64,000 bases of DNA, from NCBI GenBank assembly GCA_947174335.1, contig CAMWIM010000003.1, positions 1 to 64,000 of the forward strand, given 5' to 3'. A program made the position numbers and the translations under genes. This stretch comes from an uncultured Porphyromonadaceae bacterium (GTDB taxonomy: Bacteria > Bacteroidota > Bacteroidia > Bacteroidales > Muribaculaceae). The notes below the pieces were generated by a model that saw nothing but the letters and a program-made list of their open reading frames with translations, was not told the origin of the DNA and did no database searches. Of this stretch, positions 1 to 64,000 are shown piece by piece; the stretch's first letter is position 1; the number at the start of each line of letters is the position of its first letter.

Positions 1-141
1 TTTTTGAAGAAAAATCAAACATTACTTCATAACATTTTATAAGTCAAAGAAATAAAATGAAGAAATTTTCTCGTTTTTATTTATGTATATGAAACACTAA
101 TAGCCACAATATAATCTTTACCGAAATAACCCTATTTTAAA

Positions 142-173
142 TTTGTTGAAATTAAATAAATTATGTAATTTAG
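142..173 (+). promoter_or_regulatory. Bacteroidetes-type promoter of the DUF1460 gene
   Basis: A TTTG at 142-145 lies 20 bases before TAATTTAG (166-173). This fits the Bacteroidetes consensus TTTG-N19-21-TAnnTTTG with one mismatch in the -7 box. Transcription would start near 180, about 30 bases before the start codon. Confidence 0.5.
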
Positions 174-212
174 CGGAATAAATAAGTCATCCCTATATTA
201 ATATATAATATA

Positions 213-1082
213 ATGTGTAGCAAATTTCGTCCCATAGTTTCTTCAGTTTTATGTTTAATCGGAGCAACAGCTTTCATGACGTCAGCTCAAGGTAAGGTCA
301 GATTTCATAACGAAAGCGAAGACACAACTCGTATTAACAATCTTTTAATTGAATGTCAGAAGATTAAAACACCCGGTGAAAAAGTAAAAGCGATGGCTCT
401 CAGTTTTGAGGGCACGCCATACGTTGCACACACACTTGAAGGAGACACCGAGCTTGTTACCGTAAACATTGACGAACTCGACTGCACGACTTTTGTCGAA
501 ACTGTTCTTGCGCTCGCTTTTACAGCCGAAGAAGGGCGTACATCATGGCGCGATTATGTTTATAACCTTGAACGACTCAGATATCGAGGCGGAAATCTTA
601 ACGGATACCCATCGCGTCTTCACTACATCAGTGATTGGATTGTCGATAATTCACACCGAGGCAACCTGCAAGAGGTAACTAATCGATTCCCCTATTACCA
701 CCACATCACTAAAACCCTGTCGTTCATGACAGAAAATCGCGACAAGTATCAATCACTAAGCGACTCTCTCAATTATGAAAGGATGAAAGGCGTTGAATTG
801 GGTTATTATAGCCACCAATTCCCTTACATTAAAACAGTTGACCTCAAAAAGAAAGAGACAAAAGATGCGTTCCAATCGGGAGACGTTGTAGCATTAGTAA
901 CCTCAATGAAAAATCTTGACGTAACCCACCTTGGAATCATCATTAAGAAAGACGGAGAGCCATACCTTCTTCATGCATCAAGTTCAAATGGGAAAGTCGA
1001 AGTATCAAACGTACCTTTCGATGAATTTATGAAACGCAACCGCTCACTACTTGGAGTCAGAGTAATCAGACTGAAGCAGTAA
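213..1082 (+). CDS. DUF1460 family secreted hydrolase, amidase-like (NlpC/P60-type fold)
   Basis: The 289-residue protein starts with a signal peptide (hydrophobic stretch about 9-25, likely cleaved near SAQG), so it should act in the periplasm. The motif LDCTTFVE places the likely nucleophile at Cys91. His239 (in THLGII) and His254 (in LLHASS) are good candidates for the rest of a Cys-His site. DUF1460 proteins of Bacteroides are linked by structure to N-acetylmuramoyl-L-alanine amidase-like papain-fold enzymes, so a role in cutting or recycling peptidoglycan is likely. The substrate is not shown by the sequence. It stands alone with its own promoter and converges on the minus-strand FKBP gene. 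Confidence 0.85.
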   Translation: MCSKFRPIVSSVLCLIGATAFMTSAQGKVRFHNESEDTTRINNLLIECQKIKTPGEKVKAMALSFEGTPYVAHTLEGDTELVTVNIDELDCTTFVETVLALAFTAEEGRTSWRDYVYNLERLRYRGGNLNGYPSRLHYISDWIVDNSHRGNLQEVTNRFPYYHHITKTLSFMTENRDKYQSLSDSLNYERMKGVELGYYSHQFPYIKTVDLKKKETKDAFQSGDVVALVTSMKNLDVTHLGIIIKKDGEPYLLHASSSNGKVEVSNVPFDEFMKRNRSLLGVRVIRLKQ

Positions 1083-1094
1083 AAAAGCAACTGT

Positions 1095-1490
1095 TTAATT
1101 TACAGCAATTAATTCAATTTCAAAAATCAGCGTTGAGCCACCGGGAATTCCCGGTTGGCTGAAACGTCCATATCCCTGCTCAGCCGGAATATAAATTTCA
1201 GCTTTTTCGCCTACGGTCATCTTTTGTAGAGCAATAATCCAGCCCGGCACAAGATCTCTTAGACGGAATGCCGAAGGCGTACCACCACGACTGCTGTCAA
1301 AAGTCTTTCCATTTATAGTCTTTCCAACATAATGCACAACAACCACACTGTTGTGATTTGGCGACACTTTGCCACTCCCCCTTTTAAGTCGTTTGATAAG
1401 CACACCTTTATCCAAGGTCTCGACACCCGGCTCGGTCGCCTTTTGACGAAGCCACTCTATGTTTTTCTCAGCGTATTCTGATTTTGCCAT
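1095..1490 (-). CDS. FKBP-type peptidyl-prolyl cis-trans isomerase
   Basis: The 131-residue protein has no signal peptide, so it is probably cytosolic. An N-terminal helical stretch of about 45 residues leads into one FKBP domain, recognised by VVVVHYVGKT, GKTFDSS, VPGWIIALQKM, AEQGYG and IPGGSTLIFEIEL. It should catalyse prolyl isomerisation during protein folding. It is the last gene of a minus-strand operon: the phosphatase gene ends six bases upstream, and the TamL-like gene precedes that. The N-terminal segment does not look like a full dimerisation domain of the Mip type. Confidence 0.9.
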   Translation of the reverse strand: MAKSEYAEKNIEWLRQKATEPGVETLDKGVLIKRLKRGSGKVSPNHNSVVVVHYVGKTINGKTFDSSRGGTPSAFRLRDLVPGWIIALQKMTVGEKAEIYIPAEQGYGRFSQPGIPGGSTLIFEIELIAVN

Positions 1491-1496
1491 TTTACC

Positions 1497-2156
1497 TTAT
1501 TTTTCTCTTTCAACAATATCGAGAATTTCGAGAGGGCGGTCGACGATATTTTCAGCGTATGCGTCTCTCAATTCTTTCACAGGGCGGAAGCCCCAAGTCA
1601 CTCCACACGATGCGACACACGCTCGGCGAGCGGTTTCGATATCCACACCCGAATCCCCCACATAAAGGACATCTCTTTTAGGTGTAGGACATTTCGTCAA
1701 AATTTCAAACACAATCGAAGGGTCAGGTTTAACAGGAACACCGGATTTCTGTCCTTCAACAGCCGCCCATGTTATGTCGCTGAAATAATGCCGAATAAGC
1801 ATTTCGACAGCAGCTTGATATTTATTTGAGGCAACCGCAACTTTCACTCCCCTATCGGTCAACTCAGACAACAACTGATTAATACCATCGTATGGTATCG
1901 TATTATCAGTCATGTGAGTATTATAGTAATCGGTGAAGAATTCCCTAACCCGAGCAACAGTCTCAGGGTCACGAGCCTCATCGGGCAACGCACGCTCGAT
2001 CAATCGTGTGATACCGTTTCCGACCATATAGGGATAAGAGGTTATGGCATGCGTCGGGAACCCGGTTGCACTCAACGCATAGTTAGTTGCCTCACCGAGG
2101 TCATCAATCGTATTAAGCAGCGTGCCGTCAAGGTCAAATATAACAAGCTTTTTCAC
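1497..2156 (-). CDS. HAD family hydrolase, phosphoglycolate phosphatase-like
   Basis: The 219-residue protein carries HAD motif I FDLDGTLLNT with the nucleophile and acid/base aspartates at 8 and 10, a helical cap domain, the motif II region VAVASNK, and motif IV VGDSGVDIETA near the C-terminus. This pattern fits subfamily IA, phosphoglycolate phosphatase (Gph) or a pyrophosphatase relative. The family is promiscuous, so the physiological substrate remains open. It sits in the middle of the tamL-phosphatase-FKBP operon with gaps of 22 and 6 bases. Confidence 0.85.
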   Translation of the reverse strand: MKKLVIFDLDGTLLNTIDDLGEATNYALSATGFPTHAITSYPYMVGNGITRLIERALPDEARDPETVARVREFFTDYYNTHMTDNTIPYDGINQLLSELTDRGVKVAVASNKYQAAVEMLIRHYFSDITWAAVEGQKSGVPVKPDPSIVFEILTKCPTPKRDVLYVGDSGVDIETARRACVASCGVTWGFRPVKELRDAYAENIVDRPLEILDIVEREK

Positions 2157-2178
2157 TGTATTCTATTTTAATAATTTT

Positions 2179-4533
2179 TTAGAAAGGATAACCGACCGCA
2201 AAATGGAATGTCGCATCACGATGCCAGTTGGGGTGAATTATTGGCCATGGTTCCTGATTGCGGGCCGGATTATGAGCCTTCAAACCCAAGTCGAGACGCA
2301 GAAGGAAGTAGGTGAAGTCCATACGTATTCCGGCACCATATCCGAGTGCGATTTCTTTATAGAACGAACCGGTGAATAGACCGCCCGGCTGGTTGACATA
2401 GTTGCGGATTGTCCATATATTTCCGGCATCGACAAACAGTGCGGCTTCAAAGACCCAGAAAAGTTTGGCTCGATACTCAAAACTCATGTCAAAACGGATG
2501 TCGCCACACTGGTTAATAAAGTCAACAACCGAGTTACGGGCATCATAGCTACCCGGACCGAGAGTACGGACATTCCAACCTCTGACACCGTTAGCCCCTC
2601 CTGCATAGAATCTTTTTTCAAACGGAATCATACTTGAGTTGCCATAAGGCACACCAACTCCAATACCGGCATGCAGAGCAATCGAATTTCGCGAATCAAA
2701 ATTGCGTGTCCAGTTATAGTCACCCTCTGTTTTAAAGTATTGAGCAAACTGAATTCCGAAAATTTTATATGCACCGTCATGTCGTTTCGCTCCATCAATC
2801 GAAGAAATCGCATAAAGTAAGTTACCGGCTATTTCCGACGCCCAGCGAAATGAATATATGTTAGCCTGACGATTGACCGACGCCGAGATTGTCGGCGAAG
2901 CCATACGGCGGTTAGTGCGATAATAGGTATAACCCATTCTCATGATGAAGTGGTCTTCATAACTATATCTCAACAGCGGATTTTGTGGAGCAATATCATC
3001 AATAAAATTGATAGTTGAACGGGGAAGGTAGACAAAGTTAATATCAATCAAATCAAACGTACGACGGACGGTATTACCACGGTTTGACCATTTATATTTC
3101 CAGCCCGCACCGGCAATAACACGCGTATATTCAGGACGTTCCTGATAGTTCAGCGACAGAGCCACCTCACTCGACGCCAAAATTTTCTGTTTAAATTGCT
3201 TTGAAAGGAAGGGTGCTTGAAATTTAGGGAAAGTCAGACCGATTTCCCCCGCATATTCAGTGTAACGATTGTTAATCAAGCCCTCAAAGTTACCGGAAAT
3301 ACTTTCGTATGAAGTTCTAAATTTGGTTGTCAGCATTTCAGAACCTTTCCAAAGGTTTCGATGAAGATAGGTCAATCCGATGCCGAAACCGAGGTCACCC
3401 TCGGAGTTTGTTCCCTCAAGTTCAAAAGTCACGCCCTGTTTTTTTGCTCTCGAGAGCAAGATATATGCGTCAAGCGCAGGCTTGCCGTCCAACGTCCCGG
3501 CAGGGACAAGCGAAATGTTGATATATTTAAGAATTGACAAACGACCTAAAGCCTCGTATGTTCTATCGACTCGGGCGGAATTATAGAGATTATCCGGCTC
3601 TATAAAGCACTTTTCTTCAAGGATAGATGGTCTCAAATAACGATCTTCACCATATAAAATTGTCAAGCCGTGATACTCAACCGAGTCTACCGTCAATGCT
3701 TTAAAGTCGTTACCCACACGAGCCGCATCATAGTCTGTAACAATATATACCTTTCTGACCATATAACGCTCGTGAGTACCAACCGAGTCGACCATCGCCC
3801 CACCATCATTTACCTTTGTGACAGGCGGACGCACGACCATCGTCAGTTCGACTTGCTTTGAATTTTCGGTAGTGTCGGCGATAAAAGTGATATAATCTTT
3901 AGTAAATGCGTAATAACCCTTTTGGCGGAGTCGCTCGGTTATCAAAGTTCGTTCGGCATCAAGCGCATTACGATCAAAAAAATCACCCTGCTGTATAGTA
4001 AAGAGAGCCGAGTCAGCCATAATCAAAGATTTTAACGCATCATCTTCGATTTGATAATCAATAGTCGAGACAACGTGAGGATTCCCGGTCGAAACAATAT
4101 AATTGATGCTCATTTTCTTCTTGCCGGTTTTAGGCGTTGCTATAGCCGTGACCTCCACATCATTATATCCTTTATTAATCAAAGCCTGACGAAGCTGTCT
4201 TACTGACTGATTTGTCAATTCGGCATCATAAATTACCGGAGGTTGTCCGATTTTTCTAACCCAACGGTTATACCACTTTGTCGAGTCCTGCCCTGAAAGG
4301 TTATAGGTCGCCAACTGTAGCTTGGCAAATCCCAAAATCTTATGATTAGGTGTTTGTCTGAGGTAGTTGACAAGATTATCAGATTTTATATTCTCCTTAT
4401 CGCCCTCAACCGTAATAGTCGTACGATCAAGCAAATATTTTCCGTCAGGGACATGACGTGTCGAGCTACATCCTGTCAACAACGACACGACGACAATAAG
4501 TATGATGTATTTTAATAATCGCTGACTAAGCAT
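2179..4533 (-). CDS. tamL: Lipidated Omp85-family outer-membrane protein, TamL-like (BamA/TamA family)
   Basis: The 784-residue protein has a lipoprotein signal peptide with lipobox LTGC (Cys22), then POTRA-like modules in about residues 30-370 and a C-terminal D15-type beta-barrel. It ends in Phe after alternating aromatic residues, as expected for a barrel read by the BAM machinery. Bacteroidetes have a lipidated TamA homologue called TamL, which works with TamB in envelope protein or lipid transport; the lipobox favours that call over BamA. No tamB lies in this window, so the partner must be elsewhere or absent. It leads a minus-strand operon with the HAD phosphatase and FKBP genes. Confidence 0.8.
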   Translation of the reverse strand: MLSQRLLKYIILIVVVSLLTGCSSTRHVPDGKYLLDRTTITVEGDKENIKSDNLVNYLRQTPNHKILGFAKLQLATYNLSGQDSTKWYNRWVRKIGQPPVIYDAELTNQSVRQLRQALINKGYNDVEVTAIATPKTGKKKMSINYIVSTGNPHVVSTIDYQIEDDALKSLIMADSALFTIQQGDFFDRNALDAERTLITERLRQKGYYAFTKDYITFIADTTENSKQVELTMVVRPPVTKVNDGGAMVDSVGTHERYMVRKVYIVTDYDAARVGNDFKALTVDSVEYHGLTILYGEDRYLRPSILEEKCFIEPDNLYNSARVDRTYEALGRLSILKYINISLVPAGTLDGKPALDAYILLSRAKKQGVTFELEGTNSEGDLGFGIGLTYLHRNLWKGSEMLTTKFRTSYESISGNFEGLINNRYTEYAGEIGLTFPKFQAPFLSKQFKQKILASSEVALSLNYQERPEYTRVIAGAGWKYKWSNRGNTVRRTFDLIDINFVYLPRSTINFIDDIAPQNPLLRYSYEDHFIMRMGYTYYRTNRRMASPTISASVNRQANIYSFRWASEIAGNLLYAISSIDGAKRHDGAYKIFGIQFAQYFKTEGDYNWTRNFDSRNSIALHAGIGVGVPYGNSSMIPFEKRFYAGGANGVRGWNVRTLGPGSYDARNSVVDFINQCGDIRFDMSFEYRAKLFWVFEAALFVDAGNIWTIRNYVNQPGGLFTGSFYKEIALGYGAGIRMDFTYFLLRLDLGLKAHNPARNQEPWPIIHPNWHRDATFHFAVGYPF

Positions 4534-4576
4534 CGACCTGATTATGAATGTCGACTATGTTTTTACTATCAATATG

Positions 4577-4584
4577 CAAAAGTA
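4577..4584 (-). promoter_or_regulatory. -7 box of the tamL operon
   Basis: On the minus strand this reads TACTTTTG, an exact TAnnTTTG match, about 45 bases upstream of the tamL start. A clear TTTG -33 box at 19-21 bases is not visible. Confidence 0.45.
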
Positions 4585-4691
4585 CACAAAATTTGAAAAC
4601 CTACCGAAATTTTAATGCACGATTTATCAACATTAAAGCCCTTAATACCAATATTGACCGATTTTTTAGGTGAGAGATACAAATAATTTTG

Positions 4692-4699
4692 TAACTTTG
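4692..4699 (+). promoter_or_regulatory. -7 box of gpmI
   Basis: TAACTTTG matches the Bacteroidetes -7 consensus and lies 38 bases before the gpmI start. The preceding sequence is AT-rich without a clear -33 TTTG. Together with the tamL promoter this makes the 4534-4737 spacer a divergent promoter region. Confidence 0.55.
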
Positions 4700-4737
4700 C
4701 ACTCAGAAAATCAAATAACTAAGGTAAATATATAATC

Positions 4738-6252
4738 ATGGCTAAGAAAGCTCTACTTATGATTCTCGATGGCTGGGGCATTGGCAACCGGTCAGAAAGT
4801 GACGCAATCTATTCAACTCCCACCCCCTATTGGGATTCTCTTTTGGCAACTTATCCCCACTCTGAACTTCAGGCAAGTGGTGAAAACGTAGGTCTCCCTG
4901 ATGGACAAATGGGTAACTCGGAAGTTGGACACCTGAATATCGGAGCCGGTCGCGTGCTTTATCAAGACCTTGTTAAAATCAACAAGTCAATCAAAGACGG
5001 TTCTATCCTTGAAAATCCAGAAATTAAAAACGCATTTTCATACGCCAAAGAAAATGGCAAAGCCATCCACTTCATGGGCTTGACCTCTGACGGCGGTGTT
5101 CACTCTTCACTCGATCATCTTTTTGCGCTCTGCGATATCGCAAAAAAATATGACCTTGAAAAAGTATTCATCCACTGCTTTATGGATGGTCGTGACACCG
5201 ATCCTCGAAGCGGTAAAGGTTTCATTGAACGCTTGACTGAACACTGCAAATCATCAGCCGGAACCATCGCATCTATCATCGGTCGTTTCTATGCAATGGA
5301 CCGTGACAAACGTTGGGATCGTGTAAAAGTGGCATACGACCTTCTTGTTGACGGCAAAGGCGAACAAGCTACCGACATGGTTAAAGCTATGCAAGAAAGC
5401 TATGACAACGATGTAACCGACGAGTTCATCAAGCCGATCAACAATTCAACTGTTGACGGTACAATCAAGCCCGACGATGTCGTAATATTCTTCAACTACC
5501 GTAACGACCGCGCAAAAGAATTGACCGTTGTTTTGACCCAACACGATATGCCCGAGGAAGGAATGAAAGTTATCCCCGGACTACAGTACTACTGTATGAC
5601 TCCATACGATTCTTCATTCACCGGTGTTCACATCCTCTTTGACAAAGAAAATGTCGAGAACACCCTCGGCGAATATCTCTCATCGCTCAATAAAAAACAG
5701 CTTCATATTGCCGAAACAGAGAAGTATGCCCACGTTACATTCTTCTTTAACGGTGGTCGTGAAAATCCCTACGAAGGTGAGGATCGCATCCTTGTTCCTT
5801 CACCTAAAGTTGCGACTTACGACCTCAAGCCTGAAATGAGTGCATACGAGGTTAAAGACAAACTCGTTGAAGCCATCAATTCAAAAAAATATGACTTTAT
5901 CGTTGTAAACTACGCTAACGGCGACATGGTCGGACACACCGGAGTTTACAAGGCTATCGAAAAAGCAGTCGTTACTATTGACGAGTGCGTTATGGACACT
6001 GTAGAAGCCGCAAAGAAAAACGATTACGAAGTCATCATCATAGCCGACCATGGTAATGCCGACAACGCCATCAATGCCGATGGCACACCTAACACGGCAC
6101 ACTCGCTGAATCCGGTTCCATGTGTTTATGTAACTGAAAACAAAGACGCCAAGGTTGCCAACGGTATTCTTGCCGACGTTGCACCAACGCTTCTCCATAT
6201 CATGGGACTTCCTCAACCCAAAGAGATGACCGGTAAAGACCTCATTTCATAA
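4738..6252 (+). CDS. gpmI: 2,3-bisphosphoglycerate-independent phosphoglycerate mutase
   Basis: The 504-residue protein has the usual length of cofactor-independent phosphoglycerate mutases. It interconverts 3- and 2-phosphoglycerate in glycolysis in the cytosol. The N-terminal LDGWG supplies a metal aspartate (Asp11). GNSEVGH carries the phosphoserine nucleophile Ser61. The C-terminal ADHGNADN holds further metal ligands of the alkaline phosphatase superfamily. Its own promoter lies 38 bases upstream, and trmB starts 31 bases after its stop, so read-through into that operon is possible. Confidence 0.97.
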
Positions 6253-6283
6253 AATATAGTAAAATCAGCTCTCAGAGTTCAAA

Positions 6284-7069
6284 ATGGGTAAAAACAAGCT
6301 CAAGAAATTCAGCGAAATGGAAACATTCGACCGAGTGTTTCAATATCCATTTGCACTCTTGACCGACGGCAAATGCCCGATAAAAGGCAAATGGCATTCT
6401 GACGTCTTCAAAAGCAACAACCCAATTGTACTTGAACTCGGTTGTGGCAAAGGCGAATATACTGTTGGAATGGCACGTCGATTCCCCGACAAAAATTTCA
6501 TTGGTATTGACATTAAAGGAGCCCGCATGTGGACCGGAGCAAAGGAAATGAATCGCAACAACATCACAAACGCAGCATTTCTCAGAACAGATATCGAACT
6601 TCTTCAGGCTTTTTTTGAGCCGGGAGAAGTTTCTGAAATCTGGATTACATTTCCTGACCCACAAATGAAGAAAGAGCGAAAACGCCTTACGTCGACTCGC
6701 TTTCTCGACCTTTACAAAAAGGTTATGACCGACAACGGAATTGTCCACCTGAAAACCGACAGCCCGTTTCTCTACACATACACACGCCTTTTAGCCGAAC
6801 ACAACAATATCAAACCTGTCCATTTGACCGACAACCTCTATGGCGCGCCTGCAGGTCAGTATGACGATATTCTCGGCATAAAAACATTTTATGAACAACA
6901 ATGGCTCAGCCGTGGTTTGACAATAAAATACATTGCATTCCCGCTTGCCCATAATTCCGAACTTGAAGAACCACCCGTTGAAATCGAGCCCGATACCTAT
7001 CGGAGTTTTTCGCGTGGCGAACTTCAATGTCCCGATTTATGCGCACCAAAAGTGACACCAAAATCATGA
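6284..7069 (+). CDS. trmB: tRNA (guanine-N7-)-methyltransferase
   Basis: The 261-residue protein has the SAM-binding motif LELGCGKGEYT and the family motif ITFPDPQMKKERKRL, which corresponds to the FPDPWPKKRH signature of TrmB. It should methylate G46 in the variable loop of tRNAs. The C-terminal extension of roughly 30 residues after the methyltransferase core looks poorly conserved. Its stop overlaps the next start as ATGA at 7066-7069, pointing to translational coupling with mrp. Confidence 0.93.
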   Translation: MGKNKLKKFSEMETFDRVFQYPFALLTDGKCPIKGKWHSDVFKSNNPIVLELGCGKGEYTVGMARRFPDKNFIGIDIKGARMWTGAKEMNRNNITNAAFLRTDIELLQAFFEPGEVSEIWITFPDPQMKKERKRLTSTRFLDLYKKVMTDNGIVHLKTDSPFLYTYTRLLAEHNNIKPVHLTDNLYGAPAGQYDDILGIKTFYEQQWLSRGLTIKYIAFPLAHNSELEEPPVEIEPDTYRSFSRGELQCPDLCAPKVTPKS

Positions 7070-8178
7070 TAGAACACCTCTACCCCAAACAAATAATCGA
7101 TGCTCTTTCAACCGTTCGTTACCCCGGTACCGGCAAAAACATCGTTGAAAGCGGTATGCTTGAAGATGATATACGAATCGAGGGCAAAAAAGTGTCTTTT
7201 TCATTAATATTTGACCGCCCTACCGACCCTTTCATTAAGTCTATCGTTAAGGCTGCCGAAACTGCAATTCTCACATACGTTGGCGAGGATGTCGACATAA
7301 AAGGTAACATTAACGTAATCACCCGTACTCCCGAAAATAAACCTGAGCCCGAACGTCCGCTTAAAGGCGTAAAAAATATCATCGGTATATCATCAGGAAA
7401 AGGCGGAGTCGGCAAGTCTACAGTCTCATCAAACCTTGCTGTTGCTCTTGCACGTCTTGGCTACAAAGTCGGTTTGCTCGATGCCGATATCTTCGGTCCG
7501 TCAGTTCCCAAGATGTTTGGGGTTGAAGATGCTCAGCTTTATATCCACGAAGTTGACGGCAAAAATCTCATCATCCCTCACGAACGTTATGGTGTCAAAA
7601 TGCTTTCTATCGGCTTCCTTGTTGACCGCAACTCAGCACAGGTTTGGCGTGGAGGTATGGCATCCCGAGCTTTAACCCAACTCATTACCGATGGCGATTG
7701 GGGCGAACTCGATTATTTCCTCATCGATATGCCCCCCGGCACAAGCGACATTCACCTGACTTTAGTGCAGACGCTTGCGATGACAGGTGCGGTTGTTGTT
7801 TCGACACCTCAGGAAGTTGCGCTTGCAGACGCTCGCCGAGGAATAGCCATGTTCCGTGACAAGAATATCAACGTTCCGATTCTCGGACTCATCGAAAATA
7901 TGGCTTGGTTTACACCTGAAAAACATCCCGATGAAAAATATTATATCTTTGGTCAGGACGGCGGTGTGAAACTGGCTAAAGAACTTGGGGTTGAACTTCT
8001 CGGTCAAATACCGGTTGTAATGTCAATCAGACAAGGTGGAGATGACGGCAATCCCGTCGCAACAGGCGACAGCTTGACAGCACAGGCATTCCTTCATGCA
8101 GCCCGCGAACTGACCGAAGCAGTTGACCGTAGAAATAACGAGCTTCCTCCAACTAAGGTAGTTCAGGTAAAACATTAA
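7066..8178 (+). CDS. mrp: Mrp/ApbC family P-loop ATPase, iron-sulfur cluster carrier
   Basis: I place the start at 7066, not at the in-frame ATG 7027, because 7066 makes an ATGA overlap with the trmB stop and yields the usual N-terminus MIEHLYPKQ; this gives 370 residues. An N-terminal MIP18/DUF59 domain (about 1-90) precedes the deviant Walker A GKGGVGKST near residue 115 and the DMPPGTSD motif. The family delivers Fe-S clusters to apoproteins as a dimer. The CxxC pair that bridges a cluster in many homologues after ENM is not present here (the segment reads ENMAWFTPEKHPDEKYY). Confidence 0.93.
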   Translation: MIEHLYPKQIIDALSTVRYPGTGKNIVESGMLEDDIRIEGKKVSFSLIFDRPTDPFIKSIVKAAETAILTYVGEDVDIKGNINVITRTPENKPEPERPLKGVKNIIGISSGKGGVGKSTVSSNLAVALARLGYKVGLLDADIFGPSVPKMFGVEDAQLYIHEVDGKNLIIPHERYGVKMLSIGFLVDRNSAQVWRGGMASRALTQLITDGDWGELDYFLIDMPPGTSDIHLTLVQTLAMTGAVVVSTPQEVALADARRGIAMFRDKNINVPILGLIENMAWFTPEKHPDEKYYIFGQDGGVKLAKELGVELLGQIPVVMSIRQGGDDGNPVATGDSLTAQAFLHAARELTEAVDRRNNELPPTKVVQVKH

Positions 8179-8189
8179 TATGTATTATT

Positions 8190-8609
8190 ATGAAACTTTT
8201 AATTATAAACGGTCCGAACCTCAACCTTGTCGGTCGTCGTGAACCCGGCATATACGGTGACAAATCAATCGATACCTACCTTGACGGGTTATACAAAAAA
8301 TATAACTCTGTATCATTCACTTATTTCCAGAGCAATCACGAGGGGGAGATTATTGACAAACTTCACGAAGCTGGATTCAGCGACCTTGACGGCATAATTC
8401 TCAATGCCGGAGCTTATACCCACACGTCATTAGCAATTGCCGACGCCATCTCTGCCATTAATGTTCCGGTGGTTGAAGTCCACATTTCTAATGTTCATTC
8501 GCGCGAGGAGATACGACATCATTCGATGATCTCACCGGTTTGCAAAGGCGTTATTGCCGGTTTTGGACTTGACAGCTACCGACTTGCGGTTGAATCATTC
8601 CTAAAATAA
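8190..8609 (+). CDS. aroQ: 3-dehydroquinate dehydratase, type II
   Basis: The 139-residue protein matches type II dehydroquinases in length and motifs. The N-terminal GPNLNLVGRREPGIYG holds the catalytic arginine-tyrosine loop. NAGAYTHTS and VEVHISNVHSREE line the active site, and SVISP-type MISPVCKGVIAGFG closes the fold. It dehydrates 3-dehydroquinate to 3-dehydroshikimate in the shikimate pathway. It follows mrp by 11 bases and the methyltransferase gene starts four bases after its stop. Confidence 0.96.
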   Translation: MKLLIINGPNLNLVGRREPGIYGDKSIDTYLDGLYKKYNSVSFTYFQSNHEGEIIDKLHEAGFSDLDGIILNAGAYTHTSLAIADAISAINVPVVEVHISNVHSREEIRHHSMISPVCKGVIAGFGLDSYRLAVESFLK

Positions 8610-8613
8610 GCCG

Positions 8614-9243
8614 ATGGACCAACTAATCGACGAATACATACTCGACCACATTTCACCCGAGCCCAAGCTTCTCAAACAACTCAATCGCAACACCAACGCC
8701 CAACATCTTTACGGGCGTATGTGTTCGGGACACCTTCAGGGACGCATCCTAAAGATGCTGACCACGATGATTAAGCCCCGACGCATCCTTGAACTCGGTT
8801 CATTTACAGGCTATTCAGCCCTTTGTTTTGCCGAGGGGCTGGATAAAGACGGGCATATCGACACCATTGAGATTGACGATGAGATTGCCGAAGTTGCTCA
8901 AGAATGGTTTGACAAGTCATCCGACGGTTATAAAATCACTCTTCACATTGGCGATGCACTGAACACCATACCGACTTTGCAGGGCGAATATGACCTTGTT
9001 TTTATAGATGCAAACAAGCGCATCTACTCTGAATATCTTGAAGTTGTCTATCCTAAATTAAAAACCGGAGGATATATTTTTGTCGACAATACACTTTGGG
9101 ACGGCAAAGTTTTAGACCCTGAAGCCGTTGACGCTCAATCTTCCGGAATTAAGAATTTTAACAACTCGATTGTAAACGACTCTCGTTTTGAAACAGTCAT
9201 ATTTCCGCTTCGCGACGGCTTGACGATAATGAGAAAACTATGA
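8614..9243 (+). CDS. Class I SAM-dependent O-methyltransferase (COMT-like family 3)
   Basis: The 209-residue protein shows the SAM motif ILELGSFTGYSAL, then a metal-binding type region LVFIDANKR and FVDNTLWDGKV. These are the hallmarks of the caffeoyl-CoA O-methyltransferase-like family 3. Bacterial members methylate catechols or hydroxyls on small molecules or tRNA nucleosides, and the substrate here cannot be named. Its stop overlaps the next start (ATGA at 9240-9243), so it is probably translated together with the HAD gene. Confidence 0.88.
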   Translation: MDQLIDEYILDHISPEPKLLKQLNRNTNAQHLYGRMCSGHLQGRILKMLTTMIKPRRILELGSFTGYSALCFAEGLDKDGHIDTIEIDDEIAEVAQEWFDKSSDGYKITLHIGDALNTIPTLQGEYDLVFIDANKRIYSEYLEVVYPKLKTGGYIFVDNTLWDGKVLDPEAVDAQSSGIKNFNNSIVNDSRFETVIFPLRDGLTIMRKL

Positions 9244-9866
9244 TAAAGAATCTGCTTTTTGACCTGGGCGGAGTCATTATGGACATCAACCGCCTGAATG
9301 CCGTTGATTCACTTAAAAAAATCGGAATTGACAATGCCGACCGTCTTCTTGGAGAATATGCCCAGAAAGGTCCGTTTCTCAAACTTGAAGAAGGCTCGAT
9401 TTCACCGGCCGAATTTCGTGATGAGTTGAAAAAAGATGTAAATGTAAAGATTTCTGACAGCGACATTGACAACGCATTCTGCGATTTCCTGACAGGAATT
9501 CCGGTCAATCGACTCAAAAACCTTGAAGTCCTTAAAAAAGACGGATTTAAAATATATATGCTATCAAATACCAATCCTATAATGTGGTATTCTCGTATAG
9601 CCGACGAATTCACTAAAGACGGTCACGAGTTAAATCATTATTTCAATGGAACGGTTACATCTTTTGAAGCAAAAGTATGCAAACCGGATGCAGCCATATT
9701 TGATTTTGCGGTCAAAAAGCTTGGGATTAACCCGTATGAAACACTCTTTCTCGATGATTCACAAAAGAATGTTGAAGCTGCCCGAAAACTCGGATTTAAT
9801 GCCGAGGTAATCAATCCCGGCGAAGAATTTACCGATGTAATCAAACAATTTATACAAAATAACTGA
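9240..9866 (+). CDS. HAD family hydrolase, YihX-like subfamily IA
   Basis: The 208-residue protein begins with motif I as FDLGGVIMD. The nucleophile Asp8 is present but the usual second aspartate is replaced by glycine, a pattern typical of the epoxide-hydrolase-like and YihX group. Motif II is YMLSNTN, and motif IV is LFLDDSQKNVEAAR. YihX itself dephosphorylates glucose 1-phosphate, but the substrate here is unproven. It overlaps the methyltransferase gene by four bases and ends two bases before ribF. Confidence 0.85.
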   Translation: MIKNLLFDLGGVIMDINRLNAVDSLKKIGIDNADRLLGEYAQKGPFLKLEEGSISPAEFRDELKKDVNVKISDSDIDNAFCDFLTGIPVNRLKNLEVLKKDGFKIYMLSNTNPIMWYSRIADEFTKDGHELNHYFNGTVTSFEAKVCKPDAAIFDFAVKKLGINPYETLFLDDSQKNVEAARKLGFNAEVINPGEEFTDVIKQFIQNN

Positions 9867-9868
9867 GT

Positions 9869-10780
9869 ATGGGTGTTTTGGCTACAGTTGGAATGTTTGA
9901 CGGCGTCCATGCCGGACACCGGTTTCTTCTCGACTTCATCAGTCAGGAAGCAGCCCGCCGTAACCTTTCAACCCAAGTCATCACCTTTACCAACCATCCT
10001 CTATCAATAGTTCGTCCCGAGGCCGCCCCTAAGCTATTGTCGTCCCCCGAACAAAAATTAGATCTCATTCTCAGCAATGGAATTGACGACATCATATTGC
10101 TCGATTTCACACCTGAACTCCAAAATCTTTCAGCACAACAATTTCTCAAATTACTTCGCGACAATTTTGACGTTACCCATTTGGCAATGGGCTTCAACAA
10201 CAGCTTTGGCAACGACCGCACTCTCAAATTTGAAGACTTCAAAAGAATCGGCAAAGAAACAGGTATTGAGATAATACAGACTCCCGAATATACCGATAAT
10301 AATAACAAAGTCAGCTCATCAGTCATCCGTCGCCTTATAAATGACGGAGATGTAGCGTCGGCTTCAAAACTTCTCGGGCGCAAATTTTCGCTGACAGGTA
10401 AAGTGGTACATGGTCGCAACGTTGGTCACACAATCGGCTTCCCAACCGCCAATATCTCACCATCGTTTGACTCCCAAATCATCCCCGCGAAAGGCGTATA
10501 TGCAGGCAAGATTAACATCGACGGAACCGACTATAAAACAATGGTCAACATCGGCGTTCGCCCGACCTTCGACTCATCCGACAAATCCCTTTCAATCGAA
10601 GCCTACATCGACAACTTTACCTGTAACCTCTACGACAAAACCCTCACAATCCAATTCATTAACCGACTCCGCGACGAAATGAAATTCGCCTCAATCGACC
10701 AACTCAAACACCAACTCACCACCGACCTCCAAAACCTTAGGCAAATCCCAATAAATTGCAAGATCGATTGTAATGACTGA
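9869..10780 (+). CDS. ribF: Bifunctional riboflavin kinase / FAD synthetase
   Basis: The 303-residue protein has an N-terminal FMN adenylyltransferase domain (GMFDGVHAGHRFLL, the nucleotidyltransferase HxGH signature) and a C-terminal flavokinase domain (GRNVGHTIGFPTANI, then the GVYAG and VNIGVRPTF motifs). It makes FMN from riboflavin and FAD from FMN in the cytosol. FAD is needed by the fumarate reductase encoded further along. The last eight bases overlap the RAYT start. The final residues (about INCKIDCND) look unrelated to the family, so the transposase insertion may have changed the end of ribF. Confidence 0.95.
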   Translation: MGVLATVGMFDGVHAGHRFLLDFISQEAARRNLSTQVITFTNHPLSIVRPEAAPKLLSSPEQKLDLILSNGIDDIILLDFTPELQNLSAQQFLKLLRDNFDVTHLAMGFNNSFGNDRTLKFEDFKRIGKETGIEIIQTPEYTDNNNKVSSSVIRRLINDGDVASASKLLGRKFSLTGKVVHGRNVGHTIGFPTANISPSFDSQIIPAKGVYAGKINIDGTDYKTMVNIGVRPTFDSSDKSLSIEAYIDNFTCNLYDKTLTIQFINRLRDEMKFASIDQLKHQLTTDLQNLRQIPINCKIDCND

Positions 10781-11402
10781 CCGACATCAATTCCGAGCCA
10801 AATGGCACGATTACAATAATGGTGTTTATTTCGTCACCATCTGTGCCCATGAAAAACGTCATACATTCGGGCGAATCGTTCATGCCCAATTCATTGCATC
10901 CGACCTGGGTAAAATAGTAGAAGATAACATAAAAAGTATTCCCCAACATTACCAAGACGTAGAAATATTGAATTATGTTGTCATGCCAAACCACATTCAT
11001 TTGGTTATATCAGTAGGGACGCGATTCTTCGCGTCCACAACAAACAACGAACCAACGCAACCCGTACGGACGCGATTCTTCGCATCCGATTCAAACAAAT
11101 CAAATATGGGATGTTTGAAACCGCCCCAACACGCCGATGCCGTAGCGGATTTTCATCATAATAGCAGACTGGCAACTATAATAGGAGCATTCAAGGCCGG
11201 TGTATCACGGATAGCGCGGACGCAATGTATTGATCGGACGCGAAGAATCGCGTCCCTACGACAACCGCACCAACAGCCACACCCGATTTGGCAATCACGA
11301 TTTTACGAAAACATCATCCGTAACCAGCAGTCATTCAACAATATCATGAATTATATTGATACCAACGTCCAAAATTGGGAAAATGACTGTTTCGCCAATT
11401 AA
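10773..11402 (+). CDS. REP-associated tyrosine transposase (RAYT, Y1/HUH family)
   Basis: The 209-residue protein has the RAYT layout: the N-terminal FRAKWHDYNNGVYFVTIC-like start, the HUH motif in MPNHIHLVI, and the catalytic tyrosine in FYENIIRNQQSFNNI. RAYTs are IS200/IS605-like single-strand nucleases that act on REP hairpins flanked by GTAG. Between the HUH motif and RLATIIGAFK, and again before IWQSRFYE, the protein has extra loops. These loops are encoded by three 20-bp hairpins of the REP type, two forward and one reverse, all in frame. The frame is open from start to stop, but whether the enzyme is active is unknown. It is attached to the end of the ribF operon. Confidence 0.9.
   Translation: MTDRHQFRAKWHDYNNGVYFVTICAHEKRHTFGRIVHAQFIASDLGKIVEDNIKSIPQHYQDVEILNYVVMPNHIHLVISVGTRFFASTTNNEPTQPVRTRFFASDSNKSNMGCLKPPQHADAVADFHHNSRLATIIGAFKAGVSRIARTQCIDRTRRIASLRQPHQQPHPIWQSRFYENIIRNQQSFNNIMNYIDTNVQNWENDCFAN
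11017..11036 (+). repeat. REP hairpin 1, inside the RAYT gene
   Basis: An 8-bp stem GGACGCGA/TCGCGTCC closes a TTCT loop and is directly preceded by GTAG (11013-11016), the tetranucleotide known from REP elements recognised by RAYT enzymes. It encodes GTRFFAS in frame. Confidence 0.85.
11068..11087 (+). repeat. REP hairpin 2, inside the RAYT gene
   Basis: This is the same hairpin as at 11017 with one stem mismatch (TCGCATCC). It is preceded by GTAC in place of GTAG and is again translated as RTRFFAS. Confidence 0.8.
11236..11255 (-). repeat. REP hairpin 3, reverse orientation, inside the RAYT gene
   Basis: The same 8-bp stem appears with loop AGAA, so it lies on the minus strand. The GTAG tag is at 11256-11259 on the minus strand (CTAC on plus). 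On plus it encodes RTRRIAS, so the frame tolerates the element in both directions. A half copy, GGACGCAATG, starts at 11218. Confidence 0.8.
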
Positions 11403-11438
11403 ACCCATACGGACGCAATACACCGCACTAACCCGTAC

Positions 11439-11458
11439 GGACGCGATTCTTCGCGTCC
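11439..11458 (+). repeat. REP hairpin 4, just downstream of the RAYT gene
   Basis: A perfect copy of the GGACGCGA hairpin preceded by GTAC. A half copy, GGACGCAATAC, precedes it at 11411. This brings the REPs in and next to the RAYT gene to four full copies. Confidence 0.85.
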
Positions 11459-11502
11459 CCAACAAACAACAAACTACAAAACGTTGGGTATCAATCAATT
11501 TT

Positions 11503-11535
11503 GAATTATGCATTCTGCATTATGAATTAATTGAA
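11503..11535. repeat. AT-rich mini-repeat, GAATTATGCAT type
   Basis: Short alternating units of ATTATGCAT and ATTATGAATT form an imperfect palindrome. Similar tracts occur at 14143-14190 and 41671-41706, each beside an accessory gene or a group of hairpins. Confidence 0.6.
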
Positions 11536-11543
11536 TTTTTTTG

Positions 11544-11551
11544 TAACTTTG
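11544..11551 (+). promoter_or_regulatory. -7 box upstream of the structured leader
   Basis: TAACTTTG is an exact -7 match following a run of T. A start near 11558 would place a leader of about 325 bases in front of the lipoprotein gene. No clear -33 box is seen at the right spacing. Confidence 0.55.
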
Positions 11552-11561
11552 CATATCATTT

Positions 11562-11850
11562 ACGCCTGCAGAGCTCGCTCTGGGCTTGAGGGCGGGATGG
11601 TTTAACATAAAAAACGTTTATCAGCGTTTCTGTTCTTGACGTCTTGAAATCTGGCAGTTTCGAACTTTCATCAAGGCAGCAGCAATGGTAGATGTTCATG
11701 GGTATGTATATATCCCGGAGTAGTCGCGCTGAGAAGCTCGGCTATCCGTGGTATATTTACATATATACGTGGGCTCTGCACATTGCTCTCCATATGAAAG
11801 TGGGCTTTGCCAGAGCCTCAAGACGTGGGGAGAGCAATGATAAGATACAT
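11562..11850 (+). promoter_or_regulatory. Candidate structured RNA leader of the BACON/LRR gene
   Basis: The leader is long and full of pairings. CAGAG/CTCTG closes a CTCG loop at 11569-11582. CTTGA at 11635 pairs with TCAAG at 11671 around an inner TTGAAA/TTTC-AA stem. GTATATAT at 11706 pairs with ATATATAC at 11761, with CGGA-TAG/CTA-TCCG inside. CATTGCTCTCC at 11781-11791 pairs perfectly with 11829-11839. GGCTCTG at 11772-11778 can pair with CAGAGCC at 11811-11817, which crosses the previous stem, so a pseudoknot or a switch between two folds is possible. I do not recognise a named RNA family. Confidence 0.5.
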
Positions 11851-11883
11851 CAGACATCGAAACAAACCAATCAAACCTTTATA

Positions 11884-13809
11884 ATGAAAAAATTTATTTA
11901 CTCTCTCCTACCCCTATTTATCGTTATTTTATCGGGGTGTAGTAAAAAAGACAAAGAACTTGATTTTATTAAAGTAACAAGCGGATTGACCTATACCGTT
12001 GAAGCTGCCGGCGGAACGGTTAATGTCAATGTCGAAACAAATACCGATTATTTTGTTTCAATCCCCGATGACGCCAAAGATTGGATTAGCGTGGTTGAAT
12101 CACGTGCATCACGTAATGAAACCATCTCGTTATCAGTAAGTGAAAACGGTATTGATGCTCGTTCTACTATTGTTTACATAAATAATAAAAATGGAGAGAA
12201 ATTAGCAAAAATCAAAATTGCGCAAAAAGGTGAAGATCCATGTTTTAATGTAAAAAATGGATCAACCGTTGAAGTCGAAAGCAAAGGTGGTACTATAGAT
12301 CTTAAATTTGAAACAAATCTTGAATACTCGGTCTCAATTCCCGAAGAAGCCAAAAGCTGGATTAGCGTGGTTGAATCACGTGCTATCCGCCAGGAAACTG
12401 TAACGTTGTCAATAAGTGAAAATGATGGCGAAGCTCGTACTGCCACCATACGATTTGTTGATAAAAATGAAAAAATCCTTACTTCAATACCGGTAAATCA
12501 AGCCGAAAGTCCCAATGCTATTCCCTCCGACATGACAAAAGCCTTTCCTGATGAAAAATTCCGTAACTATGTTTTGAGTAATTTTGACACAAATAATAAT
12601 GGTATAATTTCTGAAAAAGAAGCATTCGCAGTAACAAAGATTGAAATACAAGGAACAAAAGAAGAAATTGGTGAAGTAAAATCGCTTGAGGGAATTCAAT
12701 ATTTCCCAAATCTGAATTATTTGACTTGTTATTATAATAAAATAGCAAATATTGATATTTCAAATAATAAAGCCCTTGAATATTTGTCGTGTGCAGTAAA
12801 TCAGTTAACTACTTTAGATGTCACAAAGAATACATTATTAACCTATTTAAATTGTGGTGGTAACTCGTTGACTACATTGGAAGTCTCAAAAAATACAGTA
12901 TTGGAGTATTTGTTATGTTACAATAACGACATTACTACATTGGATATTTCAAAAAATATAGCGCTGACTTATTTGGATTGCGAACATAACCAATTGAGCA
13001 CGTTGAATGTCGCTGAGAATAGAGCCTTAGCAAGCTTGGAATGTCACCATAACCAGTTGACCACGCTAGATGTAACAAAAAATATCAAACTGAGTTATTT
13101 GGACTGTCGCTATAACCAGTTGACGGCATTGGATGTCTCAAAGAATACATACTTAGCAAGCTTGGAATGCCAACATAACCAGTTGACCACGTTGGAAATC
13201 TCAAAGAATACAGGTCTGACGTTGTTGGGTTGTAGCTATAATCATTTTACTACGTTAGACGTGTCTGGTTGTACATCTTTGAAGGAGTTGTATTGTGCTC
13301 CTAATAGCCAAATGATTGAAATAAATATCTCGGGGTGCACTTCGCTCAAAAGTTTTCAGTACAATGCTACTGTATTGACAACGTTAAAAGCCTCTGAATG
13401 TATAAATTTAGAGGAGTTGTTTTGCACTAATAATCAGTTGTCAATATTAGATATATCGGGTTGTATTGCGCTGCAAACGCTTTTTTGCCAGTATAATAGG
13501 TTGACCACATTAGATATTTCGGATTGTACTCAGTTGATTAGTCTGTGTTGTGATAATAACCAGTTGATCTCCTTGGATGTATCAAAGAATTCAGAACTTA
13601 CTTATTTACACTGCTATAAGAACCAGTTAACGACTTTAGATATATCAAACACAAATTTGGGAAATAGTCCCTTCTATCAACCTTTTATTTGTTATATGGA
13701 ATCTTTAAGAACTCTATATTTTAAAACAGGATGGAACATTGAAGGAATAAATAATCCCAGAGATGAAGAATATATCAATCCCAACACTGAGATAAAATAC
13801 GTTGATTAA
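11884..13809 (+). CDS. Surface lipoprotein with two BACON domains, an EF-hand-like loop and leucine-rich repeats
   Basis: The start is the ATG at 11884, which gives a lipoprotein signal peptide with lipobox ILSGC (Cys19); an in-frame ATG at 11692 would translate the leader and is rejected. The mature protein of about 620 residues has two BACON-like domains (about 24-115 and 116-207, each with WISVVESRA), then a module with DTNNNGIISEKEA resembling a calcium-binding loop. About sixteen 21-residue leucine-rich repeats follow, of the form LxCxxNxLTTLDVSKN. Such proteins are anchored in the outer membrane and may bind glycans, mucin or host proteins. The ligand is unknown. A strong terminator follows. 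Confidence 0.85.
   Translation: MKKFIYSLLPLFIVILSGCSKKDKELDFIKVTSGLTYTVEAAGGTVNVNVETNTDYFVSIPDDAKDWISVVESRASRNETISLSVSENGIDARSTIVYINNKNGEKLAKIKIAQKGEDPCFNVKNGSTVEVESKGGTIDLKFETNLEYSVSIPEEAKSWISVVESRAIRQETVTLSISENDGEARTATIRFVDKNEKILTSIPVNQAESPNAIPSDMTKAFPDEKFRNYVLSNFDTNNNGIISEKEAFAVTKIEIQGTKEEIGEVKSLEGIQYFPNLNYLTCYYNKIANIDISNNKALEYLSCAVNQLTTLDVTKNTLLTYLNCGGNSLTTLEVSKNTVLEYLLCYNNDITTLDISKNIALTYLDCEHNQLSTLNVAENRALASLECHHNQLTTLDVTKNIKLSYLDCRYNQLTALDVSKNTYLASLECQHNQLTTLEISKNTGLTLLGCSYNHFTTLDVSGCTSLKELYCAPNSQMIEINISGCTSLKSFQYNATVLTTLKASECINLEELFCTNNQLSILDISGCIALQTLFCQYNRLTTLDISDCTQLISLCCDNNQLISLDVSKNSELTYLHCYKNQLTTLDISNTNLGNSPFYQPFICYMESLRTLYFKTGWNIEGINNPRDEEYINPNTEIKYVD
12710..13660 (+). repeat. 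63-bp tandem repeats encoding leucine-rich repeats
   Basis: The 21-codon LRR unit recurs about sixteen times. Several neighbouring copies share long stretches of DNA (for example AACCAGTTGACCACG at several points between 13050 and 13190). Such similarity allows copy-number change by slippage or recombination. Confidence 0.75.
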
Positions 13810-13856
13810 TCAAAAAGGTAGTTTTATCCATTGTTGCGCATTACACAACACCGATA

Positions 13857-13890
13857 AAAAAGGGGGCTCACGAAAGTGGGCTCCCTTTTT
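13857..13890 (+). terminator. Terminator after the BACON/LRR gene
   Basis: A 15-bp stem (AAAAAGGGGGCTCAC with GTGGGCTCCCTTTTT, two G-T pairs) closes a GAAA loop and ends in five T. It should work in both directions. Confidence 0.85.
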
Positions 13891-13908
13891 AATCTCATAA
13901 TTTGTGGT

Positions 13909-13930
13909 GGACGCACGAGCCGTGCGTACC
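13909..13930. repeat. REP-like hairpin, GACGCACG type
   Basis: ACGCACG and CGTGCGT pair around an AGC loop. The stem resembles the perfect hairpin at 42404. This opens the gene-free spacer 13891-14342, which holds four hairpins, one AT-rich mini-repeat and the promoter of the next gene. Confidence 0.65.
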
Positions 13931-13965
13931 ATACATTCACGAGGTAACGCACGGTAAGTCAGTAG

Positions 13966-13986
13966 GGGCGCAAGGTCTTTGCGTCC
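13966..13986 (+). repeat. REP-like hairpin with GTAG tag
   Basis: GGGCGCAA and TTGCGTCC pair with one G-T pair, preceded by GTAG at 13962-13965. It is a diverged member of the family seen in the RAYT gene. Confidence 0.7.
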
Positions 13987-14062
13987 ACCGCAGAAAATAT
14001 AGTGTTCATCGTCGGTTTCACCGACTCCCTCGTGCTCCTGTTCTCCTGTCTAAAAAATACTT

Positions 14063-14083
14063 GGGCGCACGAGCCGTACGCCC
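14063..14083 (-). repeat. REP-like hairpin, GGGCGCACG type
   Basis: GGGCGCACG and CGTACGCCC pair around AGC with one mismatch. On the minus strand a GTAG-type tag (CTAC on plus) follows directly after the C run. Confidence 0.7.
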
Positions 14084-14106
14084 CTACAAATCGTTGTTGC
14101 TTTACC

Positions 14107-14126
14107 GGCTATACCGGGGTATAGCC
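14107..14126 (-). repeat. REP-like palindrome with GTAG tag
   Basis: GGCTATACC and GGTATAGCC form a perfect 9-bp inverted repeat with a 2-base centre. CCTAC follows on plus, so the element reads GTAGG plus hairpin on minus. Its stem differs from the other copies while the tag is kept. Confidence 0.65.
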
Positions 14127-14142
14127 CTACAAACTTTGCAAA

Positions 14143-14190
14143 GAATTGTGCATTATGCATTGTGCATTGTGCATTGAGAATTATGCATTA
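14143..14190. repeat. AT-rich mini-repeat, TGTGCATT/ATTATGCAT type
   Basis: Units of ATTGTGCATT and ATTATGCATT repeat about six times. It is related to the tracts at 11503 and 41671. Confidence 0.6.
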
Positions 14191-14247
14191 TTTTGTTAAA
14201 GTCCGGTTAAATTTAAGTCGAAATATGTTCATTTCATATTTTTTTTG

Positions 14248-14255
14248 TACTTTTA
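14248..14255 (+). promoter_or_regulatory. Likely -7 box of the lipoprotein/DUF5723 pair
   Basis: TACTTTTA follows a run of T and differs from TAnnTTTG in one base. It lies about 90 bases before the start at 14343. Confidence 0.35.
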
Positions 14256-14342
14256 CATCAAATATTCAAAATTCAATAGCTAACCAATCAATTACTAACT
14301 TAAACCTTTGAGTTCTAATCATAAACAACCATTACACGAAAT

Positions 14343-16106
14343 ATGAAATATAGAGAATTATGCGCTTCAATATGTTGCTTGTCAATGCTGCTTTTTGCAG
14401 GTTGTATTGATAGCAACTACGATTTATCAAATATTGACACTACGTCCCGTATTCAGGTCAATGACCTTGTCATTCCGGTTAATTTAGACCCGATTTTGAT
14501 GAGCGACCTGCTCGAAATCAGAGAAGGTGACAACATTCAGGTTGTTGACAAACGCTATTCTATCGTTACTGACGGCGAATTCACCTCAGACCCTATCAAC
14601 ATCCCGGCTTTTACAATGCCTGCACCTCTTATTATTCCACTGATTTTTGAGAACGAAACCGGCATAACCGATGATCAAATTCTTGACAAAACCGATGTTA
14701 CCCTTGATGTTAAAGGTCATTTTGTTGCATGGCAAACTGTGTCTGAGAAAGTCAGCAACGATATCCATTCGATAACCGAATTGAAATCAGACTGTGACTT
14801 CATCATCGCTCTAAAATTTCCCGAACTGTTTGATAGAGTTAAACGTCTCGAACTCAACGATGTTGTTATTCAGCTTCCTCCGGGCTTAACTATTCTTAGC
14901 GGAAACACTGAGAACGCTTTATATGATAGCGAAACCGGAATTATGACTATTTCTCAAATCGTTTCAGAGACAGGTAATTTCAATATCCGTTTCCGTGTCA
15001 CCGCATTCGAGGCTGAGAAAGCTCACATAACCTTTGACAACTATTATCGTATCGCAAGATTCGAAAACTCGATGCAATTATTATCAGCAAAACTCATTCT
15101 CAAGAAAAGCGATTTTAAAGATGGCGTCGATTATTCGATTCCCAATCCAATCTCAATCGAAACAGCTCCTTATATTTCTGATATTGCAGTCACATCCATA
15201 TCAGGCTCTATTTCCCATACTTTGACAGGCTTCAACATTAATAATATTGATCTCACTACACTCCCCGATATGCTTCGTGGAAGCGGTACAGACATTAAGC
15301 TTGTCAATCCCCAAATTTACCTCAAGCTCATCAATCCTCTTCGTGGCTTCGGACTCCATGCTATATGTGGCTTGTCGCTCCGCATCGACCTTGGAAACAA
15401 AGAGTTTGATGAATATTCGATTGACGATCCCGGCTATTTCACAATCCAGGCAACTGATGGCGAAAATCCGAGTCAAACTTTCTGCTTTTCACCACAGGAA
15501 GTAAAAACATCACCCGCCGGGTTTGACAATCCGACCTACGTTCCCTTCAGCACGCTCGGCAATGTTTTGGCAGGGAATGGTATCCCCGACTATTTGATAG
15601 TATCCCTTTCAAGTGGTACTACATCATCGCCTTACATTCCGATACAACCAATTAAAGACTTTCCGCTCGGCATTGATTATGGTGAAATCTCAGGTTCCTA
15701 CAAATTTGTCGCTCCCCTCGATTTTGAGCCGGGTTCTACAATCCGATATACCAAAACCGAACAAGGGTGGAACAACAAGGATGTTGACAACCTGACAATT
15801 ACGTCACTTAAAGTGAATGTTACGGTATCATCTAACCTGCCGATCGACCTCACGTTCACGGGTCAGCCTATGAATAAATTCGGTCGACCAATCACAGGCG
15901 TAACAATCGAAGGTGCGGTTATCAAAGCCAACACCGAGAACCAAGACCTCGAAATCTACATTACCGGCGAAATCAAAAATCTTGATGGCATAACTTTTGA
16001 AGCAACCGGAACCGCCATTGAGTCAAAACCTCTTGCTCCCGGCATGCAACTTACGCTGACCAACCTACGCCCGGTTGTATCAGGATATTTTGATAAAAAG
16101 CTCTAA
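14343..16106 (+). CDS. Bacteroidales lipoprotein of unknown function, partner of a DUF5723 protein
   Basis: I do not recognise a named family. The 587-residue protein has a lipoprotein signal with lipobox LFAGC (Cys21), followed by a mostly beta-strand sequence without cysteine-rich or catalytic motifs. Hydrophobic and polar residues alternate throughout, suggesting several Ig-like or beta-sandwich units. It is followed after 21 bases by a DUF5723 protein, which looks like an outer-membrane barrel. The two probably form an envelope pair, with this one at the membrane surface. A role in adhesion or surface assembly is only a guess. Confidence 0.7.
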   Translation: MKYRELCASICCLSMLLFAGCIDSNYDLSNIDTTSRIQVNDLVIPVNLDPILMSDLLEIREGDNIQVVDKRYSIVTDGEFTSDPINIPAFTMPAPLIIPLIFENETGITDDQILDKTDVTLDVKGHFVAWQTVSEKVSNDIHSITELKSDCDFIIALKFPELFDRVKRLELNDVVIQLPPGLTILSGNTENALYDSETGIMTISQIVSETGNFNIRFRVTAFEAEKAHITFDNYYRIARFENSMQLLSAKLILKKSDFKDGVDYSIPNPISIETAPYISDIAVTSISGSISHTLTGFNINNIDLTTLPDMLRGSGTDIKLVNPQIYLKLINPLRGFGLHAICGLSLRIDLGNKEFDEYSIDDPGYFTIQATDGENPSQTFCFSPQEVKTSPAGFDNPTYVPFSTLGNVLAGNGIPDYLIVSLSSGTTSSPYIPIQPIKDFPLGIDYGEISGSYKFVAPLDFEPGSTIRYTKTEQGWNNKDVDNLTITSLKVNVTVSSNLPIDLTFTGQPMNKFGRPITGVTIEGAVIKANTENQDLEIYITGEIKNLDGITFEATGTAIESKPLAPGMQLTLTNLRPVVSGYFDKKL

Positions 16107-16127
16107 TAACTTTGCACCACATTTAAA

Positions 16128-17507
16128 ATGAAAAAATATATAAATAGGCTGATTGCCCCGACAGCTCTTTTGATTTCGACCATTAACCCTGCTCTTGCCC
16201 AGCAAACCCTTTCGGGTTACTTTGTCGAGGATTACACATATCGTTTCCAAATGAACCCGGCAATGGGAAACTCGATGAACTTTGTTGGTATGCCCGCGCT
16301 TGCAAATATGAATATCGCAATGAACGGTAACCTTCATCTGACCGATATCTTATATAACGTCAACGGCAAAACAACAACATTTCTCAACCCCGAAGTTTCG
16401 ACAAAACAAGTTTTATCGAACCTCTCAAACGTCAACCGAATAGGTGCCGATATCAAACTCAATATTCTTACCGGCGGTTTTCATGCGTGGGGTGGATATA
16501 ACACAGTGGCAATCTCCGCCCGCACTGCTATCGATGCCAAATTGCCAAAATCTCTGTTTGCTATGCTAAAAGAAGGAATTGAGAACAAAGAATATAACAT
16601 TTCAAACGTCAATGCCCGTGCGATAGCCTATGCCGAACTCGCCTTTGGACACTCGCGCGAACTTAACGATGAATGGCGCATCGGCGCGACAATGAAATTT
16701 TTGATTGGCGGAGCTCGCATGGATGCTCAACTCCACAATGCGAACCTCGTTCTCGGCACTGACAACTGGACAATAACATCCAATGGTCAGATTAATGCCA
16801 ACGTTAAAGGATTAAACTACGAGCTTTCGACAAACAAAACCACAGGTAAAGAATATGTTTCGGGCATGAAACTTGACGGTACCGGAGTCAACGGATTTGG
16901 TATCGCCTTTGATTTAGGAGCAGTTTTCAATCCCGACTTCATGCCTGAACTAACCCTCAGTGCGTCACTTCTTGACCTCGGATTTATCGGATGGTCAAAC
17001 GGTTTGAACGCATCAACTGATGGCGAACACACCTTTAACTCAGACGATTACATTTTCAACGTTGACGACAAAAAGCCAAACAGCTTTAAAAACGAGTGGC
17101 AAAATATGTCAGACAACCTCGCCACTATATACCAGCTCAACGACATGGGTAACACCGGGTCTCGCACATCAGGAGTCGGTGCCACATTCAACATCGGTGC
17201 CGAATACCGCCTGCCCGTCTATGACAAACTGACTTTCGGTCTACTCAACACCACACGCATCGCCGGCATATATTCATGGACCGACTTCCGATTATCAGCT
17301 AATATCGCACCATGCGACATCTTTTCAGCCTCAGCCAACATCGCTGAAGGCACATTCGGATTCAGTTTCGGCTGGCTTGCCAACCTTCATCTCAAAGGGT
17401 TCAACATGTTCCTCGGCATGGACCACACGCTTGGCAAGCTCGCCAAACAAGGTGTGCCCCTTTCAAGCAATGCCCAAGCCAACATAGGTATAAACTTCCT
17501 TTTCTAA
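16128..17507 (+). CDS. DUF5723 family protein, probable outer-membrane beta-barrel
   Basis: The 459-residue protein has a cleavable signal peptide (about 1-24, ending PALAQQ), then NPAMGNSMNFVGMPALANM, which is characteristic of DUF5723. The rest consists of amphipathic beta-strands with many Asn, Gly and aromatic residues, and it ends in Phe as outer-membrane barrels do. The start resembles FadL- and PorP/SprF-like barrels. No function is established. It is the second gene of a two-gene unit and is closed by a strong terminator. Confidence 0.8.
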   Translation: MKKYINRLIAPTALLISTINPALAQQTLSGYFVEDYTYRFQMNPAMGNSMNFVGMPALANMNIAMNGNLHLTDILYNVNGKTTTFLNPEVSTKQVLSNLSNVNRIGADIKLNILTGGFHAWGGYNTVAISARTAIDAKLPKSLFAMLKEGIENKEYNISNVNARAIAYAELAFGHSRELNDEWRIGATMKFLIGGARMDAQLHNANLVLGTDNWTITSNGQINANVKGLNYELSTNKTTGKEYVSGMKLDGTGVNGFGIAFDLGAVFNPDFMPELTLSASLLDLGFIGWSNGLNASTDGEHTFNSDDYIFNVDDKKPNSFKNEWQNMSDNLATIYQLNDMGNTGSRTSGVGATFNIGAEYRLPVYDKLTFGLLNTTRIAGIYSWTDFRLSANIAPCDIFSASANIAEGTFGFSFGWLANLHLKGFNMFLGMDHTLGKLAKQGVPLSSNAQANIGINFLF

Positions 17508-17527
17508 TTAGATCGAAACATTTTTTA

Positions 17528-17566
17528 AACAGGAGCGGAGTCGGTTCAACCAACTCCGCTCCTGTT
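17528..17566 (+). terminator. Terminator after the DUF5723 gene
   Basis: AACAGGAGCGGAGT pairs perfectly with ACTCCGCTCCTGTT, with GGTT/AACC possible inside the loop. A T run on the upstream side could serve the other strand. Confidence 0.8.
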
Positions 17567-17603
17567 ATCTATAGATAAATTTCTATTTCTCAAGAATATT
17601 ATG

Positions 17604-17611
17604 TAAATTTG
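17604..17611 (+). promoter_or_regulatory. -7 box of the dxr operon
   Basis: TAAATTTG matches the consensus exactly and lies 31 bases before the GTG start of dxr. Confidence 0.55.
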
Positions 17612-17641
17612 CACTTGTATATATAACGAAATTTATAATCT

Positions 17642-18814
17642 GTGGATTACCAAACGAAAAAAATTGCGCTGCTCGGCTCTACCGGCTCTATTGGGCGACA
17701 AGCTCTCGAAGTCATTCGCCAATATCCCGACCGTTTTAAAGCCGAGATTCTGATCGCAGGTCAAAATGTAGATACACTCATCGCTCAGGCTTTGGAATTC
17801 CGTCCCAAAATGGCTATTATTGCCAATCCCGAGCATTACGCCAAACTAAAACAAGCCCTCGCCGGTACCGGCATCGAAACCGCGAGCGGTCAGCAAGCGG
17901 TTGTCGATGCAATGGCTCTTGATTGCTTTGATACTCTGCTCAACGCTACTGTCGGATACAGTGGACTTGCCCCGACACTCAACGCAATTGCATATCACAA
18001 AAAAATAGCACTCGCCAACAAAGAGACTCTCGTTGTTGCCGGTGAAATTGTCACCGAAGCCGCCCGCAAAAACAACATCAAAATAATGCCGGTCGATTCA
18101 GAACATTCCGCTATATATCAATGTCTTGTTGGCGAAGACATCAATAGCGTTACCGAACTCATCGTTACCGCCTCAGGAGGTCCGTTCCGTACTTTCACTC
18201 CCGAACAAATTGCCAAAGCCACCGTTAAAGATGCGCTTAACCATCCAAACTGGTCTATGGGGTCAAAAATCACTGTCGATTCAGCTACGATGCTCAACAA
18301 GTCTTTTGAGATTATTGAAGCCCGATGGCTTTTTGACATCCCAGGCGAACGCATTTCGGCAATCGTCCATCCCCAATCAATCATCCACTCGATGGTTCGG
18401 TTTCACGACGGCGCAGTCAAAGCCCAACTCGGAGTTCCCGACATGAAACTTCCCATCCGCTACGCAATCGGCGAAGAAACACGATTGGTAACCGACGACG
18501 CTCCACTCGATTTCAAACTATATACAAATCTCACATTTGAGACTCCCGACGACAAACGCTTTCCCTGCGTCACCCTCGGACATTACGCTCTCAAACGCGA
18601 AGGAACTGCAGCTTGTACAATCAATGCAGCCAACGAAATTGCCGTCGCAGCATTCCTCAAAAATCAAATACATTTCAACGACATCTATCGCACGATAATG
18701 TCAACCCTCGACTCGACAACATTCATCCAAACTCCCGACTACCACGATTATGTCGCCGTCAACGATGAAGCCCGTCAAAAAGCATCTCAATTCATTCAAT
18801 CAATCAGCAAATAA
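17642..18814 (+). CDS. dxr: 1-deoxy-D-xylulose 5-phosphate reductoisomerase
   Basis: The 390-residue protein starts at GTG 17642. It has the NADPH-binding motif LLGSTGSIGRQALEV, the LANKETLV motif, PVDSEHSAI with metal-binding Asp and Glu, and the flexible loop around HPNWSMGSKITVDSATM. It converts DXP to MEP, the committed step of the non-mevalonate isoprenoid pathway. It leads a five-gene operon that also holds ispE of the same pathway. Gaps to the next four genes are 10 to 18 bases. Confidence 0.97.
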   Translation: MDYQTKKIALLGSTGSIGRQALEVIRQYPDRFKAEILIAGQNVDTLIAQALEFRPKMAIIANPEHYAKLKQALAGTGIETASGQQAVVDAMALDCFDTLLNATVGYSGLAPTLNAIAYHKKIALANKETLVVAGEIVTEAARKNNIKIMPVDSEHSAIYQCLVGEDINSVTELIVTASGGPFRTFTPEQIAKATVKDALNHPNWSMGSKITVDSATMLNKSFEIIEARWLFDIPGERISAIVHPQSIIHSMVRFHDGAVKAQLGVPDMKLPIRYAIGEETRLVTDDAPLDFKLYTNLTFETPDDKRFPCVTLGHYALKREGTAACTINAANEIAVAAFLKNQIHFNDIYRTIMSTLDSTTFIQTPDYHDYVAVNDEARQKASQFIQSISK

Positions 18815-18829
18815 CATCTCAAAATAATT

Positions 18830-20257
18830 ATGGAATCAATCCTGATTAAAGGACTTCAACTAATCGTCGCTCTTAGCCTTTTAGTTATCATTCACGAATT
18901 TGGTCACTATCTCTTTGCACGAATCTTCGGAATCAGAGCCGACCGCTTTTTCCTCTTTTTCAATCCTAAATTTTCGCTCGTAACCTACGACCCGTTAACC
19001 CGTAAATGGAGTTTCTTCAAACGTAACACAACCGAAGAAGAAAACCTCGAACGTGCAAAGCTCGTTAAAAAACGCTTTGACGAAACCGGCAAAGCCTCTT
19101 GGCGCGACACCGTTTATGGCATCGGCTGGATTCCATTGGGCGGTTACGTTTCAATCGGCGGAATGATTGACGAGTCAATGGATAAAAAGCAGATGGAAGA
19201 ACCCGTCCACCCCACCGACTTCCGTTCAAAACCCGCTTGGCAACGCTTTTTTGTAATGTTTGGTGGTGTGCTTTTCAACTTCATTCTCGCAATTATCATT
19301 TACATAGGCATAGCCATTCACTGGGGCGACTCCTACGTTCCATACGACAAAGCTTTTGGTGGTATGGACTTCTGCGACCTCGGTCTTGAAGCCGGATTCC
19401 AAAACGGTGACGTGCTCCTCACCGTTGACGGCAACAAAATCAATTCAGCCGACTTCAACCTTTTCAAAGCTCTTGAGTCAAAATCGATTACCGTTCTTCG
19501 CGACGGCAAAGATACCGTTGATGTCGAAATTCCCGAAAACTTCATTCTCAAACTCAACGATGCCGGAATCAAGCAATTTATGGCATTCCGCCTCCCCGTT
19601 GTCGTTAAAGAGACAATACTCAATCAGCCCGCTGAAAAAGCCGGACTTCTTTCTGGTGACCAAATCGTTGCAATCGACTCAATCTCAACACCTTCTTACT
19701 CGGAATTTGCACCCACTCTTCTTGAAAATGCCGACAAAGAAGTTACTTTGACAGTCAAACGCGGTGACAATACGATATTTGTCAAAGCCATCCCCGATGA
19801 AAACGGTAAACTTGGCTTTATGCTCACACCGCTCAACGAGATTTACCCCGTCGAAACAGTCGATTACTCATTCTTTGCAGCCATTCCAAAAGGTATCAAA
19901 GACGGTACAAACCAACTTGTAACCTACGTTGGTTCGCTGAAATATCTTTTTACAAAATCGGGGGCTCAATCGGTTGGAGGATTCGGCTCAATCGGTGCGC
20001 TTTTCCCTGAAAAATGGAGTTGGTATTCATTCTGGCAAATCACCGCATTCCTTTCTGTTATCCTTGCATTCATGAACATTCTACCTATTCCCGCACTTGA
20101 CGGCGGACACATCGTATTTGTTCTCTATGAAATGGGCACACGTCGCAAACCGTCAGAAAAAGTGTTGGAATACAGCCAGATGATCGGTCTCGCTTTCCTC
20201 GTCTTCCTGCTCATTTATGCAAACGCAAACGACATCTATCGTTTCTTTATAAAATAA
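18830..20257 (+). CDS. rseP: Site-2 protease family membrane metalloprotease RseP
   Basis: The 475-residue protein has a first membrane helix carrying HEFGH (22-26), the zinc site, and a C-terminal helix with NILPIPALDGGH, which provides the third ligand. Two PDZ-like regions lie between (about 185-330). This is the M50B architecture of RseP. It cleaves transmembrane segments of anti-sigma factors or signal peptides inside the membrane. The long charged loop after residue 45 is common in Bacteroidetes members. The dxr-rseP pairing is also common in bacteria. Confidence 0.95.
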   Translation: MESILIKGLQLIVALSLLVIIHEFGHYLFARIFGIRADRFFLFFNPKFSLVTYDPLTRKWSFFKRNTTEEENLERAKLVKKRFDETGKASWRDTVYGIGWIPLGGYVSIGGMIDESMDKKQMEEPVHPTDFRSKPAWQRFFVMFGGVLFNFILAIIIYIGIAIHWGDSYVPYDKAFGGMDFCDLGLEAGFQNGDVLLTVDGNKINSADFNLFKALESKSITVLRDGKDTVDVEIPENFILKLNDAGIKQFMAFRLPVVVKETILNQPAEKAGLLSGDQIVAIDSISTPSYSEFAPTLLENADKEVTLTVKRGDNTIFVKAIPDENGKLGFMLTPLNEIYPVETVDYSFFAAIPKGIKDGTNQLVTYVGSLKYLFTKSGAQSVGGFGSIGALFPEKWSWYSFWQITAFLSVILAFMNILPIPALDGGHIVFVLYEMGTRRKPSEKVLEYSQMIGLAFLVFLLIYANANDIYRFFIK

Positions 20258-20267
20258 TACTTCCGTC

Positions 20268-21458
20268 ATGGCTCAAAAATATCCCCAAATATCTCTCAAA
20301 CGAGGTAAAGAAGAATCGCTCGACCGTTTTCATCCTTGGGTTTTCTCAGGCGCAATCCACCACATGCCCGAAGGCATCGAAGAGGGGGACCTCGTTACAA
20401 TCACTGCTCATGACGGTCGTATCATCGGCTCGGGTCATTTTCAAATCGGCAGCATCGCCGTGCGTATGCTCGACTTTGGCGACACCGTGATAGACAAAGA
20501 CTTCTATTACACACGTTTATCTCAGGCTTTGGCTCTACGTCGTTGCCTCGGACTTGACCGCCCTGACAATAACGCCTACCGTCTTGTGCACGGTGAAGGC
20601 GACTTTTTGCCCGGACTTGTCATTGACATCTACGGCTCGACTGCCGTTGTTCAAGCCCACTCGCCCGGTATGCACTACGCACGTCAAATCATTGCCGAGT
20701 GCCTTGTTTCACTTCCCGACGCAAACATTAAAAACGTTTACTATAAATCAGAGACAACCCTCCCCTACAAGGCCCGCCTCGACCCAGTCAACGACTACAT
20801 AATCGGCTCATACGAGACCGATATTGCTGTTGAAAACGGACTTAAATTCCACGTTGACTGGCTAAAAGGTCAAAAAACCGGGTTCTTTGTTGACCAACGC
20901 GACAACCGCTCGTTGCTTCAGCACTATTCCAACAACCGTCGTGTGCTGAATATGTTCTGCTACACCGGTGGATTCTCGGTATATGCCATGAGAGGCGGTG
21001 CCGTTAAAGTCGACTCGGTTGACTCTTCAGCCAAAGCTGTCGCACTCACCCGCGGGAACATCGACCTCAACTTCCCCGGTGACACCCGTCACTCAGCCTA
21101 TGCCGAGGATGCCTTCAAATTTCTTGAAACTATGGAGCCTGACAGCTACGACCTCATCGTGCTCGACCCTCCGGCATTTGCAAAACATCGCAGTGCGCTC
21201 CGCAACGCTTTACGCGGTTATCAGCGACTAAACGCAATGGCATTCAAAAAGATAGCAAAAGGCGGTATTCTTTTCACATTCTCTTGCTCCCAGGCTGTTT
21301 CAAAAGAACAGTTTCGACTTGCCGTATTCTCGGCAGCCGCTTCAACCGGTCGTAAGGTCAGAATCCTTCACCAATTGACCCAACCTGCTGATCACCCCGT
21401 AAACATCTATCACCCCGAAGGCGAATACCTCAAGGGGCTCATTCTCTATGTCGAATAA
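20268..21458 (+). CDS. rlmI: 23S rRNA (cytosine-C5)-methyltransferase, RlmI family
   Basis: The 396-residue protein has an N-terminal PUA domain (PWVFSGAI, about 1-75), a middle domain, and a Rossmann methyltransferase core with GFFVDQRDNR, VLNMFCYTGGFSVYAM and LDPPAFAKH. This is the RlmI/YccW layout; E. coli RlmI makes m5C1962 in 23S rRNA. It stands in the dxr operon between rseP and the peptidase gene with gaps of 10 and 11 bases. Confidence 0.93.
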   Translation: MAQKYPQISLKRGKEESLDRFHPWVFSGAIHHMPEGIEEGDLVTITAHDGRIIGSGHFQIGSIAVRMLDFGDTVIDKDFYYTRLSQALALRRCLGLDRPDNNAYRLVHGEGDFLPGLVIDIYGSTAVVQAHSPGMHYARQIIAECLVSLPDANIKNVYYKSETTLPYKARLDPVNDYIIGSYETDIAVENGLKFHVDWLKGQKTGFFVDQRDNRSLLQHYSNNRRVLNMFCYTGGFSVYAMRGGAVKVDSVDSSAKAVALTRGNIDLNFPGDTRHSAYAEDAFKFLETMEPDSYDLIVLDPPAFAKHRSALRNALRGYQRLNAMAFKKIAKGGILFTFSCSQAVSKEQFRLAVFSAAASTGRKVRILHQLTQPADHPVNIYHPEGEYLKGLILYVE

Positions 21459-21469
21459 CAATTAACCTT

Positions 21470-23488
21470 ATGAATAATTTCAAAACTGCAGCAATCTCAG
21501 TTTGTGCTGCGCTCCTTTCTATACAAGCAATGAACTCAAAAAGCAATAATGATTTCAACTATGTTGTCGACAACTTTGCCGACATCGAGGTGCTTCGCTA
21601 TCAGGTACCCGGCTTTGAAGACCTCTCCCCTAACCAGCGCAAGCTGATTTATTACCTGACCGAAGCCGCTCTTGCCGGTCGCGACATCCTTTGGGATCAG
21701 CACGGGAAATATAACCTTGAGCTTCGTCAGCTTCTCGAAAACATCTACACATCTTATAAAGGTGACCGCAATTCAACCCAATTTAAAGCTTTTGAAAAAT
21801 ATCTCAAACAGGTTTGGTTTGGCAACGGAATTCACCATCACTACTCGATGGATAAATTCACACCCGACTTTTCACGCGATTTCTTTGACTCTCAGGTTGC
21901 CCTACTCCCTGCTGCGAAACGTCCTGCCAATCTTGAAACTCTCACCGACATAATCTTCAATCCTCAGACTCTTGCCAAACGAGTAAATCAAGCTGAAGGT
22001 CAAGACCTTATTTTAACCTCGGCTTGCAACCTCTATGACGAAGGCATCACTCAAAAAGAGGTTGAAGACTATTTCGCCGCAAAAAAAGATACGACTGATC
22101 TTACACCGATTTCTTATGGTTTGAATACCCGCATCACCCGTGACAAATCGGGCAATATTGTTGAACAGACCTATAAATCAGGTGGTCTTTACGGCGAGGC
22201 TATCGACCGAATCATCGAAAACCTTGAAAAGGCTTTACCTTACGCTGAAAACAACCAGCAAAAAGAAATAATCGAGTCGCTTATCAAATATTATCGCACA
22301 GGCAACCTTCGCGATTTTGACGCATACTCAATTCTATGGGTTGACGACACCAACTCTCAAGTCGACTTCATAAACGGCTTTATCGAATCTTACGGCGACC
22401 CCCTCGGCATGACCGGCGCATGGGAATCAATAGTGAACTTTAAAAACGTTGAAGCCTCCCACCGCACCGAAGTCCTCTCAAACAATGCTCAATGGTTTGA
22501 AGACCGTTCACCTGTTAATCCCAAGTTCCGAAAACCCGAAGTCAAAGGTGTCTCAGCAAAAGTAATCACCGCCGCAATCCTCGCCGGTGACTCTTACCCC
22601 GCTACTCCTATCGGTATCAACCTTCCAAATGCCGATTGGATTCGTGCGGCTCACGGCTCGAAATCGGTTACTATCGAGAATATTACCGAAGCCTACGACA
22701 AAGCGAGTCATGGCAACGGCTTCAATGAAGAATTTGTCATTGACGAGCCTACACGCCAACTACTTGACAAATATCTCTTTATCACCGACAACCTCCACAC
22801 CGATCTTCACGAATGTCTAGGTCACGGATCCGGTCGTTTGCTCCCCGGTACCGACCCCGACGCTCTGAAGGCTCACGGCTCAACTCTCGAAGAAACCCGC
22901 GCCGACCTCTTTGCACTCTATTATCTTGCCGATCCCAAACTGATTGAACTCGGATTGCTCGACGACCCCGACGCCTATAAAGCCTCATATTATAAATATA
23001 TTCTCAACGGATTAATGACTCAGCTCGTTAGAATTGAGCAGGGTAAAGACGTTGAAGAAGCCCACATGCGCAACCGTAAACTCATCGCCGAATGGGTTCT
23101 CGACCACGGCAAAGTCGATAACGTAGTTGAACTTGTCAAGATTAGCGGCAAAACTTTTGTCAAAATCAACGATTACGATAAGCTCCGCACTCTCTTCGGT
23201 CAGCTTCTCGGTGAAATTCAGCGTATTAAGAGTGAGGGCGATTATGAAGCAGGACGTGACCTCGTTGAAAAATATGCAGTCAAAATTGACCCTGCCATAC
23301 ATCGTGAAGTCCTCGACCGCTACGCCAACCTGACAATCGCCCCATACAAAGGTTTTGTAAATCCTGTCTACACACCCCACCTTGATAACACCGGCAATCT
23401 TATTGATGTCACTGTATCTTATGATGAGAACTACATTGACCAGATGCTTCGTTATTCACGCGATTACTCTCCTTTGACAAACAAATAA
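21470..23488 (+). CDS. Dipeptidyl peptidase III family zinc peptidase (M49)
   Basis: The 672-residue protein has the M49 zinc motif HECLGH at 447-452, the one-residue-shorter form seen in Bacteroides DPP III, and the third-ligand motif EETRAD at 474-479. DPP III removes dipeptides from the N-terminus of short peptides. A hydrophobic N-terminus (about 4-18, AISVCAALLSIQAM) may be a signal peptide, which would place it in the periplasm. It lies in the dxr operon before ispE, with no metabolic link to isoprenoids. Confidence 0.92.
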   Translation: MNNFKTAAISVCAALLSIQAMNSKSNNDFNYVVDNFADIEVLRYQVPGFEDLSPNQRKLIYYLTEAALAGRDILWDQHGKYNLELRQLLENIYTSYKGDRNSTQFKAFEKYLKQVWFGNGIHHHYSMDKFTPDFSRDFFDSQVALLPAAKRPANLETLTDIIFNPQTLAKRVNQAEGQDLILTSACNLYDEGITQKEVEDYFAAKKDTTDLTPISYGLNTRITRDKSGNIVEQTYKSGGLYGEAIDRIIENLEKALPYAENNQQKEIIESLIKYYRTGNLRDFDAYSILWVDDTNSQVDFINGFIESYGDPLGMTGAWESIVNFKNVEASHRTEVLSNNAQWFEDRSPVNPKFRKPEVKGVSAKVITAAILAGDSYPATPIGINLPNADWIRAAHGSKSVTIENITEAYDKASHGNGFNEEFVIDEPTRQLLDKYLFITDNLHTDLHECLGHGSGRLLPGTDPDALKAHGSTLEETRADLFALYYLADPKLIELGLLDDPDAYKASYYKYILNGLMTQLVRIEQGKDVEEAHMRNRKLIAEWVLDHGKVDNVVELVKISGKTFVKINDYDKLRTLFGQLLGEIQRIKSEGDYEAGRDLVEKYAVKIDPAIHREVLDRYANLTIAPYKGFVNPVYTPHLDNTGNLIDVTVSYDENYIDQMLRYSRDYSPLTNK

Positions 23489-23506
23489 ATCTCTACCTGA
23501 GGTCTT

Positions 23507-24340
23507 ATGATACTGTTTCCAAACTGTAAAATAAATCTCGGGCTACACATTCTCGCCCGGCGCCCCGACGGTTATCACGATATTGAAACCGTTATGGTGC
23601 CGGTCGATTTGACCGACATTCTTGAAATTGTTCCATCCCAAACCGACAAGACCTCATTAACCGTCACAGGCAATCACGTTGACTGTCCAACCGAAAAAAA
23701 TCTTGTCATCAAAGCACTCAGGGCAGTTGAAAAGTTTGTCAACCGGCAACTTCCTGTCGACATCTATCTGAGAAAAATCATTCCCGACGGAGCAGGTCTT
23801 GGCGGTGGTTCATCTGATGCAGCCTTTACAATTAAAGGATTAAACATCATCTTTAATCTTGGATTAACCGACTCAGAAATGGCTTCAATCGCCTCGACCG
23901 TCGGTGCTGACTGCCCGTTTTTCATCTACAACCGACCGATGCTTGCCACCGGAACCGGGACAACCCTATGCCCGGTACAGCTCATCCCTGATTTCAAAAA
24001 TCTCTCATGCCTGATTGTCAAACCGACCGAAGGCGTTTCGACCGCCGAAGCCTATGCCGGTGTAACACCTCAACAACGCCAAATTTCTCTCACTGCAATT
24101 ATTTCCGAGCCTGTAATCAATTGGCAATCAAAACTTTTCAACGACTTTGAAAAATCGGTCTTTGAGAAACGGCCCGAGATAGCCGATGTAAAAAAACGGC
24201 TCATTGATTCGGGTGCGATATATGCAGCTATGAGCGGTTCGGGATCTTCGGTCTTTGCTTTTTTTGAAAATGACAAAATGGCAGACGACATAGCCAAATC
24301 AATCTCAAACGGCTTTTGTCAAAAAGTTAAGCTTCTTTAA
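23507..24340 (+). CDS. ispE: 4-diphosphocytidyl-2-C-methyl-D-erythritol kinase
   Basis: The 277-residue GHMP kinase has the N-terminal PNCKINLGLHI with the catalytic lysine, the ATP loop GAGLGGGSSDAA, and the C-terminal GSGSSVFAFF. It phosphorylates CDP-ME at the 2-hydroxyl in the MEP pathway, two steps after Dxr. It ends the dxr operon. About 108 bases follow before grpE, with no clear terminator. Confidence 0.96.
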   Translation: MILFPNCKINLGLHILARRPDGYHDIETVMVPVDLTDILEIVPSQTDKTSLTVTGNHVDCPTEKNLVIKALRAVEKFVNRQLPVDIYLRKIIPDGAGLGGGSSDAAFTIKGLNIIFNLGLTDSEMASIASTVGADCPFFIYNRPMLATGTGTTLCPVQLIPDFKNLSCLIVKPTEGVSTAEAYAGVTPQQRQISLTAIISEPVINWQSKLFNDFEKSVFEKRPEIADVKKRLIDSGAIYAAMSGSGSSVFAFFENDKMADDIAKSISNGFCQKVKLL

Positions 24341-24448
24341 GTGAACGTTATCGCCCGAAAATTTGTTATCATCATAAAAGAAAATGCTGAAAAATCTATT
24401 TTTGGCAACATTTTTGCATGAGATAATAAAAACTTAAAACTTGATAAT

Positions 24449-25036
24449 ATGGACGATAATAATAAAAAACAACACAACATTCACGACGAAGCTGTTGAAG
24501 CCTCTGAAGTAATGGATGTCATGCCCAATGAGGAAGTTTCTGAAGGCGCTGAAGTTGAAGGCGTTGATGAAATCGAATCTCTCAAAAATCTACTCCAACA
24601 ACGTGACGAAGAACTTGAAAAACAGAAAAAAGAATACCTCTTCCTCATGGCTGAGTTTGACAACTTCCGCAAACGTAACGTTCGCGAGCGTTCCGAACTT
24701 CTCAAAAATGCCGCAGAAGGGGTTATAAAAGGTCTTCTTCCTATCGTTGACGACTTTGAACGCGGTTTGGTGGCTATCAAAGATTCAAGCGATGCCGATG
24801 CGGTCAAAGAAGGCATGGAGCTTATCTATAACAAACTCGTTAAATATCTTGAACAGAACGGCGTTAAGGAAATCCCAACAAAAGACGCTGATTTTGACAC
24901 CGAATATCACGAAGCAATCGCAATGGTACCGGTTGAAGACCCCGCTTTGAAAAATAAAGTCATCGACACTGTCTCTAAAGGCTATACCCTCAACGACAAA
25001 GTCATCCGCCATGCAAAAGTAGCTGTTGGACAATAA
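24449..25036 (+). CDS. grpE: Nucleotide exchange factor GrpE
   Basis: The 195-residue protein begins with an acidic low-complexity stretch and a long coiled coil (about 40-100: [19 protein letters not shown]), then [15 protein letters not shown] and the beta-wing VRHAKVAV-type end ([11 protein letters not shown]). GrpE releases ADP from DnaK. It is followed after 29 bases by dnaJ; dnaK is not in the window. A shared heat response is plausible, but no CIRCE-like inverted repeat is visible upstream. Confidence 0.96.
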
Positions 25037-25065
25037 TACCGGTAACCTCTAAAAATCATTTGACG

Positions 25066-26244
25066 ATGAGTAAACGCGACTATTACGAAGTTCTCGGCGT
25101 TGATAAAAATGCAACTGCCGACCAGATAAGAAAGGCTTATCGTAAGCTTGCCATCAAATATCACCCCGATAAAAATCCCGATGATAAGGACGCCGAAGAA
25201 AAATTCAAAGAGGCTGCCGAAGCTTATGACGTGCTTAGCGATGACGAAAAACGTAAGAAATATGACCAGTTTGGTCACGACATGGGTCCCCAAGGATTCC
25301 CCGGTGGCGGTGGTGGATACTACAGCTCGGGCGGAATGTCTATGGACGATATTTTTGAACATTTCGGTGACATTTTCGGTGGACGCTTCTCCGGTCAATG
25401 GGGTGGCGCGACCGGTGGCGGTCGCCGCCGTCGCGGTCCATCAGTAAAAAAAGGTAGCGACCTGCGCGTGAGAGTCAAAATGACTCTTGCCGAGATTGCA
25501 ACCGGTGTTACCAAGACTCTGAAAATACCTACTCAAGACAAATGTACCTACTGTAACGGTACAGGTGCGAAAGACGGCACTGCCTTCTCTACCTGTCCAA
25601 CTTGTCACGGTTCAGGTGTTGTCCAGACCGTTCAGAACACGATGTTCGGACAAATGGCGAGCGAATCGGTTTGTCCAACCTGTAACGGTACCGGTAAAGT
25701 GATCACTACCCAGTGTACCCACTGTCACGGTACAGGTGTTGAGAAAAAAGACAATCAGGTTTCATTCCACATTCCTGCCGGAGTGGTCGACGGTATGACA
25801 TTGACCGTTTCTCAAAAAGGTAACTTCCCCCGCAACGGTGGTGCCGAAGGCATCCCCGGCGACCTCCTGGTTGTAATCGAAGAAATCAAAGACGAAGAAC
25901 TCATCCGCGATGGCAACGATGTAATCTATAACCTCATGCTTGATCTCCCGACTGCAGTTCTCGGTGGTTCGGCTGAAGTTCCGACAATCAACGGTCGTGC
26001 ACGACTCAAGATTGCCCCCGGAACTCAACCCGGTAAGGTTCTCCGACTCCGTGGCAAAGGTATTCCCGACTATCAGTCTCGAATGCCGGGCGACGAACTT
26101 ATCAACGTCATGGTCTACATCCCCGAGCAGCTCAATGACGAAGAGAAAAAACTCTTTGAATCGCTTAAAGATAAGCCCGGTATAAAACCCGATCAGTCAA
26201 CCGTAAAACGTATTTTCAGCAAATTACGTCATATTTTTGAATAA
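25066..26244 (+). CDS. dnaJ: Chaperone protein DnaJ
   Basis: I use the ATG at 25066, giving [12 protein letters not shown] and 392 residues; an in-frame TTG at 25060 adds only two residues. The J-domain holds HPD (YHPDKNP). A Gly-rich linker follows (about 75-125), then four zinc-finger repeats CxxCxGxG ([32 protein letters not shown]) and the two C-terminal substrate domains. It stimulates DnaK ATPase and hands over unfolded clients. It closes the grpE-dnaJ unit before a perfect terminator. Confidence 0.97.
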
Positions 26245-26266
26245 TAACTGACACGTTATAAACATT

Positions 26267-26304
26267 AAAACCTCGATGATGTCAAAAAATCATCGAGGTT
26301 TTTT
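26267..26304 (+). terminator. Terminator of grpE-dnaJ
   Basis: AAAACCTCGATGAT pairs perfectly with ATCATCGAGGTTTT around an 8-base loop, with further T downstream. Confidence 0.9.
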
Positions 26305-26328
26305 ATTTATAGTCATCTCAAAAATTAC

Positions 26329-26336
26329 TACCTTTG
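26329..26336 (+). promoter_or_regulatory. -7 box of dnaB
   Basis: TACCTTTG matches the consensus and lies about 60 bases before the dnaB start, between the dnaJ terminator and the gene. Confidence 0.55.
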
Positions 26337-26397
26337 CATAAACGATTTTGCAGAATCAAATTTCAAACAGAATTTACACATATCTTCAATATACCTA

Positions 26398-27978
26398 ATG
26401 GCAGTTACAAACCCGACATCGAAATATGGAGACCGCAAAGGTCGCGACAAACAACAATCCGAGTACATCACTCAGGGACGTATGCAACCGCGTGACATCG
26501 ATCTTGAACAAGCTGTGCTCGGCGCATTGATGCTCGAAAAAGATGCATACGCCGTTGTTTGCGACATGCTCAAACCCGAAACTTTCTATGAGCCGGCTCA
26601 CAATTTGATTTTTGAAGCAATACGCGCCCTCGGTACCGCCCAGCAACCGATCGATATGCTGACCGTCACCGAACAGTTGCGTCAAGACGGAAATCTCGAC
26701 AAAATCGGCGGCCCAATATATATATCTGAGTTGACCTCGCGAGTTACATCGAGTGCCAACATTGAATTCCATGCCCGAATACTCGCTCAAAAATATGTTG
26801 CTCGCGAACTCATCTCGTTTGCAGCCAACATCGAGACTCAGGCATTTGACGAGAGTAACGATATTGACGACATTCTGCAAGTTGCCGAAGCCCGCATTTT
26901 TGAAATTTCACAGCGAAACGTAAAAAAACAGGTTACTCAAATCGACCCGGTCATTGCTCAGGCAATTGAACAGATTCAAATTGCAGCCAACCGCGAAACC
27001 GGTTTAAGTGGTCTTGCATCAGGCTATCACGATCTCGACAAAGTTACTTCGGGATGGCAAAACAGTGACCTCATCATCATTGCCGCACGTCCGGCGATGG
27101 GTAAAACAGCATTTGTGCTTTCAATGGCTAAAAACATGGCGGTCAACTACAACACCCCTATTGCCATTTTCTCGCTTGAAATGTCAAACCTTCAGCTTGT
27201 TAACCGTTTGATTTCAAATGTCTGCGAGATTGAAGGTGAAAAAATCAAGAGCGGTCGTCTTGACGAACGCGAATGGGACCAGTTGATGTCGCGCGTAAAA
27301 AATCTTCAGAGCGCACCCCTCTTCATCGACGATACACCCGCCTTGTCAATCCTTGACTTGCGTACCAAAGCCCGCCGTCTTGTCAGCGAGCACGGTATCA
27401 AAATGATTATCATCGACTACCTCCAGCTGATGAATGCTGCAGGTATGAAATTTGGTAGCCGCGAACAGGAGGTAAGTATGATTTCACGTTCTCTCAAACA
27501 TCTTGCCAAAGAGCTTAACATCCCTATCATCGCCCTTTCACAGTTGAACCGTTCGGTCGAAAGCCGTTCCGACGACAAACGTCCTCAGTTGTCTGACCTT
27601 CGTGAATCGGGTGCAATCGAGCAGGATGCCGATATCGTATGCTTTATCCACCGACCCGAGTACTACCTCAAAAGCGGTGTAAATGCCGAAGGACACGACA
27701 TAAGAGGTCTTGCTCAGTTTATCATCGCCAAGCACCGTAGTGGTTCGGTTGGAGACATTGACATGAGATTTAGAAACAAGTTTGCCCGTTTTGAAAACTG
27801 GGTACCCAACGATATTGATTCAGGTCATATCGAAACAATTGAATCTCGCTTAAATGGTGGAAATATTAGCAGATTGGGAGATGACTCCGATCCGCTTGCC
27901 GGACCGATACCAAGCTCTAATCCTCTCAACGGAGGCTCAGCCAACATCACAAATGATTACGAAAATCCTCCATTCTGA
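26398..27978 (+). CDS. dnaB: Replicative DNA helicase DnaB
   Basis: The 526-residue protein has the N-terminal helical domain (DLEQAVLGALMLEKDAY), a linker, and a RecA-like C-terminal domain with Walker A ARPAMGKTAF and Walker B IIIDYLQLM. The SQLNRSVE and RSGSVGDIDMRF segments are also typical. It unwinds DNA at the replication fork as a hexamer. It is slightly longer than E. coli DnaB because of N- and C-terminal polar tails. There is no sign of an intein. The M23 peptidase gene follows after 29 bases. Confidence 0.97.
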   Translation: MAVTNPTSKYGDRKGRDKQQSEYITQGRMQPRDIDLEQAVLGALMLEKDAYAVVCDMLKPETFYEPAHNLIFEAIRALGTAQQPIDMLTVTEQLRQDGNLDKIGGPIYISELTSRVTSSANIEFHARILAQKYVARELISFAANIETQAFDESNDIDDILQVAEARIFEISQRNVKKQVTQIDPVIAQAIEQIQIAANRETGLSGLASGYHDLDKVTSGWQNSDLIIIAARPAMGKTAFVLSMAKNMAVNYNTPIAIFSLEMSNLQLVNRLISNVCEIEGEKIKSGRLDEREWDQLMSRVKNLQSAPLFIDDTPALSILDLRTKARRLVSEHGIKMIIIDYLQLMNAAGMKFGSREQEVSMISRSLKHLAKELNIPIIALSQLNRSVESRSDDKRPQLSDLRESGAIEQDADIVCFIHRPEYYLKSGVNAEGHDIRGLAQFIIAKHRSGSVGDIDMRFRNKFARFENWVPNDIDSGHIETIESRLNGGNISRLGDDSDPLAGPIPSSNPLNGGSANITNDYENPPF

Positions 27979-28007
27979 ACCACTCTTGACCAAAGATATT
28001 ATCACAA

Positions 28008-29681
28008 ATGAATAAGAATTTACTTGCACTTTTCATTTTTCTTTCTCCAATATTAACACTTTCGGCTCAAAAAGAACGCCCCACGGTCGGTCGTCCCCTT
28101 GATATTCCTGCTGTTTTTGCCGGAAACTTTGGTGAATTACGCCCTGACCACTTCCATTCGGGACTCGACTTCAAAACTCAGGGACGCACAGGATTGCCAA
28201 TCCGAGCAATTGACAACGGATATGTCAGCCGATGCATTGTTTCTCCGTGGGGTTTTGGTCGCGCTGTCTATATCGTCCATCCCGAAACAGGTTTAACCTC
28301 GGTATATGGTCACCTCGAAAGTTTTGCAAGTAAAATCGACGACATTGTCCGTGATGCTCAATATCAAAACGAGACCTTTTCTATCGATCTTGATTTTGAG
28401 CCCGACGAAATTCCTGTTAAACGTGGCGAAATTATCGGTCTAAGTGGAAATGCAGGTAGTTCGGGAGGGCCCCACCTCCACATGGATATACGCGACACCA
28501 CCACCGGCGATGCTCTCGACCCGATGGAATTTTATCGCCAATATGTCAACGACAATGTTGCTCCAGAGGTGCGCCAAATCGGACTTTATCCCGTTCCCGA
28601 CAAAGGTATCGTTGACGGCTCGACCACAGGAACGGCACTCACGCCCTCTGATTTTTCAAAAGGTTTCACCGCGTGGGGAAAAGTTATGCCGGGTATCAAC
28701 GCCTATGACCGAATGTCAGGAACAAATAACATTTATGGTGTAAAATATCTTACCCTTTTGGTTGACGGCAAACAAGTTTACAAACGCACGATTGACCGCT
28801 TCTCTTTTGACTCGACACGCGCTGTCAACACGCTTGCTTATTATCCCGACGTTGCCCGTAGCGGACGATGGATGATGACAACCTACGTTCCGCCGACAAA
28901 ACCGCTTGGCAACATGATTGCAACCGAAGGCGACGGCTCTGTTGACATCAACGAGGAACGTGTTTATAAAATGGAATTTATTCTTGAAGACGAAATGGGT
29001 AATAAAACCCGTCGCTCATTCAACGTAAGCGGTAAAAAAAGTCCTATCCCGACAACTATTGGCAAAGGCAGCCTACTAAACTTTGACGGCGAACATTCAT
29101 ATAACAATGAGGGAGTCAAAGCACGACTTCCCAAAGGTGTTTTATATGATAACACTTATTTTAAAATTGATGTTGAGCCAACCGCTGAATATGCGTCGGT
29201 TTTAGCAACTATTGGCGACTATCTCGTGCCATTGGCTGGCGACATTCAAATTGAGATTCCGATTCTCAACGATACGATTGCCGATAAATCAAAATATTAT
29301 CTCGGTCGTGTGTCGGGAAATCGTTGTTCGGCTGTCGATGCAATTTATGAAAATGGTGTTATGAAAGGCAGCGTCTCCCGATTCGGTCAATATGCTGTTT
29401 CAGTTGACAAGACACCTCCCTCAATCGCCTCCATGACAAACAAAAAGACCGCACCCGGGTTTCTAAAATACCGCATCACCGACCGCCAGAGCGGAATAGA
29501 CAATTATTATTGTGAAATCGACGGTCAGTTTGCACTCTTTGAACACGACGGCAAAACCTCGTCCATCTCATTCAAGATGGATCCGAAACGATTTAAGCAT
29601 GGTGTTGATCACCGGCTTAAAATAACCGTCACTGATGCATGTGGCAATGTCACTGTTCACTCTACAAAATTCCATTGGTAA
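28008..29681 (+). CDS. M23 family (LytM-type) metallopeptidase, periplasmic
   Basis: The 557-residue protein has a signal peptide (about 1-20, ending LSAQ). A LytM domain lies at about 35-190, with the zinc ligands in HFHSGLDF and the HxH in GGPHLHMDI. A long C-terminal beta-rich region of about 360 residues follows. It includes FSRFGQYAVSVDKTPP-type strands like those near Ig-like folds. It probably cuts peptidoglycan cross-links or tethers enzymes that do. The catalytic residues are all present. The trkH gene begins 15 bases after the stop. Confidence 0.9.
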   Translation: MNKNLLALFIFLSPILTLSAQKERPTVGRPLDIPAVFAGNFGELRPDHFHSGLDFKTQGRTGLPIRAIDNGYVSRCIVSPWGFGRAVYIVHPETGLTSVYGHLESFASKIDDIVRDAQYQNETFSIDLDFEPDEIPVKRGEIIGLSGNAGSSGGPHLHMDIRDTTTGDALDPMEFYRQYVNDNVAPEVRQIGLYPVPDKGIVDGSTTGTALTPSDFSKGFTAWGKVMPGINAYDRMSGTNNIYGVKYLTLLVDGKQVYKRTIDRFSFDSTRAVNTLAYYPDVARSGRWMMTTYVPPTKPLGNMIATEGDGSVDINEERVYKMEFILEDEMGNKTRRSFNVSGKKSPIPTTIGKGSLLNFDGEHSYNNEGVKARLPKGVLYDNTYFKIDVEPTAEYASVLATIGDYLVPLAGDIQIEIPILNDTIADKSKYYLGRVSGNRCSAVDAIYENGVMKGSVSRFGQYAVSVDKTPPSIASMTNKKTAPGFLKYRITDRQSGIDNYYCEIDGQFALFEHDGKTSSISFKMDPKRFKHGVDHRLKITVTDACGNVTVHSTKFHW

Positions 29682-29696
29682 TCATCACTTTAAGCA

Positions 29697-31178
29697 ATGA
29701 GTATTTTTGAAAGTCGTAAAAAAAACATTAATATTCCGATGATTTTCAGAGTAATCGGTATATTGTTGATATTCGAGGCATTCTTCATGTGTCTGCCTTT
29801 GATTGTAGCATTAATCTACCATGAATCAGACACTAAAATTTTCGGACTGACCGCAGCATCTACACTCATTATAGGATGCTTGCTCGGTTTTGTAATGAAA
29901 GTTGACCACCGCGAGATGGGAAAACGCGAAGGCTTTTTACTGACCTCGCTCGTTTGGGTGGTTTTCTCTTTCTTTGGCATGGCTCCTTTCATCTTCGGCT
30001 CGCCCAACCTGTGTGTCAGCGACGCCTTTTTTGAATCAATGTCAGGTTTTACCACCACCGGCTCATCGGTTTTATCAGAAGACATTGAAATTTCTCATGC
30101 CATTCATTTTTGGCGTTCACTGATGCAATGGATTGGCGGTATGGGAATCATTCTTTTTACCCTCGCCGTACTCCCGATGTTGAACTCTTCGGGCGGAATG
30201 CAGATGTTCAATGCCGAGGTCACCGGAATTACTCACGACAAATTAAAACCGCGCGTCAGCCAAACCGCCAAACGTCTTTGGGCGGTCTATACAGCCTTGA
30301 CAATAACCCTCATTTTCTTGCTATGGTTTGGACCGATGAACTTTTTTGACGCTATCTGTCACGCACTCAGTACAATATCAACCGGCGGATTCTCAACCCG
30401 CGCTGAAAGCATCTCGGCTTGGAACTCGATGTATGTCAAAATAGTCCTGACAATCTTTATGTTTATGGGCGGTATCAACTTTGCCATTCTATATAAAGGG
30501 GTTACCGGACACTTTAAATCTCTTTGGGAAAATCAGGCATTCCGATTTTACGCATTTATGACAGCCCTCATGTTCTGCGTATTTTCATTTACCCTGTTTC
30601 TCAACCATACAGCAACCTCATTTGAAACACTCGTCATCGACCCGATTTTTCAGATTGTTTCGATGATGACCTCAACGGGTTATACAGTTAACAATTTGGA
30701 GAACTGGGGCGTATTTCTCATCCTGATTTGCATAATCCTGATGTTTTTCGGAGCATGTGCAGGTTCAACCAGCGGTGGTGCCAAACTCGACCGCGCTCTT
30801 GTTTTGATGAAAGATGTCCGCAACGAAGTTTATCGCGTACTCCATCCCAATTCGGTTCTGTCTGTAAAAATCGGCAATCGCATATTATCACCCGAAATCG
30901 TTGCAAAAGTTATCGCCTTTATCCTTCTTTACGGAGTTGTCATCGTTGTGGGCGCACTGATTTTGACAATGATGAATGTTCCGCTTGTCGACTCGCTGTT
31001 TGCTTCTTTTTCATGTGTCAGCAACGCCGGAGTTTCGGCGGCTGAGACCGGAGCAGGTTCGACCTACGAAATTTTCGGAGGAGCCGGCAAATGGATTTTA
31101 TCGATTCTCATGCTGATAGGCCGTCTCGAACTTTTTACGGTAATTGTCCTTTTCACCCCCGGATTTTGGCGCCGATAA
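29697..31178 (+). CDS. trkH: TrkH/KtrB family potassium uptake subunit
   Basis: The 493-residue membrane protein has about ten membrane helices and four selectivity-filter loops: TTTGSS, STGGFSTRA, TSTGYTVN and SNAGVSAAE. This is the SKT superfamily pore arrangement. It forms the K+ channel-like pore of the Trk uptake system and normally needs a cytosolic TrkA partner. TrkA, often next to trkH, is not seen here. It follows the M23 peptidase gene closely and may be cotranscribed. Confidence 0.94.
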   Translation: MSIFESRKKNINIPMIFRVIGILLIFEAFFMCLPLIVALIYHESDTKIFGLTAASTLIIGCLLGFVMKVDHREMGKREGFLLTSLVWVVFSFFGMAPFIFGSPNLCVSDAFFESMSGFTTTGSSVLSEDIEISHAIHFWRSLMQWIGGMGIILFTLAVLPMLNSSGGMQMFNAEVTGITHDKLKPRVSQTAKRLWAVYTALTITLIFLLWFGPMNFFDAICHALSTISTGGFSTRAESISAWNSMYVKIVLTIFMFMGGINFAILYKGVTGHFKSLWENQAFRFYAFMTALMFCVFSFTLFLNHTATSFETLVIDPIFQIVSMMTSTGYTVNNLENWGVFLILICIILMFFGACAGSTSGGAKLDRALVLMKDVRNEVYRVLHPNSVLSVKIGNRILSPEIVAKVIAFILLYGVVIVVGALILTMMNVPLVDSLFASFSCVSNAGVSAAETGAGSTYEIFGGAGKWILSILMLIGRLELFTVIVLFTPGFWRR

Positions 31179-31243
31179 GACAAAAAAGTCGATTGAGTTA
31201 AAGAATTTTTTCCTTAATTCTTGTAAAGACGATTAATTTGTCT

Positions 31244-31251
31244 TAAATTTG
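31244..31251 (+). promoter_or_regulatory. -7 box of the fumarate reductase operon
   Basis: TAAATTTG matches exactly; a TTG at 31221-31223 lies 20 bases upstream as a possible -33 element. A leader of about 90 bases precedes frdC. Confidence 0.55.
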
Positions 31252-31345
31252 TCGGGAAATAAGTAAACACACTTATTTCATCACTCCAATCATTAACTTT
31301 AAATCACTAATAAAATCATTAATAAACTAAACATCCTAACTTTCT

Positions 31346-32368
31346 ATGTGGTTATTTAACTCTTCTATAGGTAGGAAATTCGTTATGGCTTTGACCGGCG
31401 CATTTCTTGTCCTATTTGTCACATTTCACGTTTTGATGAATGGTGTTGCCATCTTCTGGCCAGCCGCTTACAACACAGTTTGTGAGTTCCTCGGTGCCAA
31501 CTGGTATGCACTCATCGCCAGTGCTATCCTCGCTCTCGGCTTCATCATTCACATTATTTTTGCAGTTTGGTTGACCCTCCAGAACCGCAACGCTCGCGGT
31601 AACGACCGCTACAACGTGGTTAAAAAACCTTTGCAGGTTGAATGGTCTTCTCAAAACATGCTCGTTCTCGGTGTTGTTATCCTCGCCTTCCTGGTCATCC
31701 ACATGATCCAATTCTGGGCTAAGATGCAGTTTGCCGAAATCTTCCACGTTAACGTCGTTGACCCTGATAACGGTTTGTCAGTTCCCCCTGCTGCCGGTAC
31801 TTGGTTCCTTCAGATCGCTTTCAGCCAGTGGTACACTCTCCCGATCTACATCATCGGCTTTGTTGCTCTCTGGTTCCACATGACTCACGGTTTCTGGTCT
31901 ATGTTCCAGACTTGTGGTTGGAACGGTCAAATCTGGCTTGAACGTACTAAATGTATCGCTAACTGGTGGACTTCAATCGTTGTCGGTCTCTTCCTCATCG
32001 AAGCCGTTGTCTTCACCGTTCAGGCTAACAAAGGTGCTTACACCGCTTGCCCCGAACTTCAGGAACAGTACATCGAAATGGTTGCCGAAGGTCAGAACGC
32101 TTCTGTTCCTGCCGGAATTTGCGCTACTCCCTGTGAAAAAAACGCTGTAGCCTGTGACGGCAAACATCAGCACAAACACGACTGTCAGGCTGAGAAAAAC
32201 TGTCAGGAAAACAAATGTGCCGATCAGAATTGCGAAAAACAAGATTGCAAGAAACAAGATTGCGAAAAACAAGACTGCAAGAAACAAGATTGCAAGAAAA
32301 GCGACTGCACTCATAAAGATTGCAAACACGCTGTAGAAACTGAAAACACAAATTCTTCAAACAATTAA
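31346..32368 (+). CDS. frdC: Fumarate reductase/succinate dehydrogenase cytochrome b subunit with cysteine-repeat tail
   Basis: The first 250 residues are a normal cytochrome b subunit with five membrane helices and conserved heme-ligand-type histidines (His28, His69, His119, His178/181 in HMTHGF), as in the di-heme Bacteroidetes and Wolinella type. It anchors FrdAB and passes electrons from menaquinol to fumarate. Residues 251-340 form an unusual hydrophilic tail with 13 cysteines. Nine of them, from Cys286 to Cys326, are spaced exactly five apart in units like KQDCK. A His-rich patch, KHQHKHDC, precedes the repeats. The tail is not part of the family fold and looks metal- or redox-active; its role is unknown. 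frdA follows after 10 bases. Confidence 0.93.
32199..32328 (+). repeat. 15-bp tandem repeat encoding the Cys-every-five tail
   Basis: Units close to AAACAAGATTGCGAA or AAACAAGACTGCAAG repeat in tandem. Each unit is five codons, so gain or loss of a unit keeps the frame. This is a likely slippage site. Confidence 0.8.
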
Positions 32369-32378
32369 ACCATCAGAT

Positions 32379-34406
32379 ATGGCAGACTACACTAAACTTG
32401 ACGGGATGATCGATTCGACCCCCATCATGAAAGATTATGCCGACATCGAATCGTCGAAACTCCCTGAATTTCAGATTGACTCTAAAATTCCCGAAGGTCC
32501 CATAGCTGAAAAATGGACCAACTATAAAGCTCACCAGAAGCTCGTTAACCCCGCCAACAAACGTAACCTTGATGTTATCGTTGTCGGCACAGGTCTTGCA
32601 GGTGCTTCTGCAGCATCTACCCTCGCTGAGATGGGCTTCAACGTAACTAACTTCTGCATCCAGGACTCACCTCGCCGCGCTCACTCTATCGCCGCTCAGG
32701 GTGGTATCAATGCTGCTAAAAACTATCAGAACGACGGTGACTCGGTTTATCGTCTTTTCTACGACACTGTAAAAGGCGGTGACTTCCGCGCTCGCGAAGC
32801 AAACGTTTATCGTCTTGCCGAAGTTTCTAACAACATCATCGACCAGTGCGTTCAACAAGGTGTTCCCTTCGCTCGTGAATACGGCGGTCTCCTCGCCAAC
32901 CGTTCATTCGGTGGTGCTCAGGTTTCTCGTACATTCTATGCCAAAGGTCAAACCGGTCAGCAGCTCCTCCTCGGTGCTTACGCTTCTCTCAACCGCCAAA
33001 TCCAAAAAGGTAAAGTTAAATCATACAACCGTCGCGAAATGCTCGACATCGTCCTCATCGACGGTCGCGCTCGCGGTATCATCGTCCGCAACCTCATCAC
33101 CGGCGAAATCGAACGTTATGCAGCTCACGCTGTAGTTCTCGCTACCGGTGGTTATGGACGTGCATTCTTCCTTTCAACCAACGCTATGGGTTGCAACGGT
33201 TCAGCTGCTATCCAGGCATTCAAGAAAGGTGCTTACCTCTCTAACCTTGCCTTCACTCAGATTCACCCGACATGTATCCCCGTTCACGGCGAAGACCAGT
33301 CTAAGCTCACCCTTATGAGTGAATCTCTCCGTAATGACGGTCGTATCTGGGTTCCCAAGAAAAAAGAAGATGCTGAAGCTATCCGCGCAGGCAAAAAGAA
33401 ACCTACCGATATCCCCGACGAAGACCGTGACTTCTATCTCGAACGTCGCTATCCCGCCTTCGGTAACCTTTGCCCACGTGACATCGCCAGCCGTGCCGCT
33501 AAAGAACGCTGCGACGCTGGTTATGGTGTTGGTACCGGTAACGCTGTTTACCTCGACTTCAAATACGCTATCCAGCGTGATGGCGAGGCTGCAGTTCGCG
33601 ACCGCTACGGCAACCTCTTCGACATGTATCAGATGATTTCTGATGACAACCCCTACGAAACACCGATGATGATCTTCCCCGCAAGCCACTACACCATGGG
33701 TGGTATCTGGGTTGACTACGAACTCCAGACCTCAATCAAAGGTCTCTTCGCTATCGGTGAATGTAACTTCTCTGACCACGGTGGTAACCGTCTTGGTGCA
33801 TCTGCCCTCATGCAGGGTCTTGCTGACGGATACTTTGTATTGCCCTACACAATGCAAAACTACCTCTCTGACCAGATTAAAGTTCCCCATTTCACTACCG
33901 ACACTCCCGAATTTGATAAAGCTGAAAAAGATGTTCGCGATCGTATCGAACGCCTCATGAACATCAAGGGTACAAAATCACCCGATCAGCTCCACAAAAA
34001 ACTCGGTCACGTTATGTGGGAACTCGTTGGTATGGGTCGTACACTCAAAGGTCTCGTAAAAGCTATCGACGAAATCGAAGAAGTTCGCAAAGAATTCTAT
34101 TCTGACCTCCGCATCGTTGGTAAAGCTGACGACCTCAACCTTGAACTCGAAAAAGCCCTCCGTCTCGAAGACTTCCTTGTAATGTCTAAGATGATGGCTA
34201 TCGACGCTCTCCACCGTAACGAGTCTTGTGGTGCTCACTTCCGTGAAGAATACCAGACTCCCGACGGTGAAGCTGCCCGTAACGACAAAGACTATATGTA
34301 TGTCAGCTGCTGGAAATATACCGGCGACAACGAAAAGCCCATCCTTCTCAAAGAAGATCTCAAATATGAGGCTATTCAAGTTCAGACACGTAACTATAAG
34401 TCATAA
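32379..34406 (+). CDS. frdA: Fumarate reductase/succinate dehydrogenase flavoprotein subunit
   Basis: The 675-residue protein has the FAD-binding motif [19 protein letters not shown] and the flavin-attachment histidine context [11 protein letters not shown]. Substrate-site residues lie in IHPTCIP and in the capping-domain [13 protein letters not shown] region. It reduces fumarate to succinate, a main end product of Bacteroidales fermentation, or works in reverse. The membrane-type frdCAB gene order and the length match Bacteroidetes enzymes. Codon use is strongly biased, consistent with high expression. Confidence 0.97.
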
Positions 34407-34432
34407 TCTTTAAAACCACGAGATTACCTACA

Positions 34433-35188
34433 ATGGAAACTACAATTAATGTAAACTTGAAAATTTGGCGTCAACGTGGTCCTAAAGAAAAAGGCCAGTT
34501 CGTCACTTATCGTGTTGAAAACGTTTCGACCGGATCTTCTTTCCTCGAAATGCTCGACATGCTCAACCAGCAACTCGTTGAGAAAAACGAAGAACCTGTT
34601 GCATTTGACTCTGACTGCCGCGAAGGTATCTGCGGTATGTGCTCGCTCTACATCAACGGTCACCCCCACGGTCCCGTTCAGGGCATCACTACATGTCAGC
34701 TTCACATGCGTAAATTTAAAAACGAAGATACAATCACAATCGAACCTTGGCGTTCGGCTGCATTCCCCGTTATCCGCGACCTTATGGTTGACCGTAACGC
34801 CTTCGATAAAATTCAACAGGCAGGTGGTTATGTATCATTCAACTGCGGTGGCGCTCAGGATGCCAACAACCTCCCCATCTCTAAGGAAGTTGCCGACACC
34901 GCTATGGACTCTGCAACCTGCATCGGCTGTGGTGCTTGTGTAGCCGCTTGTAAAAACGGTTCTGCAATGCTCTTCGTTTCAGCTAAAGTCAGCCAGTTTG
35001 CAGTTCTTCCTCAAGGTCAGGTTGAACGCGCTCGCCGCGCTCGCGCAATGGTTCGCAAAATGGATGAGCTCGGTTTCGGTAACTGTACCAACACCGGTGC
35101 TTGTGCCGCTGAATGTCCCAAAAACATTTCTTTGAGCAACATCGCACGCCTCAACCGCGAATTCATCAAAGCTAAAATCGCTGAATAA
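34433..35188 (+). CDS. frdB: Fumarate reductase/succinate dehydrogenase iron-sulfur subunit
   Basis: The 251-residue protein has an N-terminal 2Fe-2S ferredoxin domain (CREGICGMC) and C-terminal 4Fe-4S and 3Fe-4S motifs ([11 protein letters not shown] and [12 protein letters not shown]). It carries electrons between the heme subunit and the flavin. It ends the frdCAB operon before a strong terminator. Confidence 0.97.
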
Positions 35189-35212
35189 TTCTTTCACGAA
35201 ATAATAGCTCTG

Positions 35213-35240
35213 AGCGCCGAGTCATCCGCGACTCGGCGCT
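35213..35240 (+). terminator. Terminator of frdCAB
   Basis: AGCGCCGAGTC pairs perfectly with GACTCGGCGCT around a 6-base loop, and a run of eight T follows. Confidence 0.92.
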
Positions 35241-35306
35241 CTTTTTTTTAAACAATAAAAATAAATAATAGTCTCTTATTTATTAGGATAATTCGATGGG
35301 AAAGGT

Positions 35307-35314
35307 TAAATTTG
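35307..35314 (+). promoter_or_regulatory. -7 box of the ORF6N gene
   Basis: TAAATTTG matches exactly. About 100 bases of leader follow before the gene. The leader holds two tiny open frames: 7 codons from 35321, and 18 codons from 35343 that overlaps the first at TGATG. Confidence 0.5.
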
Positions 35315-35422
35315 CACCCATGAAACAATATCCTATAGCTTGATGGCTCTGAAGCTTCCTGGATTCATCACTTCAAAAGTAGTACTTTGGTCTGAGTAAA
35401 AAAATTTCAAAAAACGAACACA

Positions 35423-35980
35423 ATGGCTAACATTATAAAACTCGCAGATGTAGAATCAGCTATAATAGAATTGAGAGGACAGCGCATTATTCTTGACAGC
35501 GATGTAGCACGTCTATATGGCGTTGAGACTAGAGAGGTGAATCAGGCAATACGAAACAATCCCGATAAATTTCCTGCAGGTTACGTTCTGGAATTAACAA
35601 AACAAGAGAAAACAGAGGTTATCAAAATTTTTGATAACCCCCAGCTAAAGTTCTCGCCAAAAACTCCCAAAGCATTTACTGAGAAAGGTTTATATATGCT
35701 CGCGACCATTCTAAAAGGTACAGTAGCTACCCAAACAACCATAGCAATTGTTGAGACTTTTACCAAGATGAGGGAATTGTCCCGTACAGTTGGGGAACTG
35801 ACCAATTCTTCCGATGAATTTCGTCAAAAATCCCTTATGCAACAAAGCGGTGATATTTTGGCTGATTTGTTGGATGACGGAATGAGAGCGACCGATACTG
35901 AGACTACAATAGAATTAAATTTCGCCGTTTTGAAATTGAAGCACACGGTTAAGCGTAAAAAAGATAACACCAAAAAATAA
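35423..35980 (+). CDS. ORF6N domain-containing protein
   Basis: The 185-residue protein has an ORF6N domain at about 8-95 (LRGQRIILDSDVARLYGVETREVNQAIRNNP in pieces, then FTEKGLYMLATILKG). This domain occurs in phage antirepressors and related DNA-binding proteins, and in many stand-alone Bacteroidales genes. The C-terminal part is helical with Lys-rich end residues and no named domain. It has its own promoter and terminator, so it looks like a free-standing accessory gene. A DNA-binding or phage-derived role is inferred, not shown. Confidence 0.85.
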   Translation: MANIIKLADVESAIIELRGQRIILDSDVARLYGVETREVNQAIRNNPDKFPAGYVLELTKQEKTEVIKIFDNPQLKFSPKTPKAFTEKGLYMLATILKGTVATQTTIAIVETFTKMRELSRTVGELTNSSDEFRQKSLMQQSGDILADLLDDGMRATDTETTIELNFAVLKLKHTVKRKKDNTKK

Positions 35981-35989
35981 CAATAAAAC

Positions 35990-36025
35990 GACCGAAATGT
36001 TTAAATAACATAATCGGTCATTTTT
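35990..36025 (+). terminator. Terminator of the ORF6N gene
   Basis: GACCGA and TCGGTC pair, with ATGTT/AACAT stacked inside around a small loop, and a T-rich tail follows. Confidence 0.65.
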
Positions 36026-36062
36026 ATTGCAATTTATTACTAAAAATCTAATTTAAAATTGT

Positions 36063-36070
36063 AATTTTGC
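36063..36070 (+). promoter_or_regulatory. -7 box of the ilv operon
   Basis: TAATTTTG matches TAnnTTTG. A 95-base AT-rich leader precedes ilvD; I see no branched-chain leader peptide or attenuator in it. Confidence 0.55.
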
Positions 36071-36165
36071 ATTGTTGTTGAATAATTATGTTATAAAGCA
36101 GATTTTCAAATTGGCTTTTAACTTATAATTTCATCATTTTAAAGCTTTAAAAATTACAATATAAC

Positions 36166-37992
36166 ATGTCATTCCCTTTAAGAAGTAATCAAAGTACAGG
36201 TGGCAGACGCATGGCCGGAGCCCGAGCGCTATGGCGTGCCAACGGCATGACCGAAGAACAGATCGGACGCCCTATCATCGCTATCGTCAACTCATTCACC
36301 CAGTTTGTTCCCGGTCATACCCACCTCCACGAAATTGGACAAATCGTCAAAGCCGAAATCGAAAAACTCGGATGTTTTGCCGCCGAGTTTAATACAATCG
36401 CTATCGACGACGGTATCGCAATGGGACATGACGGCATGTTGTATTCGCTCCCCTCTCGCGACCTCATCGCCGACTCGGTCGAATATATGGTCAACGCCCA
36501 TAAAGCTGATGCAATGGTTTGCATCTCAAACTGTGATAAAGTGACCCCCGGTATGCTTATGGCAGCTATGCGACTCAACATCCCGACAATCTTTGTTTCA
36601 GGCGGACCGATGGAAGCCGGACAAGTTGACGGCAAAGCGGTTGACCTTGTTGATATTATGGTTCAGTCGGCCGACGAGACCGTTTCTGACGCTCACGTTG
36701 AAGCTCTCGAAAAACACGGATGCCCCACCTGTGGCTCTTGCTCAGGTATGTTCACCGCCAACTCGATGAACTCACTCAACGAGGCAATCGGACTTGCCCT
36801 CCCCGGCAACGGAACCGTTCCCGCAACCCACGCAATGCGCATCGAACTCTTCCGCCGTGCAGCCCGTCAGATTGTCAAAAATACCGAGGAATATTATTTA
36901 AAAGGAAACGAAGCGGTTCTTCCCCGTTCTATCGCCACACGTCAGGCAATGATTAACGCAATGACACTCGACATCGCAATGGGCGGCTCAACCAATACCG
37001 TTCTTCACCTTATGGCAATCGCTCACGAAGCAGGTGTTGATTTCAACATGGGTGACATCGACCAACTTTCACGCAAAGCACCCGTTCTTTGCAAAGTGGC
37101 ACCCAACTCATCATATCATATCGAAGACGTTAACCGCGCCGGTGGTATCATCTCGATCATGAAACAGCTCGCCGATGCAAATCTGATCGACACGACTGTC
37201 AAACGTGTTGACGGATTGACGCTCGCTCAGGCTATCGATTCATGGGCTGTTGGTGGCAAAAACTTCACCGACCAAGCCGACGAACTCTGGAAAGCGGCTC
37301 CCGGCGGGAAACGTTCAACCCAAATGGGTTCTCAAATGACTTTCTTCTCAACCCTCGATACCGATCGCGCTGCGGGCTGTATCCGCGACATCGATCACGC
37401 CTACTCACTCGATGGCGGACTTGCCGTTTTGCGTGGTAACATTGCTCAAGACGGTTGCGTTGTCAAGACTGCCGGAGTCGATGAATCAATCCTCTGTTTC
37501 AGCGGTCCAGCCAAAGTCTTTGAATCTCAGGACGAAGCTGTTGAAGGTATTTTGGGCGACAAAGTTAAAGCCGGCGATGTAGTTGTCATAACCTACGAAG
37601 GGCCCAAAGGAGGTCCCGGTATGCAGGAAATGCTCTACCCGACCAGCTACATCAAAGCCAAACATCTCGGTCGCGAATGTGCGCTCATTACCGACGGACG
37701 TTTCTCAGGCGGTACATCAGGACTTTCAATCGGTCACATCTCTCCCGAAGCCGCTGCCGGCGGTAACATCGGTCTTGTACGAGACGGTGACATCATCGAG
37801 ATTGACATTCCAAACCGCTCAATCAACCTCAAGGTTGACGACAAAACACTTGCCCAACGCCGTAGCGAAGAAGAAGCCCGCGGTCGCGACGCCTTCACAC
37901 CCCACCACCGTCAGCGCGAAATCTCAAAAGCCTTGAGAGCATACGCTTCAATGGTTTCTTCAGCCGACAAAGGCGGTGTAAGAAATATTTAA
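36166..37992 (+). CDS. ilvD: Dihydroxy-acid dehydratase
   Basis: The 608-residue protein has the Fe-S cysteines in CISNCDK and CGSCSGM and the C-terminal [11 protein letters not shown] motif. The length fits IlvD of the IlvD/Edd family. It dehydrates 2,3-dihydroxy acids to the keto acids of valine and isoleucine. It opens a five-gene operon with gaps of 18, 9 and 3 bases and a final overlap. Confidence 0.97.
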
Positions 37993-38010
37993 AACTAAAA
38001 CAGAACAATA

Positions 38011-39732
38011 ATGGAAAATAATCATATATCAGGTGCCGAAGCACTTCTTAAATCGCTGATTTGTGAAGGCGTAGACACTATTTTTGGCTATCCGGGCGGT
38101 CAAATTATCTCAGTATATGACAAACTATATGACTATACCGACCAATTGCACCATATTCTTGTTCGCCACGAACAAGGTGCTATCCATGCTGCTCAGGGAT
38201 ATGCCCGTACGACAGGACGCCCCGGCGTTGTCATCGTGACTTCAGGACCCGGTGCAACCAACGTGATTACAGGTCTTGCCGACGCTTTGATGGACAACAC
38301 CCCGATTGTTGTCATCAGCGGACAGGTTGCTTCTGACTTTCTCGGCACAGACGCTTTCCAAGAGGCTGACGTTGTTGCAATGACCCAACAAGCCACCAAA
38401 TGGGCTATCCAGATACGTCGTCCCGAAGAAATTCCCGCTGCCGTTGCCCGCGCTTTCTATATCGCATCAACCGGACGCCCCGGACCGGTCGTTCTTGACA
38501 TAGCCAAGGATGCTCAGGTTGGAATGATGGACTGGAGTCACGAACGTTGCCGTGCGATCCGCAGCTACGATCCTTGCCCCAAGATTAACCCGCAGGATAT
38601 TGACGAAGTAGCTCAATTGCTTGAAACAGCAAAAAAGCCGATGATAATTGCCGGTCATGGCGTCATGATAGCCAACGCCGAGAAATCACTGCTCGAAGTT
38701 GCCGAAAAAGGCAACATTCCTGTTGCGACAACCCTTCTCGGATTATCTACAATCCCGTCTGACCATCCGCTCAACAAGGGAATGGTCGGCATGCACGGTA
38801 ATCTTGGACCAAACTCTGCTTCTCTCGAAGCAGACCTTATCATCGGTGTCGGACTCCGCTTTGACGACCGTGTTGTCGGCGACTTCAATGCTTATGCGCC
38901 CAACGCCCGCATCGTTCATGTCGATATCGAAAGCGCCGAACTCAATCGCAACATAAAGACTTTCAAGGCGATACACGCCGATGCCGACGACTTTTTCAAA
39001 GCTTTATCTGAAAAAATCAAACCGACAAATAACCCCGAATGGCTTGCCAAATTTGATACTCGTGACAAATTCGAGACTGAGAAAGTCATCAACCCGATAT
39101 TGAAACCCGCTGAAGGTCCTCTCCACATGGGTGAGGTTATCCGTGCGGTTGCCGATGCGGCTCCAAAAAATGCCATTTGCGTTACAGATGTCGGTCAAAA
39201 CCAGATGTTTGCAGCCCGTTACTTCCGTTATCATGCCGACAAGAGTTTCTTGTCATCGGGTGGTCTCGGAACAATGGGATTTGGACTTCCTGCCGCAATG
39301 GGTGCCAAGATCGGAGCACCCGACCGTACCGTTTGCCTGTTTGTGGGCGACGGCGGTTTGCAGATGACCATTCAGGAGCTTGGCACAATCATGGCTTACA
39401 ACATCGGTGTGAAAATCATATTGTTGAACAATGACTACCTCGGCAACGTACGCCAATGGCAGGAACTATTCTTCAACAGCCGCTTCTCTCAGACACCGCT
39501 TGTCAACCCCGATTTCAATAAGATTGCCGAAGCTTATGGAATCAGAACCGGCAAAGTGACACGACGTGAAGACCTTGCCGATGCCATCGCCGACATGCTT
39601 TCTGACGACAAAGCATATTTGCTCAATGCCGCAATCGGATCTGACGAAATGATCTTCCCGATGATTGCCGCCGGAACTTCATACGAGAAAATTATGATTT
39701 CTAAAAACGAGAACTATTTCCCTCTCAAATAA
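38011..39732 (+). CDS. ilvB: Acetolactate synthase large subunit
   Basis: The 573-residue ThDP enzyme has the N-terminal IFGYPGGQI with the catalytic Glu in VRHEQGA, the FAD-binding middle domain, and the C-terminal GDGGLQMT... NNDYLGNVRQWQ motif binding ThDP-Mg. It condenses pyruvate to acetolactate or acetohydroxybutyrate. Two regulatory subunit genes follow directly. Confidence 0.97.
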   Translation: MENNHISGAEALLKSLICEGVDTIFGYPGGQIISVYDKLYDYTDQLHHILVRHEQGAIHAAQGYARTTGRPGVVIVTSGPGATNVITGLADALMDNTPIVVISGQVASDFLGTDAFQEADVVAMTQQATKWAIQIRRPEEIPAAVARAFYIASTGRPGPVVLDIAKDAQVGMMDWSHERCRAIRSYDPCPKINPQDIDEVAQLLETAKKPMIIAGHGVMIANAEKSLLEVAEKGNIPVATTLLGLSTIPSDHPLNKGMVGMHGNLGPNSASLEADLIIGVGLRFDDRVVGDFNAYAPNARIVHVDIESAELNRNIKTFKAIHADADDFFKALSEKIKPTNNPEWLAKFDTRDKFETEKVINPILKPAEGPLHMGEVIRAVADAAPKNAICVTDVGQNQMFAARYFRYHADKSFLSSGGLGTMGFGLPAAMGAKIGAPDRTVCLFVGDGGLQMTIQELGTIMAYNIGVKIILLNNDYLGNVRQWQELFFNSRFSQTPLVNPDFNKIAEAYGIRTGKVTRREDLADAIADMLSDDKAYLLNAAIGSDEMIFPMIAAGTSYEKIMISKNENYFPLK

Positions 39733-39741
39733 TTTCACCTT

Positions 39742-40308
39742 ATGACTGATAATAACCCCATAAAACTATACACCCTCTGCCTGTATTCTGAAAATACGGT
39801 CGGACTTGTCAGCCGCGTGTCAGTGATTTTCACACGCCGATGTGTCAACATTGAATCAATCTCGGTTGGTGCATGTTCAATCGAGGGTGTCACAAAATGG
39901 GTTATTACAGCCAAGACCTCACGCCGTGCGATGGAAAAGATTGCCGCTCAGGTTGAACGTTGCATCGACGTGCTGAAAGTCTTTGTATTTGACGACGAAG
40001 AAATCATTTATCAGGAAGTTGCCATCTACAAAGTGGCAACCGCTCCTCTGCTCAAAGAACACAAAATCGAGGAAATCATCCGTAAACACTCGGCTCGTAT
40101 TCTCGACATCACCGACGAATATACCGTAATCGAGAAAACAGGTCATTACAGCGAAACCGAAGCCCTGCTGGCTACTCTCAAACCCTACGGACTCAAACAA
40201 TTTGAACGCAGCGGACGTGTTATTGTCACCAAGTCGACCCAGGAAGCAGTGACCGAATTTCTTGAAATTCAGTCACAACGTCTCGCAAACAACACAACCA
40301 ACTCCTAA
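39742..40308 (+). CDS. ilvN: Acetolactate synthase small (regulatory) subunit, copy 1
   Basis: The 188-residue protein has an N-terminal ACT domain (about 8-80, NTVGLVSRVSVIFTRR, NIESISVG) and the ALS small-subunit C-terminal domain (GHYSETEALLATLKPYGL, GRVIVTK). It should bind valine and control IlvB. The next gene encodes a closely similar paralogue, alike along its whole length, so this is a tandem duplication. The ACT positions differ in places, for example GACSIEG here and SSCSIPG in copy 2. Confidence 0.93.
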   Translation: MTDNNPIKLYTLCLYSENTVGLVSRVSVIFTRRCVNIESISVGACSIEGVTKWVITAKTSRRAMEKIAAQVERCIDVLKVFVFDDEEIIYQEVAIYKVATAPLLKEHKIEEIIRKHSARILDITDEYTVIEKTGHYSETEALLATLKPYGLKQFERSGRVIVTKSTQEAVTEFLEIQSQRLANNTTNS

Positions 40309-40311
40309 GAT

Positions 40312-40869
40312 ATGGAAACTAAACTATATACAATCACTATATTTTCTGAAAACTCGGTTGGTTTGCTTAGCCGAGTTTCGCTAATATTTACCCGCCGTGG
40401 CATCAACATCGAGTCAATCTCGGCAAGCTCCTGCTCTATTCCGGGTGTTACCAAATGGATCATTACAGCCTTTACCAATCGAGAGCTTCTCGATCAGGTA
40501 GCAAAACAGGTTGAACGATGCATCGAGGTGCTGAAAGTGTTTGTTTATGACGATGATGAGATTATCTATCAAGAAGTTGCGCTTTACAAAATTGAAACCA
40601 ACCTTTTGTTTGAGGAGCCTCACGTTGAACGCATCATTCGTGAACACTCAGCCCGTATCCTCGAAATAAAACGCGACTTCACCGTCATCGAAAAAACCGG
40701 ACACTACCGCGAAACCGAAGCCCTCTTTGAAGAGCTCAAACGCTTCAACCTCAAACAGTTTGTCAGGAGCGGACGTGTCATTGTAACCCAGTCGCCAAAC
40801 GAATATATCACCGATTATCTCGTCGAACAGAACCGCCGAATCAATAAAATCAATGATGCAACCGAGTGA
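40312..40869 (+). CDS. ilvN: Acetolactate synthase small (regulatory) subunit, copy 2
   Basis: The 185-residue protein matches copy 1 from the ACT domain (SENSVGLLSRVSLIFTRRGINIES in pieces) to GRVIVTQSP. It begins three bases after copy 1. The two may form a hetero-oligomeric regulator or respond to different effectors, which is inference. Its end overlaps the start of the thioesterase gene by 17 bases. Confidence 0.93.
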   Translation: METKLYTITIFSENSVGLLSRVSLIFTRRGINIESISASSCSIPGVTKWIITAFTNRELLDQVAKQVERCIEVLKVFVYDDDEIIYQEVALYKIETNLLFEEPHVERIIREHSARILEIKRDFTVIEKTGHYRETEALFEELKRFNLKQFVRSGRVIVTQSPNEYITDYLVEQNRRINKINDATE

Positions 40870-41623
40870 ATTCCGCATCCCTGAAAAAAGCTACACCTCA
40901 AGTTTCTTCCTTGGTGCCGGACGTTGCAATGCCCAGGGCGAACTTCCGCTTACATCGCTGTCTCAGCATCTCATTGATGTAGCGACAGCCCATGCCAACC
41001 ATCTCGACATCGGCTATGACCACCTGCGTCTGAGCAATGCGTCATGGGTTCTCAACCATCTGTTGATTGAGATGATCCGCTATCCAAAAATCAACCAAAC
41101 CTACAAAATCACGACATGGGTTGTCACCACAACCCGACTTTACAGCGACCGTGCCTATGCCATGATTGACATTGACGGCAACATTCTCGGCTATGCCCTG
41201 TCGCGTTGGGTTGCTATAGACATCGACGCCCGCAAACCTGTTAACCTTATACAAATTTTTGACGGTAAAGACCCCAATACCGGTGTTCTGCCTCCGATTC
41301 AGGGATTCAAACGACTGACTCCGGTCGATGATGTCGAAATCAAATTTGATTACACTTTCAAATATTGCGACATCGACTGCAACCGTCACGTCAACACCAC
41401 TCGCTACATCGAACACATTCTAAACCTTTATAGTGTCGATTTTTTCGACACCGAAATGCCCGTCAAATTTGACATCGTCTTCCACCACGAAGCCTACTAC
41501 GGCGACCAAGTCTCAATACTCCGCACCCACGGCGATGCCGAAAACGAAGACAAAATCGAGATACGCCGAGGTGACATCGCCCTCACAGTCGCCACCCTCA
41601 AAGTCGAGCCGAGGAAAAAATAA
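40853..41623 (+). CDS. Acyl-ACP thioesterase
   Basis: The 256-residue protein has two hotdog folds of the acyl-ACP thioesterase family. DVATAHANHLDIGYD and WVLNHLLIEM lie in the first. DCNRHVNTTRYIE in the second carries the Asn-His pair of the active site. It releases fatty acids from acyl carrier protein. In Bacteroidetes it often follows ilvN and precedes ilvC; here ilvC is absent. ATG 40856 is an equally good start. Confidence 0.9.
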   Translation: MMQPSEFRIPEKSYTSSFFLGAGRCNAQGELPLTSLSQHLIDVATAHANHLDIGYDHLRLSNASWVLNHLLIEMIRYPKINQTYKITTWVVTTTRLYSDRAYAMIDIDGNILGYALSRWVAIDIDARKPVNLIQIFDGKDPNTGVLPPIQGFKRLTPVDDVEIKFDYTFKYCDIDCNRHVNTTRYIEHILNLYSVDFFDTEMPVKFDIVFHHEAYYGDQVSILRTHGDAENEDKIEIRRGDIALTVATLKVEPRKK

Positions 41624-41670
41624 ACTCTTTCAAGCTACTATCACGTAGAACGACTACCAACATCATCGTA

Positions 41671-41706
41671 ATTATGAATTATGCATTATGAATTATGCAT
41701 TGAGCA
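41671..41706. repeat. AT-rich mini-repeat at the end of a minus-strand gene
   Basis: ATGAATT and ATGCATT units alternate. The tract covers the stop region of the minus-strand gene at 41686 and encodes its last residues (about CSMHNS). Confidence 0.65.
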
Positions 41707-42279
41707 TTGTTTCAAGCAGTGCCTCAACTGCGATCTCATCGTTGATGTCAGTCGGCTGATGTTACTGTAACGTTGACCGGTCAAGAAGCAATGTTTGAGC
41801 GAATGTTCGAGCGATTGGAGAGTTGTATCTTTGGGGAGAATTGATGAGAGCTGAGTGTCACCGGTAGCGATGAGATATTTGATGAATCCTTCGATGATAA
41901 ACATTTCGGGATGAGCAGAATAGTCAATTGATTTGAATACTTTTTGATTGGGAGTGGTTGTTTCAACCTGATGAGTTTCGTTTTCGGGTTGTTCCGCGTC
42001 TTGTTGGGCTTGCATTTCTCTTTCACGGGCTTCACGTTCGGCAATAGCTTTTTTAGCCTCACGACGTTTGCGCATACGTTCGCGACGTTCGGCATCGAGT
42101 GCCACTTCATCAGCAATCGAACGCATAAAAGTGCGTACTTCTTCGCCCATAAAACATGGAGGGGTCATGCGACCGTGAAAGAGAAAGTCATAAAGAGCGA
42201 TGATACACTTTTCGCGTTGAACACGGTGCATGTCGTCAAGTCGTTTTACCCAAGATTTTTTGAATACGATTTTTTCCAT
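41686..42279 (-). CDS. Basic protein of unknown function, possibly phage-related
   Basis: I do not recognise this 197-residue protein with certainty. The N-terminus (FKKSWVKRLDDMHRVQREKCIIALYDFLFHG in pieces) resembles small phage or mobile-element proteins of the DUF6291 kind, a weak similarity by eye. A strongly charged Arg/Glu/Lys coiled-coil-like stretch follows at about 60-95, then a Gln/Glu/Thr-rich linker and a helical C-terminus. The last residues are encoded by an AT-rich mini-repeat, so the original end may have been lost. It has a plausible promoter at 42320. Confidence 0.6.
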   Translation of the reverse strand: MEKIVFKKSWVKRLDDMHRVQREKCIIALYDFLFHGRMTPPCFMGEEVRTFMRSIADEVALDAERRERMRKRREAKKAIAEREAREREMQAQQDAEQPENETHQVETTTPNQKVFKSIDYSAHPEMFIIEGFIKYLIATGDTQLSSILPKDTTLQSLEHSLKHCFLTGQRYSNISRLTSTMRSQLRHCLKQCSMHNS

Positions 42280-42319
42280 AGTGATATAAATTTTGATAAA
42301 GTGATTAAAAATTTTTCTG

Positions 42320-42327
42320 CAAAGTTA
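42320..42327 (-). promoter_or_regulatory. -7 box of the minus-strand unknown gene
   Basis: On the minus strand this reads TAACTTTG. It lies about 40 bases upstream of the gene that starts at 42279. Confidence 0.5.
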
Positions 42328-42403
42328 CGTTTGTAGAAGGTCAGTTTTGAGTAAAAAGGTGACAAATTATGTATCGTTGATAATCAGTGGTTTACATATT
42401 TGC

Positions 42404-42424
42404 GGGCGCACGAGCCGTGCGCCC
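42404..42424 (-). repeat. REP-like hairpin, perfect GGGCGCACG palindrome
   Basis: GGGCGCACG and CGTGCGCCC pair perfectly around AGC. The tag on the minus strand reads GTTG in place of GTAG. The same stem type occurs at 14063 and 13909. This is the first element of the gene-free stretch 42328-42918. Confidence 0.8.
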
Positions 42425-42507
42425 CAACACACACCTAACAGGCTGACTTACAAGGACGTACAACTAACATATCCACGTTTCAAGCAAGTGTACCAAAATT
42501 GTGGTTC

Positions 42508-42525
42508 ATCATCTCCGACGATGAT
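42508..42525 (+). repeat. Hairpin ATCATC/GATGAT followed by a T run
   Basis: A 6-bp stem with loop TCCGAC is followed by seven T, so it could also act as a terminator on plus. Confidence 0.5.
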
Positions 42526-42545
42526 TTTTTTGGTGGCTTCTCGTT

Positions 42546-42577
42546 CTCAGCCAAGGCACTGACGAGCCATGACTGAG
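42546..42577 (+). repeat. Imperfect hairpin element, copy 1 of an inverted pair
   Basis: CTCAG and CTGAG form the outer stem. The inner part CAGCCAAGGC-6-GAGCCATGACTG is the inverse of the element at 42694, identical outside the loop. Confidence 0.65.
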
Positions 42578-42590
42578 TTAAAAAAGAGTT

Positions 42591-42607
42591 GTTGGTCTTC
42601 GACCAAC
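42591..42607 (-). repeat. 7-bp hairpin GTTGGTC-TTC-GACCAAC
   Basis: A perfect 7-bp stem closes a TTC loop. CTCCTAC follows on plus, so on minus a GTAG tag stands three bases from the stem. Confidence 0.65.
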
Positions 42608-42665
42608 CTCCTACATATCAAGCGGATGAATAAGCACTATACCTACAAATCAACATATAGCTATG

Positions 42666-42682
42666 CAACCTCGAAGAGGTTG
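42666..42682 (-). repeat. 7-bp hairpin CAACCTC-GAA-GAGGTTG
   Basis: Same geometry as at 42591 with a different stem. The tag on minus reads ATAG, near GTAG. Confidence 0.65.
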
Positions 42683-42693
42683 AATTCCTATAG

Positions 42694-42724
42694 CACAGTC
42701 ATGGCTCGAAGAGCCTTGGCTGTG
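42694..42724 (-). repeat. Imperfect hairpin element, copy 2 of an inverted pair
   Basis: CACAG and CTGTG form the outer stem and GGCTC-GAA-GAGCC the inner stem. Compared with copy 1 (CTCAG/CTGAG) the outer stem has changed on both sides, so pairing is kept. Confidence 0.65.
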
Positions 42725-42745
42725 TAAGGGATACCTCCCCAATTA

Positions 42746-42762
42746 CATCCTCGACGAGGATG
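42746..42762 (-). repeat. 7-bp hairpin CATCCTC-GAC-GAGGATG
   Basis: A perfect 7-bp stem with a 3-base loop. GAACCTAC follows on plus, so GTAG stands three bases from the stem on minus. Confidence 0.65.
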
Positions 42763-42784
42763 AACCTACAAAATTAGGATAATC

Positions 42785-42803
42785 GAGTCAACGGAGCCGA
42801 CTC
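42785..42803. repeat. Hairpin GAGTC/GACTC
   Basis: A 5-bp stem with loop AACGGAGCC and no visible tag. It is the last of the group before the promoter of the XRE gene. Confidence 0.4.
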
Positions 42804-42895
42804 TCTTAAGCACTCTAAATTAATCCATTAAAGACTATCCGGACGTGTTTTATACAATTCCACATTAATATATTTATAAATTATTAATTGTTTTA

Positions 42896-42926
42896 TTTGC
42901 CAATTAAAATATTTGTATTAACTTTG
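42896..42926 (+). promoter_or_regulatory. Promoter of the XRE-CoiA pair, full consensus
   Basis: TTTG at 42896-42899 lies 19 bases before TAACTTTG at 42919-42926. This is a perfect Bacteroidetes promoter, with transcription starting about 30 bases before the XRE gene. Confidence 0.75.
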
Positions 42927-42960
42927 CAGCATAATTCAAATAATCCTTTAATTATATATT

Positions 42961-43425
42961 ATGGCATTTAAATCAAAAGCAAATATTATCAACAATAAAA
43001 TTGTTGAAGTAACGGTACCTGATGGTGAAAAATTTCAAGTCTATTGTCGTATCGGTTGCTACTTAAGCGAAGACACAAAAAAAATGGAACTCGAACTTCT
43101 TGAAGCCATCTTTGATAAGTATTATTCTGAAGACAAAGAACAAATGATTAATAACATTTGGATTAACTCTAAAATTAACGGAATAAGTTTTCTCGGAATT
43201 TCTCCGGGAGATAGACAGCAAGAACGTACTCGTATAGGTTCCCGAATTAGAGAAATTCGTGTTGAGCGAGATATGGAAGCTCGTGACCTTGCTAAATTAG
43301 CAGATATAGATGCCGCTAACCTCAGCAGAATCGAAAATGGGAAATATTCTGTTGGATTTGACGTTCTCTCAAAAATTGCAGCCGCTTTAGGTAAAAAATT
43401 AGATTTGGTAGATATTGACAACTAA
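42961..43425 (+). CDS. XRE family helix-turn-helix protein with a unique N-terminal domain
   Basis: The 154-residue protein carries a Cro/cI-type HTH in the C-terminal part (about 92-148: IGSRIREIRVERDMEARDLAKLADID, LSRIENGKYS, VLSKIAAALGKKL in pieces). The first 85 residues, with acidic helices and IWINSKINGISFLGI, match nothing I know. The next gene starts three bases after its stop, so the two are probably cotranscribed. An HTH protein just upstream of a nuclease-like gene recalls antitoxin or controller proteins, which is inference. The DNA is clearly more AT-rich than the core genes. Confidence 0.85.
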   Translation: MAFKSKANIINNKIVEVTVPDGEKFQVYCRIGCYLSEDTKKMELELLEAIFDKYYSEDKEQMINNIWINSKINGISFLGISPGDRQQERTRIGSRIREIRVERDMEARDLAKLADIDAANLSRIENGKYSVGFDVLSKIAAALGKKLDLVDIDN

Positions 43426-43428
43426 AAT

Positions 43429-44502
43429 ATGCATCCTAAACAAGACTATTCCTACGCTTTTAATAGTGAGAAAAAACTCACTTCTATTAACAGTGCTACA
43501 AAAGGCAATCAGTATTATTGCCCTTGTTGCGGTGAAGTTATGATACCAAAACAAGGGCAAAAAAATCGTTGGCATTTTGCTCATAAAGCTAACCTTGAAA
43601 ATTGCTCTTACGAAACCTACCTTCATAAATTAGCTAAAATCAGAATTCAAGAATGTTTTAATCAAAATTCGAGTTTCAATATAACATTCAAGCAAGAATG
43701 TATGTGTGATGCTAATGTCTGCTCAATTAAGAGATTTCCACGCTGTAGTTGGTTTGAACAGAAAACATTTGACATTAAGAAATACTATAATAGCTGTGAA
43801 CAAGAGGTCTCCATAAAAGGTTTTGTGGCTGATTTATTAATATCAGATAATTATTCTAAATATCCACCAATATTAATTGAGATATACGTAACACACAAGT
43901 GTTCGGAAGATAAATTAAATTCAGGTTTAAGAATAATTGAAATACACATTGACTCAGAAGAAGATATTGAAAAAATCACATCTTCGGCTTCAATTATTGA
44001 AAGAGCTGGGGAATTTCTGCCCAGACATTCTTTCCCCAAAACCGATATTACCTTTTATAATTTTAAAATTGAAAAAATAAAAAATCCACCTATTGAGTTC
44101 CAATATCCTAAATTTAGATTTTGGATTGATCAAAATGAAGAATATCATTTTGACAAGACTAATGATTTTTCTAAATTAGATAAATGTATAACACCAACTA
44201 AACAAGAGATAATCAATGCTATTTTTAGTATGGAGTCTTTACATGAAATAGAGTGGGATTGGGCCTTTGATAAAATACGAAAATTAGGACTAAAACTTAA
44301 ATACTGCACTTTATGTAAGTTCTATAGAAATACTATATGCATATTATATAAAAAATTAAACAGCAGTAAACATCCAAGAAGATGGCATGCACGAATGTGT
44401 CCCCAATTTTTTTATACTAATATTGATTATAATTATTTTTACTTCAACGATACTGCAATTAAGTATATTGTCCGTGTAAATGGAGAAATAATATATATAT
44501 AG
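43429..44502 (+). CDS. Competence protein CoiA-like nuclease family protein
   Basis: The 357-residue protein begins with a CoiA-like zinc-binding segment: CPCCGEVMIPKQG (Cys31, 33, 34) and WHFAHK (His49, His52). A probable PD-(D/E)XK core follows, with Asp135 in VADLL and Glu151-x-Tyr153 in LIEIYVTHKCSEDK. The C-terminus has four cysteines (293, 296, 304, 324) that may bind a second metal. CoiA of Gram-positive bacteria works in natural transformation. Bacteroidales have no such system in this form, so the protein more likely belongs to defence or mobile-element biology. The motif reading is mine, by eye. Confidence 0.75.
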   Translation: MHPKQDYSYAFNSEKKLTSINSATKGNQYYCPCCGEVMIPKQGQKNRWHFAHKANLENCSYETYLHKLAKIRIQECFNQNSSFNITFKQECMCDANVCSIKRFPRCSWFEQKTFDIKKYYNSCEQEVSIKGFVADLLISDNYSKYPPILIEIYVTHKCSEDKLNSGLRIIEIHIDSEEDIEKITSSASIIERAGEFLPRHSFPKTDITFYNFKIEKIKNPPIEFQYPKFRFWIDQNEEYHFDKTNDFSKLDKCITPTKQEIINAIFSMESLHEIEWDWAFDKIRKLGLKLKYCTLCKFYRNTICILYKKLNSSKHPRRWHARMCPQFFYTNIDYNYFYFNDTAIKYIVRVNGEIIYI

Positions 44503-44534
44503 TAAAAGCCACCCCTGGCGGGATGGCTTTTACT
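44501..44534. terminator. Bidirectional terminator between the CoiA-like and MFS genes
   Basis: AGTAAAAGCCA and TGGCTTTTACT pair perfectly, with CC/GG inside. It overlaps the stop of the CoiA-like gene and serves both converging genes. Confidence 0.8.
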
Positions 44535-44551
44535 ATTATCGTGTTTACTTA

Positions 44552-45916
44552 TCAGAGAGCATTCTCGATTTCTTCTTCCTCTCCGACCGGGATGTCGGTG
44601 TTGACATTACGGCTGCCGATGAAAGCATAGAAAAGGAGATAGGCAAGCATTGCGATGACAAGCCAGTATGAAGCGAGATAACCGGCTTTACCGGCGATAG
44701 CTTCCTGAATGAGAGGCATTACACCACCACCAACGACCATCATCATAAAGATGCCCGAAGCCTTTGCTGTATATTTTCCGAGACCTTCAACAGCAAGGTT
44801 GAAGATACCGCCCCACATTACAGAGGTGCAGAGTCCGCAGAGAACGAGCAATGCAGCACTAACCGGTACCAATGCAGTGGTAAATCCGTCTTCAACGCTA
44901 TATGCAGGCATTGAGATGCGGATATCTGACGGCGTGCAGATGGCAGCCAAGATAAGGATTATACCAACCGCCGAAACGGTGATGAGCTGTGTACGGCTTG
45001 ATACTTTGCCTGAGATGACACTCGAAACGAGACGTCCGCAAAGCATGAGCAACCAGTAAACGGCAGCGACTGAACCGGCAACTGCAACTGCATTTTCAGT
45101 GATACCTGAAGCATTGCTGTCAGAGAGATAGAAAATCAACACACCGGGAATTCCAACTTCGATACCGACATAGAAAAAGATACCTATCACACCGAGAACA
45201 GTGTGGCGGAAGCTCCACGGACTGTGAGACATTTTAACTTTGCTCACAGAGTTAGCCTGCTGAGGTTCAGGTATCTGAACGAACCAGATAACGAGGAAAG
45301 CGACAACAAACACACCCATTGCGATGAACAAGAGCGGGAGCACGTCGCTCATACCGGTTGAAGCTGTAACCTGACCGATGAGGATTCCGACCAAAAGCGG
45401 AGTGAGAGTAGCGGCAAGTGAGTTGCACGAACCACCGATTTGAATGAACTGGTTACCGCGGTTGCCACCACCACCAAGATTGTTGAGCATCGGGTTTACG
45501 ACAGTGTTGAGCATACAAACACAAAAACCGCAGATAAATGCACCGAGAAGATAGATTACATAATTAAGATGTACCATGTTTTCACCAACGGCAAAAACAT
45601 TGGTTTCAAGGCCAATCTGGCTTGAAAGGAATTGAAGGAAAAGACCGAAGATACCGATTGCAATAGCCAGGAGAGCAGTCTTTTTATATCCGATTTTTAC
45701 AAGAAGATTACCTGCCGGAATACCCATGAAAAGGTAGGCAAGGAAGTTCATCATGTTTCCGACCATACCCGACCAGTCATATTGGTTTTTCCAGATTGTA
45801 CCGAAAGGAGCGGCAAGGTTAGTCACAAAAGCGATCATCGCAAAAAGGAAAAACATCGTCACGATAGCGATGTTTGCCCCTTTTACCTGAGGCTGAGAAG
45901 CTGTGTTAGTTGACAT
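44552..45916 (-). CDS. MFS sugar transporter, FucP/FHS type
   Basis: The 454-residue protein has twelve predicted membrane helices. Sequences such as NFLAYLFMGIPAGNLLVKIGYKK, GFCVCMLNTVVNPMLN and GGNRGNQFIQIGGSCNSLAA (in pieces) are those of the FHS family (fucose, glucose/galactose-proton symporters). The exact sugar cannot be read from sequence. It is a single minus-strand gene with its own promoter and terminator. Confidence 0.88.
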   Translation of the reverse strand: MSTNTASQPQVKGANIAIVTMFFLFAMIAFVTNLAAPFGTIWKNQYDWSGMVGNMMNFLAYLFMGIPAGNLLVKIGYKKTALLAIAIGIFGLFLQFLSSQIGLETNVFAVGENMVHLNYVIYLLGAFICGFCVCMLNTVVNPMLNNLGGGGNRGNQFIQIGGSCNSLAATLTPLLVGILIGQVTASTGMSDVLPLLFIAMGVFVVAFLVIWFVQIPEPQQANSVSKVKMSHSPWSFRHTVLGVIGIFFYVGIEVGIPGVLIFYLSDSNASGITENAVAVAGSVAAVYWLLMLCGRLVSSVISGKVSSRTQLITVSAVGIILILAAICTPSDIRISMPAYSVEDGFTTALVPVSAALLVLCGLCTSVMWGGIFNLAVEGLGKYTAKASGIFMMMVVGGGVMPLIQEAIAGKAGYLASYWLVIAMLAYLLFYAFIGSRNVNTDIPVGEEEEIENAL

Positions 45917-45967
45917 TGTGATTGTTTATTTAAGTTGATAAGTATTATATTTACAGGTATTGTCCGG

Positions 45968-45975
45968 CAAATTTA
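45968..45975 (-). promoter_or_regulatory. -7 box of the MFS transporter gene
   Basis: On the minus strand this reads TAAATTTG, about 52 bases upstream of the gene. Confidence 0.5.
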
Positions 45976-46020
45976 AGTAAAAATGTCTGATAATTTCACA
46001 ATTTAACGCAGAATTTTTAT

Positions 46021-46701
46021 TTAATATTGACGAGAACCAAAAATATCGTTACCGATGCGCACGTGAGTGGCACCGTTTTTGATGGCAAGCTGATAATCGC
46101 CGCTCATCCCCATCGAAATAATATCAAAGCGTTGTAAATCAGGTGCTATTTCAAGAATTTTACGTCGAGTGTCGGCAATCAGTTTGAAATCTTCCTCGAT
46201 GCGTGCAACATCATCAGTGTTTGATGCCATACCCATAACTCCGCATAAATGAGTAGCTTTCAAATTCTCAAATTTGCGGGCACGGAAATAGTCGAGGAGT
46301 TCATCGGGCGAGAAACCAAATTTTGTTTCTTCCTTTGCCACATGGAGCTGGAGTAAAACATCTGTCACCACACCCTTACGAGCCGACTCGGCATCAATCA
46401 AATCAAGCAGACGTTCTGAATCGACACTCTCGATCATCGAAACGTTACCGACAAGTTTCCGCACCTTGTTTGTTTGCAGGTGACCTATAAAATGCCACAC
46501 GATATCATCGGGCAACACCCCTACTTTATCAAGCAACTCATCGACACGGCTCTCTCCAAAGACGCGTTGCCCGGCTTCGTATGCCTCGGCAACAGTCTCG
46601 GCAGGGTGAAACTTAGATACAGCTACGAGCTTGACGTTCAAAGGGTCAAGCTCGTGGTGGTATCTTAAAATATTTTGTTTGATGTCAACGCCTGACGTCA
46701 T
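46021..46701 (-). CDS. YggS family PLP-binding protein
   Basis: The 226-residue protein has the PLP lysine in LVAVSKFHPAE (Lys30), WHFIGHLQTNK, and the C-terminal SMGMSGDYQLAIKNGATHVRIG. The family (YggS/PROSC/PipY) buffers pyridoxal phosphate and influences amino acid and keto acid pools. It has a TIM-barrel fold like alanine racemase but no known catalysis. It follows a DUF4494 gene with a gap of two bases. Confidence 0.95.
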   Translation of the reverse strand: MTSGVDIKQNILRYHHELDPLNVKLVAVSKFHPAETVAEAYEAGQRVFGESRVDELLDKVGVLPDDIVWHFIGHLQTNKVRKLVGNVSMIESVDSERLLDLIDAESARKGVVTDVLLQLHVAKEETKFGFSPDELLDYFRARKFENLKATHLCGVMGMASNTDDVARIEEDFKLIADTRRKILEIAPDLQRFDIISMGMSGDYQLAIKNGATHVRIGNDIFGSRQY

Positions 46702-46703
46702 AA

Positions 46704-47135
46704 TCAGCCTTTTTTTGCGTTATAGACATCCATAATCATGGTCTCGTTGATAGAGTGAATTTCAAAGTCACCGAGTGTTCCTTTCATGCCTTCCATAAAG
46801 TTGTCGTATGCGCCTTTGAAATCGTTAGCGGCTACAAGCACCTGACTGATAGTCTTTTTCTCGGCAGCCGTTTTCTCGTCGATTGAAATAAAGGCTACTT
46901 TGACAAGATACCAGCGGTCGGTTGAATCATCAGGAAAAATTTCAACGATTTTAGTTCGTTTCACGGTTGAAACCGAGAACTCTCCACCCAAACGAGGGGT
47001 CAATTCCTCAATAGTACGGGCTTCGGCTTCGGTGAACGAAAGAGCATCGACCAAATAAGTTTCACTTACTTTCTTAGTCGCGCCGTTTTCCTGAATTTTT
47101 TCATATCTAACTTTACATTCAAACCACTGTGCCAT
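46704..47135 (-). CDS. DUF4494 domain-containing protein
   Basis: The 143-residue cytosolic protein starts MAQWFECKVRYEKI and has YLVDALSFTEAEARTIEE, which are typical of DUF4494, a family found almost only in Bacteroidetes. No function is known. It is the first gene of a two-gene operon with yggS. That pairing suggests a link to pyridoxal phosphate or amino acid balance, but this is only association. Confidence 0.88.
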   Translation of the reverse strand: MAQWFECKVRYEKIQENGATKKVSETYLVDALSFTEAEARTIEELTPRLGGEFSVSTVKRTKIVEIFPDDSTDRWYLVKVAFISIDEKTAAEKKTISQVLVAANDFKGAYDNFMEGMKGTLGDFEIHSINETMIMDVYNAKKG

Positions 47136-47225
47136 AATATTTTACAATTTTAATTTAATTATTCTGATCGGTTTATTTACATCTGCCGTCTCCGTTTAAG
47201 AACCATTGATCGGCTTAATGTGAAG

Positions 47226-47233
47226 CAAAATTA
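47226..47233 (-). promoter_or_regulatory. -7 box of the DUF4494-yggS operon
   Basis: On the minus strand this reads TAATTTTG, 90 bases before the DUF4494 start. The divergent LysE promoter lies 80 bases away. Confidence 0.5.
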
Positions 47234-47312
47234 CGATTTTTTATTTTACCACACAAATCAATATCAACAAAATTACTGACATAAAAAGTTAGCACTTTTC
47301 AGCAAAAATTCA

Positions 47313-47320
47313 TAACTTTG
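47313..47320 (+). promoter_or_regulatory. -7 box of the LysE gene
   Basis: TAACTTTG lies 19 bases before the start codon, so the leader is very short. Confidence 0.5.
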
Positions 47321-47339
47321 CATCAACTATGCTCATGCA

Positions 47340-47984
47340 ATGAATTTGCTTCCACAAATAGTAATCAGCGGTCTGCTCATCGGTATACTTATTTCGGCAC
47401 CGATGGGTCCGATTGGTATGCTCTGTATTCAACGCACCCTGAACAAAGGACGCTGGCCCGCATTTTTCACAGGAGTAGGAGCCGCTTTTTCAGACCTTAT
47501 CTACTGTCTGTTAGCAGGTTTGGGTATGTCATTCATTACCGATTTTATTTCGGCTAATCAAGCCCTGCTACAGCTTTTGGGCAGCATTGTTCTTGCCGGA
47601 TTTGCCTTTTATCTGTTCCGCAAAAACCCGACACGGTCTCTCCAAAGTCAAACCGTGCAGCGTAAGCGCAATCTTTTCACCGATTTCGGAACCGGATTTT
47701 TGTTCACATTCTCCAACCCGCTGATTCTGTTCTTTATCATCGGACTCTTTGCACGATTCAATTTTCTTGTACCCGAATATTTGTATTATCACTACGTGGC
47801 AGGTTATGCCGGAATCTTTGGCGGAGCATTGCTGTGGTGGTACACAATCACATTTTTTGTCAACAAAGTGCGTGCCCATTTCAACGTGAGGTCAATGTGG
47901 ATTCTCAACCGAGTAATCGCCGTCATCCTCTTTATTATGGCGGCCTTTGGTTGCGTCATGAGTATAAAAAGTTTTATATCTTAA
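47340..47984 (+). CDS. LysE/RhtB family amino acid exporter
   Basis: The 214-residue protein has six membrane helices. The N-terminal SAPMGPIGMLCIQRTLNKGRWPAFFTGVGAA (in pieces) and FGTGFLFTFSNPLILFFIIG are typical of LysE/RhtB exporters, which expel excess amino acids such as lysine or threonine. The substrate here is unknown. The CBM9-like gene follows four bases after its stop. Confidence 0.88.
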   Translation: MNLLPQIVISGLLIGILISAPMGPIGMLCIQRTLNKGRWPAFFTGVGAAFSDLIYCLLAGLGMSFITDFISANQALLQLLGSIVLAGFAFYLFRKNPTRSLQSQTVQRKRNLFTDFGTGFLFTFSNPLILFFIIGLFARFNFLVPEYLYYHYVAGYAGIFGGALLWWYTITFFVNKVRAHFNVRSMWILNRVIAVILFIMAAFGCVMSIKSFIS

Positions 47985-47988
47985 GCCA

Positions 47989-48651
47989 ATGGACACCCCT
48001 GCTCCCCTAATTATTCCGTTTATCGAGAAACTCGACGCCGACAATCTTGCCGAGGCAGCCAAAGTGTTGCAAGATAACGGGTCGCCGACCTCTATCGACT
48101 CGGTCAACTGGAAAGATCAATATCCCTATCATCCGCTGACATCTTTCTACATCGGGCACAACGGAAAATATATTTTCATCGACTTTTTTGTCAGATGCAA
48201 CTATCTTCGTGCGGTCAATACAGCAAACAATTCGCCGGTTGCACAAGACTCGTGTGTCGAATTTTTCGTGTCACCGACAAACGACAATTTCTACTTCAAC
48301 TTTGAGGTTAACTGCATCGGTACAATCAACGCATCGTGTCGCTCGGAGCGAAACAATCCGACACGACTTAACGATGAGCAACTTGCACGTGTGCTCAGAT
48401 ATGCGTCATGTGGAACCCGACCATTCAACGAAATCGAAGGACTGTTTTCATGGAATATTACCCTTGCAATTCCGTTTGATTTGCTCGGCATTGAATATAA
48501 GGGTGAGCCAATCAAGATAAAAGCAAACTTTAATAAATGTGCATCAGCGACATCCCAGCCCCACTATCTTTCGTGGGCTCCCATCGACACTCAGGCACCC
48601 GATTTTCATCAACCGAGATGTTTCGGCACTGTAATCATCGCCGGCAAATAA
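47989..48651 (+). CDS. Carbohydrate-binding family 9-like protein
   Basis: The 220-residue protein has no signal peptide. It shows the CBM9-like beta-sandwich pattern: FFVRCNYLRAVN, SCVEFFVSP, YFNFEVNCIGTINASCRSER and YLSWAPIDTQAPDFHQP (in pieces). Such proteins are common and poorly studied in Bacteroidetes. Despite the name, sugar binding is not proven, and the lack of an export signal suggests a cytosolic role. It is probably cotranscribed with the LysE gene. Confidence 0.8.
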   Translation: MDTPAPLIIPFIEKLDADNLAEAAKVLQDNGSPTSIDSVNWKDQYPYHPLTSFYIGHNGKYIFIDFFVRCNYLRAVNTANNSPVAQDSCVEFFVSPTNDNFYFNFEVNCIGTINASCRSERNNPTRLNDEQLARVLRYASCGTRPFNEIEGLFSWNITLAIPFDLLGIEYKGEPIKIKANFNKCASATSQPHYLSWAPIDTQAPDFHQPRCFGTVIIAGK

Positions 48652-48701
48652 AATCAAGATTAATGATTGTCAAACAATAACTAAATAAATCAAAATAACA
48701 G

Positions 48702-49844
48702 ATGAAACTTTTTGATGTATATCCCCTCTTTGACATTGAAATAAATCGTGGCAAAGGCTGTCACGTATATGATAATAAAGGAACTGAATACCTTGATCTT
48801 TATGGCGGACACGCCGTAATTTCAATCGGTCACAGCCATCCCCACTATCTCGATGCATTGTCAAAACAAGCCGCCAAGCTCGTTTTTTACAGTAACTCGG
48901 TAATAAATCCGCTTCAAGTCAAATTGGCAGAACGTCTTGGTAAAGTTGCAGGAATCGACGATTACCAGCTTTTCTTGATTAACTCGGGAGCTGAAGCAAA
49001 CGAAAATGCAATCAAACTTGCTTCATTTGTTACCGGACGTAAACGCATAATCGCTTTTGACAAAGCATTTCACGGTCGTACATCGGCTGCTGTTGAAGCT
49101 ACCGACAATCCTAAGATTCAGGCTCCGGTCAATAACAATCAAAACGTTACATTCCTTCCCCTCAACGATATTGAGGCAGTCAAGAAAGAGCTCAACAAAG
49201 GCGACGTTGCAGCCGTAATCGTTGAAGGTATTCAGGGCGTAGGCGGCATACGCATCTCTGATGACGATTTTCTCAAAGAACTTCGCAAAGTCACAAAAGA
49301 TGCCGGCACCATGCTCATTCTCGATGAAATCCAGAGCGGCTACGGTCGTTCAGGTCGTTTCTTTGCCCACCAGTATTCAGGCATCAAACCCGATATGATT
49401 ACAATGGCAAAAGGTATCGCCAACGGCTATCCTTCCGCCGCTGTTGCAATCGCCAACGACATCAAACCTGTATATGGTCAACTCGGAACAACCTTTGGCG
49501 GTAACCATCTCGGATGTGCCGCCGCACTCGCCGTTCTTGATGTTATCGAGGATGAAAAACTGATTGAAAATGCCGAGAAAGTCGGACAATATCTCATCGA
49601 CAATCTAAAAGGACTTCCCGGTGTTAAGGAGGTGAGAGGTCGCGGTTTGATGATTGGAATCGAAATGGAGCGTGAAGCTAAAGAGTTGCGTCGCCGACTG
49701 ATTTTTGACCAACATATTTTCACCGGAGCCGCAGGAACCAACATCATACGCCTTTTGCCACCGCTCTGCGTCACCAAAGAAGATGCCGATCGCTTTATCG
49801 AAAGTTTCAAAAAAGAGCTGAAAAACGAAGGATATGTCGGTTAA
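48702..49844 (+). CDS. argD: Aspartate aminotransferase family protein, ArgD-like (acetyl- or succinylornithine)
   Basis: The 380-residue class III aminotransferase has YLDLYGGHAVISIGHSHP, NSGAEANENAIKLA, LILDEIQSGYGRSG, and the PLP lysine in MAKGIANG. The length and motifs fit ArgD, which aminates the ornithine precursor in arginine synthesis; Bacteroides uses N-succinylornithine. The acyl group cannot be told from sequence alone. No other arg gene is near. Its end overlaps ssb by 11 bases. Confidence 0.88.
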   Translation: MKLFDVYPLFDIEINRGKGCHVYDNKGTEYLDLYGGHAVISIGHSHPHYLDALSKQAAKLVFYSNSVINPLQVKLAERLGKVAGIDDYQLFLINSGAEANENAIKLASFVTGRKRIIAFDKAFHGRTSAAVEATDNPKIQAPVNNNQNVTFLPLNDIEAVKKELNKGDVAAVIVEGIQGVGGIRISDDDFLKELRKVTKDAGTMLILDEIQSGYGRSGRFFAHQYSGIKPDMITMAKGIANGYPSAAVAIANDIKPVYGQLGTTFGGNHLGCAAALAVLDVIEDEKLIENAEKVGQYLIDNLKGLPGVKEVRGRGLMIGIEMEREAKELRRRLIFDQHIFTGAAGTNIIRLLPPLCVTKEDADRFIESFKKELKNEGYVG

Positions 49845-50175
49845 TCGCGTCATATTAGTAGGCAATGTCGGAGCAAAACCGACAGTCAAGATGGTTGAAG
49901 GCGGAATGGTTGCAAACCTTTCGCTCGCTACAACCGAGCCTCCGCAGACAACGTCAACCGGAGCGGTCATACCTGAACGAACCGAGTGGCACCGTCTTGT
50001 TGTATGGGGCAAAAATGCCGAATTTACCGAACGTTATGTTGACAAAGGCTGTCGCCTGTATATCGAAGGGAAGCTGAGAACGCGCACATGGCAAGACACC
50101 AACGCGCTGAAACATTCAGTCACTGAAATTCTCGTCGACAAGCTTGAAATTCTTCAACGACCGACCTCAAACTAA
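49834..50175 (+). CDS. ssb: Single-stranded DNA-binding protein, short form
   Basis: The 113-residue protein is little more than one OB fold: VNRVILVGNVGAKP, TEWHRLVVWGKNAEF and GCRLYIEGKLRTRTW. It ends at LEILQRPTSN, without the Gly/Pro-rich linker and acidic DDDIPF-type tip that recruits partners in standard SSB. It may therefore be a secondary SSB or a minimal one. It overlaps the aminotransferase gene and precedes the OPT transporter by 33 bases. Confidence 0.9.
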   Translation: MSVNRVILVGNVGAKPTVKMVEGGMVANLSLATTEPPQTTSTGAVIPERTEWHRLVVWGKNAEFTERYVDKGCRLYIEGKLRTRTWQDTNALKHSVTEILVDKLEILQRPTSN

Positions 50176-50208
50176 GAAATAATATAATATCAATCAATAT
50201 CACATTTC

Positions 50209-52227
50209 ATGAAAAAAAGTAAACAAAAAAATGTCGTTCAATCGGGAGCCGCATTGAATCAGATCGATTCAATTCCGGCTGCTGAACTCGACCCGGTAGA
50301 ATTACCCGAAAACGCATTCCGCGAACTCGGTGCCAATGAGACCTACCGCCCGATGATGCACCCCGATCACGACTATCAGGAAGTGACGCCCTACTCAGTC
50401 GGTATGGGTCTGCTCTTAGCCGTAATCTTTAGTGCGGCAGCCGCCTATCTTGGCTTGAAGGTGGGACAAGTTTTTGAAGCTGCAATTCCCATTGCAATTA
50501 TCGCCGTCGGTCTTTCGGGCGCACTAAAGCTCAAAAATCCGATGGGTCAGAATGTAATCATCCAGTCGATCGGAGCTTGCTCGGGCGTAATCGTAGCCGG
50601 TGCAATCTTTACCCTTCCGGCTCTCTACATTCTTCAGGCTACATATCCCGAAATCACTGTAAACTTCCTCGAAGTGTTCCTCAGTTCGCTGTTTGGCGGT
50701 GTGCTCGGAATCTTGTTCTTCATTCCCTTCCGTAAATATTTCGTAAAAGATATGCACGGCAAGTATCCTTTCCCCGAAGCAACCGCAACCACTCAAGTTC
50801 TTGCAAGCGGACAGGCTGCCGGCAACAACGGACAAGCCAAGACACTCGTTATCGCTTCGTTGATCGGTGGTATTTATGACTTTATCGTCGAAACCTTCGG
50901 ATGGTGGGCAGGAACAGTATCGACCTACGCAACCCAATGGGGTCAGGCACTCGCAGCCAAAACAAAACTCGTATTCAGTTGCAACGTGTCGGCTGCCGTT
51001 CTCGGTTTGGGATATATCATCGGTATCAAATATGCGTTTATCATCTGTGCCGGTTCATTCTTTGTATGGTGGGTATTGATTCCGGTTATGGGATCGTATG
51101 GTGCACCTAACATCTGTGTAATGAGCCCCGACATGATATTCTCAAACTATGCCCGCATGATTGGTATCGGCGGTATCGCTATGGCAGGTGTGCTCGGTAT
51201 CATCAAATCATGGCCTATCATCACTCAGGCTGTCGGTCTTGCCCGCCGTGAGTTCAAAGGTCAGGGCGAGGGAGTGAAAGTACAGCGTTGGCAAATGGAC
51301 ATCTCAATGAAACACATTGTATTTTTCATTGCTATCGCCTTGATCGCCGTGTTCTTTTTCTTCTATATCGGTGTTATCCATAACTTCGTTCAGGCTCTCG
51401 TAGCATGGATTGTTGTGGTTGTTATTGCATTCCTCTTCACGACCGTAGCCGCAAACGCTATCGCTATTGTCGGTACAAACCCTGTTTCGGGAATGACCTT
51501 GATGACCCTTATCATTGCATCGGCAATCCTTGTTGCAATCGGTCTTAACGGGACATCGGGTATCGTGGCTTCAATGGTTATCGGTGGCGTTGTCTGCACC
51601 GCCCTTTCAATGGCAGGCGGTTTTGTAACCGACCTGAAAATCGGCTATTGGCTTGGGACAACACCCAAACGTCAGGAACAGTGGAAATTCCTCGGCACCC
51701 TCGTATCGGCTGCAACTGTTGGAGGTGTGATGCTCGTGCTCAATCAGGTTTATGGTTTCACCGGACCTAACGCGCTTGTCGCTCCTCAAGCCAACGCAAT
51801 GGCAAAGGTTATCGAACCGTTGATGATGGGTGGCGAAACTCCCTGGATTCTCTACATGGCAGGTATTGTACTTGCCTTGATACTCAACTGGCTTGGCGTT
51901 CCCCCGTTGGCATTCTGCCTCGGAATGTTCATCCCCTTGCAACTCAATGTTCCGCTTCTCGTGGGCGGTGCTATCGCATATTTTGTTGAACGTTCAACCA
52001 AAGACAAAGAGCTTGCAGCCGCTCGCCGCGACCGCGGTACACTCATCTCATCCGGTCTTATCGCCGGTGGCGCACTCTTCGGTGTGTTTGCCGCTTTGAC
52101 CCGCTTCTTTGGGTTTGAATATGTAGCAGGAATTGACGCTACCACCCTTCAGATTGGCGGATGTGTCGCTTATGCTCTCTTGATTATCTATCTCGTTTGG
52201 GATAGCTGCAACGCAAAGAAAAAATAA
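50209..52227 (+). CDS. OPT family oligopeptide transporter
   Basis: The 672-residue protein has about 14 to 16 membrane helices. The conserved KYPFPEATATTQVLASGQA is the signature of the bacterial OPT group. OPT members move peptides or metal chelates with protons. The N-terminus (about 1-60) is charged and cytosolic. The exact substrate is unknown. The MATE gene follows almost directly. Confidence 0.92.
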   Translation: MKKSKQKNVVQSGAALNQIDSIPAAELDPVELPENAFRELGANETYRPMMHPDHDYQEVTPYSVGMGLLLAVIFSAAAAYLGLKVGQVFEAAIPIAIIAVGLSGALKLKNPMGQNVIIQSIGACSGVIVAGAIFTLPALYILQATYPEITVNFLEVFLSSLFGGVLGILFFIPFRKYFVKDMHGKYPFPEATATTQVLASGQAAGNNGQAKTLVIASLIGGIYDFIVETFGWWAGTVSTYATQWGQALAAKTKLVFSCNVSAAVLGLGYIIGIKYAFIICAGSFFVWWVLIPVMGSYGAPNICVMSPDMIFSNYARMIGIGGIAMAGVLGIIKSWPIITQAVGLARREFKGQGEGVKVQRWQMDISMKHIVFFIAIALIAVFFFFYIGVIHNFVQALVAWIVVVVIAFLFTTVAANAIAIVGTNPVSGMTLMTLIIASAILVAIGLNGTSGIVASMVIGGVVCTALSMAGGFVTDLKIGYWLGTTPKRQEQWKFLGTLVSAATVGGVMLVLNQVYGFTGPNALVAPQANAMAKVIEPLMMGGETPWILYMAGIVLALILNWLGVPPLAFCLGMFIPLQLNVPLLVGGAIAYFVERSTKDKELAAARRDRGTLISSGLIAGGALFGVFAALTRFFGFEYVAGIDATTLQIGGCVAYALLIIYLVWDSCNAKKK

Positions 52228-52248
52228 ACTACCGTGCCGTCGATTGAG

Positions 52249-53568
52249 ATGAATAACAAATCAATCAACAGGCAAATATTGGCGCTCGCCGTGCCATCGA
52301 TTATTGCCAATATCACCACTCCGCTTTTAGCGTTGGTCGATACTGCCATAGTCGGTCACATGGGGAGCGCCATGTTTATTGCAGCCATCGCTCTCGGTGG
52401 GTCGGTTTTCAACATGGTTTACTGGCTCTTCAACTTCCTGAGAATGGGCACAAGCGGCATCACGGCTCAGGAATATGGACGTGGTACCTCGGGGAACACA
52501 TCGGAAACGCTCACCCGCTCGCTGTTAATCGCGTTGTCAATCGGAGTTGGCCTGATAATACTGCGTCAACCGATTATCTCCTTAGCCATCGATTTTATGG
52601 ATCCCGACCCGGCGACCGCCGACATTGCCCTCACCTATTGCCATATCCTGATATTCGGAGCACCGGCACTGTTGGCATCATATTCATTCACAGGCTGGTT
52701 TATCGGAATGCAAAACTCAAAGGCGACGATGTGGATTTCGCTGTTGATAAATGTAACCAACATCGGGGCAAGCCTGTTGCTGGTCTACGGGCTGAAATTC
52801 GGAATCAAAGGGGTGGCTATCGGAACGCTGACTGCTCAATGGATTGGAGCAATCGCGGCTTTCATTATGGCACTTCATAACGGTTACCGATTCAAGCGAC
52901 ACGAAGGTCAGCCGATATTTGACCGACAGAAAATCAAACAATTCTTTTCGGTCAACTTTGATATTTTCTTGCGAACTATCTGCCTGATAGCTGTCACTGT
53001 TTGGTTTACCCGAACCGGTGCACGCCAAGGTACTCTGATGTTGTCGGTAAACGCACTATTGATGCAATTTTTCATCATCTTCTCATATTTTATGGATGGA
53101 TTTGCGTTTGCCGGAGAAGCGTTGACCGGAAAATCTATTGGAGCCGGAGACAAATCATTGATGAAGTTGACCGTCAAACACCTGTTTGGCTTTGGAATCG
53201 GATTATCCATAATGTTTTCAATACTTTACACAATCGGTGGCGACCTGTTGCTCAATATTTTGAGCAACGAACAAAACGTTCTGCAAGCATCATCCGATTT
53301 CAGATGGTGGGTAGTGACCGTTCCGCTTGCCGGATTCTCAGCTTTTATATGGGACGGAATCTATATCGGAGCAACCCAAACCAAATGGATGCTCACGGCT
53401 GTTTTCAGCGCAATGGTCGTCTTTTTTGTCACCCTGACAATAACCTATCCGGTTATGGGAAATCACGGGTTGTGGCTCGCTTTTATTAGTTATCTTATAG
53501 TCAGAGGTTTAGTCCTGATCTTGACTTATCGCAAAATTGAGCGGGCACATTTTTATCATCAAAAGTGA
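52249..53568 (+). CDS. MATE family efflux transporter
   Basis: I use ATG 52249, which gives the usual start MNNKSINRQILALAVPSIIANI; an in-frame GTG at 52234 adds five residues. The protein has twelve membrane helices in two bundles of six, with LVDTAIVGHMGS in the first bundle and DGIYIGATQTKWM in the second. MATE proteins export drugs or metabolites using Na+ or H+. The closest type is DinF/NorM-like. A palindrome overlaps its stop codon and lies in front of the crp promoter. Confidence 0.9.
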   Translation: MNNKSINRQILALAVPSIIANITTPLLALVDTAIVGHMGSAMFIAAIALGGSVFNMVYWLFNFLRMGTSGITAQEYGRGTSGNTSETLTRSLLIALSIGVGLIILRQPIISLAIDFMDPDPATADIALTYCHILIFGAPALLASYSFTGWFIGMQNSKATMWISLLINVTNIGASLLLVYGLKFGIKGVAIGTLTAQWIGAIAAFIMALHNGYRFKRHEGQPIFDRQKIKQFFSVNFDIFLRTICLIAVTVWFTRTGARQGTLMLSVNALLMQFFIIFSYFMDGFAFAGEALTGKSIGAGDKSLMKLTVKHLFGFGIGLSIMFSILYTIGGDLLLNILSNEQNVLQASSDFRWWVVTVPLAGFSAFIWDGIYIGATQTKWMLTAVFSAMVVFFVTLTITYPVMGNHGLWLAFISYLIVRGLVLILTYRKIERAHFYHQK

Positions 53569-53573
53569 TAAAA
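53551..53573. promoter_or_regulatory. Palindrome in front of the Crp/Fnr gene, possible operator
   Basis: TTTTATCA and TGATAAAA form an 8-bp inverted repeat with a 7-base centre. It overlaps the MATE stop codon and reaches to 17 bases before the -7 box of the next gene. It could be an operator read by the regulator, or a weak terminator without a T run. Confidence 0.4.
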
Positions 53574-53589
53574 CTCCCAAAATAAATTG

Positions 53590-53597
53590 TATCTTTG
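53590..53597 (+). promoter_or_regulatory. -7 box of the Crp/Fnr gene
   Basis: TATCTTTG matches the consensus and lies 31 bases before the chosen start at 53629. Being inside the extended frame that opens at 53587, it argues against that earlier start. Confidence 0.55.
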
Positions 53598-53628
53598 TGA
53601 TATAAATTCTTTTTCTACTACATCACTT

Positions 53629-54327
53629 ATGATTAAGAGCGTATTAGAAGATGTCATGAGCAAAGACCTTGCAGCTCTTTGGACTCTTTTAGATAACGAA
53701 GAAAAGCGTCGAATAGTCGATGCCTTCACTATTCATAACTTCAAAAAGAACCAGATAATCTATGCCGAGAATGACAAGCCCGAATATATTTGGTGTCTAC
53801 TCAAAGGCAAGGTAAAAAGATATAAAGACGGTGCAGGCGGCCGTCAACAGATTCTCCGATTAATCAGACCTGTTCAGTATTTTGGCTATCGTGCCTATTT
53901 TGCCAACGAGCCATACGTTTCGAGTGCCGCAGCGTTTGAGCCCTCGGTTATCGGGTCGATTCCGATGTCGCTTGTCGAGGAGATGATCAATCACAACATG
54001 AAACTCGCCTGGTTTTTCATTCACGAACTGTCACGTAACCTCGGTGGCAGCGATACACGAATCGTAAACCTTACCCAAAAACATATACGCGGACGTCTTG
54101 CCGAAGCACTGATTGTGTTAAAAGACAATTATGGATATGAGCCTGACAACTCGACACTTAACATTTACATGGCTCGTGAAGATCTCGCTAATCTGTCAAA
54201 CATGACAACTTCTAACGCCATACGCACTCTGTCAAGCTTTGTCGCTGATAAACTGATAGTTGTCGATGGTCGCAAAATAAAAATTCTTAACGAACAGATG
54301 TTACGCAACATCAGCAAATATGGCTGA
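53629..54327 (+). CDS. Crp/Fnr family transcriptional regulator
   Basis: The start at ATG 53629 follows the promoter; a longer frame from TTG 53587 would include the -7 box. The 232-residue protein has a cyclic-nucleotide-binding-like domain (FKKNQIIYAENDKPEYIWCLLKG in pieces) and a C-terminal winged HTH with REDLANLSNMTTSNAIRTLSSF. There is no CxxC or N-terminal cysteine cluster for Fe-S binding, so an Fnr-type oxygen sensor is unlikely. Its effector is unknown. The lipA gene follows 20 bases later. Confidence 0.9.
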   Translation: MIKSVLEDVMSKDLAALWTLLDNEEKRRIVDAFTIHNFKKNQIIYAENDKPEYIWCLLKGKVKRYKDGAGGRQQILRLIRPVQYFGYRAYFANEPYVSSAAAFEPSVIGSIPMSLVEEMINHNMKLAWFFIHELSRNLGGSDTRIVNLTQKHIRGRLAEALIVLKDNYGYEPDNSTLNIYMAREDLANLSNMTTSNAIRTLSSFVADKLIVVDGRKIKILNEQMLRNISKYG

Positions 54328-54347
54328 TAAAGCGACACGAAATAACT

Positions 54348-55199
54348 ATGCCGGCTGATTATAGACATAAACCTGAATGGCTTAAAATAAAACTTCCCCG
54401 CGGTGTTAAAGCGGCAAGTGTTGTCGGAATGCTAAACGACCGATGCCTTCACACGATTTGCACCAGTGGAATGTGTCCCAACAAAGGTGAATGTTGGGGT
54501 AACGGAACTGCAACCTTTATGATTGGCGGTAATATCTGCACCCGCAACTGCCGCTTTTGCAATGTAACCACCGGTCATCCTCTACCCCTTGACCCGAAAG
54601 AGATTGACAACATCGTCAAGTCAATTAAAGAGTTAAATCTGAAACATGCCGTCATCACATCGGTTGACCGTGACGACTTGCCCGACGGAGGAGCTGCTCA
54701 CTGGGCATCATTAATCAGAGCCTTGAAAAAAGAATGTCCCGGCGTGACTATGGAGGTTCTAATCCCTGATTTTAATGGCGACTTGTCGCTTGTCGATATG
54801 ATAATTGCCGAGAAACCCGATGTTATTTCACATAATCTTGAGACTGTCCGCCGACTTTCACCCCAAGTGAGGTCACGAGCTACATACGACCGGTCGCTCT
54901 CGGTTATTAAACATATTGCTGACAGCGGAATACGTTCAAAATCGGGTATCATGCTCGGATTGGGTGAAACTCCCGAAGAGATTTATGAAACAATGGACGA
55001 TCTACGCGCTGTGGGTTGCGAAGTAATGACAATCGGACAATATCTTCAGCCTTCAGAGAAGCACTATCCCGTACAAGATTATATTCATCCCGACACCTTT
55101 GCCCAATATGGCGAAGTCGGACGACAAAAGGGATTCCGCCACATCGAGAGTGCTCCAATGGTACGTTCGAGCTATCACGCTGAGCGTCACGTTCATTAA
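54348..55199 (+). CDS. lipA: Lipoyl synthase
   Basis: The 283-residue radical SAM enzyme has the first Fe-S site in CTSGMCPNKGEC, the radical SAM motif CTRNCRFC, and the C-terminal RSSYHAE whose serine completes the auxiliary cluster. It inserts sulfur at C6 and C8 of octanoyl groups on lipoyl domains. It is followed by lipB after 10 bases. Confidence 0.97.
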   Translation: MPADYRHKPEWLKIKLPRGVKAASVVGMLNDRCLHTICTSGMCPNKGECWGNGTATFMIGGNICTRNCRFCNVTTGHPLPLDPKEIDNIVKSIKELNLKHAVITSVDRDDLPDGGAAHWASLIRALKKECPGVTMEVLIPDFNGDLSLVDMIIAEKPDVISHNLETVRRLSPQVRSRATYDRSLSVIKHIADSGIRSKSGIMLGLGETPEEIYETMDDLRAVGCEVMTIGQYLQPSEKHYPVQDYIHPDTFAQYGEVGRQKGFRHIESAPMVRSSYHAERHVH

Positions 55200-55209
55200 A
55201 CCTACTCAA

Positions 55210-55881
55210 ATGTTGCCTGAAATAAAATTTATCGATTGCGGAATAAAACCCTATCGGGAGATGTGGGATATGCAACTTAAGTCGTTCAACGAGCTTATCG
55301 CTTTAAAACGTGAGAAAAAGCCGATTGAACAGGAATATGTTTTGATGGTCGAGCATGAGCCGGTTTATACGATGGGGCGCCACGCCAACCCTGCCAATAT
55401 GCTGATTTCTCAGGAGTTGCTAAAGCAAGACGGCATTGAATGTATTAACATTGAGCGAGGAGGCGATATAACGTTTCATGGTCCCGGTCAACTCGTGGTT
55501 TACCCAATCATCGACCTGCAAGAACATGGTCTTGGAGTAAAACAATATGTGTGGCTGCTCGAAGAAGCAGTCATCCGCACCATTGCCCGATATGGTATCA
55601 AAGGCGAAAGAATTGAAGATGCCACCGGCGTTTGGATTGACAAAGGAACGCCAAACGAACGAAAAATATGCGCTATCGGTGTTAGAGTAAGTCACTCAAT
55701 CACAATGCACGGCTTCGCCCTGAACATCTCAACCGACCTCAATTATTTCAATCGCATCAACCCCTGCGGCTTCGTTGACAAGGGTGTCACCTCAATAGAA
55801 GCCGAGCTTCACGAAAGAGTCAATATCAATTCGGTTAAACACGATATTCAAACAATTCTCAACAAGTTGTTAAACGAATAA
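55210..55881 (+). CDS. lipB: Octanoyl-ACP: protein N-octanoyltransferase
   Basis: The start is ATG 55210 (MLPEIKFIDCG), 10 bases after lipA; the longer frame from 55099 would overlap lipA by about 100 bases. The 223-residue protein has RGGDITFHGPGQLVVYPI, the lysine in KICAIGVRVS, and the catalytic Cys in NPCGFVDKGVTSI. It transfers octanoate from ACP to lipoyl domains, giving LipA its substrate. A strong hairpin follows directly. Confidence 0.95.
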   Translation: MLPEIKFIDCGIKPYREMWDMQLKSFNELIALKREKKPIEQEYVLMVEHEPVYTMGRHANPANMLISQELLKQDGIECINIERGGDITFHGPGQLVVYPIIDLQEHGLGVKQYVWLLEEAVIRTIARYGIKGERIEDATGVWIDKGTPNERKICAIGVRVSHSITMHGFALNISTDLNYFNRINPCGFVDKGVTSIEAELHERVNINSVKHDIQTILNKLLNE

Positions 55882-55923
55882 AAATCCCGATTAATCGCGA
55901 GTTATCATGATTAATCGGGATTT
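55882..55923 (+). terminator. Terminator-like hairpin after lipB
   Basis: AAATCCCGATTAATC and GATTAATCGGGATTT pair perfectly (15 bp) around a 12-base loop. The 3' arm belongs to the 32-bp repeat found again at 58864. Confidence 0.75.
55889..55920 (+). repeat. 32-bp direct repeat, left copy flanking GH109/kinase
   Basis: The 32 bases starting GATTAATCGCGAG match 58864-58895 at 29 positions in the same orientation. The repeat carries two GATTAATC palindromes. Confidence 0.8.
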
Positions 55924-55934
55924 ATTATGGTCAT

Positions 55935-55966
55935 TAATCGAGATTTATAAGGAATAATCTCGATTA
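55935..55966 (-). terminator. Second hairpin between lipB and the GH109 gene
   Basis: TAATCGAGATT and AATCTCGATTA pair around a 10-base loop. It lies next to the end of the minus-strand GH109 gene and could end it. It uses the same ATTAATCG core as the flanking repeats. Confidence 0.5.
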
Positions 55967-55973
55967 GTTTTGG

Positions 55974-57617
55974 TTATTTTTCGAGCTGCGCTTTGGCTTT
56001 GGCGAGTGCACGTTCATAGGCTTTTTGAGCTTTGGCGCGTTTGCCGGGTGCGGCATTTTGCACTGCATCATAGAGATCCCAAAGATTGTTTGCCTTAACA
56101 GCTTCTTTTTGTGCAGTGGTGAAAGCTTCGGCTTTTGCCTCGGCTTCTTTTTCGTCAGCTTCGGGTGCGTAGGCATGCTTATAGCCCTTAACATCGTTCC
56201 AGTGACCACGGGTAAAATCGGGGAATGAAACGGCAGCAGAGTTATTGTCCATAGAAAGTGTGCCAAGTTCGGCAAGCGAACACCATTCAGCGAGATCATA
56301 TACATCCATATCGAGTGGCAGACCGTTCTGCAGACAATAAACCATGCGGGCATCCATGAAGAAATCCATACCGCCGTGTCCACCGACTTTCTTTGCAAGT
56401 TCACCATACTTAGTGATTATCGGGTGACGATATTTCTGGCGTAGGATATTCATTTGTTCTTCGGGCATGAAACCATGAGATGAGAGATTGTCGACTTCAG
56501 GAGCATTGCCGGTTGTTTTTAGATGTTCAGCGTCAATTGCAATTCCTTGAACGGGATATTTATTGGCAAAACCTTTGGTGCCGGTTAACTGATATAGGCG
56601 GTTATAGGGTTGCGGATTCATCACATTATGCTGGATTTCAACCACTTTGCCATTAGCTGTACGCATGAGAGTAGTGGTATGGTCTCCGTTGCGATAGTTA
56701 TCGCACTCTTTACCGGTCTTGCTTTCAACATATTCCTTGCCGTGAACGCTCTTGGTGTCCATAGCTGTGAGAGTGGTAAAACGGTCACCACGGTGAATAT
56801 CCATCACTTGGGCTACAGGACCAAGTCCGTGAGTTGGATAAACATCACCGCGATTTTCCATATTGTATTTCATTCGCCAACCGAGTTTGTCGGGGTCAGT
56901 TTCGGGGTTTTTCCAATAGTGATCCCAGAATTCGTCAAGGTTATGGATGTAGGCACCCTGTGCGCGGAGTACTTCACCGAACACACCTTGCTGAGCCATG
57001 TTTAGAGCATCGAGCTCAAACCAGTCGTAACAGCAGTTTTCGAGAATCATGCAATGCTTGCGATTTTTTTCGGAGAGGTTGATGAGCTCCCAGCATTGTT
57101 CGAGGTTCATGGCTGACGGTACTTCAATAGCAGCATTTTTACCATTTTCGAGAGCCAGTTTAGCCACGGGGAAGTGGTGATCCCAGTCGGTTGCTATATA
57201 GACGAGGTCTATGTCGTCGCGTTTGCAAAGCTCCTCATAGCCATTTTCTCCAGAATAGACAGTGGCAGGAATCAAGCCCGCCTCACGAAGATATTTTTGA
57301 CACCCCTCGGCTCGAGTGGGGTCATAATCACAAAGAGCCACGATTTCCACTCCGGGAATCTGAGTGAAGCGTTTCACGGCTCCCGGTCCACGCATACCAA
57401 GTCCAACAAAAGCAACCCTTACCTTGTCCATCTTGGGAAGGGTTAGCCCGATTACATTTTCTTGGCCAACAGGACGTTGGGGCGTGTCAACAACAATTGT
57501 ACCTTTATCCCAATGCCAAGTAGTAGAGGGAGAGATAGACTGAGCGACTGCTGTGACAGTACCGGCGACTGTGGCTATGCCAACAAGTATTGCGCCAAAG
57601 ATATTAGATAAGTTCAT
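55974..57617 (-). CDS. Gfo/Idh/MocA-fold glycosidase-like protein, probable GH109 (alpha-N-acetylgalactosaminidase)
   Basis: The 547-residue protein has a signal peptide (about 1-26, ending TAVAQS), so it is exported. An NAD-binding Rossmann fold (VAFVGLGMRGPGA, LCDYDPTR) follows. Motifs fit GH109: IEVPSA with Glu165, and DVYPTHGLGP with Tyr260 and His263, aligned by eye with Glu149, Tyr225 and His228 of Elizabethkingia NagA. GH109 removes alpha-GalNAc, as on blood group A and mucin glycans. The last 60 residues form a Lys/Glu/Ala-rich coiled coil. It diverges from the sugar kinase gene. Confidence 0.82.
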   Translation of the reverse strand: MNLSNIFGAILVGIATVAGTVTAVAQSISPSTTWHWDKGTIVVDTPQRPVGQENVIGLTLPKMDKVRVAFVGLGMRGPGAVKRFTQIPGVEIVALCDYDPTRAEGCQKYLREAGLIPATVYSGENGYEELCKRDDIDLVYIATDWDHHFPVAKLALENGKNAAIEVPSAMNLEQCWELINLSEKNRKHCMILENCCYDWFELDALNMAQQGVFGEVLRAQGAYIHNLDEFWDHYWKNPETDPDKLGWRMKYNMENRGDVYPTHGLGPVAQVMDIHRGDRFTTLTAMDTKSVHGKEYVESKTGKECDNYRNGDHTTTLMRTANGKVVEIQHNVMNPQPYNRLYQLTGTKGFANKYPVQGIAIDAEHLKTTGNAPEVDNLSSHGFMPEEQMNILRQKYRHPIITKYGELAKKVGGHGGMDFFMDARMVYCLQNGLPLDMDVYDLAEWCSLAELGTLSMDNNSAAVSFPDFTRGHWNDVKGYKHAYAPEADEKEAEAKAEAFTTAQKEAVKANNLWDLYDAVQNAAPGKRAKAQKAYERALAKAKAQLEK

Positions 57618-57648
57618 AATGATTGATTGTAAATTGTTTTTCAGACTT

Positions 57649-57656
57649 CAAAGTTA
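57649..57656 (-). promoter_or_regulatory. -7 box of the GH109 gene
   Basis: On the minus strand this reads TAACTTTG, about 32 bases before the gene. Confidence 0.5.
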
Positions 57657-57710
57657 ATATTTTTTTCAACAAAAATCAAATATGATGATAATAAGACAAA
57701 AAATATACAT

Positions 57711-57718
57711 TAAATTTG
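57711..57718 (+). promoter_or_regulatory. -7 box of the sugar kinase gene
   Basis: TAAATTTG matches exactly and lies 38 bases before the start. It is back to back with the GH109 promoter, so both genes may share control. Confidence 0.55.
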
Positions 57719-57755
57719 CAGAGAAAAAGATACTAACATTAAAAATCAGAATGTC

Positions 57756-58847
57756 ATGAAAGACTTCTCAAACATCGTGAATAATTTTGCCATCAAAGGT
57801 AGAGTCGAGTCAGTCAAACCACTCGGAAACGGTCTGATCAACGACACATATATAGTAAAGACATCAGATGAATCCACTTCCGACTATGTTTTGCAACGCA
57901 TCAATCATCATATATTTACAGATGTTGACACACTGCAAGACAACATTGCCGCAGTGACCTCCCATATACGGCGAAAATTGACTAATGCCGGCGAAAAGGA
58001 TATAGATCGCAAGGTGCTCAACTTTCTTCCGGTCAAGGATAATCCATCAAAGACTTATTTTTATGACGGCGAGTCATATTGGCGCATGATGGTTTTTATT
58101 CCCCATGCTCATACACTCGAAGCGGTTACCCCCGAGTCGTCTCGCTTTGCCGGAAAGGCTTTCGGAAATTTCCAGGCAATGCTCGTGGATATTGACAAAA
58201 ATCTAAAGGAGAGCATACCCGACTTTCACAATATGGAGTTTCGCCTAAAGCAACTGCATGATGCTGTAGCCGCTGACCCCGCGGGTAGAGTGAAGGAGGT
58301 AAAACCACTGCTTGATGAACTTGAATCACGAGCCGATGAGATGTGCAAGGCAGAACGGCTTTACCGCGAGGGCAAACTGCCGAAACGTATATGCCACTGC
58401 GATACCAAGGTCAACAACATGATGTTTGACGAAGATGGCTCGGTTCTCTGTGTGATAGACCTCGACACAGTTATGCCCTCATTTATTTTCAGCGACTATG
58501 GCGACTTCCTTCGAACAGGAGCAAATAGCCTTGCCGAAGATGACCCTAACATTGACGGCGTAGAATTCAACATGGCTATTTTCAGAGCATTCACCGAGGG
58601 GTATCTTTCATCGGCAAAGGCGTTTCTCACACCAATTGAAATCGAAAATCTACCATACGCCGTCGCCCTGTTCCCCTACATGCAAGCCGTACGATTCCTG
58701 ACCGACTACATTAACGGCGACACATATTATAAAATAAAATATCCCGAGCATAATCTCGTCAGAACCCGCAACCAATTCAAACTGTTGCAAAGTATCGAAG
58801 CTCACACCGACGAGATGAAAGAGTTTATCAAGGAGAAGTTGAAGTGA
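57756..58847 (+). CDS. Phosphotransferase family protein, NahK-like N-acetylhexosamine 1-kinase
   Basis: The 363-residue protein has the aminoglycoside-phosphotransferase fold. The catalytic loop is HCDTKVNN (His214, Asp216, Asn221) and the metal site VIDLDT (Asp235, Asp237). The N-terminal GNGLINDTYIV and LQRINHHIF resemble N-acetylhexosamine 1-kinase (NahK), which makes GlcNAc-1-P or GalNAc-1-P. The pairing with a GH109 enzyme supports GalNAc as substrate, which remains inference. The protein has no signal peptide and is cytosolic. Confidence 0.82.
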   Translation: MKDFSNIVNNFAIKGRVESVKPLGNGLINDTYIVKTSDESTSDYVLQRINHHIFTDVDTLQDNIAAVTSHIRRKLTNAGEKDIDRKVLNFLPVKDNPSKTYFYDGESYWRMMVFIPHAHTLEAVTPESSRFAGKAFGNFQAMLVDIDKNLKESIPDFHNMEFRLKQLHDAVAADPAGRVKEVKPLLDELESRADEMCKAERLYREGKLPKRICHCDTKVNNMMFDEDGSVLCVIDLDTVMPSFIFSDYGDFLRTGANSLAEDDPNIDGVEFNMAIFRAFTEGYLSSAKAFLTPIEIENLPYAVALFPYMQAVRFLTDYINGDTYYKIKYPEHNLVRTRNQFKLLQSIEAHTDEMKEFIKEKLK

Positions 58848-58863
58848 ATTTTTAATTTAACGG

Positions 58864-58895
58864 GATTAATCGAGAGTTATCGGGATTAATCGGGA
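58864..58895 (+). repeat. 32-bp direct repeat, right copy flanking GH109/kinase
   Basis: This matches 55889-55920 at 29 of 32 positions, in the same orientation. The two copies enclose the GH109 gene, the shared promoter region and the kinase gene (about 2.9 kb). Confidence 0.8.
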
Positions 58896-58896
58896 C

Positions 58897-58934
58897 AAAA
58901 CAAGGGCGATGCCGGTTGGCATCGCCCTTGTTTT
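58897..58934. terminator. Bidirectional terminator between kinase and phosphohexomutase
   Basis: AAAACAAGGGCGATGCC and GGCATCGCCCTTGTTTT pair perfectly (17 bp) around GGTT. It serves the converging genes on both strands. Confidence 0.92.
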
Positions 58935-58951
58935 GAACTATGGAATTTTTT

Positions 58952-60703
58952 TTAGATTCCAAGATCTTTCTTGACTGCCTCAATTTTAGCGTCGGCATCG
59001 GCTACTGCACGGTCATAATCGGCGGCGTTAGCGAGTTTGCCTTTAACTTCAATGTAGAATTTGATTTTAGGTTCGGTTCCCGAAGGACGAATCGAAACTT
59101 TAGAGCCGTCTTCGGTGAAGTATTGAAGCACGTTAGAAGTAACAGGCATATCCATTTTGGTGACTTTACCGGTTGGAACATCGGTCAAGTTCAAGTCGGC
59201 GTAGTCTTTGATTGTTTTAATCGGGCTACCACCAAGAGATTTTGGCGGATTTGAGCGGAACGCTTTCATCATTGCCTGAATTTCCTCGGCACCTGATTTA
59301 CCGGGGCGAACTACAGAAACGCCGGCTTCACGAGAGAAACCATATTTCATATAGATTTCCTGGAGTAGGCCGAGGAAGTCGAGACCGCGGTCTTTAGCCC
59401 AAGCAGCAGCTTCAGCCATCAAAGAGATTGCCGAAACCGAGTCTTTGTCACGCACGAAAGTCTCAGCAAGGAATCCGTAGCTTTCTTCACCACCACCGAG
59501 ATAGCGCATTGTGTCTTCGTTCTCGCGGATAACGGCAGCAATCCATTTGAAACCGGTATAGCAGTCAAACATCTTGATATTGTTTGCCTCAGCAATGGAG
59601 CGGATAGTTTCAGTGGTTACGATTGTCTTGACGATATATTCGTTTCCTTTGATACGTCCAAGTTCGGTGTTACGGGTCATCATATAATAAAGGAGAATCA
59701 TTACAATCTGATTTCCGTTGATGAGAACATACTCACCTTTACTGTCACGAAGGACACAACCGATGCGGTCGGCGTCGGGGTCAGAAGCCATAACGAGGTC
59801 AGCCTGTACTTCCTTAGCCTTGGCAATCGCCATAGCCATAGCCGATGCGTTTTCGGGGTTCGGAGAATCAACGGTCGGGAAGTTACCGTCAGTGATGTCT
59901 TGCTCGGGAACGCTGATAATGTTAGTAAATCCATAGTTTCGGAGAGACTGTGGAATCAGTTTAACACCTGTACCGTGGATCGGGGTATAGACAATCTTGA
60001 GGTCGGCATGACGCTTGATGACCTCAGGACTGAGTGACAATCCCTTTATGTCGGCAAGATAATCGGCATCAACTTTGGGACCGACAATCTCAATCAAATC
60101 GGGATTACCGTCAAATTTCACGTCTTTAACGCTCTTGATTGCGTTAACGTGATTAATGATATTAGTATCGTGGGGGGCAATAATCTGGGCACCGTCGCTC
60201 CAGTATGCCTTGTAGCCGTTATATTCTTTTGGGTTGTGAGATGCAGTAATATTCACACCACTCTGGCATCCGAAATAACGAATAGCGTATGAGAGTTCGG
60301 GAGTCGGACGGAAGCTGTCGAAAAGGAACACTTTAATACCGTTAGCCGAGAAAACATTAGCGACGATTTCGGCAAATTCGCGAGAGTTGTTACGAACGTC
60401 GTGTCCGACAGCGACACTGATTTGTGGGAGATCGGCAAACGCCTCTTTAAGGTAGTTGGCAAAGCCCTGAGTGGCAGCACCGACAGTGTAACGGTTCATA
60501 CGGTTTGACCCAACACCCATAATGCCACGCAGTCCACCGGTGCCAAATTCGAGGTCACGGTAGAAAGATTCGATAAGCTCAGTCTTATCGTCAGCGTCTA
60601 TAAGTTTTTTAACTTGAAGTCGAGTTGCTTCATCATAACCGTCACCAAGCCATTCAGTAGCTCTGGCAGTCACGGTTTTCAAGAGTTCTTCATTATTTGC
60701 CAT
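58952..60703 (-). CDS. Phospho-sugar mutase (phosphoglucomutase/phosphomannomutase family)
   Basis: The 583-residue alpha-D-phosphohexomutase has the phosphoserine loop TASHNPKEYNGYK (Ser155), the metal loop DPDADRIG, the sugar loop GGEESYG and the C-terminal phosphate site RPSGTEPKIKFY. It interconverts hexose 1- and 6-phosphates. Its length matches the long PGM2-like form found in Bacteroidetes. It converges on the kinase gene and has its own promoter, so a direct link with the kinase is possible but not shown. Confidence 0.93.
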   Translation of the reverse strand: MANNEELLKTVTARATEWLGDGYDEATRLQVKKLIDADDKTELIESFYRDLEFGTGGLRGIMGVGSNRMNRYTVGAATQGFANYLKEAFADLPQISVAVGHDVRNNSREFAEIVANVFSANGIKVFLFDSFRPTPELSYAIRYFGCQSGVNITASHNPKEYNGYKAYWSDGAQIIAPHDTNIINHVNAIKSVKDVKFDGNPDLIEIVGPKVDADYLADIKGLSLSPEVIKRHADLKIVYTPIHGTGVKLIPQSLRNYGFTNIISVPEQDITDGNFPTVDSPNPENASAMAMAIAKAKEVQADLVMASDPDADRIGCVLRDSKGEYVLINGNQIVMILLYYMMTRNTELGRIKGNEYIVKTIVTTETIRSIAEANNIKMFDCYTGFKWIAAVIRENEDTMRYLGGGEESYGFLAETFVRDKDSVSAISLMAEAAAWAKDRGLDFLGLLQEIYMKYGFSREAGVSVVRPGKSGAEEIQAMMKAFRSNPPKSLGGSPIKTIKDYADLNLTDVPTGKVTKMDMPVTSNVLQYFTEDGSKVSIRPSGTEPKIKFYIEVKGKLANAADYDRAVADADAKIEAVKKDLGI

Positions 60704-60748
60704 TCGATATTGGTATTATATTGGTGAAATGTTAATTCAATGGATAAA

Positions 60749-60756
60749 CAAAGTTA
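60749..60756 (-). promoter_or_regulatory. -7 box of the phospho-sugar mutase gene
   Basis: On the minus strand this reads TAACTTTG, 46 bases upstream of the gene and just after the end of the hydrolase gene. Confidence 0.55.
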
Positions 60757-60786
60757 ATGTATTTAAACGGCTAATGCAAATTTTTT

Positions 60787-61806
60787 TCAAATTTTTGCAT
60801 CAATCCAGTCAAACATGTGGCTATAAAGCGATGACGTTACATCGGGAGCCGACAGAAAAAGGTCGTGCAAGCCACCGTTAACTGTAAAAATTGTCACATC
60901 ACTACCGAGCAATGAGCCATATTTATTAATGTCTTTAACATCAAGAACACCGTCGGCTTCGTTAGACTCGGGAATCCAGTCGGGAGAATCGACTGATTTT
61001 GCCGAGTGCATCAGCAAAACCGGGACGCCGATGGGGAACAACATTGCATGGAGCGTGTGCTGACCCTGACTGATTGCGTTAATCCAACCGGCATCGACAT
61101 CGGGTGATTTTTCGAGTTTTAGCGACGTATCATAGTCCCAAAGCCCATGATATTTTTTCAAAAGACTTTGGGCATAGGCGTTTCCACCCCCCTGTTTAAT
61201 TCGCATTCCGGGAGCAAAGGCTGCAATTGTGCAGACAGCCGGAACGGCAAAGTTTTCGTTGAATTTTGACAAATTCCAATCGAGGAACGGACTGTTAAGA
61301 ATGAGTTGACAAACCATAGCAGGACGTTTCTGCGCCATATAGAGCGATGTTGTCAGTCCGCCTGTAGAGTGCCCCATCAAGATTACTTTTGAATAGCCAT
61401 CCTCACGAATCACGCTCAATGCCGAATCAAGGTCGGGGAAATATTCACTCATGTCCCTAACCTGAAACATACGTTGCCCCGGGAGCAATGAGCGGCCGTA
61501 CTTGCGAAGATCAACGGCATAAAACGAATATCCGTGATTAACAAATTGATTGGCTTCATCACTTTGAAAAAAATAGTCATTAAAGCCATGAACGTACAGA
61601 ACTGCAACATCAGAGGGCGATTCAGCCTGTTTGCGGATAACAGTCGAAACAACTTTGCCGGCATAATCGTCGGGCTGATTAATGGTTGTGTACTGAAATC
61701 CGGGGGCATGGATAAGGGTATCGGATTGCCACGTGCGACCATAACCGCTTAACGTAGCAAACATACACGCGAGACCGGCAAATAGAGCAATTTTGAATTT
61801 TGGCAT
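60787..61806 (-). CDS. Alpha/beta hydrolase, exported
   Basis: The 339-residue protein has an N-terminal signal (about 1-24). Its nucleophile elbow is GHSTGG (Ser147), with a lysophospholipase-type region YVHGFNDYFFQSDEANQF (in pieces) and VDLRKYGRS. The late His lies in NGGLHDLFLS. It looks like a periplasmic esterase or lipase of the serine aminopeptidase S33 group. Its substrate is unknown. It ends a recN-rlmB-hydrolase operon on the minus strand, 13 bases after rlmB. Confidence 0.87.
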   Translation of the reverse strand: MPKFKIALFAGLACMFATLSGYGRTWQSDTLIHAPGFQYTTINQPDDYAGKVVSTVIRKQAESPSDVAVLYVHGFNDYFFQSDEANQFVNHGYSFYAVDLRKYGRSLLPGQRMFQVRDMSEYFPDLDSALSVIREDGYSKVILMGHSTGGLTTSLYMAQKRPAMVCQLILNSPFLDWNLSKFNENFAVPAVCTIAAFAPGMRIKQGGGNAYAQSLLKKYHGLWDYDTSLKLEKSPDVDAGWINAISQGQHTLHAMLFPIGVPVLLMHSAKSVDSPDWIPESNEADGVLDVKDINKYGSLLGSDVTIFTVNGGLHDLFLSAPDVTSSLYSHMFDWIDAKI

Positions 61807-61819
61807 GGAGAATTATTTT

Positions 61820-62575
61820 TCAGATTACTTCGAGGTTTGCATCAAGGCGTTGACGCACACCTTCATATATCATAACGCCTGCTGCTACAGAAACGTTCAG
61901 TGAGCCGATCTTGCCAAACTGTGGAATTGCCACGAGAGTATCAGCCTGACGGAGTACTTCGTTTGAGATACCGACATCTTCAGACCCCATAACAATGGCA
62001 ACGGGAACCGTAAAATCGGCGCGAGTATAGTTTATTTCGGCTTTTTCAGTAGCGGCAATAATCTGATAGCCGTTTTCTTTTAGGAATTTCACAGCACCCA
62101 AAATTGAATATTCGCGACAAACCGGTATATGAAGTAATGCGCCCGCCGAAGTTTTGACAGCATCGGCGTTAACCGAAACGCTGTCACGCTCAGGAATGAC
62201 AATTGCATCGACTCCGGCACACTCGCAAGTACGGGCAATAGCTCCGAAATTGCGTACATCGGTCAACCCGTCAAGCAGTACCATAAAGGGCAGTCTCCCC
62301 TCTTCATAGAGCATAGGAACAATGTTTTCAAGACTGTTATAGGTCACAGCCGAGAGCATTGCAACTACACCCTGATGGTTTTTACGGGTGATACGATTTA
62401 TTCGTTCGATTGGCACACGACGGGTTACAATACCATATTGTTTGATGAGAGCCATCAACTCGGCGGCAAGGTCGCCCGAGAGATCTTTCTTAATGAAAAC
62501 ACAATCGATGTCACGACCGGCTTCGATAGCCTCGATAACAGCTCGAATACCAAAAATATAATCTGATTTTTCCAT
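61820..62575 (-). CDS. rlmB: 23S rRNA (guanosine-2'-O-)-methyltransferase RlmB
   Basis: The 251-residue SpoU-family protein has an N-terminal substrate-binding domain (FGIRAVIEAIEAGRDIDCVFI in pieces) and the knotted methyltransferase motifs NFGAIARTCECAGV, VMGSEDVGIS and IGSLNVSVAAGVMIYE. RlmB methylates G2251 in 23S rRNA. It follows recN by 24 bases. Confidence 0.94.
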   Translation of the reverse strand: MEKSDYIFGIRAVIEAIEAGRDIDCVFIKKDLSGDLAAELMALIKQYGIVTRRVPIERINRITRKNHQGVVAMLSAVTYNSLENIVPMLYEEGRLPFMVLLDGLTDVRNFGAIARTCECAGVDAIVIPERDSVSVNADAVKTSAGALLHIPVCREYSILGAVKFLKENGYQIIAATEKAEINYTRADFTVPVAIVMGSEDVGISNEVLRQADTLVAIPQFGKIGSLNVSVAAGVMIYEGVRQRLDANLEVI

Positions 62576-62599
62576 ATAGTAGAAATCGCTTGAAGCGGT

Positions 62600-64000
62600 T
62601 TATTTATTAGAAGAGTTGATGATTGAACGAGCGGCTGCAAGAGCGGCAGGGTCAGATGCAGACCCGCTCAACATGATTGCGAGTTCGGCTTCTCGACCTT
62701 TTTCATCAAGTCGGCTGATGTGGGTATTGGTCGATTTATCGTTATCTTCTTTATAAACTTTAAAGTGGGTATTCCCTTTGGCGGCAACCTGAGGCAAGTG
62801 AGTGATTGCGATGACCTGAATATTGTCGGAGATGAGTTTCATCAGCTCGCCCATGCGATTGGCAACATCGCCCGACACGCCGGTGTCGACCTCATCAAAA
62901 ATGATTGAGGGCAATTCCATTTTGTCGGCAACGATTGACTTGATGCAGAGCATGATGCGCGAAATCTCACCTCCCGAAGCAGTTTTACCGACAGGGAGGG
63001 GTGTTTGATTTTTATTGAACGCAAACAGAAACTCGACGGCGTCAATACCGGTTGAACTCATGTCGGCATCGGTAACTTGAATGACAACATTAAGGTTTTT
63101 CATTCCAAGCGGTAATGCCCTCTCGCGCAAAATATTGGCAAAAGTAATTGCCTCGGCATGGCGTGCTTCTGAAATTTCGCGAGCCATTTCAAGAGCATGA
63201 GCCTTGGCATGTCGAGCCTTAGCTTCAAGGCGTTTCAGAGTTTCGTCGGCGTCGTCGATTGTCTTAATCTGTGAACGCAAAGTGTTTGCGATTTCAATGA
63301 GTTGGTCAGATGTATTGACATGGTGACGGCGTTCGAGATCATATATGTCGTTAAGGCGATTTTCAATCTCGTCGAGACGAGCGGGGTCGGCGTTAAGCTC
63401 TGATTCATAGTCGGCAAACGTGTCGGCAATATCCCGAATTTCAACGCGGGCGGCTTCAAGCCGATCGACAAGCGAGTCGGATTCTTCAATAACACCACTG
63501 AGCTGTCCGGCTGACTGGATTGCCTCTTTCAAAAGGAAAAGAGCCGAGGGATTAGAGTTTGAAAGAGCGTCGGTTATGGCATCAAGCGACTGTTTAACAT
63601 CGGTCATGTTAGCCATCAACTCGCGTTCGCGTTCGAGTTCTTCCTGTTCGCCGGGGAGGAGGTTCAGATGCTCTATTTTTTCGAGCTGATAGCGTGTGAA
63701 TTCTTCATCGGCATTGGCTTTTTCGATTTCACGACGCATTGTGACGAACTCTCTAACAGCCTTGCGGAACGCCTGATAGCGTTTTTCGTATTCTTCGAGA
63801 CGGGAACCGTTGCCGGCAAGAACGTCAAGGATGCGCAACTGGTAAGGAGGGGATGCAAGGAGCAGATTCTGATGCTGAGAATGAATGTCAACCAATGTCA
63901 AAGCGACATACTTCAGTTTGTCGAGGTTAACAGGCGAATCATTGATGAAGGCACGGGAACGACCGTTTGGCAAAATTTCACGGCGCAAAATACATTGTTC
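62600..64000 (-). CDS. recN: DNA repair protein RecN (N-terminus beyond the window)
   Basis: The visible 467 or so residues lack the first part with the Walker A site. The frame is open to the right edge: codons before the TTG at 63988 read EQCI, which continues the conserved RREILPNGRSRAFINDSPV region. The coiled coil with hinge occupies the middle. The C-terminal ATPase half shows the signature ASGGEISRIMLCIKS, the Walker B SIIFDEVDTGVSG, and ITHLPQVAAKG. RecN is an SMC-like protein acting in double-strand break repair. It leads the rlmB-hydrolase operon. Confidence 0.95.
   Translation of the reverse strand, partial: EQCILRREILPNGRSRAFINDSPVNLDKLKYVALTLVDIHSQHQNLLLASPPYQLRILDVLAGNGSRLEEYEKRYQAFRKAVREFVTMRREIEKANADEEFTRYQLEKIEHLNLLPGEQEELERERELMANMTDVKQSLDAITDALSNSNPSALFLLKEAIQSAGQLSGVIEESDSLVDRLEAARVEIRDIADTFADYESELNADPARLDEIENRLNDIYDLERRHHVNTSDQLIEIANTLRSQIKTIDDADETLKRLEAKARHAKAHALEMAREISEARHAEAITFANILRERALPLGMKNLNVVIQVTDADMSSTGIDAVEFLFAFNKNQTPLPVGKTASGGEISRIMLCIKSIVADKMELPSIIFDEVDTGVSGDVANRMGELMKLISDNIQVIAITHLPQVAAKGNTHFKVYKEDNDKSTNTHISRLDEKGREAELAIMLSGSASDPAALAAARSIINSSNK

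Follow-up and report, generated by a model that had tools for sequence, protein, structure and literature searches.

REPs in frame within a transposase gene, generally between HuH and Y, are a known feature of tnpA_REP subclass 2.4 (RAYT group 4), which is abundant in Bacteroidetes and Cyanobacteria, and the sections of the 2018 paper cited here describe such in-gene REPs as unique to this subclass (Quentin et al. 2018, PMC6006769). The general observation has thus been in print since 2018. What is added is a quantitative account of the positions of the copies and of the way they change: within those same sections, a concerted in-gene pair, a density profile, generations of relics and the overwriting of G33-G46 are not described for subclass 2.4. 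Intragenic REPs and Rickettsia RPE palindromes are likewise palindromic repeats kept in frame inside genes, but they occur in unrelated genes, for example those for DNA repair (De Nocera et al. 2013, PMC3733652), whereas the host here is the cognate transposase gene.

The RAYT gene examined here lies in a 64-kb stretch of DNA (the window, meaning the whole stretch analysed). As in subclass 2.4, according to the cited sections of PMC6006769, a variable segment with in-frame REPs separates its HUH strand from alphaC. The subclass 2.4 REPs are characterized there by three consecutive G-C pairs at the stem base or by a double foot. The stem in the window begins G-C, G-C, A-T, and among the relatives L061 and L068, for example, have double-foot REPs. 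With the E. coli TnpA_REP (subclass 2.2 or group 2; PDB 4er8, a RAYT bound to a REP hairpin) the window RAYT shares the fold and the HUH and Tyr motifs, and the substrate of the E. coli enzyme is a GTAG-footed hairpin of the kind that the window RAYT carries in its own gene. However, E. coli K-12 contains about six hundred REPs (PMC8266576), and the genome of the window four.

Results

The assignment of the gene as a RAYT, made earlier from the sequence, is borne out by a match to Pfam Y1_Tnp (E 1.6e-6, over the cut-off), by a profile match to E. coli TnpA_REP (E 5.7e-7) and by an AlphaFold2 model (mean pLDDT 81; slot A residues 99-120 below 50), whose best PDB match in Foldseek is 4er8. H74-I75-H76 and Y194 are invariant among 65 aligned relatives, and, as in Y1 HUH enzymes, HxH is combined with a single catalytic Tyr in a C-terminal helix, as predicted from the alignment and the model. 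REPs accompany the gene, one in its 3' flank with the variant GTAC foot and GTAG copies in the gene itself. Against NCBIfam REP_Tyr_transpos the ORF gives E 1.3e-17 and 64.1 bits, under the 80-bit cut-off. As none of the 149 genomes of the family reaches that cut-off, the model is ill-suited to these Bacteroidota RAYTs, and its cut-off is no biological defining feature. The window RAYT fits tnpA_REP subclass 2.4, with putative cleavage of cognate single-stranded REP DNA. The draft genome has three other, distant RAYT genes.

Table 1. Features of the RAYT locus, with positions in the window
Feature	Position	Strand	Remarks
ribF (flavokinase/FAD synthetase)	9869..10780	+	upstream of RAYT
RAYT / TnpA_REP gene	10773..11402	+	209 aa ORF; profile matches, relatives, AF2 model
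Decayed REP, slot N	10878..10901	+	15/24 identical to REP; V36-HAQFIA-S43 codons; predicted strand 39-42
HUH codons (H74-I75-H76)	10992-11000	+	
Forward REP A1, slot A	11013..11036	+	GTAG foot and hairpin 11017-11036; encodes VGTRFFAS
Forward REP A2, slot A	11064..11087	+	GTAC foot and hairpin 11068-11087; encodes VRTRFFAS
Truncated relic of reverse REP, slot B	11217..11235	-	older stem type (GGACGCAATGTATTG)
Reverse REP B, slot B	11236..11259	-	hairpin 11236-11255 and CTAC foot
Conserved Tyr codon (Y194)	11352-11354	+	
Decayed REP just past stop codon	11407..11427	+	same older stem type as slot B relic (GGACGCAATACA)
Forward REP in 3' flank	11435..11458	+	GTAC foot and hairpin 11439-11458; after stop

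The stop codon of ribF overlaps the start of the RAYT gene (ATGACTGA). In the congener G107 ribF is 93% identical, and the RAYT and the downstream LRR/BACON gene are both missing at the site: its alignment to the window ends at 10728 and resumes near 13962, about 80 unaligned bases standing between the flanks in place of 10729-13961. Among clade members only G058 shares the ribF context, and the RAYT is therefore found in different contexts in different genomes.

The RAYT ORF contains three in-frame hairpins with the stem GGACGCGA, all of them between HUH and the catalytic Tyr, and a fourth follows shortly after the stop codon (Table 1); their positions, their frame and their identity as REP elements agree with the earlier note. 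The REP unit here consists of a 4-nt foot and a 20-nt hairpin, which makes 24 nt or 8 codons and is therefore frame-neutral. The hairpin of A1 begins 16 nt past the HUH codons (+16), and REP B is its exact reverse complement; both hairpins are perfect, and that of A2 has one stem mismatch. A GTAG tag had been claimed for two of the internal copies, which holds for the foot at 11013 and, in reverse (CTAC), for the copy ending at 11259; the other two copies have GTAC. By chance, 0.18 occurrences of the hairpin pattern would be expected in the window at up to 3 mismatches, and four or more matches arose in 0 of 100 shuffles. These shuffles, together with the near-zero density in codon-shuffled RAYTs given below, rule out chance hairpins. 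Near the RAYT gene there was no Rfam match to a known structured RNA, and the exact 24-mer REP had no match in viral contigs.

Our survey covered 115 de-duplicated relatives (101 full length), gathered by similarity to the window gene and hence enriched for its relatives, most of them from fragmented MAGs. With the criteria used (stem of at least 8, loop 2-5, GC at least 40%, GTAG-like foot), 54.4 kb of RAYT ORFs yields 66 footed hairpins, or 1.21 per kb. The ORFs next to the RAYTs have 5 in 212.7 kb, or 0.024 per kb, and RAYTs with shuffled codons 0.004 per kb. Within the ORF the HUH-to-WQ segment has 3.23 per kb and the remainder 0.12 per kb; outside the gene the flanks have 2.6-2.8 per kb within 150 bp, a density similar to that of the HUH-to-WQ segment, and 0.02-0.03 beyond 1 kb. 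Such a profile is what one would expect from REPs that land near the gene and are then filtered by the protein. At least one REP lies between HUH and WQ in 46 of 96 genes, a fraction that, given the choice of relatives by their similarity to the window gene, is no estimate for all RAYTs.

By hairpin start, all three reading phases are seen among the in-gene REPs, and outside the window's clade forward-reverse doublets occur inside slot A (L069, L073, L083, L085, L089, L091, L103, L112), which together point to repeated insertions. A single ancestral insertion for all RAYTs is ruled out by this variation in phase, offset and single or doublet arrangement; only for the window's clade is a shared insertion site plausible. 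Most members of this clade combine a forward copy upstream with a reverse copy in slot B, and in many the forward copy begins at +16 or +19 nt. At the 3' ends of L246, L257 and L261, REPs occupy the last codons and lengthen the C-terminal tail of the RAYT.

The earlier note had proposed a comparison with RAYTs lacking REPs to distinguish insertions from ancestral coding sequence. The median length from HUH to WQ is 71.5 aa in genes with REPs, against 60 aa in those that lack them (p = 1.8e-5), and slot A, the loop after the HUH strand, has medians of 53 and 44 aa. Slot B, which precedes the WQ strand, has a well-defined baseline length of 15 aa and, when it bears REPs, measures 17, 23 (+8, one REP) or 31 (+16, two REP lengths) aa or more, the window gene having 31. 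Among the clade's genes with REPs in slot B, half show a net gain of just 2 aa, so that native codons have been replaced. Most RAYTs have 12 aa in slot N, the G33-G46 hairpin; of the genes with an intact REP hairpin there, L252 has 19 aa, L245 17 and L253 still the usual 12, with an intact REP in this core segment. The comparison thus favours insertion in slots A and B, but not plain insertion in slot N of L253 and in that half of the slot B genes. The slot N lengths may reflect either a loss of native codons after insertion or direct overwriting. The native slot N of nearby genes has an F-x-P-S pattern, which may have helped to make the REP peptide acceptable there. In L164, L167, L251 and L049/L247, slots A or B have expanded through tandem repeats that keep the frame, such as EMPSHxRAQNIA, RTNDPAMQS and STSAQGNIA; some of these repeats contain residues derived from REPs.

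Three degenerate relics that had escaped the earlier note lie in slot N, in slot B and just past the stop codon (Table 1), so that in the window gene decayed older copies persist next to fresh ones. Since nine 24-mers in the window, the REPs themselves included, reach at least 15/24 identity to the REP, the call of the slot N relic rests on sister genes: the same codons hold an intact REP in L253 and L252 and a partly decayed one in L249/L051/L245. The decayed copy would now encode a core beta strand (predicted strand 39-42).

How the copies change was followed in 18 genes of the window's clade that have a forward and a reverse in-gene copy, two of them with slot N as the forward one. The two copies of one gene differ at 0.33 of 20 positions, and copies from different genes at 3.63; the pairs are exact inverted copies in 12 of the 18, several with asymmetric loops. 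Permutation gives a p of about 1e-5 for the whole hairpin as well as for loops and stems taken separately, a value at the floor of 100,000 permutations that ignores phylogeny. Such a contrast is predicted by concerted evolution, not by simple descent. The stem type broadly tracks the RAYT core tree, as with GGGCGCAA in L245 and L250. Turnover is also evident against the near relative L045/G058, which is near-identical to the window gene save for slot A and the 3' flank; there REP units have been gained, lost and reshuffled with the frame retained, and the A2 stretch is rearranged. In L051, the slot A REP (2245-2309) is one base short, coinciding with a RAYT frameshift that is either a broken gene or an assembly error.

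Copies without a foot have outdated stems or decay next to fresh REPs, as do slot N and the slot B relic of the window gene. The foot-less slot N copy of L245 keeps the old stem, and its slots A and B have the new one; L162 and L164 have relics at +16 beside a fresh REP. Homogenisation apparently needs the foot, a reading based on few genes.

The genome-wide hairpin count suggested by the earlier note was made by pattern search. Allowing up to 2 mismatches, the window hairpin occurs nowhere in the draft genome (2.4 Mb, 102 contigs, 93% complete) beyond its four sites at the locus, which rules out a dispersed REP family in this genome at that threshold. The in-gene pair is inverted but encloses alphaC codons and has no copies elsewhere in the genome within 2 mismatches, and it thus differs from a REPIN, in which an inverted REP doublet is dispersed as a unit in many copies. 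In seven genomes (G000, G058, G071, G177, G181, G218, G389) the exact in-gene stem was likewise not found away from the RAYT locus, by an exact-copy search that diverged or unassembled copies could escape. Dispersal may be dead in these seven genomes, or the gene may be newly arrived.

Discussion

Fresh, older and decayed REPs at homologous sites form a layered record of landing, rewriting and joint change of enzyme and hairpin. We consider it reasonably probable that the REPs arise by repeated local deposition, for which the RAYT is probably responsible, that the tolerance of the protein filters them and that footed copies are homogenised, an account that requires no regulatory role. REPs would be copied again and again into DNA near the RAYT gene, and those inside the ORF would survive only where the protein accepts the peptide, namely in slot A, slot B and occasionally slot N. 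The surviving footed copies would be kept alike as stem and loop drift or switch type, and copies without a foot would drop out of the rewriting and then decay. On the strength of the known activity of E. coli TnpA_REP and the apparent foot dependence, we infer that the RAYT itself copies the REPs, by single-strand cleavage at the GTAG foot; their local bias would then reflect action in cis. The in-gene copies are, however, not randomly placed, and the recurrence in most of the clade of a forward copy with a reverse copy in slot B could mean that the pair is selected. The suggestion that the hairpins mark recent activity survives only in part, as in-gene REPs sit at homologous sites across deeply diverged genes and decayed generations lie beside fresh ones.

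More tentatively, enzyme and substrate may form a self-contained cassette within one reading frame, in which the RAYT rewrites its footed in-gene copies in concert as its hairpin specificity shifts and REP codons can take over core positions, as the sister genes suggest for strand 39-42 of the window RAYT.

It is rather unlikely that the in-gene inverted pair is a selected autoregulatory element, with the RAYT binding its own gene or mRNA, or with forward-reverse pairing limiting translation. Most clade genes retain one or more in-ORF REPs, the missing slot A copy of L252 and L253 is matched by an intact one in slot N, so that forward and reverse copies persist together, and in G389 and G177 the in-gene pair accounts for the only two pattern matches in the genome. 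A 26-bp stem between forward and reverse copies is also predicted in the folded mRNA (z = -7.4), but any inverted pair would automatically pair in this way. Moreover, in-gene REPs are absent from about half of the RAYTs surveyed, the clade members L155, L256, L258 and L259 have none in their ORF, and the in-gene copies equal the flanks in density, turn over and decay.

Somewhat less probable still is homogenisation by template switching or gene conversion between the inverted repeats (quasi-palindrome correction), with the protein idle after the first insertion. Pairs are identical even in genomes where no exact cognate copies were found elsewhere, and the tandem repeats grown in slots of L164, L167 and L251 show slippage. 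However, in G006, G195, G313 and G298 dispersed cognate copies have the stem and loop of the in-gene pair, which indicates a wider process, and the foot-less slot N copy of L245 has stayed uncorrected in the same gene. That the protein needs the REP-encoded peptide (T-R-x-x-A-S) is very improbable: forward and reverse copies in the clade both read as TRxxAS-like peptides, but other RAYTs read their REPs in other phases as unrelated peptides, the peptide switches with stem type (AQYIAP in L046) and many RAYTs do without it, which rules it out as a required motif.

The locus also has a practical side: exact cognate copies are seemingly confined to one gene in some genomes, so that a test at a single locus, not at hundreds of dispersed repeats, is possible. 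REP-like hairpins of other families (GGACGCACGAGCC..., GTAGGGGCGCAAGGTC..., GGCTATACC...CTAC), non-cognate to this RAYT, lie at 13909-13990 and 14107-14126 of the window.
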